Source: Amaricoccus sp. | Lineage (GTDB): Bacteria; Pseudomonadota; Alphaproteobacteria; Rhodobacterales; Rhodobacteraceae | Length of the DNA stretch: 33,797 nt | Reading direction: 5' to 3' | Assembly: GCF_017993425.1 (NCBI RefSeq) | Contig: NZ_JAGOMQ010000040.1 | Span: forward strand, 1-33,797 | Shown here: one piece after another, positions 1 through 33,797 of the stretch | Numbering within the stretch: position 1 is the stretch's first letter | Layout: every line of letters begins with the position of its first letter | Program-made: the position numbers and the translations under genes | The notes under the pieces: model-generated | The model's database searches: none | What the model saw: only the letters and a program-made list of their open reading frames with translations | Told to the model about the DNA's origin: nothing

Positions 1-116
1 CTCACGGCCACTTCGCCCAATCCTGGTTCCGTATCGGCTTCGACCGCATCCGAAACCTTCTCAGCTCCGATCACAGCCACGCCCTCCACGCATGGCGCAG
101 GCTTGGAAAGCCAGCA

Positions 117-124
117 CAATTTAA
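117..124. repeat. Target-site duplication, left copy (IS1595 element)
   Basis: CAATTTAA, identical to 2137-2144. It lies directly outside the left terminal inverted repeat and within the last codons of the IS4-like transposase. Confidence 0.9.
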
Positions 125-159
125 GGGTTCTATATACCTAGCTAGCCAGAAGAGGTTCC

Positions 160-181
160 GGCCCACCCTGCAGGGTGGGCC
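160..181 (-). terminator. Perfect palindrome after the passenger gene, likely terminator
   Basis: A 22-bp perfect palindrome (GGCCCACCCT and its complement) lies 6 bp beyond the passenger-gene stop and just inside the left IS end. It would fold into a strong hairpin on either strand. There is no real U-tract, so it could serve as a terminator or as a shield against transcription entering from outside. Confidence 0.5.
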
Positions 182-186
182 TTTGG

Positions 187-1134
187 TCACTCCGGCTTGG
201 GCGGCTTGAGGAACATCGTGAACTGCACCGGCTTCTTGCCGTAGTGCTGGGCCACGCGCTGGCGCAGTTCGTGAATGTCGTCGCAGGTCTTCGCCATCCC
301 GATGACCTCGTAGCACCGCGAGACGAGCTGCCGGACGCCATAGTTGTCGGTCAACTGCTGGTGCCAGCGGACGCCCGGCGGCGGCTTGTTTTCCTTCAGA
401 TACTTCGCTACGTCCTCGTCCAAGGTGTCGTAGATCAGTTCGGTGACGAGCTTGCCCCACCACTTCGGGCGCGTCTGCAGCGGCGTCCTCCACCCGGTGA
501 GGCGCCCGAACTCCTCCCACAACTCATCTGGAAACGTCTTTTCCCAGGCCCTGAGTTCTTCCGAGATGAAGGCCCTTAGCTTCACCTGCAGGGCATCTTC
601 TGCCCGCTCATATTGGTATCCGGTCGCCTCATCGACCAGGGCATCAAGGCCGGTCCGAGCAAGTCCTGCCGTCAGCATCGCGCAGCGGATCGCGATTTCC
701 CTCTGTCGCTCACTGAGATTGGCCCCCTCATAGAGGGCTTGCACGTATCCCCGGCAGATCAGTTCAAAGTGCTCAGTGGTGATGCCGATGGCGGCCCACT
801 GTGTTCCGGGGATGGTAAACCGGATGGTTTCCTGCAGCACTTTATCTTTGTCAATGAAGGGGTTAAGGGCCTTTTGCCCTATGTAGTCCTGCAGGCTGCC
901 GCGCTCGATGTTCGCGATGGCCTTGGTCGTGGAGCCAGACGACAGAACGCGCGTCTCATTATTGAGAACGTAGCAGTCCAGTTCGTTGCCGCCCAAGTCG
1001 ATCTTGCCACGCCATTTGGCGAAGGGCAGGGCGTCGAGTTCCGCTTGGGTAAGGTCTTTAATGCCGACCACTTTATCTACAACTTCCTCGAAGCTAGCCT
1101 CGATCGGCTCGATTTCGTCGCTTTCTCTAGGCAT
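187..1134 (-). CDS. P63C-domain protein, IS1595 passenger gene
   Basis: A 315-aa protein of unknown function. The N-terminal half (about residues 45-60) has DLGGNELDCYVLNNETRVLS, and the middle has DALVDEATGYQYERAEDALQ followed by an ISEELRAWEKTFPDELWEEF stretch. I recognise this pattern from proteins annotated with the P63C domain, which occurs in phage-related and mobile contexts and has no established biochemical role. The ATG overlaps the transposase stop by 8 bp and is preceded by AGGAGG inside the transposase 3' end, so the two genes are probably translationally coupled. Both lie between the terminal repeats, so this gene moves with the element. No membrane segment or signal peptide is seen. 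A role in transposition, regulation or defence would be speculation. Confidence 0.8.
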   Translation of the reverse strand: MPRESDEIEPIEASFEEVVDKVVGIKDLTQAELDALPFAKWRGKIDLGGNELDCYVLNNETRVLSSGSTTKAIANIERGSLQDYIGQKALNPFIDKDKVLQETIRFTIPGTQWAAIGITTEHFELICRGYVQALYEGANLSERQREIAIRCAMLTAGLARTGLDALVDEATGYQYERAEDALQVKLRAFISEELRAWEKTFPDELWEEFGRLTGWRTPLQTRPKWWGKLVTELIYDTLDEDVAKYLKENKPPPGVRWHQQLTDNYGVRQLVSRCYEVIGMAKTCDDIHELRQRVAQHYGKKPVQFTMFLKPPKPE

Positions 1135-2053
1135 TGATGAGCCTCCTATAGGTGAGCCGCTCGTTCGCCATGCGAGCGATGGTCATGCCGATGAAGTCCA
1201 GAGTTCCGAACTTGGCGGTGTTGTGCCGGAAGGAGAACTCCTTCACGTAGCGATGCAGGTGCTTGGCGCTCATGTAGTGATAGATGCCGTAGTGCCCCCG
1301 CTTCAGGAGCGCCCAGAAGCTCTCGATCCCGTTGGTGTGGGCCATGTCGCGGACATACTCGCCAACGGAATGATTGATGCGGATATGGCCGAAACCCCCG
1401 GTCTCTAGGCCGATGTATCCGCCGTGGTGATCCGTCACGATAGTCGCTCCGGTCATCGCGTGCTGCCGGACGAAAGCCTGCAGCGTGGAAGCCTTCGTGT
1501 CCGGGACAGGGACGGCGCGAACTTGGCCGCTCTCGTCTCGGATGCCCACCACAGCCGTCTTGCCAACGGCTCCGCGCCCGGCGTGGAGTTTCTTGTCGGC
1601 GTGCTTGTTCTTTTCCTTGCCGCCAACGTAGGTCTCATCGACCTGCATCTGCCCGCCCATATGGTCGTCGCGGTCTTTCAGCCACGTCTCGCGGATACGC
1701 TGGGCGAGGAACCACGCGCTCTTCTGAGTGATGCCCAACTCGCGAGCCATCTGAGTGCTGGGGATGCCCTTCCGAGCGCTGGTGAGCATGTAGATCGCCA
1801 GCAGCCACTTCTGCAGTGGAAGGCGGCTTTCAGCTAGGACCGAGCCCGTGCGAACGCTGAAGTGCTTCCGACAGTCCCTGCAGCGGTATGGCATCGGCAG
1901 GTGGTCTTTTGTCTCGACCACGTTGGTCGAGGCGCAATGCCCGCAGACCGGCGTGTCACCCCATCGCCGCGCCTCGAAAAACTTCCGAGCCGCCTCTTCA
2001 TCGGGGAACCGCTTGAAGAACTCGAAGGTGGAGAGGGTCTGCGGCTTGTCCAT
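1127..2053 (-). CDS. IS1595-family transposase
   Basis: A 308-aa transposase. The N-terminus has a zinc ribbon (CGHC near residue 35 and CRDC about 22 residues later), as in IS1595 transposases. A helix-turn-helix-like segment (ELGITQKSAWFLAQRIRETW) follows. The catalytic part shows VDETYVGGK (first Asp), IVTDHHGGY (second Asp) and HTNGIESFWALLKRG (the Asn/Glu motif of the ISXO2-like DDE domain). The chosen ATG at 2053 has AAGGGAG at good spacing. An upstream in-frame extension to 2104 runs towards the terminal repeat and is less likely. The gene overlaps the passenger gene by 8 bp. All catalytic motifs are present, so it appears functional. Confidence 0.93.
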   Translation of the reverse strand: MDKPQTLSTFEFFKRFPDEEAARKFFEARRWGDTPVCGHCASTNVVETKDHLPMPYRCRDCRKHFSVRTGSVLAESRLPLQKWLLAIYMLTSARKGIPSTQMARELGITQKSAWFLAQRIRETWLKDRDDHMGGQMQVDETYVGGKEKNKHADKKLHAGRGAVGKTAVVGIRDESGQVRAVPVPDTKASTLQAFVRQHAMTGATIVTDHHGGYIGLETGGFGHIRINHSVGEYVRDMAHTNGIESFWALLKRGHYGIYHYMSAKHLHRYVKEFSFRHNTAKFGTLDFIGMTIARMANERLTYRRLINA

Positions 2054-2136
2054 CGGGAAACTCCCTTCCCGAACATAACTAGCCGAAGTTCCTGCAGGTC
2101 GCAAGAGAAATCGGGCTAGCTAGGTATATAGACCCC

Positions 2137-2144
2137 CAATTTAA
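2137..2144. repeat. Target-site duplication, right copy (IS1595 element)
   Basis: CAATTTAA, identical to 117-124. It lies directly outside the right terminal inverted repeat. Confidence 0.9.
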
Positions 2145-2148
2145 GGGA

Positions 2149-2161
2149 GTCGTGTAGTGTG
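2149..2161 (+). repeat. Right terminal inverted repeat of the IS4-like element
   Basis: GTCGTGTAGTGTG follows the interrupted transposase tail, and its internal TAG is the reconstructed transposase stop. It differs by one base from GTCGTGCAGTGTG, the terminal repeat of the short element copies at 2482-2494 and 15126-15138. It also pairs with the facing repeat at 2170-2182, so 2149-2182 forms a 15-bp-arm hairpin with a TCCG loop. Confidence 0.6.
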
Positions 2162-2169
2162 GGTCCGCC

Positions 2170-2494
2170 CACACTACACGACAGGAGCCGGTGGCCGCCC
2201 GAGGCTGCGGCGCTCGCCCCGACCGAAGCGGGCTCTGCCCGCGAGGCTGCGGCGCGACAAGCGAAAGCACGGCTTTCGCCGCGCCGACGGCCGGAGCGCA
2301 TTGGCGCGGAGGCCGTGGGGGGTCCAGATTTCCACGCACCGCGCCATCCGTCCGTGATCGCCCCGGCGAGCGCGGAATCGCGCTCGCCCCCCGCAGGGGC
2401 GATCGCGGACGGATTTGCCACGGGTCAAATCCGTCTGGCGTCGGCGTCGCGGCCAGCCTCGGGCCGGGCTTCCTCTCCACTGTCGTGCAGTGTG
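2170..2494 (-). mobile_element. MITE-like hairpin element, copy A
   Basis: A 325-bp non-coding element with 13-bp terminal repeats, CACACTACACGAC at 2170-2182 and GTCGTGCAGTGTG at 2482-2494 (one mismatch). Its interior is the reverse complement of copy C (14828-15138). Shared landmarks include the GACGGATTTGACCCGTGG block (here on the minus strand), the GGCGAGCGCG/CGCGCTCGCC hairpin, the GCGAAAGC/GCTTTCGC hairpin and the GCGGGC/GCCCGC hairpin. No flanking duplication is visible here (GGGTCCGCC on one side, GAACGAGGG on the other). This may be because the IS4-like element abuts it only 8 bp away. No credible protein is encoded. Confidence 0.8.
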
Positions 2495-2527
2495 GAACGA
2501 GGGCCTCGTTCACACCCCCGCCGACGA

Positions 2528-2561
2528 GAAATCAATGACTTAGCGAATATTCACGCGTGAA
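2528..2561 (-). promoter_or_regulatory. Composite palindromic motif downstream of lhgO (site 1)
   Basis: On the minus strand this reads TTCACGCGTGAA (a perfect 12-bp palindrome), six bases, CTAAGT, CAT, then TGATTTC. It begins 24 bp past the lhgO stop. The arrangement recurs with identical internal spacing at 14761-14794 and 6040-6070. It may be a protein-binding site or a processing/termination signal; its function is unknown. Confidence 0.5.
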
Positions 2562-2584
2562 CACCCGCGCGGGATCGCCCCCGG

Positions 2585-3784
2585 TCACGCCCCCTCCCCG
2601 CCCATCAGCCTCTCCGCGATCATCTCCCCGATCGGCAGCGCCGAGGTCGCCGCCGGCGAGGGGGCGTTGCAGACGTGGAGGCTCCGCGGGGTGTCGAGAA
2701 ACAGGAAATCCTGCGCCAGCGTCCCGTCCGCCAGCACCGCCTGCGCCCGGATCCCCGCCTCCATCGGCAGAAGGTCGCCGAGGCCCAGCTCCGGGCAATA
2801 CCGCCGGCAGGCCGCCAGATACCGCCCCCGGAACAGCGTGTCGCCGAGCTCCGCCAGCCCCGGCCGCAAATTCGCCCCGATGCAGCGCCAGAACCCCGGA
2901 AATCCCGCCATGTCCGCCACGTCCCGCGCCGAGACCGACCCCTTCGCGTAGCCCTCCCGCGCCAGCCCCAGCACCGCGTTCGGCCCGACCGTCACCGACC
3001 CGTCGATCATCGGCGTCAGATGGATCCCGAGAAACGGCAGCGCCGGATCGGGAACCGGATAGATCATCGCCCGCACCACCCCGGAGAGCCGCGGGGCCAG
3101 GCGGAAATACTCCCCCCGGAACGGCACGATCCGGTGCGCCACCGGCAGCCCCGCCATCCGCGCCACCCGGTCCGACTGCAACCCCGCGCAGGCCACCAGC
3201 CGCCGCGCCCGGATCGCGCCCCCGGCCGTCGCCACCTCGACCGCCTCCGCCCCCTCGCGGATCGCCTCCGGGGCCACGCCCAGCCGCAACTCCGCCCCCG
3301 CGGCCCGCAGATCCGCCGCCAGCGCCTCGAGGATCGCCCGGTAGCTCACGATCGCCGCCGCCGGGATCGCCAGCGCGGCGATCCCCGTCACCGCCGGCTC
3401 CCGCTCCCGGACGCCGCCCGCATCCAGCCGCTCCGCCGCGACCCCGTTCGCCGCCGCCCGCCGCTCCAGCTCGTCGAGCCGCGGCAGCTCCTCGGCCCGC
3501 GTCGCGACGATCAGCTTCCCCCGCCGCTCGAACGGGACGCCCTTCTCCGCGCAGAAGGCGACCGTCCGCTCCGAGCCCTCGCGGCACAGCCGCGCCTTCA
3601 GGCTCCCCGGCGCGTAATAGACGCCGGAATGGATCACCCCGCTGTTGCGCCCGGTCTGGTGCCGCCCGAGCGCATCCTCCTTCTCCAGCAGCACGAGGCT
3701 CGCCCCCGGCCGCCGCGCCAGCAGCGCCCGCGCCGCGGCGAGCCCGACGATCCCGCCCCCGATGACGCAGAAGTCGTAGATCAC
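2585..3784 (-). CDS. lhgO: L-2-hydroxyglutarate oxidase/dehydrogenase
   Basis: A 399-aa FAD-dependent oxidoreductase of the DAO family. It oxidises L-2-hydroxyglutarate to 2-oxoglutarate, passing electrons to oxygen or the quinone pool at the membrane. The N-terminal Rossmann motif GGGIVG is at residues 9-14, followed by LLEKE. The segment RHQTGRNSGVIHSGVYYAPG is diagnostic of LhgO/L2HGDH proteins. The C-terminal CNAPSPAATSALPIGEMIAE matches the family's FAD-binding end. Length is normal. The start is GTG at 3784, just downstream of trcR (19-bp gap), so the two genes probably share a transcript. No signal peptide is seen. Confidence 0.92.
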   Translation of the reverse strand: MIYDFCVIGGGIVGLAAARALLARRPGASLVLLEKEDALGRHQTGRNSGVIHSGVYYAPGSLKARLCREGSERTVAFCAEKGVPFERRGKLIVATRAEELPRLDELERRAAANGVAAERLDAGGVREREPAVTGIAALAIPAAAIVSYRAILEALAADLRAAGAELRLGVAPEAIREGAEAVEVATAGGAIRARRLVACAGLQSDRVARMAGLPVAHRIVPFRGEYFRLAPRLSGVVRAMIYPVPDPALPFLGIHLTPMIDGSVTVGPNAVLGLAREGYAKGSVSARDVADMAGFPGFWRCIGANLRPGLAELGDTLFRGRYLAACRRYCPELGLGDLLPMEAGIRAQAVLADGTLAQDFLFLDTPRSLHVCNAPSPAATSALPIGEMIAERLMGGEGA

Positions 3785-3803
3785 CGCCCCGCCGGCGCGC
3801 GGA

Positions 3804-4559
3804 TCAGTCGTCGTCGCTCGCCGGGTCGAGGTTGAAGAGCCGCTCCGCCTCGCTGCGCGCGTCCTCCCGCGAAGGCCGCTCGTCGCGCCGCCCGCCCGGC
3901 GCCGCGCCGCCGATGCGGAAGTTCTCCAGCCCCGACATGCTCGACGGCAGCCGCGGCTCCGGCTCCATGGCGAGCGACTGCTCGGTCGAGACCAGCCGCA
4001 TCCGCTCGTCGTCCGTCATCACCTCGTCGGGCCGCCCGGCCTTCGACACCGCCTTCGCCACCGCGCCGTCGAGCTCCGACTGCTTGCACATCCCGAGCGC
4101 GACCGGATCGACCGGCGCGATGTTGGCGATGTTCCAGTGGGTCCGCTCGCGGATCGACTGGATCGTCGGCTTGGTGGTGCCCACGAGCTTGGCGATCGCC
4201 CCGTCCGACAGCTCGGGATGGAACTTCACCAGCCAGGCGATCGCCGCCGGCCGCTCCTGCCGCTTGGAGAGCGGGGTGTAGCGCGGGCCGCGGCGCTTGG
4301 TCTCGCCCTCGGCGGCGGGGTTCTTCATCAGCTGGAGCCGCGCCTTGGGGCTCGCCTCGGCGCGCTTGATCTCCTCGGCGGTCAGCTGGCGGTTGACGAT
4401 CGGGTCGAAGCCCTTGATGCCCTGCCCGACCTCGCCGTCGGCGATGCCGTTCACCTCGAGCTCGTGCAGCCCGGTGAAGTCGGCGATCTGCTGGAAGGTC
4501 AGCGTCGTGTTCTCCACCAGCCAGATCGCGGTGGCCTTCGGCATCAGCGGAAGCGTCAT
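3804..4559 (-). CDS. trcR: Cell-cycle transcriptional regulator TrcR (DUF1013)
   Basis: A 251-aa protein matching the alphaproteobacterial DUF1013 family, for which the name TrcR is used. The N-terminal signature LMPKATAIWLVENTTLTFQQ is followed by an HTH-like segment (IADFTGLHELEVNGIADGEV). Further on are KRRGPRYTPLSKRQERPAAI and a second HTH-like unit, LSDGAIAKLVGTTKPTIQSI, then RTHWNIANIAP. Such proteins associate with transcription in cell-cycle control in Caulobacter relatives. The C-terminus is variable and acidic (PASDDD). I chose ATG 4559 because family members begin MxxxLMPKA and GGGGA lies 8 nt upstream; ATG 4574 is the alternative. Confidence 0.88.
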   Translation of the reverse strand: MTLPLMPKATAIWLVENTTLTFQQIADFTGLHELEVNGIADGEVGQGIKGFDPIVNRQLTAEEIKRAEASPKARLQLMKNPAAEGETKRRGPRYTPLSKRQERPAAIAWLVKFHPELSDGAIAKLVGTTKPTIQSIRERTHWNIANIAPVDPVALGMCKQSELDGAVAKAVSKAGRPDEVMTDDERMRLVSTEQSLAMEPEPRLPSSMSGLENFRIGGAAPGGRRDERPSREDARSEAERLFNLDPASDDD

Positions 4560-4574
4560 CGGCGTCATCCCCAT

Positions 4575-4703
4575 TCGCGCCCGGATCCACGCCCCGAGCG
4601 GCGGTCATAAACGTGTCCCCCGAGCCGAAAACTCGGGCGCGCCAAGGCGCGAAGGTCGGTTTTCGCGGGGAGAGAGAGCTTCTATATAGGCGGGACGGCG
4701 TGG
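4575..4703. promoter_or_regulatory. Divergent control region, trcR / RNase T2
   Basis: This is the intergenic spacer between the two divergent genes. A TATATA box at 4683-4688 lies 15 bp before the RNase T2 ATG, a plausible -10 with no convincing -35. A small hairpin, CCCGAG/CTCGGG, is at 4619-4637. No specific operator was recognised. Confidence 0.35.
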
Positions 4704-5366
4704 ATGATAAAGAGGCATTCGACCTTGCGCGCAGCGATCACGGCGGCCGCGGCGGCCTGTCTCGCCGCCGTCCTCGCGTCCCCGGGGTCGGCGGCGGATT
4801 TCGATTACTGGCTCCTCGCCCTCTCCTGGTCGCCGAGCTGGTGCGCGGACGCCGAAGGCGACCCGGAGGGCGATTCCGGGGGCGACGCCGGGCAATGCGC
4901 GCCGGAGCGCGACCTCGGCTACGTCCTGCACGGCCTCTGGCCGCAGTTCGAGGACGGCTGGCCCGGGTATTGCGACACCGACGCCCGCCCGCCGTCCCGT
5001 CGCGAGACCGCGGCGATGGCCGACGTGATGGGCTCGGGCGGGCTCGCCTGGCACACGTGGAAGAAGCACGGGACCTGCTCCGGCCTGCCGGCCGCCGACT
5101 ACTTCGCGCTCTCCCGCTTCGCCTTCGGGTTGATCGCTGCCCCCGAGGCCCCGGCGCGGACCACCGCCGCGGCGGTCGAGGCCGGCTTCCTCGCCGCCAA
5201 TCCCGGCCTCGGGGCGAGAAGCGTCGTGGTCACCTGCCGCGACGGCCTGCTCCGCGAGGTGCGCATCTGCCTCGACCGCGACCTCGCGCCGCGCCCCTGC
5301 GGCGCCGACGTGCTCCGCGGCGACTGCCGCCCCGACCGGCCGCTCTCCGCGCCGGCCGCGCCCTGA
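4704..5366 (+). CDS. Secreted ribonuclease T2 family enzyme
   Basis: A 220-aa endoribonuclease that cleaves single-stranded RNA through a 2',3'-cyclic phosphate. An N-terminal signal peptide (basic start, alanine-rich core, cleavage near ASPGSA-ADF at about residue 31) sends it to the periplasm or outside. The CAS I motif HGLWPQ has its catalytic His at residue 76. CAS II reads WHTWKKHGTC (116-125), with His-122 as the second catalytic His. The position that is Glu in classic CAS II motifs is Thr-118 here, a change also remembered from other bacterial members. Several cysteines suggest disulfides. An acidic, glycine-rich insert at about 49-64 looks lineage-specific. Confidence 0.9.
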   Translation: MIKRHSTLRAAITAAAAACLAAVLASPGSAADFDYWLLALSWSPSWCADAEGDPEGDSGGDAGQCAPERDLGYVLHGLWPQFEDGWPGYCDTDARPPSRRETAAMADVMGSGGLAWHTWKKHGTCSGLPAADYFALSRFAFGLIAAPEAPARTTAAAVEAGFLAANPGLGARSVVVTCRDGLLREVRICLDRDLAPRPCGADVLRGDCRPDRPLSAPAAP

Positions 5367-5467
5367 GATGCGACCGCCCGGCCCAACTCCCCGGGACTTC
5401 GCAGCCGACATGCTGCCGGCGATCCGCCGGCCGGCACGGGCGCCGGTCGCGCCGGCGGCGTCCTGAC

Positions 5468-5968
5468 ATGCCGCCGCGCGACCTCGCGCCCGGGGCGGGG
5501 CTGGCGGCGCGGGCGCACCGGCTGGCCGGCGAGGCGCTGCTGCGGGTCCGCGCGGCGCTGAAGAAGCCGACGACGCTCGGGGTGCGCCTTGTCGCCTTCG
5601 ACGCCGCGGGGCGGGTGCTGCTGGTGCGCCACAGCTACCTCCCCGGCTGGCACCTGCCGGGCGGCGCCGTCGATCCCGACGAGAGCGCGCTGGACGCCGT
5701 GCTGCGCGAGGCCCGCGAGGAGGCGGGGCTCGCCGTCGCCGGGCGGCCGCGGCTCCTCGGCCTCTACCGCCATCCGGTCGGCGGCCGGCGCGACCACGTG
5801 GCGGTCTACGTCGCCGACGCCGCCGGCGGCCCCGGGCCGCGGCGGTCGCTCGAGATCCTCGAGGCCGGGTTCTTCGCCCCGGACGCGCTGCCGGAGGCGA
5901 CGACCGCCGCCACCCGGGCGCGCATCGCCGAGGCCCTCGGCGCGGCGGAGCCGGGCAGCGAGTGGTGA
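5468..5968 (+). CDS. NUDIX hydrolase
   Basis: A 166-aa NUDIX-fold protein, likely a nucleoside diphosphate-linked pyrophosphohydrolase. The NUDIX box G-x5-E-x7-REAREEAGL is complete at residues 66-88, with the metal-binding REaREE core. Before it is RVLLVRHSYLPGWHLPGG, a pattern frequent in small NTP/ADP-sugar-type NUDIX enzymes; the substrate cannot be told from sequence. The N-terminal 35 residues are a helical, Arg-rich extension. The gene lies about 100 bp downstream of the RNase T2 gene on the same strand and may be cotranscribed with it. It converges on the aldehyde dehydrogenase gene. Confidence 0.88.
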   Translation: MPPRDLAPGAGLAARAHRLAGEALLRVRAALKKPTTLGVRLVAFDAAGRVLLVRHSYLPGWHLPGGAVDPDESALDAVLREAREEAGLAVAGRPRLLGLYRHPVGGRRDHVAVYVADAAGGPGPRRSLEILEAGFFAPDALPEATTAATRARIAEALGAAEPGSEW

Positions 5969-5986
5969 CCCGCCCGCGCGCGCCAG

Positions 5987-6026
5987 TTTCGTGCAGTTTC
6001 GTGCAGCCTCGTGCATGTTCATGCAC
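5987..6026 (+). repeat. Four-unit array of 10-bp direct repeats
   Basis: Units are TTTCGTGCAG, TTTCGTGCAG, CCTCGTGCAT and GTTCATGCAC, spaced exactly one helical turn apart. The last two contain a GTGCATG/CATGCAC inverted repeat (6011-6026). The core, CTGCACGA on the minus strand, equals part of the MITE terminal repeat. The array lies between the convergent NUDIX and aldehyde dehydrogenase genes. It could be an iteron-like binding array; its function is unknown. Confidence 0.55.
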
Positions 6027-6039
6027 GCGCTCACGTAAT

Positions 6040-6070
6040 ATCAGACACTTAGGTCGTGTTCACGCGTGGG
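6040..6070 (-). promoter_or_regulatory. Composite palindromic motif downstream of aldehyde dehydrogenase (site 2)
   Basis: On the minus strand this reads CCCACGCGTGAA, six bases, CTAAGT, GTC, TGAT. It starts 23 bp past the aldehyde dehydrogenase stop. Spacing matches sites 2528-2561 and 14761-14794, though the palindrome is imperfect at its first bases. No MITE follows here; the 10-bp repeat array does. Confidence 0.45.
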
Positions 6071-6092
6071 CGCCTCGCGGTCCACACCCCTC

Positions 6093-7553
6093 TCAGTCGT
6101 GCCGGATGACCAGGGTCCGCAAGGTGGAGAACGCAAGCAGCGCCTCCCAGCCCTTCTCGCGGCCGTGGCCCGACCGCTTCATCCCCCCGAAGGGCAGCTC
6201 CACGCCGCCTCCGGCCCCGTAGCAGTTCACGAAGACCTGCCCGGTCTGCATCCGGCGAGCCACCCGCAGCGCGCGGGCCCCGTCGCGGGTCCAGACCCCG
6301 GCGACGAGCCCGTAGGGGGTGGCGTTGGCGAGGGCGACGGCGTCGGCCTCGTCCTCGAACGGCAGCACGGCGAGGACCGGGCCGAACACCTCCTCGCGGG
6401 CGAGGCGGTGGTCGCGCGGGACCGGGCCGATCATCCTCGGCTCGACGAACCAGCCCTCCGGCGAGGCCTCCGCCACGATCCGGCCGCGGGCGAGGATCGG
6501 CAGGCCGTCGGCCTCGGCGAGCGCGAGATAGTCCTCGACCCGGGCGCGCTGGCGGGGGCTGACCAGCGGGCCGAGCTCGCCCTCCATCTGCGGCGGCACG
6601 GCGCGGACGCGGGAGAACGCCTCGGCGATCCGGGGCAGGACGCGCTCCATCGCCGCCCGCTCGATGACGAGCCGCGAGCCGGCCGAGCAGGTCTGGCCGG
6701 CGTGCTGGGTGATCGCCGCGACGACGGCGGGGACGACGCGGTCGGGGTCGGCGTCGGCGAAGACGATCTGGGCCGACTTGCCGCCGAGCTCCAGCGTGCA
6801 GCCGACGTGGTTGCGGGCGGCGGCGGCCTGGACGGCCGCGCCCGCCCCGGCCGAACCGATGAAGGAGATGAAGTCGACGCCGGGATGCCCGGCGAGCGCC
6901 GCCCCGGCGGTCGCGCCCTCGCCGGTGACGATGTTGACGGCCCCGGGCGGGAAGCCGCTGCGGGTCATCAGGTCGGCGAGGCGGAGCGGCGTCAGGCAGG
7001 CGTCCTCGGCCGGCTTCATCACCACGGCGTTGCCCATGGCGAGCGCCGGGCCGATCGAGCGGGGGAACATCTGCGCGGGATAGTTCCACGGGATGATGTG
7101 GGCGGTGACGCCGAGCGGCACCCGCTCGGTCAGCGCGAGGTAGCCGTTCTGGAACGGGATCTGCCGCCCGCCGAGCTTGTCGGCCGCGCCGCCGTAGTAC
7201 TCGAAGTAGCGGGCGCAGGCGAGGATGTCGGCGCGGGCCTGGGCGATCGGCTTGCCGGTGTCGCGGGCCTCGAGCGCGGCGAGCTCGCCGGCATGGGCGA
7301 GGACGGTCGGGGCCATGGCGGAGAGGAGCCGGCCGCGCTCGACCGCGGGCAGCGACCCCCATTCCCCGGCCAGCGCCGCCCGGGCGGCGGCGACGGCGAG
7401 GTCGATGTCGGCGGGCCCGCCCGCGGCGATGCGGGCGAAGGGCCGGCCCTCGGCCGGGGCCCAGACGTCGAGGCTCTCGCCGGAGGCGGCGTCGCGCCAG
7501 GTCCCCGAGACGAGGACGCCGGTGATCATGTTGGGCAGCGTCGCGTCGGGCAT
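6093..7553 (-). CDS. NAD(P)-dependent aldehyde dehydrogenase
   Basis: A 486-aa ALDH-superfamily enzyme oxidising an aldehyde to a carboxylate. Motifs: HIIPWNYPAQMFPRSIGPAL (Asn-157 of the oxyanion hole), FIGSAGAG for cofactor binding, TLELGGKS with general-base Glu-255, GQTCSAGSR with catalytic Cys-289, and the C-terminal ELPFGGMKRSGHGREKG. It resembles betaine/gamma-aminobutyraldehyde-type dehydrogenases, but the substrate cannot be fixed. ATG 7553 is preferred over GTG 7559 because GGAGG lies 5 nt upstream. No pathway partner is adjacent. Confidence 0.9.
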   Translation of the reverse strand: MPDATLPNMITGVLVSGTWRDAASGESLDVWAPAEGRPFARIAAGGPADIDLAVAAARAALAGEWGSLPAVERGRLLSAMAPTVLAHAGELAALEARDTGKPIAQARADILACARYFEYYGGAADKLGGRQIPFQNGYLALTERVPLGVTAHIIPWNYPAQMFPRSIGPALAMGNAVVMKPAEDACLTPLRLADLMTRSGFPPGAVNIVTGEGATAGAALAGHPGVDFISFIGSAGAGAAVQAAAARNHVGCTLELGGKSAQIVFADADPDRVVPAVVAAITQHAGQTCSAGSRLVIERAAMERVLPRIAEAFSRVRAVPPQMEGELGPLVSPRQRARVEDYLALAEADGLPILARGRIVAEASPEGWFVEPRMIGPVPRDHRLAREEVFGPVLAVLPFEDEADAVALANATPYGLVAGVWTRDGARALRVARRMQTGQVFVNCYGAGGGVELPFGGMKRSGHGREKGWEALLAFSTLRTLVIRHD

Positions 7554-7664
7554 GGGCACCTCCCGGCCGGGCGGAGCGAGTCGCCCGCCGCCCGGGCGAT
7601 GCTAGCCCATCCCCGGCCGGCCCGTCGCCCCCCGCCTGCCCGTCAGCCTCGGCCGGATCAGGAA

Positions 7665-7956
7665 CCAGGCCCGGCCGGAAGCAGGTGCGACGGTGACGCC
7701 AGACGGATTTGACCCGTGGCAAATCCGTCCGCGATCGCCCCTCGGGGGGCGAGCGCGAAGCCGCGCTCGCCGGGGCGATCACGGACGGATTGCGCGCTCC
7801 CGCAGAAATCGGCGCCCCTCACGGCCTCCGCGCCAACGCGCTCCAGCCGTCGGCGCGGCGAAAGCCGGGCTTTCGCTTGTCGCGCCGTGGCCTCGCGGGC
7901 AAGCCCGCTTCGGTCGCTCTGGCCCCGTGGATCCAGCAGGCAGGCGTCGTGCAGTG
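7665..7956 (+). mobile_element. MITE-like hairpin element, copy B (left-truncated)
   Basis: The segment aligns with copy C from about its GCCCGGCC block to the right terminal repeat. GACGGATTTGACCCGTGG is followed by the same nested hairpins. The GGCGAGCGCG/CGCGCTCGCC stem has loop AAGC instead of ATTC, and the AAAGC/GCTTT stem has loop CGG instead of CAT. The right end is GTCGTGCAGTG (7946-7956), with its last two bases changed. No left terminal repeat or target duplication is found, so this looks like an older, decayed copy. It fills the spacer between the aldehyde dehydrogenase start and the flgD end. The left boundary is approximate. Confidence 0.7.
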
Positions 7957-7994
7957 CTCCTTTGCGCGCCGCCCCCGGGAGCCTGGCGGCAGGG

Positions 7995-8657
7995 TCAGCG
8001 CAGCGCGGTGACGTCGTCGACCGAGACCTTGCCGCCGCCGTCGAGCACCAGCACCGGCCCGCCGTCCTCGATGCGGACCTCGCTGACCGTGGCGAAGACC
8101 TGGCCCTCGCCCGTGCCGATCACCTCGTCGTCCTTGAGGCTCTCGACCGTGAAGGAATAGAGCCCGTGCGGCAGGCTGGCCCCGAGGGCGTCGGTCCCGT
8201 CCCAGGAGAGCGTCGCGTCGGTCGGATCGACGGCGCGGCGGGCGACCACCTCGCCGAAGTCGTTGGTCACCACGAGGACGGCGCTGTCGGCCCCGTCGAC
8301 GGGCGTGGTCTCGACGGCGACCGGCACGCCGTCGAAGGCCGCCTGCGCGGGGGCGCGCACCTCGCGGCCGATCCAGGCGGCGAGGCCCGCCGAGGCGCCG
8401 CCGCCGAGCGCCGAATAGATCTGGTCGAGCCGGTCGTTGGTCCGGACCTGCTGCTCGACCCCGGAGAAGCTGGCGAGCTGGGCGACGAACTCGGTCGACT
8501 CGGTGGGCTTCAGCGGATCCTGGTTGCGAAGCTGGGTGGTCAGCAGCGTCAGGAAGGTCTCGAAGTCGGTCGCGTTCGCGTCCTTGCTCTCCTCCGTCGA
8601 GGCGGCGGCGGTGGCGGCGCGGGCGGTGGCGGACTGGGTGGTCGAGGTTACGTCCAT
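7995..8657 (-). CDS. flgD: Flagellar hook cap / hook assembly protein FlgD
   Basis: A 220-aa protein needed to polymerise the flagellar hook beyond the rod. The N-terminal conserved block FLTLLTTQLRNQDPLKPTES (about 34-53) followed by EFVAQLASFSGVEQQV is the hallmark of FlgD. The middle and end form the FlgD Ig/tudor-like region (SWDGTDALGASLPHGLYSFT). ATG 8657 is the start; the longer frame upstream overlaps fliK out of frame. It lies 14 bp downstream of fliK on the same strand, so the two are likely one transcript. The protein is exported by the flagellar type III apparatus. Confidence 0.92.
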   Translation of the reverse strand: MDVTSTTQSATARAATAAASTEESKDANATDFETFLTLLTTQLRNQDPLKPTESTEFVAQLASFSGVEQQVRTNDRLDQIYSALGGGASAGLAAWIGREVRAPAQAAFDGVPVAVETTPVDGADSAVLVVTNDFGEVVARRAVDPTDATLSWDGTDALGASLPHGLYSFTVESLKDDEVIGTGEGQVFATVSEVRIEDGGPVLVLDGGGKVSVDDVTALR

Positions 8658-8671
8658 GGCGCGGGCTCCGG

Positions 8672-9670
8672 TCAGAGGCGGATGTCGAGCCCGGCCGCGG
8701 TCGCGGCGCTGCGGGCGGGGGCGGCCGGGGCGCCCGCGGCGGGCTCCTGGCCGTAGGCGAGGGCGACGGCGGCCTCCGGCGGGCGGTCGCGCTCGGGCGC
8801 GTCGCCGCCGGCGGCGAACTCGAGCGACACCTCGGCATAGCCGGCCTCGGTCAGGTCGCGCACCAGCGTCTCGGCGTGGCGGCGCAGGAAGTCCTGCGTC
8901 TCCGGGCGATCGGCGAGCACCACCGCCTGGAGGCCGCCGGTCTCGGTGGCGTGGAGACGGATCTGCACCCGGCCGAGCTCGGGCGGATCGAGGCGGATCT
9001 CGACCTGGCCCTCGCGCGCCTGCGCGACGCCGAGGGTGATCTGCCCGGCCACGTCCCGCGGCGAGGCGGCCGCGTGCGGTGCGGCGTGGCGCCCGGCAGA
9101 CGCCGCGGCCGCGGCGAGCCGCCAGCCCGGGGCGTCGGCGCGCGGGGCGTCGACGAGGAGGAGCGAAGCCACGGCGGACCGCGCCTCGGCGGCGCCGGCC
9201 GCCGCCGGGGCCGCGGCGGCGGTGGCGGCCGGCCGGGCATCCTTCGCCTCGGCGGCGGGCTCGGCCTCCGGGGCGGGCTCGACCTCCGCCTCCGCCGCGG
9301 CGGCGTCGCGAAGCGCGCCCTGCGGGGCGGCGGCGGGCGGCGGCGCGGCGGCCGGCAGCGCCGCCGCGCCGGCGATGGGCGTCGTCGCGTCGGGGACGTC
9401 GTCGCCCTGCGGGAGGGCCGGACCGGCGATTGTCGGCAGCGGCGGGACGTCCGGCGCGAGCGCCGGGGCGGCGGCGGGATCGGCGGACTCCTCCGTCCCG
9501 TCGGCCGGGGTCTCGGCGGTGGCCGCCGCCGCCTCGGCCGGCGCCGCCTCGACAAGGTCGGCGAAGCTCGCCTCGGCGCCGTCGGTCTCGTCGGCTTCGG
9601 GATCGGGCTGCGCCTGCCGCTGGGCGGCGTTCTGGACCGGCCTGGCGCGGGCGACGTCCGGGGTGATCAT
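8672..9670 (-). CDS. fliK: Flagellar hook-length control protein FliK
   Basis: A protein of about 332 aa acting as the molecular ruler and substrate-specificity switch of flagellar export. The first 200 residues are low-complexity Ala/Pro/Glu-rich, as usual for FliK. The conserved Flg_hook C-terminal domain contains QITLGVAQAREGQVEIRLDP, PPELGRVQIRLHA and ETLVRDLTEAGYAEVSLEF. I chose ATG 9670, with GGAG 7-10 nt upstream. The alternative in-frame start at 9709 would fall at or before the predicted transcription start of the FliA-like promoter at 9713-9739. Family identification rests on the C-terminal domain and on flgD next door. Confidence 0.88.
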   Translation of the reverse strand: MITPDVARARPVQNAAQRQAQPDPEADETDGAEASFADLVEAAPAEAAAATAETPADGTEESADPAAAPALAPDVPPLPTIAGPALPQGDDVPDATTPIAGAAALPAAAPPPAAAPQGALRDAAAAEAEVEPAPEAEPAAEAKDARPAATAAAAPAAAGAAEARSAVASLLLVDAPRADAPGWRLAAAAASAGRHAAPHAAASPRDVAGQITLGVAQAREGQVEIRLDPPELGRVQIRLHATETGGLQAVVLADRPETQDFLRRHAETLVRDLTEAGYAEVSLEFAAGGDAPERDRPPEAAVALAYGQEPAAGAPAAPARSAATAAGLDIRL

Positions 9671-9712
9671 GCGGGCTCCGGCTGCGGGGGACGTAGGGCG
9701 TCGCGCCATCCC

Positions 9713-9739
9713 TTGCCGGCAAGCCTTACGATTTCTTTA
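9713..9739 (-). promoter_or_regulatory. FliA (sigma-28)-like promoter for fliK-flgD
   Basis: On the minus strand, TAAA (9736-9739), 15 bases, then GCCGGCAA (9713-9720). The known flagellar sigma-28 consensus is TAAA-N15-GCCGATAA, giving a 6/8 match in the -10 at the correct spacing. Transcription would start near 9705 and leave a leader of about 35 nt before ATG 9670. Confidence 0.5.
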
Positions 9740-9783
9740 CCGCGCTCCCCGAAGGATGGCGCACGACACCGAGAGGCGCGCCC

Positions 9784-10086
9784 ATGGACCTGCCCCCGAT
9801 CGCTTCCCGACCCGCGGCCCCCGGCGCAACGGCGACGCCGGCGAAGGGGCACGACGAGCGCGAGACGCGGGCGGCGGCGCAGGCCTTCGAGAGCGCCTTC
9901 GTCGCCGAGATGCTGAAATACAGCGGCGTCAACGAGACACCCGAGGGCTGGGGAGGCGGCGCTGGCGAGGACGCCTTCGGCAGCTTCCTCACCGAGGAAT
10001 ACGCCCGGCTGATCGAGGCCCGCGGCGGGCTCGGCCTCGCCGAGCAGATCTTCAACGCCATGCAAGCAAAGGCTCCGGGAACATGA
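9784..10086 (+). CDS. FlgJ-like rod-binding protein (N-terminal domain only)
   Basis: A 100-aa protein corresponding to the rod-binding domain of FlgJ. The segment RAAAQAFESAFVAEMLKYSG, then FGSFLTEEYARLIEARGGLGLAEQIF, matches the Rod-binding family. The peptidoglycan hydrolase domain present in enteric FlgJ is absent, as is usual in alphaproteobacteria, so it likely acts as a rod-assembly scaffold in the periplasm. Its stop overlaps the next start (ATGA at 10083-10086), indicating translational coupling to the flgN-like gene. It is divergent from fliK. Confidence 0.85.
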   Translation: MDLPPIASRPAAPGATATPAKGHDERETRAAAQAFESAFVAEMLKYSGVNETPEGWGGGAGEDAFGSFLTEEYARLIEARGGLGLAEQIFNAMQAKAPGT

Positions 10087-10448
10087 TCGCGTCGCTGCTC
10101 TCGTCCCCGTCCCGCTTCGACCGGGTGCTCCGCCTCCTCGACGAGGAGCGCCGGGTGCTGCTGGAGGGGCCCATCGCCGATCTCGGCGACCTCGTCGCGC
10201 GCCGCGAGGCGCTGATCGCGGAGATCGTGGCGCAGGAGACGGAGATCCCCCGGGCGTTCCTGACCGCGCTGAAGGCGCGCGCCGAGCGCAACGGCCAGCT
10301 GATCCAGGCGGCGATCGCCGGCGTCCGCTCGGCCGCCGCCGAGGTGGCGCGGATCGACGCCGCGCAGGGGCGGCTGCGCACCTATTCCGCCGCGGGCGCG
10401 CCCGTGGAGATCGCCCGCGCCCGCGTGACGCGCGACACCCGGGCCTGA
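10083..10448 (+). CDS. FlgN-like flagellar export chaperone
   Basis: A 121-aa, largely helical, charged protein (LLDEERRVLLEGPIADLGDL, then VARREALIAEIVAQETEIP). This fits the FlgN family of cytoplasmic chaperones for the hook-filament junction proteins FlgK and FlgL. Sequence conservation in the family is weak, so the call rests on the helical pattern, the length and the coupling to the flgJ-like gene. The C-terminal tail is Arg-rich. No flgK or flgL is visible in the window. Confidence 0.65.
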   Translation: MIASLLSSPSRFDRVLRLLDEERRVLLEGPIADLGDLVARREALIAEIVAQETEIPRAFLTALKARAERNGQLIQAAIAGVRSAAAEVARIDAAQGRLRTYSAAGAPVEIARARVTRDTRA

Positions 10449-10463
10449 CAGGCCGCGCTGTCT

Positions 10464-10499
10464 CGCTGCGGGGCCGCCGGCGGAGGGCGCCCCGCAGCG
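10464..10499 (+). terminator. Hairpin after flgN-like gene
   Basis: Perfect 10-bp arms CGCTGCGGGG/CCCCGCAGCG enclose a 16-nt, self-complementary loop, 15 bp after the flgN-like stop. There is no U-tract, so it is a candidate terminator only. Confidence 0.4.
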
Positions 10500-10567
10500 A
10501 TGTCACCGGAGCCGGACTCGACCACCGCCGCAGGGCGCTCGCCCGAGTTCGCAGCCCCGAAAACGAA

Positions 10568-10591
10568 GAGCCGGCCGCAAGCGGCCGGCTC
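10568..10591 (-). terminator. Intrinsic terminator of the DUF1127 genes
   Basis: Arms GAGCCGGCCGC/GCGGCCGGCTC are separated by two bases. On the minus strand the stem is followed by TTCGTTTTC. It lies 27 bp beyond the DUF1127 stop, and could also work for the plus-strand flagellar transcript. Confidence 0.7.
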
Positions 10592-10617
10592 TCCTTCTGC
10601 TGCTCGGCAGGTTTGGC

Positions 10618-10830
10618 TCAGGCGCCGTAGACGGCCTCGCGGGCGATCTCGCGCAGGTTGCCGCGGTTGATCCCGAGGTCGGCCAGGTCGCGGTCGCTGA
10701 GCTGGATGAGCTCGTCGAGCGTGGCGCGGTAGAGCCGGTAGTCGGCGAGGCCCTTGCGGACCCGGGCGAGGAAGCCGGCGTCGGCGCGCGCGGCGCCGGC
10801 CCGGAAGTCGAGAGAGACGATCTGCGTCAT
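10618..10830 (-). CDS. DUF1127 small protein (1)
   Basis: A 70-aa arginine-rich small protein. The C-terminal DUF1127 signature is complete: LYRATLDELIQLSDRDLADL, then GINRGNLREIAREAVYGA. DUF1127 proteins of alphaproteobacteria have been linked to RNA turnover and stress/phosphate responses, but the role of this one is unknown. It follows the second DUF1127 gene on the same strand after a 59-bp gap and ends before a good intrinsic terminator. The ATG at 10830 is preceded by AAAGTGA only, a weak ribosome-binding site. Confidence 0.85.
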   Translation of the reverse strand: MTQIVSLDFRAGAARADAGFLARVRKGLADYRLYRATLDELIQLSDRDLADLGINRGNLREIAREAVYGA

Positions 10831-10889
10831 CGTGGTCACTTTCTGAGTTCGGTTGGCGGTCGGCGGCCCGGCGAGCCGGGCGCGACCGC

Positions 10890-11111
10890 TCAGTTCCCGT
10901 AGATCGAGGTGCGGGCGACCGTCTTGAGGTCGCGCCCGTGCAAGCCGGCGTCCGTGAGCTGCCGCGGGGTGAGCGCGCGCAGCTCGGCGAGCGTCCGGCG
11001 GTACTCCGCGAAGCGCGCCATCCTGGCGGCGATGCGGGCAAAGGGTCCGTCGAAGGCGCTCGTGCTGTCGAGGACGCCGGGGCGGAACGGGGCTAGCATA
11101 GCGGTAGTCAT
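10890..11111 (-). CDS. DUF1127 small protein (2)
   Basis: A 73-aa paralogue of the downstream gene. EYRRTLAELRALTPRQLTDA, then GLHGRDLKTVARTSIYGN, is the DUF1127 core; both proteins end in -YG(A/N). The start is well supported by AAAGGAGG 5 nt before ATG 11111. The two genes form a tandem pair, probably from duplication, under one promoter in the AT-rich spacer upstream. Function not known; likely cytoplasmic and nucleic-acid associated by its basic character. Confidence 0.85.
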   Translation of the reverse strand: MTTAMLAPFRPGVLDSTSAFDGPFARIAARMARFAEYRRTLAELRALTPRQLTDAGLHGRDLKTVARTSIYGN

Positions 11112-11437
11112 GTTTGCCTCCTTTCGTTGGCGTTCGGATTGAGCGTTCCCTTGTTTGTTGCAATGCAAGATATACGCACCCCGCCGTGGCGCAAGGCCGC
11201 TGGACGGGCATCTGCCATGCGTGATATGCATGGCTTGTAATACATTGTTAATAAATAATAATAATGCGATCGTGCCGCAGGGGCGCGACGCTCCCGATTG
11301 CGTATGTTGCGCCGCACAGCAATGCGCGCGCGGCCCGGAAAAAGCGAACATGGGCAGTTTTGCGGCCGCGCGCGGGGCCTTGCCGAGGCGGGCGCGGTGG
11401 ACGATCTAGACCGGGAAGAGCCAGAAGCGAGACCGCC
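11112..11437. promoter_or_regulatory. AT-rich divergent control region, DUF1127 / mrp
   Basis: A 326-bp non-coding spacer with the most AT-rich patch of the window (about 11228-11270). On the minus strand TTAACA (11246-11251), 17 bases and CATATC (11223-11228) form a plausible sigma-70 promoter for the DUF1127 pair, leaving a leader of about 105 nt. No clear promoter for mrp was found. Confidence 0.4.
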
Positions 11438-12511
11438 ATGACCGTGACCCGATCCGACGTGCTGGAGGCGCTGCGTCGGGTGCCGATGCCCGAGGGGGGA
11501 AACATCGTCGACGCCGACGTGGTGCGGGCGCTGACGGTCGAGGGCGGGGCGGTGCGCTTCGTGCTCGAGGTGGACGCCGCGCGCGGACGGGCGCTCGAGC
11601 CGGTGCGCGCGGCCGCGGAGCGCGCGGTGGCGGAGCTGCCCGGGGTGGGCTCGGTCTCGGCGCTACTGACGGCGCACGGGCCGGCCGCCAAGGCGCCGCC
11701 GCCCGACCTGAAGCTCGGGCGGCATCCCACCCCGCATGCCGGGCCGGAGGCGGTGCCTGGGGTGAAGGCGATCCTCGCGGTCGCCTCGGGCAAGGGCGGC
11801 GTCGGCAAGTCGACGGTGGCGGCCAACCTCGCGGTGGCGCTGGCGCAGGAGGGCAAGCGCGTCGGGCTGCTCGACGCCGACATCTACGGGCCGTCGATCC
11901 CGCGGATGATGGGGGTTAACCGTCGCCCGAGATCGATCGACGGCAAGATGATCGAGCCGCTGGTCAACCACGGCGTGCGGATCATGTCGATCGGGCTGAT
12001 GCTCGCCGAGGGGCAGGCGGTGGTCTGGCGGGGCCCGATGCTGATGGGCGCGCTGCAGCAGCTGATGGGCCAGGTCGAGTGGGGCGCGCTCGACGCGCTG
12101 GTCGTGGACCTGCCGCCGGGGACGGGCGACGTGCAGCTGACGCTCGCCCAGCGCTATCCGGTCACCGGGGCGATCCTGGTGTCGACGCCGCAGGACATCG
12201 CGCTCCTCGACGTGCGCAAGGCGCTGGACATGTTCGAGAAAACCAAGGTGCCGGTGCTCGGGATCATCGAGAACATGTCCGCCTACGTCTGCCCGAACTG
12301 CGGTCACGAGGCGCATCTCTTCGGCCATGGCGGCGCGAAGGCGGAGGCGGAGCGGATCGGGGTTCCGTTCCTCGGCGAGGTGCCGCTCGACATCGCGATC
12401 CGGCTCGCCGGCGACGAGGGGACGCCGGTCGTGGCGGCGCGGCCGGAGAGCCGCGAGGCGCAGGCCTTCCGCGGCGTGGCGCGCCGGCTGGTCGCGGGCG
12501 GGATCGTCTGA
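11438..12511 (+). CDS. mrp: Mrp/NBP35-family Fe-S cluster carrier ATPase
   Basis: A 357-aa P-loop NTPase of the Mrp/ApbC family that binds and transfers Fe-S clusters to apoproteins in the cytoplasm. Residues 1-80 form the MIP18/DUF59 domain. The deviant Walker A SGKGGVGKST is at 117-126, followed by VGLLDADIYGPSIPRMMG. VVDLPPGTGDVQLTL is the Walker B/switch region. The C-terminal CPNC pair (Cys-285 and Cys-288) and HLFGHGG are the bridging cluster site. Linkers around 85-108 are variable, as usual. It stands alone between the DUF1127 pair and the liv genes. Confidence 0.93.
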   Translation: MTVTRSDVLEALRRVPMPEGGNIVDADVVRALTVEGGAVRFVLEVDAARGRALEPVRAAAERAVAELPGVGSVSALLTAHGPAAKAPPPDLKLGRHPTPHAGPEAVPGVKAILAVASGKGGVGKSTVAANLAVALAQEGKRVGLLDADIYGPSIPRMMGVNRRPRSIDGKMIEPLVNHGVRIMSIGLMLAEGQAVVWRGPMLMGALQQLMGQVEWGALDALVVDLPPGTGDVQLTLAQRYPVTGAILVSTPQDIALLDVRKALDMFEKTKVPVLGIIENMSAYVCPNCGHEAHLFGHGGAKAEAERIGVPFLGEVPLDIAIRLAGDEGTPVVAARPESREAQAFRGVARRLVAGGIV

Positions 12512-12570
12512 CGAGCGCCGCGCGCCCGCGAGGCGCGGAAGTCGCGCAATCTCCGCGGCTTGCCACTTGG

Positions 12571-12591
12571 CCGCGAGCTTATAAGCTGCGG
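12571..12591. promoter_or_regulatory. Palindrome upstream of the liv binding-protein gene
   Basis: AGCTTATAAGCT (12576-12587), flanked by CCGC and GCGG, forms a near-perfect 21-bp palindrome about 83 bp before the binding-protein ATG. It contains a TATAAG that could be a -10 box, so it might be an operator overlapping a promoter. No -35 at standard spacing is clear. Confidence 0.35.
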
Positions 12592-12673
12592 GCAGGTGAT
12601 TCCCCGGGCGCCGCGGCGGTCGCGGGGCGTCTGCCTCACGAAACAGACACGGACCAACACGGGGAATCCTTTC

Positions 12674-13864
12674 ATGAAACGCATTCTGCTTGCGTCTGCC
12701 GCCGGGGCGATGATCGCGACCGGGGCGATGGCGCAGGACACGGCGAACGTCGGCATCATCCTCGGCTTCACCGGGCCGCTCGAGTCGATCACGCCGCACA
12801 TGGCCGCGGGCGCCGAGCTCGCGTTCAAGGAGGTCTCGGACTCGGGCAAGCTGCTCGGCGGGACGAAGCTGAACCCGGTCCGCGCCGATTCGACCTGCAT
12901 CGACGCGGCGGCGGCGACCGCGGCGGCGGAGCGGCTGATCACCGCGGAGAAGGTCGCGGCCATCGTCGGCGCCGACTGCTCGGGCGTGACCATCGCCATC
13001 GCCAACAACGTCGCGGTGCCGAACGGGGTGGTGATGATCTCGCCGTCGGCGACCTCGCCGGCGCTGAGCACCCTCGACGACAAGGGCCTGTTCTTCCGCA
13101 CCTCGCCGTCGGACGCGCGGCAGGGCGAGGTCTTCGCCCAGGTGCTGAAGGAGCGCGGCATCTCCGAGGTCGCGGTGACCTTCACCAACAACGACTACGG
13201 CAAGGGCCTCGCGGACGCCTTCGTCAGCGCCTTCACCGCCGCGGGCGGCAAGGTGCTGATCAACCAGCCGCACGAGGACGGCAAGGGCGACTACTCGGCC
13301 GAGGTGGCGGCGCTGGCCGCCTCGGGCGCGCAGCACCTGATGGTGTTCGGCTACGTCGACCAGGGCGGCCGCGGCATCATCCAGGCGGCGCTCGACACCG
13401 GCGCCTTCGAGAGCTTCTTCCTCGGCGACGGCATGTACGGGCAGAGCCTGATCGAGGCGATCGGGCCGGAGCTCGACGGCAAGGTGGTCGGCATCGTGCC
13501 CGGCACCGACAACCCGAACGTGGCGTCGTTCGTCGAGACGGCCAAGGCCGCCGGCTTCGACGGGACCTCGTCCTACACCGGCGAGAGCTACGACGCCGCG
13601 GCGCTGATCGCGCTCGCCATGCAGAAGGCCGGCTCGACCGACCGCGCCGGCATCGCCGCGGCGATCACCGAGGTGGCGAACGCGCCCGGCGAGCAGATCA
13701 ACGTGGGCGAGCTGGCCAAGGGCCTCGAGATCCTCGCGGGCGGCGGCGACGTCGACTATGTCGGCGTCACCGGAGTGGAGCTGATCGGGCCGGGCGAGGC
13801 CGCCGGGTCCTATCGCGAGTACGAGGTCAAGGACGGCAAGTTCGACACGCTCGGCTTCCGTTGA
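12674..13864 (+). CDS. Branched-chain amino acid-type ABC transporter binding protein
   Basis: A 396-aa periplasmic ligand-binding protein of the LivJ/LivK type. A clear signal peptide (MKRILLASAAGAMIATGAMA) is cleaved before QDTANVG. IILGFTGPLESITPHMAAGA is the usual first ligand-facing segment. GADCSGVTIAIANNVAVPNG and RTSPSDARQGEVFAQVLKER match the family's two-lobed fold. The exact ligand (branched-chain amino acid, amide, urea or other) cannot be told. GGGGAAT precedes ATG 12674. livG follows after 76 bp on the same strand, and the remaining transporter genes lie at 17994-21022. Confidence 0.9.
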   Translation: MKRILLASAAGAMIATGAMAQDTANVGIILGFTGPLESITPHMAAGAELAFKEVSDSGKLLGGTKLNPVRADSTCIDAAAATAAAERLITAEKVAAIVGADCSGVTIAIANNVAVPNGVVMISPSATSPALSTLDDKGLFFRTSPSDARQGEVFAQVLKERGISEVAVTFTNNDYGKGLADAFVSAFTAAGGKVLINQPHEDGKGDYSAEVAALAASGAQHLMVFGYVDQGGRGIIQAALDTGAFESFFLGDGMYGQSLIEAIGPELDGKVVGIVPGTDNPNVASFVETAKAAGFDGTSSYTGESYDAAALIALAMQKAGSTDRAGIAAAITEVANAPGEQINVGELAKGLEILAGGGDVDYVGVTGVELIGPGEAAGSYREYEVKDGKFDTLGFR

Positions 13865-13940
13865 TGATCCCGCGGCCCGCCGGGCCGCGCTCCGGCTCCG
13901 GGCGGACGCCCGGGGCCGCCCTCGCCTGCGGGGCGCGCCG

Positions 13941-14735
13941 ATGATCCGGGTCGAGGATCTCAACATGCATTTCGGCGGCATCCGTGCCGTCGACGGCGCC
14001 TCGATCGAGATCGGCAAGGGCTCGATCACCGGGCTGATCGGGCCGAACGGCGCGGGGAAGTCGACGCTCTTCAACGTGATCGCCGGGCTCTACAAGCCGA
14101 GCTCCGGCCGGGTCTTCCTCGATGGCGACGACATCACCGGGCTGAGCCCGCACGAGCTCTTCCACAAGGGGCTGCTCCGGACCTTCCAGATCGCCCACGA
14201 ATTCTCGACGCTGACCGTGCGCGAGAACCTGATGATGGTGCCGGCGGAGCAGCCGGGCGAGGTGCTGTGGGACGCCTGGTTCCGCGGGGCGAAGGTGCGG
14301 GCCCGCGAGGCGGAGGTGCGCGCCCGGGCCGACGACGTGATCGCCTTCCTCGAGATCGGCCACGTCGCCGACGAGTATGCCGGCAACCTCTCGGGCGGGC
14401 AGAAGAAGCTGCTCGAGCTCGGGCGGACGATGATGGTGGACGCCAAGATCGTCTTCCTCGACGAGGTGGGCGCGGGCGTGAACCGGACGCTCCTCAACAC
14501 GATCGGCGACGCGATCCTGCGGCTGAACCGTGAGCGCGGCTACACCTTCTGCATGGTCGAGCACGACATGGACTTCATCGGGCGGCTCTGCGACCCGGTG
14601 ATCGTCATGGCCGAGGGCAAGGTGCTGACCATCGGCGCGCCCGCCGAGGTGATGCGGAACGAGGCGGTGATCGAGGCCTATCTCGGCCGCGGCCTGAAGA
14701 ACAAGGCCGGGGTGTCGAGCGCCGCGCCGCCCTAG
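13941..14735 (+). CDS. livG: ABC transporter ATP-binding protein, LivG type
   Basis: A 264-aa cytoplasmic ATPase of a branched-chain amino acid-type importer. Walker A is GPNGAGKST (about 34-42). The signature is NLSGGQKKLLELGR, Walker B IVFLDEVGAGV, and the H-loop His is in CMVEHDMDFI. The C-terminal GAPAEVMRNEAVIEAYLG is typical of LivG. Walker B is followed by VGAGV rather than the usual PxAGV, but the catalytic Glu is present. The long segment between Walker A and signature (HEFSTLTVRENLMMVPAEQP) is also LivG-like. The partner ATPase LivF is 3.2 kb away, beyond inserted genes. Confidence 0.92.
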   Translation: MIRVEDLNMHFGGIRAVDGASIEIGKGSITGLIGPNGAGKSTLFNVIAGLYKPSSGRVFLDGDDITGLSPHELFHKGLLRTFQIAHEFSTLTVRENLMMVPAEQPGEVLWDAWFRGAKVRAREAEVRARADDVIAFLEIGHVADEYAGNLSGGQKKLLELGRTMMVDAKIVFLDEVGAGVNRTLLNTIGDAILRLNRERGYTFCMVEHDMDFIGRLCDPVIVMAEGKVLTIGAPAEVMRNEAVIEAYLGRGLKNKAGVSSAAPP

Positions 14736-14760
14736 GGGCGGCGGGCGCGATCGCGTGGTG

Positions 14761-14794
14761 TTCACGCGTGAAAATTATCCAAGTCATTGATTTC
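14761..14794 (+). promoter_or_regulatory. Composite palindromic motif downstream of livG (site 3)
   Basis: TTCACGCGTGAA, six bases, CCAAGT, CAT, TGATTTC, beginning 25 bp past the livG stop. It is the same in orientation and spacing as 2528-2561 (minus strand). The distance from its first base to the first base of the following MITE is 67 nt at both loci. Confidence 0.5.
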
Positions 14795-14818
14795 ATTGAA
14801 CCCGGATTCGCGCGACAA

Positions 14819-14827
14819 CGGCGTCAC
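14819..14827. repeat. Target-site duplication, left copy (MITE C)
   Basis: CGGCGTCAC abuts the left terminal repeat of copy C and is identical to 15139-15147. Confidence 0.8.
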
Positions 14828-15138
14828 CACACTGCACGACGGTGAAGCCGGAGCCCGGCCAGAACCAGGTCGCGACGCCGACGCCAGACGGATTTGACCC
14901 GTGGCAAATCCGTCCGCGATCGCCCCTGCGGGGGGCGAGCGCGATTCCGCGCTCGCCGGGGCGCTCACGGACGGATTGCGCGCTCCCGGAGAAATCTGCG
15001 CCCCTGACGGCCTCCCCGCGCAACCGCGCTCCAGCCGTCGGCGCGGCGAAAGCCATGCTTTCGCTTGTCGCGCCGGGCCTCGCGGGCAAGCCCGCTTCGG
15101 TCGCTCGGGGCCCCGTGGATCCGGCGTCGTGCAGTGTG
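14828..15138 (+). mobile_element. MITE-like hairpin element, copy C (intact)
   Basis: A 311-bp element with perfect 13-bp terminal inverted repeats, CACACTGCACGAC (14828-14840) and GTCGTGCAGTGTG (15126-15138), flanked by an exact 9-bp direct repeat. Inside, several hairpins follow one another: GGATTTG/CAAATCC, a long nested stem from TCCGTCCGCGA to its partner near 14969 with the inner stem GGCGAGCGCG/CGCGCTCGCC, the stem GCGAAAGC/GCTTTCGC, and GCGGGC/GCCCGC. There is no credible ORF. It has the anatomy of a miniature inverted-repeat transposable element. Its terminal repeats match the end of the IS4-like element at 2149-2161. Confidence 0.85.
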
Positions 15139-15147
15139 CGGCGTCAC
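15139..15147. repeat. Target-site duplication, right copy (MITE C)
   Basis: CGGCGTCAC abuts the right terminal repeat of copy C and is identical to 14819-14827. The remaining spacer to the gntP stop at 15299 shows nothing else I can name. Confidence 0.8.
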
Positions 15148-15298
15148 ACACGACAACGGCGGCAAGGGTCCACGGGCGGCGCCGTTTCGCCATGAGCGCG
15201 CGCGACCGGGCGCCGCAAGGCGAGACGCCGCCGCTGGTCCTCCTCCGCGAGCCCCGCCCGCCGCCCCCGTCGCGAGGCGGATGCGGGCGGGACCGGCT

Positions 15299-16672
15299 TC
15301 AGAACGAGCCGAAGATCGAGCCCACGGTGACGAGGAAGATCAGCGCGACCACCGGGGCGCCGATGCCGGCGACGGCGAGGTCCCTGTAGCTGTCGCGATG
15401 CGTCAGGCCGCAGATGGCGAGCAGGCTGATCACCGCCCCGTTGTGCGGCAGGGTGTCGAGGCTGCCGGCCGCGACGGCGGTGACGCGGTGCAGGAGGTCG
15501 GGCGACACGCCCGTCGCCTCGGCCATCGCGAGATACTGCGCGCCGAGCGTCGTCAGCGCGATCGACATGCCGCCCGAGGCGGAGCCGGTCATCGCCGAGA
15601 GCAGCGTCACCGCAAGGGCGAGCGAGATCAGCACGTTGTCGCCGCCGACATGCACGATGCTCTCGCTGATCGCCGCGAAGGCGGCGAGCGTCGCGATCAC
15701 CGAGCCGAAGCCGACGAGGCAGGCGGTGTTGAAGATCGGCATCAGCGAGGCCTCGGCCCCGTCGTCCATCAGCTTCACGAGGCCGGGGAGCCGTCCCCAG
15801 TTCAGCGCGATCAGCGCGACGATCGCCAGGAACAGCGCGGCGATGATCGACCAGATGCCGCGCACCTCCTCGATGTCGGTCTCGCCGAAGAGCGGCAGGG
15901 CGAGATAGCTCGTGTCCATCCGCGGGATGATCACGAAGGTGAAGAGGAGGTTGAGCACGATCACCAGGAGGAGCGGCAGCGCGGCGACGAAGGTCGACGG
16001 CAGGCCGGCGTCGCTCTCCGCGACGTGCGGCGGCTCGTAGGGGCCGTAGCCCGGACCGAGCGCGCGGGCGCGGTAGTAGAGCCACTGGCGGCCGACCATG
16101 TACATCACCGCCGCGGTCAGGATGCCGAGGCCGGGCGCAGCGAAGGGCGTGGTGCCGAAGAACGGCATCGGGATGGCGTTCTGGATCGACGGCGTGCCGG
16201 GCAGGGCCGACATGGTGAAGGTGAAGGCCCCGAGCGCGATCGCGGCCGGGATCAGCGACTTGTTGATCTGGGCGCGGTGGAAGAGCGCCGCGGCGATCGG
16301 ATAGACCGCGAAGGCGACGACGAAGAGCGACACGCCGCCATAGGTCATCGCCGCGCAGGCGATCACCACCGCCGGGATGGCGCGGCCGGTGCCGAGGAGG
16401 CGCACCAGCCCCTCGGCGAGCGCGCGCGCCGAGCCGCTCGCGTCCATCAGCTTGCCGAACACCGCCCCGAGCAGGAAGAGCGGGAAGAACGAGACGATGA
16501 AGCCGCCGGTCTCGGTCATGAAGACCTGGGTGTAGCTCGCGAGGATGCGCCCCTGGCCGGAGAGCAGCACCGCGAGCAGCGACAGGAGCGGCGTCAGCAA
16601 GAGCAGGCTGACGCCGCGATAGGCGAGGTACATGAGCGCGACGAGCGCGGCGACGATGACGAGCACGCCCAT
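15299..16672 (-). CDS. GntP-family permease
   Basis: A 457-aa inner-membrane transporter with about 11-12 hydrophobic segments, beginning MGVLVIVAALVALMYLAYRG. The GntP-type features are FFPLFLLGAVFGKLMDASGS, YGGVSLFVVAFAVYPIAAAL, TFTMSALPGTPSIQNAIPMP and the C-terminal TALTTLG/GSLDTLPHNGAVI-like region. The family takes up gluconate or hydroxy acids. The pairing with a patatin-like gene is reminiscent of 3-hydroxybutyrate loci in related bacteria, so a hydroxybutyrate-type substrate is a reasonable guess only. Its ATG overlaps the upstream patatin stop (TGATG), showing translational coupling. Confidence 0.87.
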   Translation of the reverse strand: MGVLVIVAALVALMYLAYRGVSLLLLTPLLSLLAVLLSGQGRILASYTQVFMTETGGFIVSFFPLFLLGAVFGKLMDASGSARALAEGLVRLLGTGRAIPAVVIACAAMTYGGVSLFVVAFAVYPIAAALFHRAQINKSLIPAAIALGAFTFTMSALPGTPSIQNAIPMPFFGTTPFAAPGLGILTAAVMYMVGRQWLYYRARALGPGYGPYEPPHVAESDAGLPSTFVAALPLLLVIVLNLLFTFVIIPRMDTSYLALPLFGETDIEEVRGIWSIIAALFLAIVALIALNWGRLPGLVKLMDDGAEASLMPIFNTACLVGFGSVIATLAAFAAISESIVHVGGDNVLISLALAVTLLSAMTGSASGGMSIALTTLGAQYLAMAEATGVSPDLLHRVTAVAAGSLDTLPHNGAVISLLAICGLTHRDSYRDLAVAGIGAPVVALIFLVTVGSIFGSF

Positions 16673-17751
16673 CAGGCTTCCTCCTCGGGGTCGGCGACGG
16701 GCGGGAGCGCCGGGCGCGGGGCGTCCTCGAAGATCTCCTCGAGGTCGAGCGTGGAGCGCAGGCCGATGTCGTCGAAATGCGCGGCGAGCCAGGCGTCGGC
16801 CCAGCCCCTGCCCCGCTCGAACAGCATCCGCAGGTAGTCCCATTCCGCATTCAGCTTCGAGGAGGCGGCGAGGTCCTCGACCTCCTCCTCGGTGTGGATG
16901 ATGTGCAGGAACGTGCGCCGGTGGCCGAGGTCGAGCCCCCCCTCGTCGGCGAGGCGCTGGGTGAGCGCGATGGCGCGCAGCTCCTTGATCAGGCTGGTGT
17001 TGAAGCTGATCTCGTTGACGCGGTTGATGATCTCGCGCGCCGAGCGCGGCAGCTTCGGCCGGTCGATCGGGTTGATCTGCACCACGACGATGTCCTGGCT
17101 CGCGCGGTTGTCGATCAGCGGATAGAGCGCGGGGTTGCCGGCGTAGCCGCCGTCCCAGTAGTGCTCGCCGCCGATCTCGACCGCGGGGAACATCTGCGGC
17201 AGGCAGGCCGAGGCGAGCACGCTGTCGACGGTGACGTCGCCCTGGCCGAAGATGCGCGGCCGGCCGGTGCGGACGTTCGTCGCGGTGACGAAGACCTGCA
17301 CCGCGCGTCGGCGGTTCACATTGTCGAAGTCGACGTGCTTCTCGAGCAGGTCGCGCAGCGGGTTCACGTTGGTCGGGTTGAGGTCGTAGGGCGAGAACAC
17401 CCGGCTGAGGCTCTCCATGAACAGGTAGCCGGGCGAGCGGTCGAGGCTGTAGCGGCCGCTCATGCGGTCCCAGAGGCTGCGCTGGATCGGCGAGAACCGC
17501 GCCGCGTCGCTGACCGCCTTCCAGAACCGCGCCAGCGCGGCGCGCGCCCCGGCCGGCCCGTCGCGCTCGTAGCCGTCGGCGAGGACGACCGCGTTCATCG
17601 CGCCGGCGCTGGTGCCGCTGATCGCGCTGATCTGCAGCCGCCCGTCCTCCAGCAGCCGGTCGAGCACGCCCCAGGTGAGCGCGCCGTGCGAGCCCCCGCC
17701 CTGGAGCGCGAGGTTGACGCGCTTGCGCGCCCCTTGCCGCTTCGTTTCCAT
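16672..17751 (-). CDS. Patatin-like phospholipase/esterase
   Basis: A 359-aa patatin-fold acyl hydrolase. The oxyanion-hole motif LALQGGGSHGALTWG is near residues 14-28. The nucleophile elbow GTSAG has Ser-48, and the catalytic Asp-200 is in YWDGG, so the Ser-Asp dyad is complete. The C-terminal third (RTFLHIIHTEEEVEDLAASS, then KLNAEWDYLRMLFERGR) fits bacterial patatins annotated with a DUF3734-type tail. The start at 17751 has GAGG 5 nt upstream; an in-frame extension to 17814 is Cys-rich and unlikely. No signal peptide. It forms an operon with the GntP permease. Possible roles are lipid or polyhydroxyalkanoate ester turnover. Confidence 0.87.
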   Translation of the reverse strand: METKRQGARKRVNLALQGGGSHGALTWGVLDRLLEDGRLQISAISGTSAGAMNAVVLADGYERDGPAGARAALARFWKAVSDAARFSPIQRSLWDRMSGRYSLDRSPGYLFMESLSRVFSPYDLNPTNVNPLRDLLEKHVDFDNVNRRRAVQVFVTATNVRTGRPRIFGQGDVTVDSVLASACLPQMFPAVEIGGEHYWDGGYAGNPALYPLIDNRASQDIVVVQINPIDRPKLPRSAREIINRVNEISFNTSLIKELRAIALTQRLADEGGLDLGHRRTFLHIIHTEEEVEDLAASSKLNAEWDYLRMLFERGRGWADAWLAAHFDDIGLRSTLDLEEIFEDAPRPALPPVADPEEEA

Positions 17752-17919
17752 GCCGTCCTCGCTCCGGGCGCAGCCCCCGGCGCAACGGTTATACGGCGCC
17801 GCACAACAACTCAAGCCGCGTGCCGCCGCGCTCGCGGCGACGTGCCGGCGGCGCGCCGCGGGCGTCAGCGCCCTTGCGCGGACGGGGATCGCTGGAATAG
17901 CAAAAGGAAACGAGGACGC

Positions 17920-17997
17920 ATGGACAAGCCCCGCCGCCCCGCTGCCCCCTGCCCGCAGACCGGCCGCCCCTGCCGGCAGGCCGCGGCGCCGCGATGA
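17920..17997 (+). CDS. Possible 25-aa upstream ORF coupled to livF
   Basis: ATG at 17920, preceded by AAAGGAAACGAGG, opens a 25-codon frame that is Pro/Arg-rich with the pattern CPQTGRPCRQ. Its TGA (17995-17997) overlaps the livF ATG (17994-17996). No homologue is recognised. It has a better ribosome-binding site than livF itself, so it may be a leader peptide that delivers ribosomes to livF. Confidence 0.35.
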   Translation: MDKPRRPAAPCPQTGRPCRQAAAPR

Positions 17998-18698
17998 GCT
18001 ACCTGACCGGCGAGAGCATGACCGGGGGATACGGCGGGGCCGACATCCTGCACGGCTGCACGATCGCGGTGGAGAAGGGCGAGATCGCGGTGATCGTCGG
18101 GCCGAACGGCGCCGGCAAGTCGACGGCGATGAAGGCGGTCTTCGGGATGCTCCGCCTGCGCGAGGGGCATGTGCGGCTCGACGGCGACGACATCACCGCG
18201 CTGACCCCGCAGGAGCGGGTGCGCCACGGCATGGGCTTCGTGCCGCAGACCTCGAACGTCTTCGTCAACCTGACGGTGCAGGAGAACCTCGAGATGGGGG
18301 CCTACATCCGCGACGACGACTTCACGGGGACGATGGAGACGATCTTCGACCTCTTCCCGATCCTGCGCCAGAAGCGCCGCCAGCCCGCGGGCGAGCTCTC
18401 CGGCGGCCAGCGCCAGCAGGTCGCGGTCGGCCGCGCGCTGATGACCCAGCCGAAGGTGCTGATGCTCGACGAGCCGACGGCGGGCGTCTCGCCGATCGTG
18501 ATGGACGAGCTCTTCGACAAGATCATCGAGATCGCGCGGAGCGGCATCTCGATCCTGATGGTCGAGCAGAACGCCCGCCAGGCGCTGGCCATCGCCGACA
18601 AGGGCTACGTGCTGGTGCAGGGCCGCAACCGCTTCACCGACACGGGCGCGGCGCTCCTCGCCGACCCCGAGGTGCGGCGCACCTTCCTCGGGGGCTGA
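17994..18698 (+). CDS. livF: ABC transporter ATP-binding protein, LivF type
   Basis: A 234-aa ATPase, second nucleotide-binding subunit of the Liv-type importer. Walker A GPNGAGKST (about 38-46), Q-loop VPQTSNVFVNLTVQENLEMG, signature LSGGQRQQVAVGRALM, Walker B VLMLDEPTAGVSP, and ILMVEQNARQALAIADKGYV at the H-loop position. The short length and the VEQN motif in place of VEHD are typical of LivF as opposed to LivG. It starts immediately after the possible leader ORF and is followed by livH after 3 bp. Confidence 0.92.
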   Translation: MSYLTGESMTGGYGGADILHGCTIAVEKGEIAVIVGPNGAGKSTAMKAVFGMLRLREGHVRLDGDDITALTPQERVRHGMGFVPQTSNVFVNLTVQENLEMGAYIRDDDFTGTMETIFDLFPILRQKRRQPAGELSGGQRQQVAVGRALMTQPKVLMLDEPTAGVSPIVMDELFDKIIEIARSGISILMVEQNARQALAIADKGYVLVQGRNRFTDTGAALLADPEVRRTFLGG

Positions 18699-18701
18699 GA
18701 C

Positions 18702-19715
18702 GTGGCCGATTTCCTCAACGCCCTCGTCGTGCTCTTGAACTTCGTGATCATCCCCGCGGCGGCCTACGGGGCGCAGCTGGCGCTCGGGGCGCTCGGGGTG
18801 ACGCTGATCTACGCCGTGCTGCGGTTCTCGAACTTCGCCCATGGCGACCTGATGGCCTTCGGGACGATGGCGACGATCCTCGTCACCTGGCAGTTCCAGG
18901 CGATGGGGCTGAGCCTCGGGGTGCTGCCGACGGCGCTGCTGGCGCTGCCGTTCGGCATCCTCGCCGCGGTGCTGCTGGCGCTGCTGACCGACCGCTGGGT
19001 CTACCGGTTCTACCGGCGGCAGCGCAGCGCCGGGGTGATCTTCGTCATCGCCTCGGTGGGCGTGATGTTCATCTACAACGCGCTGACCCGCTTCTTCATC
19101 GGCACCGAGGACCAGCGCTTCGAGGACGGCGAGCGCTTCGTGATCCGGGTCAACGACTTCAAGGAGATGACCGGCCTCGACCAGGGGCTGGCGCTGCGGA
19201 CGAGCCAGCTTCTCACCCTCGTCGTCATGGTGGTGGTGGTGAGCGCGGTCTTCTGGTTCCTGCAGCGCACCCGCACCGGCAAGGCGATGCGGGCCTATTC
19301 CGACAACGAGGACCTCGCGCTCCTCTCCGGCATCAACCCCGACCGGATCGTGGCGATCACCTGGGTGCTCGCCGCGGCGCTGGCGACGATCGCGGGCGTC
19401 CTCTACGGGCTCGACAAGTCCTTCCGGCCGTTCATCTACTTCCAGCTGCTGCTGCCGATCTTCGCGGCGGCGATCGTCGGCGGCATCGGCCAGCCCTTCG
19501 GCGCCATCGCGGGCGGCTTCATCATCGCCTTCTCCGAGGTGACGCTGACCTACGCCTACCGGCAGGTGCTCGGCTACGTGCTGCCCGAGGGGATGCAGCC
19601 GGAGGGGCTCGTGCAGATGCTCGGCACCGACTACAAGTTCGCCGTCTCCTTCATCATCCTCGTCGTGGTGCTGCTGGTGCGGCCGACCGGCATCTTCCGG
19701 GGGCGGGTGATATGA
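18702..19715 (+). CDS. livH: Branched-chain amino acid-type ABC permease, LivH type
   Basis: A 337-aa inner-membrane permease with about 8 hydrophobic segments. The landmark AYGAQLALGALGVTLIYAVL is followed by RFSNFAHGDLMAFGTMATIL, the LivH (N/A)xAHG signature. GKAMRAYSDNEDLALLSGIN is the cytoplasmic loop that contacts the ATPases. The start codon is GTG at 18702, 3 bp after the livF stop. Its TGA overlaps the livM ATG (ATGA at 19712-19715), so livF-livH-livM is one translationally coupled operon. Confidence 0.92.
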   Translation: MADFLNALVVLLNFVIIPAAAYGAQLALGALGVTLIYAVLRFSNFAHGDLMAFGTMATILVTWQFQAMGLSLGVLPTALLALPFGILAAVLLALLTDRWVYRFYRRQRSAGVIFVIASVGVMFIYNALTRFFIGTEDQRFEDGERFVIRVNDFKEMTGLDQGLALRTSQLLTLVVMVVVVSAVFWFLQRTRTGKAMRAYSDNEDLALLSGINPDRIVAITWVLAAALATIAGVLYGLDKSFRPFIYFQLLLPIFAAAIVGGIGQPFGAIAGGFIIAFSEVTLTYAYRQVLGYVLPEGMQPEGLVQMLGTDYKFAVSFIILVVVLLVRPTGIFRGRVI

Positions 19716-21022
19716 GCGGGCCGGGCCGCATCGCCGCCCTCTACGCCGTCATGGCGCTGCTCCTCCTTGCGGTGGGGGCGCTGCAGAGCTGGACGCTGGC
19801 GCTCGCCATCCTGAACCTGCAGCTGATCTCCGCGGTGATGGCGCTCGGGGTCAACATGCAGTGGGGCTATGCCGGGCTCTTCAACACCGGCATCATGGGC
19901 TTCGCGGCGCTCGGCGGGGTCGCCTCGGTGCTGGTCTCCATGCCGCCCACCCCGGGGGCGCTGGCGGCGGGGGGATGGAATCTCGTCCTCTCGGCCATCG
20001 CCATCTTCGGAGCCATCGGCGTGGCGCTCTTCGCCCGCGACCGGCTGCCGCGCAGCCTGCGCGGCCCCGTCGGGCTCGTCGTCATCGCCGTCGGCTACTT
20101 CGTGATGCGGCTGTTCCTCGATCCCGCGTCCGAGGCGATCGAGGCGGTCAATCCGGCGACCACCGGCTATCTCGGCGGCCTCGGCCTGCCGATCCTGGTC
20201 TCCTGGGCGGTGGGCGGCGTCTTCGCGGCCGGGGCCGCCTACCTCGTCGGCAAGATCACGCTCGGGCTGCGCTCCGACTACCTCGCCATCGCCACGCTCG
20301 GCATCTCCGAGATCATCCTGGCGATGCTGAAGAACGAGAACTGGCTGACCCGCGGCGTCAAGAACGTCACCGGCCTGCCCCGCCCCATCCCGGTCGAGCG
20401 CGAGCTGCAGACCACGCAATGGGTGATCGACCTCGCCGCCCGCTTCGGGGCCGACGTCACCACCACGGCGGCGATCGTCTCGCGGCTCGCCTATGCGCTC
20501 CTCTTCACCGCCGTCCTCGTGGCGATCTTCTGGCTCTCCGAGCGGGCGCTGCGCTCGCCCTGGGGGCGGATGATGCGGGCGATCCGCGACAACCGCGACG
20601 CGGCCGAGGCGATGGGCAAGGACGTCACCCGGCGGCACCTGCAGATCTTCGTGCTCGGCTCGGCGGTCTGCGGCATCGCCGGGGCGATGCTCGTCACCCT
20701 CGACGGCCAGTTCACGCCGTCCTCCTACAACCCGCTGCGCTACACCTTCCTCGTCTGGGTGATGGTGATCGTCGGCGGCTCGGGCAACAACTGGGGAGCG
20801 GTGCTCGGCGGCTTCCTGATCTGGTACATCTGGATCATGGCCGAGCCCGCGGGCGCGGCGCTGATGGCGCAGCTCACCGCCGGGATGGAGCCGGGATCCT
20901 GGCTGCGCGGCCATCTCGTCGACGCCGCGCCGCATCTGAGGCTCTTCCTGATGGGGCTGCTGCTCCTCCTCGTCATGCGCTTCGCGCCGCGCGGCCTGAT
21001 CCCCGAGGCGCGCGGCCGCTGA
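19712..21022 (+). CDS. livM: Branched-chain amino acid-type ABC permease, LivM type
   Basis: A 436-aa inner-membrane permease. GVNMQWGYAGLFNTGIMGFA near the N-terminus and RSDYLAIATLGISEIILAML are LivM landmarks. The loop RMMRAIRDNRDAAEAMGKDV, then TRRHLQIFVLGSAVCGIAGA, is the ATPase-coupling region. The protein is longer than many LivM proteins because of inserts between hydrophobic segments, e.g. around residues 90-150. It overlaps livH by 4 bp and ends 4 bp from the convergent cutA stop, so terminator space is minimal. Confidence 0.92.
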   Translation: MSGPGRIAALYAVMALLLLAVGALQSWTLALAILNLQLISAVMALGVNMQWGYAGLFNTGIMGFAALGGVASVLVSMPPTPGALAAGGWNLVLSAIAIFGAIGVALFARDRLPRSLRGPVGLVVIAVGYFVMRLFLDPASEAIEAVNPATTGYLGGLGLPILVSWAVGGVFAAGAAYLVGKITLGLRSDYLAIATLGISEIILAMLKNENWLTRGVKNVTGLPRPIPVERELQTTQWVIDLAARFGADVTTTAAIVSRLAYALLFTAVLVAIFWLSERALRSPWGRMMRAIRDNRDAAEAMGKDVTRRHLQIFVLGSAVCGIAGAMLVTLDGQFTPSSYNPLRYTFLVWVMVIVGGSGNNWGAVLGGFLIWYIWIMAEPAGAALMAQLTAGMEPGSWLRGHLVDAAPHLRLFLMGLLLLLVMRFAPRGLIPEARGR

Positions 21023-21026
21023 GCGC

Positions 21027-21371
21027 TCAGTCGCGCCCCGTCTCGTCGACGACCCAGGACGCATAGGCGGGGCTCGCCGCGACGACCGGCGTGGCGACGA
21101 TGGCGGGAACCTCGTAGGGGTGCAGCGCCCGCACGGTCGCCGCCAGCTCGTCGAAGCGCTCGGCCCGGGTGACCATGTCCAGCGTCACCTCCCCGACCGT
21201 CTCGATCGCCCCGCGCCAGCGATAGGTGCTCGCCACCGCCGGCCCGACATGGGCGCAGGCCGCCTGCCGCCGCAACACCACCGCCTCGCCGATCCGCTCC
21301 GCCGTGGCGGCGTCGGGACAGCGGACCGCGACCGTCACCAGCGCAGGCTCCCGCTCCGCCTTCCCGGCCAT
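21027..21371 (-). CDS. cutA: CutA1 family protein
   Basis: A 114-aa small trimeric protein with the CutA1 fold. VTVAVRCPDAATAERIGEAV, AACAHVGPAVASTYRWRGAI and the hallmark HPYEVPAIVATPV are all present. The family has been tied to divalent-metal tolerance and signalling by its PII-like fold, but its biochemical role is unsettled. The usual family form reads ACVN and YxWxG; here ACAH and YRWRG. It is convergent with livM. The long near-palindrome lies about 40 bp upstream of its start. Confidence 0.9.
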   Translation of the reverse strand: MAGKAEREPALVTVAVRCPDAATAERIGEAVVLRRQAACAHVGPAVASTYRWRGAIETVGEVTLDMVTRAERFDELAATVRALHPYEVPAIVATPVVAASPAYASWVVDETGRD

Positions 21372-21409
21372 GGTCCGCGCCCTCCCCCGCCCGGACGAGC
21401 CCGCCGGCA

Positions 21410-21578
21410 GGGCCTGTTCCCCGGAGCCGCCGTCGCGTTGATGCCGAAAAGGGTCGCGGGGGCCCGATTCGTCAAGGATTTACCGGCGCTGGCGCCGGCG
21501 CCGCAGGCGTCCTTGACGAATCGGGCCCCCGCGACCCCGGCATCAATCAACGCGGCGGCGGCTTCGGGGAACAGGCCC
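21410..21578. repeat. 169-bp near-palindromic element between cutA and rpoC
   Basis: Two 69-bp arms (21410-21478 and 21510-21578) are inverted repeats with about 59/69 identity without gaps. Most mismatches fall in one 10-bp patch. The inner 28 bp (the end of each arm, GGGTCGCGGG to GTCAAGGA) is perfect. The 31-bp loop contains further GGCGCC-rich palindromes. Each arm can be read as a short peptide-like frame, but no gene is evident. This shape suggests a dispersed palindromic repeat or MITE; no second copy is in the window. Confidence 0.75.
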
Positions 21579-21681
21579 GGGGGTTTGTTCCCTGGTGAGC
21601 CCGAGCCTCTTGCTGGAACGGACCTTCGATGACGCGCCCGTGCGGTCGGACGCCGCCCCTTGCGCGCGCCCTTCGCGCGCC

Positions 21682-21714
21682 GGCCCGAGGGGGGCTCGAT
21701 GCCCCCCTCGGGCC
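21682..21714 (-). terminator. Strong hairpin after rpoC
   Basis: Perfect 14-bp arms GGCCCGAGGGGGGC/GCCCCCCTCGGGCC enclose a 5-nt loop, 24 bp past the rpoC stop. It has no U-tract but is the natural end of the rpo transcript, with the larger palindrome further downstream. Confidence 0.6.
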
Positions 21715-21738
21715 GCCCCCCGGAACGGAGGAGCAGCC

Positions 21739-25944
<4,206 letters not shown>

Positions 25945-25972
25945 CTCAGATTTCCCGATCGTGTTTCAGACA

Positions 25973-25993
25973 GGGGACGGCCGGGCCGTCCCC
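25973..25993 (-). promoter_or_regulatory. Hairpin between small ORF and rpoC
   Basis: GGGGACGGCC/GGCCGTCCCC, a 21-bp palindrome, lies 28 bp upstream of the rpoC ATG and directly after the small ORF's stop. It may be an mRNA processing site or modulate rpoC translation. Confidence 0.45.
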
Positions 25994-26000
25994 CGCGAAT

Positions 26001-26129
26001 TCATGCGGCGGAGCCGCGAAGCAGGATGGCGAATGCCGTGGCGCTCATTGCGATCGAGACCCCAACCATCCACTTCAGGATGCGGAGATCGGCGCTGATC
26101 CGCGCCAAGCTCTCCTCAATGGTCGCCAT
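26001..26129 (-). CDS. Small membrane protein encoded between rpoB and rpoC
   Basis: A 42-aa ORF beginning 14 bp after the rpoB stop. The N-terminal half, MATIEESLARISADLRILK, is an amphipathic helix with heptad-like spacing. The C-terminal half, WMVGVSIAMSATAFAILL, is a single hydrophobic helix, ending RGSAA. This soluble-helix plus membrane-helix plan resembles small XhlA-like or coiled-coil membrane-anchor proteins. Residue order and hydrophobic pattern look protein-like rather than random. The ribosome-binding site is weak (GGCGGCG). It lies within the rpoB-rpoC transcript. I recognise no named family. Confidence 0.55.
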   Translation of the reverse strand: MATIEESLARISADLRILKWMVGVSIAMSATAFAILLRGSAA

Positions 26130-26143
26130 CGCCGCCACGTGCC

Positions 26144-30277
<4,134 letters not shown>

Positions 30278-30390
30278 GCTCGCCACCTCTCGCCTCGCGG
30301 TCGCTGGCTTCCGGCGGGAACGGAAGCCGCGGCCTTGGGGACGCGTCGATCCACTGCCTGCGCGACTCCCACATCGCGCGCCCGGATCCC

Positions 30391-30463
30391 CATGCGTCTG
30401 TCACGAAGCCCCGCGCGGGGCGTCCTGAGAAACGCATGACCGGACCCGCGTCGCCGCGGGCCC
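30391..30463 (-). promoter_or_regulatory. Structured rplL-rpoB spacer (attenuator or processing site)
   Basis: Two stem-loops: CATGCGT/ACGCATG (30391-30438) enclosing the inner stem GCCCCGC/GCGGGGC (30408-30421), then GGACCCGCG/CGCGGGCCC (30442-30463, one mismatch). In many proteobacteria the rplL-rpoB gap holds a partial terminator and an RNase III site; the position agrees, but the mechanism is inferred. Confidence 0.45.
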
Positions 30464-30502
30464 GATCCGTCTCGTTAACGCAACCTTAAGTTGCGCACAA
30501 GC

Positions 30503-30883
30503 TCACTTCAGCTCGACCTCGGCGCCCGCCTCGACGAGCTTCGCCTTGATCGCCTCGGCCTCGGTCTTGGAGACGCCCTCCTTGACCGCCTTGCCGCCGG
30601 CCTCGACCAGGTCCTTGGCCTCCTTGAGGCCGAGGCCGGTGATCGCGCGGACCTCCTTGATGACGTTGATCTTCTGGGCGCCGGCGGCCTTGAGGATCAC
30701 GTCGAACTCGGTCTGCTCCTCGGCGGCCTCGGCCGGGGCGGCCGCGGCGGGACCGGCAGCGACGGCGACCGCGCCAGCGGCCGGCTCGATGCCGTACTCG
30801 TCCTTGAGGATCTTCTTCAGCTCGGCGGCCTCGAGCAGGGTCAGGCCCACGATCTCTTCCGCCAGTTTCTTCAGGTCAGCCAT
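30503..30883 (-). CDS. rplL: Ribosomal protein bL12 (L7/L12)
   Basis: A 126-aa stalk protein that recruits translational GTPases to the ribosome. The N-terminal dimerisation domain is [20 protein letters not shown]. The flexible hinge is Ala/Gly/Pro-rich (about 36-53). The C-terminal factor-binding domain is [20 protein letters not shown], then [18 protein letters not shown]. Length is normal. It lies 78 bp downstream of rplJ and is probably cotranscribed. Confidence 0.97.
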
Positions 30884-30961
30884 TTTTTCCGTTCCGTATC
30901 AGGTTCGATTGGGGTCGTCCGGCGGGTCGCTTCTCGCGCGCCCTCCGGCCTCCAGGTCGCG

Positions 30962-31477
30962 TCAAGCCGCCTCGCGCTCCTCCAGCGTGGTGAGGATCGC
31001 GGCGATGTTCGCCGCCGGCGCGCCGATGGCCGAGACCAGCTGCCCGGCCGGGCTGCCGATGCACGCCACCACGGAAGCGATCAGCTCCTCGCGGGACGGC
31101 ATCTGCGCCACGGCCTTCACGCCGGCCTCGTCCAAAGGCGTCGCCCCCATGGCGCCGCCGAGGACAACGAGCTTCTTGTTGTCCTTGGCGTAGGCCTCCA
31201 CCGCTTTCGCGGCGGCGACCGGGTCCTGGGAATAGGCGAGCACCGTCATGCCCTTGAGCAGGTCCCCCATCCTCGCGGCGGGGCTGTCCTTCAGGGCGAT
31301 CTTGGCGAGCTTGTTCTTGGCGACGCGGACGCCGCCCCCGGCCTGCTTCAGGCGGGTGCGGAAATCCGTCATCTCGGCGACCGAGAGGCCCTCGTAGTGC
31401 GCGACCACGACGACGCCAGAGTCAGCGAAAATCTGGCCGAGCTCGCCGACCACGACTTCCTTCTGGGCTCTATCCAC
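30962..31477 (-). CDS. rplJ: Ribosomal protein uL10
   Basis: A 171-aa stalk base protein that anchors L7/L12 dimers to 23S rRNA. It begins [20 protein letters not shown] with a GTG start at 31477, preceded by GGAGAGAACC; the in-frame upstream extension is low-complexity leader. [15 protein letters not shown] and the helical C-terminus [18 protein letters not shown] (L12 binding) are typical. In many bacteria the L10-L12 complex represses its own mRNA leader; the 253-nt leader here could serve this. Confidence 0.95.
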
Positions 31478-31730
31478 GGTTCTCTCCAAGTATGGCGAGA
31501 AGGAACCCCCCTCCCGCCGGCTCGTTTCACCGGGGCTCCGACCCCGGCGTCTCGGGTCCGTTGCCGGGTCCCGCCAAGAACGCCCGGGACGCGTCCGCGT
31601 CCCGCTCGATCCCGATCGTTCCCCGTCTCGGGCAGGACTTAGCGACCCGAAGGTCCGCCCGCCGTCTCGGACAGTCGGACAGGGCCGAGACCCCGCCCGG
31701 AACATCCCCCGGTCGCCCGGGGGAATCCCG
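31478..31730 (-). promoter_or_regulatory. rplA-rplJ spacer: terminator-like hairpin and candidate L10 leader
   Basis: A 253-bp non-coding spacer. Just after the rplA stop is TCCCCCGG/CCGGGGGA (31705-31724). Further downstream are GTCTCGG/CCGAGAC (31664-31691) and GGGACGCG/CGCGTCCC (31586-31603). The position and structure fit the autoregulatory L10 leader known in bacteria. I could not confirm the L10-binding kink-turn sequence. Confidence 0.45.
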
Positions 31731-32429
31731 TCACTCGGCGACCGCCGAGCTCACGTCGACGCTCACGCCCGGACCCATGGTCGAGCTGAGCGAGATCTTC
31801 TTCAGGTAGGTGCCCTTGGCGCCCGTGGGCTTCGCCCGGTTCACCGCCTGCACGAAGGCCTTCACGTTCTCGACGAGCTTGCCCTCGTCGAAGCTGGCCT
31901 TGCCGACGCCGCCATGCACGATCCCGGCCTTCTCGACGCGGAACTGCACCTCGCCGCCCTTGGCGTTCTTGACCGCGGTGGCCACGTCCATCGTCACCGT
32001 GCCGACCTTGGGGTTCGGCATCAGGTTGCGCGGGCCGAGGATCTTGCCCAGCCGGCCGACGATCGGCATCATGTCCGGCGTGGCGATGCAGCGGTCGAAC
32101 TCGATCGTGCCGCCCTGGATCGTCTCCATCAGGTCCTCGGCCCCGACGATGTCGGCGCCGGCCGCCTTGGCCTCGTCGGCCTTGGCGCCGCGGGCGAAGA
32201 CCGCCACGCGCACCGTCTTGCCGGTGCCGTTCGGCAGGCTGACCACGCCGCGGACCATCTGGTCGGCATGGCGCGGGTCGACGCCGAGATTGACCGAGAC
32301 CTCGACCGTCTCGTCGAACTTCGCCGTGGCGTTCGCCTTGACGAGCTTCACGGCCTCGGAGACCCCGAGGTTCTCCTTGCCCTCGAAGGCCTCGGCGGCC
32401 TTGCGGATGCGCTTGCCCTGCTTCGCCAT
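31731..32429 (-). CDS. rplA: Ribosomal protein uL1
   Basis: A 232-aa protein of the L1 stalk, which helps release deacylated tRNA; it often represses its own operon. [20 protein letters not shown] starts the protein. [20 protein letters not shown], then [15 protein letters not shown], is the RNA-binding signature. The C-terminus [19 protein letters not shown] is typical. It begins 4 bp after the rplK stop, with AAGGGG as the ribosome-binding site. Confidence 0.97.
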
Positions 32430-32433
32430 GGCC

Positions 32434-32862
32434 CTACCCCTTGACCTCGATGCCCATCGACCGGGCCGAGCCCGCGATGATGTTCATCGCCGCCTCGACG
32501 TCCGTCGCGTTGAGATCCTTCATCTTGGCCTCGGCGATCTCGCGCACCTGCGCCAGCGTCACCGACCCCGCATTGGTCTTGCCCGGCGCCTTCGACGCCG
32601 ACTTCAGCCCCGCCGCCTTCTTGAGCAGGAACGACGCCGGCGGCGTCTTGATCTCCATCGTGAAGGACTTGTCGGTGTAGTAGGTGATGATGACCGGCGT
32701 CGGCTGGCCGACCTCCATCTCCTGGGTCCGGGCGTTGAACGCCTTGCAGAACTCCATGATGTTGATGCCGCGCTGGCCGAGGGCGGGGCCCACGGGCGGC
32801 GACGGGTTCGCCTTGCCGGCGGCGACCTGGAGCTTCAGCTTCCCGGCTACCTTCTTGGCCAT
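32434..32862 (-). CDS. rplK: Ribosomal protein uL11
   Basis: A 142-aa protein of the GTPase-associated centre. [20 protein letters not shown], then [18 protein letters not shown], is the L11 N-terminal domain. The C-terminal [20 protein letters not shown], then ARSMGIEV, binds 23S rRNA. The ribosome-binding site GAAGGAGG is strong. It is cotranscribed with rplA and lies about 100 bp downstream of nusG. Confidence 0.98.
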
Positions 32863-32965
32863 GACGGCCTCCTTCTCTCCATGCCCCCGGAACGCGATCC
32901 GGCGGCGCTACATGGGGTGGTGCGGCGACCCGGGCGCGCCCCGGCCGCCTCCCACCGCTTCGACG

Positions 32966-33499
32966 TCAGGACGCCTTGGCGACCTGGGTGAACTCCAGCT
33001 CGACCGGGGTCGCCCGGCCGAAGATCGAGACCGACACCTTGAGGCGGCTCGCGCCCTGGTCGACCTCCTCCACCATCCCGGAGAAGCCCTCGAAGGGCCC
33101 GTCGGTGACGTTCACCGTCTCGCCGGTCTGGAAGGTGATGATCGAGCGCGGCCGCTCCTGGCCCTCGACCACCTGGTTCATGATCCGGGCGACCTCCTCG
33201 TCCTTCATCGGCGAGGGCTTGCCCTGCGGACCGAGGAAGCCGGTCACGCGGTTGGTGTTGTTGATCAGGTGATAGGCCCGGTCGGTCATCTCCATCTTCA
33301 CCAGCACGTAGCCGGGCATGAAGCGCTTCTCGGACTGCACCTTCTTGCCGCGGCGGATCTCGATGACCTCCTCGGTCGGGACCATCACCTCGGCGATCTC
33401 GTCCTGCAGCCCCTGCTGGGCCGCGCTGTCGCGGATCGATTCCGCGACCTTCTTCTCGAAGTTCGAGAGCACGCTCACCGAATACCAGCGCATCGCCAT
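32966..33499 (-). CDS. nusG: Transcription termination/antitermination factor NusG
   Basis: A 177-aa RNA polymerase-binding factor. The NGN domain begins MRWYSVSVLSNFEKKVAESI and continues to RRGKKVQSEKRFMPGYVLVK and NTNRVTGFLG. The KOW domain is VNVTDGPFEGFSGMVEEVDQ, ending VELEFTQVAKAS. ATG 33499 is chosen (GAGG about 11 nt upstream); ATG 33493 and GTG 33511 are alternatives. secE, which commonly precedes nusG, is not found in the roughly 300 bp upstream. A promoter-like pair at 33631-33659 suggests nusG has its own start. Confidence 0.96.
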   Translation of the reverse strand: MAMRWYSVSVLSNFEKKVAESIRDSAAQQGLQDEIAEVMVPTEEVIEIRRGKKVQSEKRFMPGYVLVKMEMTDRAYHLINNTNRVTGFLGPQGKPSPMKDEEVARIMNQVVEGQERPRSIITFQTGETVNVTDGPFEGFSGMVEEVDQGASRLKVSVSIFGRATPVELEFTQVAKAS

Positions 33500-33756
33500 C
33501 TGGGTCGTCACCTCAAGTCCGCCGACGGCTCGCCCCGGCCGCCTTCCCTGCTCCGGCTTGCGCCATCCCGACGCCAAAAGAGACGCGCCTTCCGAATCGG
33601 ATGCGCGCCACGTCTGGGTTGGGAGGCGTTGACATACTCTCAAGGGCCCGGGGGTTCAAGGGGCCGAGAACGCAATCCAGGGTTCCGAACTCATGTGACA
33701 GGTGACAGGCGGGGATTTCTCTGAATCGATGCGGCGGCCCTGAATCGGAGCCGCGC
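33500..33756. promoter_or_regulatory. nusG upstream region with promoter-like pair
   Basis: On the minus strand TTGAAC (33654-33659), exactly 17 bases and TATGTC (33631-33636) form a plausible sigma-70 promoter, giving a leader of about 125 nt. Also seen are direct repeats GTGACAG (near 33694-33707) and CTGAATCG (near 33720-33748). No secE or tRNA gene was found. Confidence 0.4.
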
Positions 33757-33797
33757 ATGATCCTCGCCGAGAGCCTGCCTCGGAAGTCGCGCCTGGC
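33757..33797 (+). CDS. Possible start of a divergent gene (partial)
   Basis: ATG at 33757 with GGAG 6 nt upstream opens a frame that runs off the right edge after MILAESLPRKSRL. Too short to identify; it would be divergent from nusG. Confidence 0.25.
   Translation, partial: MILAESLPRKSRL

Follow-up and report, generated by a model that had tools for sequence, protein, structure and literature searches.

The window analysed here, a stretch of 33,797 nucleotides that makes up contig C65 of a 4.24-Mb Amaricoccus assembly, harbours three copies of a short repeated element, designated A, B and C. Copy C is 311 bp long and lies on the forward strand at 14828–15138, exactly where the first-pass annotation had placed it, and the 9-bp duplication CGGCGTCAC reported on both of its sides is present without a mismatch at 14819–14827 and 15139–15147. 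Its terminal inverted repeats, of a type termed T1, are perfect as had been claimed, but extend over 14 rather than 13 bp, the left arm at 14828–14841 (forward) and the right arm at 15125–15138 (reverse) being 100% complementary across that length. Upstream, a dyad-and-tag motif (GTGTTCACGCGTGAA...CATTGATTT) occupies 14758–14794 on the forward strand, its start being 70 bp from the element. At 15148–15288 on the same strand lies a probable degenerate second MITE of T1 type (T1b, CACGAC..GGCGGCAAGGGTC), whose likeness was judged by eye and whose extent was taken from the end of the alignment gap with the closest relative used, G003.

Copy A, on the opposite strand at 2170–2494, has both T1 ends and no matching duplication, since its flanks agree at only 2 of 9 positions in register and at 5 of 9 at best. 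A dyad-and-tag motif is found 70 bp from it (2528–2564, reverse strand), and a remnant at 2147–2161 (reverse strand) resembles the right end of a related IS4-family IS (CACACTACACGACTC). The minus strand of the window also contains an IS1595-family transposase gene (PF12762, PF12760) at 1130–2104, and by eye this IS1595-family element appears to have inserted beside the IS4-type right-end remnant next to copy A. A swap of flanks between copy A and another copy (L016) by simple recombination was considered and rejected, as their common flank GGCGGAC adjoins IS ends; an IS situated between two MITEs would fit this flank better than recombination, short of proof. Copy B (7664–7957, forward strand, limits by eye) is truncated, retaining its interior and a partial right end while the left end is missing. 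The assertion that A and B have their interior in common with copy C held, as all three are matched by the repeat model described below, with domains at 2345–2435 (reverse strand, 61.7 bits), 7702–7791 (forward strand, 64.3 bits) and 14887–14977 (forward strand, 63.7 bits; the 5' domain of the structured repeat).

That three copies in one contig imply many in the genome was borne out: a 28-bp hairpin from the core gave 151 matches genome-wide at up to 2 mismatches, against none for a reversed-pattern control. Within the stretches fetched, 137 occurrences at up to 3 mismatches collapsed to 112 distinct copies; a BLAST search scored 40 of 387 candidates. Eighty-two of the 112 copies have both ends of type T1 (CACACTGCACGACAG, each end with at most 5 mismatches out of 15), 8 are bounded on both sides by ends of another type, T2 (CTACGGCATTCACAC...GTGTGAATTCGCTAG), and the remaining 22 either run into a contig end or are truncated or bare. 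A 9-bp duplication at 8 of 9 identical positions or better flanks 59 of the 82 two-ended T1 copies and 7 of the 8 T2 copies, while mismatched left and right pairs reached this level in only 26 of 6642 combinations. T1 copies measure 291–374 bp (median 325) and T2 copies 343–345 bp, and T2 insertions lie in GC-rich targets such as CCCTGCGGG and CCTGGCGGG. With terminal inverted repeats, a target-site duplication, a short length and a high copy number, the designation of a MITE-like element stands, but it had missed the link to an IS4-family element, the shared structured interior and the spacing rule described below. The element and its core were not found in the literature searched, which consisted of open-licence papers, and an exact core hairpin search of genome contigs, in which the genome under study may not have been included, gave no match.

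Several arrangements of the copies deserve mention. One T2 copy lies within the loop of a core copy as a nested insertion (L084), and at L092 the GC-rich loop of a further core copy is directly adjoined by a T2-like right end. Head-to-tail T1 pairs occur at five loci (L009, L034, L088, L096 and L024), several of them with an identical 9-bp unit, as if insertion had recurred at one spot. The right part of some T1 copies (L027, L049, L021) consists of GGTC/GGTCGCTC tandem runs of varying number. About 10 bp preceding the core hairpin are variable in many of the 112 copies (GCCGACGCCA, GGTGACGCCA, GGCGCCGCCA, GGGGACGACA, by eye), and some of these variants recur in both T1 and T2 elements, as if swapped among copies.

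It had also been claimed that each copy sits at a gene end or between genes. This is largely so, 86 of the 102 copies tested being located between two called genes, but 6 lie inside a called gene. Among the 86 intergenic copies, 40 have convergent, 3 divergent and 43 tandem neighbours, all of these counts relying on gene calls from a GC3 heuristic.

The T1 and T2 elements differ at their ends and share their interior. In a profile alignment of core and arms built from 14 of 76 T1, 9 T2 and 5 A. macauensis copies, the two types are 81–99% identical in 25-bp bins across reference positions 76–275, corresponding to 14887–15086 on the forward strand of the window. Identity in the three bins to the left is 37%, 51% and 68% (the first lying partly outside the element) and falls to 59% and then 39% in the two bins to the right. 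The A. macauensis core copies that were printed had no T1 or T2 ends by eye, and some core copies in the present genome lack them also. A degenerate pattern, demanding only the first hairpin and CCGCG, matched at least 83 stretches in named genomes. Among the matches listed, the genera were Rhodobacter, Pseudorhodobacter, Paracoccus, Defluviimonas, Cypionkella, Fuscovulum, Phaeovulum, Amaricoccus, Thioclava (apparently the hairpin alone, by eye) and unclassified relatives, and 54 of the 83 also had the third arm. A T1- or T2-like end was present near the core in a single one of 69 testable loci, the range covered being about 110 bp on the upstream side and 420 bp on the downstream side. Removal of near-identical loci left 34, from which the model R1 was built with the window excluded; it recovered the three window copies at 61.7–64.3 bits (E 2e-12 to 6e-12) and matched at least 17 of 149 Rhodobacterales genomes, the genome under study included, with 29 candidates per genome scored. 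In seven loci of other Rhodobacterales (L137, L144, L145, L195, L198, L199, L201) the loop of this hairpin is occupied by another hairpin module, ACCCGGCC...CACCCC, which by eye resembles a further nested repeat family. Rfam 15 gave no match at the gathering score on the whole window, none up to E=1 on 14800–15160, and on 7 related loci only an unrelated serC leader.

The structure of the core was assessed in an alignment of 35 sequences (A1), the window included. A two-hairpin fold has 97.8% of its cells paired and 54 double-changed cells, against 15.9 in shuffles, and an alternative long stem has 93.3% paired and 33 double-changed cells, against 7.8. The two are mutually exclusive, using the same middle arm, and sliding the structure by 1–3 columns lowered pairing to 29–42%. 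Further pair types showed no excess over shuffles (137/500 for the two-hairpin fold, 179/500 for the long stem). As GATTTG, CAAATC and CCGCG are fixed by the search pattern, only the free columns are informative on covariation, among them columns 2–4 with 25–27 and column 11 with 18. The first, middle and third arms do covary as a trio, a behaviour that suits either a two-state RNA or DNA hairpins in which template switching maintains the match. The core of about 200 bp is thus a structured, covarying repeat that occurs across several Rhodobacterales genera and that in this genome is borne by both T1 and T2 ends. Covariation across genera could indicate that the core is itself a functional unit, a structured RNA or DNA at gene 3' ends maintained by selection, to which the T1 and T2 ends are incidental. 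The setting of the core elsewhere in the order, where the 65 loci with both neighbours called by the GC3 heuristic comprise 29 convergent, 5 divergent and 31 tandem ones, and the copies devoid of T1 or T2 ends speak in the same direction, but high copy number and variation from species to species fit a mobile repeat equally well. We regard such a function as possible, at a tentative level, and it is compatible with the explanation preferred below.

The T1 ends match, at the level of sequence, the end of a putative IS4-family IS of the same genome. The left end of this IS, CACACTACACGACACAG..., was found five times. Four of the occurrences open contigs (C8, C19, C22 and C23) and are readable for 126–127 bp; the fifth closes contig C101, where 311 bp can be read. 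That four contigs begin with exactly 126–127 bp of an IS end is consistent with a collapse of the assembly at IS copies. The five CACACTACACGAC left ends carry the start of a transposase gene, the readable part of the IS in the assembly being incomplete. The 78 residues that can be read from this gene align over 75 aa, at 64% identity, with an IS4-family transposase encoded by plasmid pORIO4 of Cereibacter azotoformans. That protein reaches 179.9 bits against NF033591, where the cut-off is 152, and matches PF01609; the 78-aa piece alone reached only E=0.066 against NF033591 and matched no Pfam family. A PDB search with the Cereibacter transposase returned nothing. Paired ends with exact 9-bp duplications were found in 2 of 5 related IS loci tested, the Cereibacter IS of 1183 bp (L324) and one of 1168 bp (L328, in G060), whereas at the three others (L325, L326, L327) no paired ends were found and each has a T1-like left end. 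Members of the IS4Sa subgroup have been described with duplications of 8–10 bp, lengths of 1150–1750 bp and ends of the form CA------T (PMC2266710). The 9-bp duplication, close to one helix turn as in the IS4 family, and the lengths of the two relatives fall within these ranges (the IS of the genome under study being readable in part), and the initial CA is present, but position 9 is an A instead of a T. The IS and the MITE have only about the terminal 15 bp in common by eye. The interior was also considered as a decayed IS, and this was rejected: it fits the Rhodobacterales repeat model, and the IS of this genome, over its readable 311 bp, matches it by eye only at the end.

A further regularity lies outside the elements. 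The motif upstream of copy C belongs to a 37-bp class (class i) that consists of the dyad TTCACGCGTGAA and the tag AATTnnCTAAGnCATTGATTT, and it is found 66–71 bp from an end in 44 of the 82 T1 copies, facing the left end in 24 and the right end in 20; at all other distances within about 400 bp of T1 copies there were only 7 matches. Across 66 motif places, 11 of the 12 dyad positions are invariant and the last is conserved in 65 of 66, a conservation partly by construction, as places were chosen with at most 1 mismatch and at least 13 of 22 tag matches. The spacer of about 30 bp between tag and insertion holds little information. Another dyad, of the CACGCGTG, GCACGCGC or CCACAGTGG type, is centred 56–66 bp away in 13 of the 38 T1 copies without a class-i motif, against 0–2 in each of eight control windows, although these other classes were defined post hoc, on flanks already inspected. 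A sequence-blind palindrome score showed only a slight excess, with 6 or more pairs in 7 of 80 flanks and 21 of 480 control windows. No recognised dyad at this spacing was seen in 25 of the 82 T1 copies, some of which are tandem copies. Three T1 copies (L005, L012, L037) lie by eye in another repeated site (GGATTCCAGCC / GGGAAAAACCCGGGCTGGAA) that is unlike the dyad sites.

Could this association be a by-product of survival? An ordinary MITE with random targets, preserved chiefly in convergent intergenic regions, would account for copies being mostly intergenic and often convergent (40 of 86, with 6 inside a gene call), and the 25 T1 copies without a recognised dyad are in line with it. Survival cannot, on the other hand, yield a motif at 66–71 bp in more than half of the T1 copies against 7 matches elsewhere within about 400 bp. 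Random insertion is rejected by this fixed spacing, and we hold the survival account as a whole to be very improbable.

The motif is confined to this genome as far as it was searched. A 32-mer of it (up to 2 mismatches) had 114 places here and none in 10 other genomes of the genus, and a 34-mer (up to 3 mismatches) was absent from all 99 of the other family genomes searched. In 244 Rhodobacterales genomes the class iii motif together with its tag was found at 2 places, both in the present one; hits of the dyad motif in plasmids had E values of 2 or worse, and its letters were not found in the literature searched. As a short extragenic palindrome, species-specific and present in about 100 copies or more, it resembles a REP. 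The tag of REP sequences is GTAG or CGTC; neither serves as the tag here, which is AATTnnCTAAGnCATTGATTT. Of 61 motif sites, 34 are preceded by a called gene that reads towards them and ends no more than 100 bp away.

Alternatively, dyad and tag could constitute a transcription-factor site or promoter, with the transposase following a bound protein or an open promoter. The TTGATT of the tag resembles the -35 consensus, and a GTTATAATATAAC-like motif lies near 11 of the 112 copies. The orientation of neighbouring genes argues against it, the same 61 sites being 28 convergent, 23 tandem and only 2 divergent by heuristic gene calls, and so does the variation of the dyad arms between classes (TTCACGCGTGAA, CTAACACGCGTGTTAG, GTATCACGCGTGATAC, GTCCCACAGTGGGAC). 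We find this alternative quite unlikely.

The same spacing is seen with ends other than those of the MITE. At C8 and C19 the IS left ends are situated 69 and 68 bp away from the motif, while at other motif sites a second T1 MITE family takes, by eye, the identical position. The IS left ends at C22 and C101 had no motif at this spacing on the visible side, the one at C23 adjoins a MITE, and inspection of the IS copies in L324 and G080 by eye revealed no clear dyad so spaced. Among 14 class-i motif places without a core copy in the loci examined, about half have another T1-like end and about half are apparently empty, again by eye.

Comparison with the relative G003, in which both flanks were found at three occupied loci, gave a less simple picture of the target. 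The locus of copy C spans 542 bp here and 19 in G003, L094 spans 496 and 43, and L015 spans 400 and 7. At the copy C and L094 loci G003 is without both element and motif, and at L015, which has no class-i motif, it is without the element and about 60 bp beside it. The first-pass annotation had predicted a single CGGCGTCAC at the orthologous site of a genome without copy C; the element is indeed absent from G003, but the single CGGCGTCAC was not seen, as about 542 bp including the motif are absent there. In seven further pairs the left flank alone aligned, stopping 12–47 bp short of the motif or dyad. L253, an unoccupied motif site, aligns with G003 without a break; G003 has the tag CCAAACCATTGATCTC there but not the dyad sequence. 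The motif was thus at least partly gained in this lineage. Across 506,650 bases of G003 the tag AAGCCATTGATTT, with up to 2 mismatches allowed, was found at 3 places, in at least two of which other dyads precede it by eye.

Among the results, the joint absence of motif and element weighs most against the simple targeting of an old site, and it keeps alive the view that dyad motif, spacer and MITE move as one composite unit whose internal structure is the constant spacing. The absence of both from G003 at the two class-i loci with two flanks (copy C and L094) is what such a unit would leave. Its coherence is called into question by the nearly uninformative spacer, by the MITE facing the motif with either end, by the IS ends and, by eye, the second MITE family at the same place, and by motif sites apparently empty of T1 elements (by eye). 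The 9-bp duplication, moreover, is found at the MITE ends and hence inside the supposed unit. We consider joint movement unlikely.

The explanation that we judge probable is that of a MITE with a passenger, mobilised by an IS4-family transposase which gauges its distance from REP-like palindromes. Copy C would be a non-autonomous element whose ends of about 15 bp are recognised by the transposase of the IS4-family IS in the same genome, which would join them to the target with a 9-bp stagger. Its interior would be a passenger, the multi-hairpin intergenic repeat known from several Rhodobacterales genera, enclosed here by T1 ends and, separately, by T2 ends; we infer that the two forms arose by capture and not by loss of ends. 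The T1 transposase, presumably the protein that moves the MITE, would, by itself or helped by a host factor, often select its target by measuring some 61 bp from the dyad centre, the dyad then being its recognition signal. As the dyad tends to follow the stop codon of a gene, copies could land in harmless places and stack at the same spots. Our confidence was lowered slightly because no more than 2 of the 5 IS ends conform to the spacing. A more specific version, which we offer as a conjecture with the balance against it, is that a transposase encoded by a single gene reads the gene-end dyad as a structure rather than a set sequence, the arms varying between classes, and inserts one measured distance away, and that the MITEs thereby spread an older two-state repeat. 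If this version is true, the genome would harbour a three-layer stack of parasites, consisting of the REP-like dyad, the IS4-type IS with its MITE, and the enclosed Rhodobacterales repeat. Fixed-distance targeting from gene-end palindromes by an IS4-family transposase would represent a simple safe-site system and a test of how distance along DNA is measured, and the core under two types of ends would indicate that sequence not derived from an IS can become a MITE passenger more than once.

Elements of this scheme have precedents. In the mobile insertion cassettes of IS231 (MIC231), IS4-family ends flank DNA other than a transposase gene, as they would here. The passenger in the present case differs in being a structured non-coding repeat of about 200 bp that is also found outside such ends in other genera. 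Tn7 is a large transposon with several proteins and a 5-bp duplication whose insertions keep a constant distance from a sequence that it recognises at the end of a gene (attTn7), a likeness in targeting, whereas the elements described here have 9-bp duplications and a related IS with a single transposase gene. Chunjie and QMITE2, as described in a review (PMC10969869), resemble the T1 and T2 elements in being short, with inverted ends, a target duplication, many copies and intergenic or 3' locations; here there are two sets of ends on one core and a motif at fixed spacing in about half of the copies. The CIR repeats of Caulobacter and Brucella, of about 110 bp with a conserved GANTC (as described in PMC2229807), are likewise alphaproteobacterial intergenic repeats with two stem-loop arms. 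GATTC occurs in a loop of copy C but is missing from most A1 rows. Closest to the targeting proposed is ISRm22, an IS4-family element also tied to repeated extragenic palindromes, which is reported to integrate within the REP, on its axis, with repeats of 6 bp, while type 2 IS (ISPsy7, ISRm5, ISNm1106) lie near REPs without breaking them, with no fixed distance stated in the part of that paper available (Tobes and Pareja 2006, PMC1525189). The insertions in this genome are by contrast outside the dyad, about 61 bp from its centre, by either end and with 9-bp duplications. A link between IS and extragenic palindromes is thus already known, and the fixed spacing outside the dyad is the surprise.
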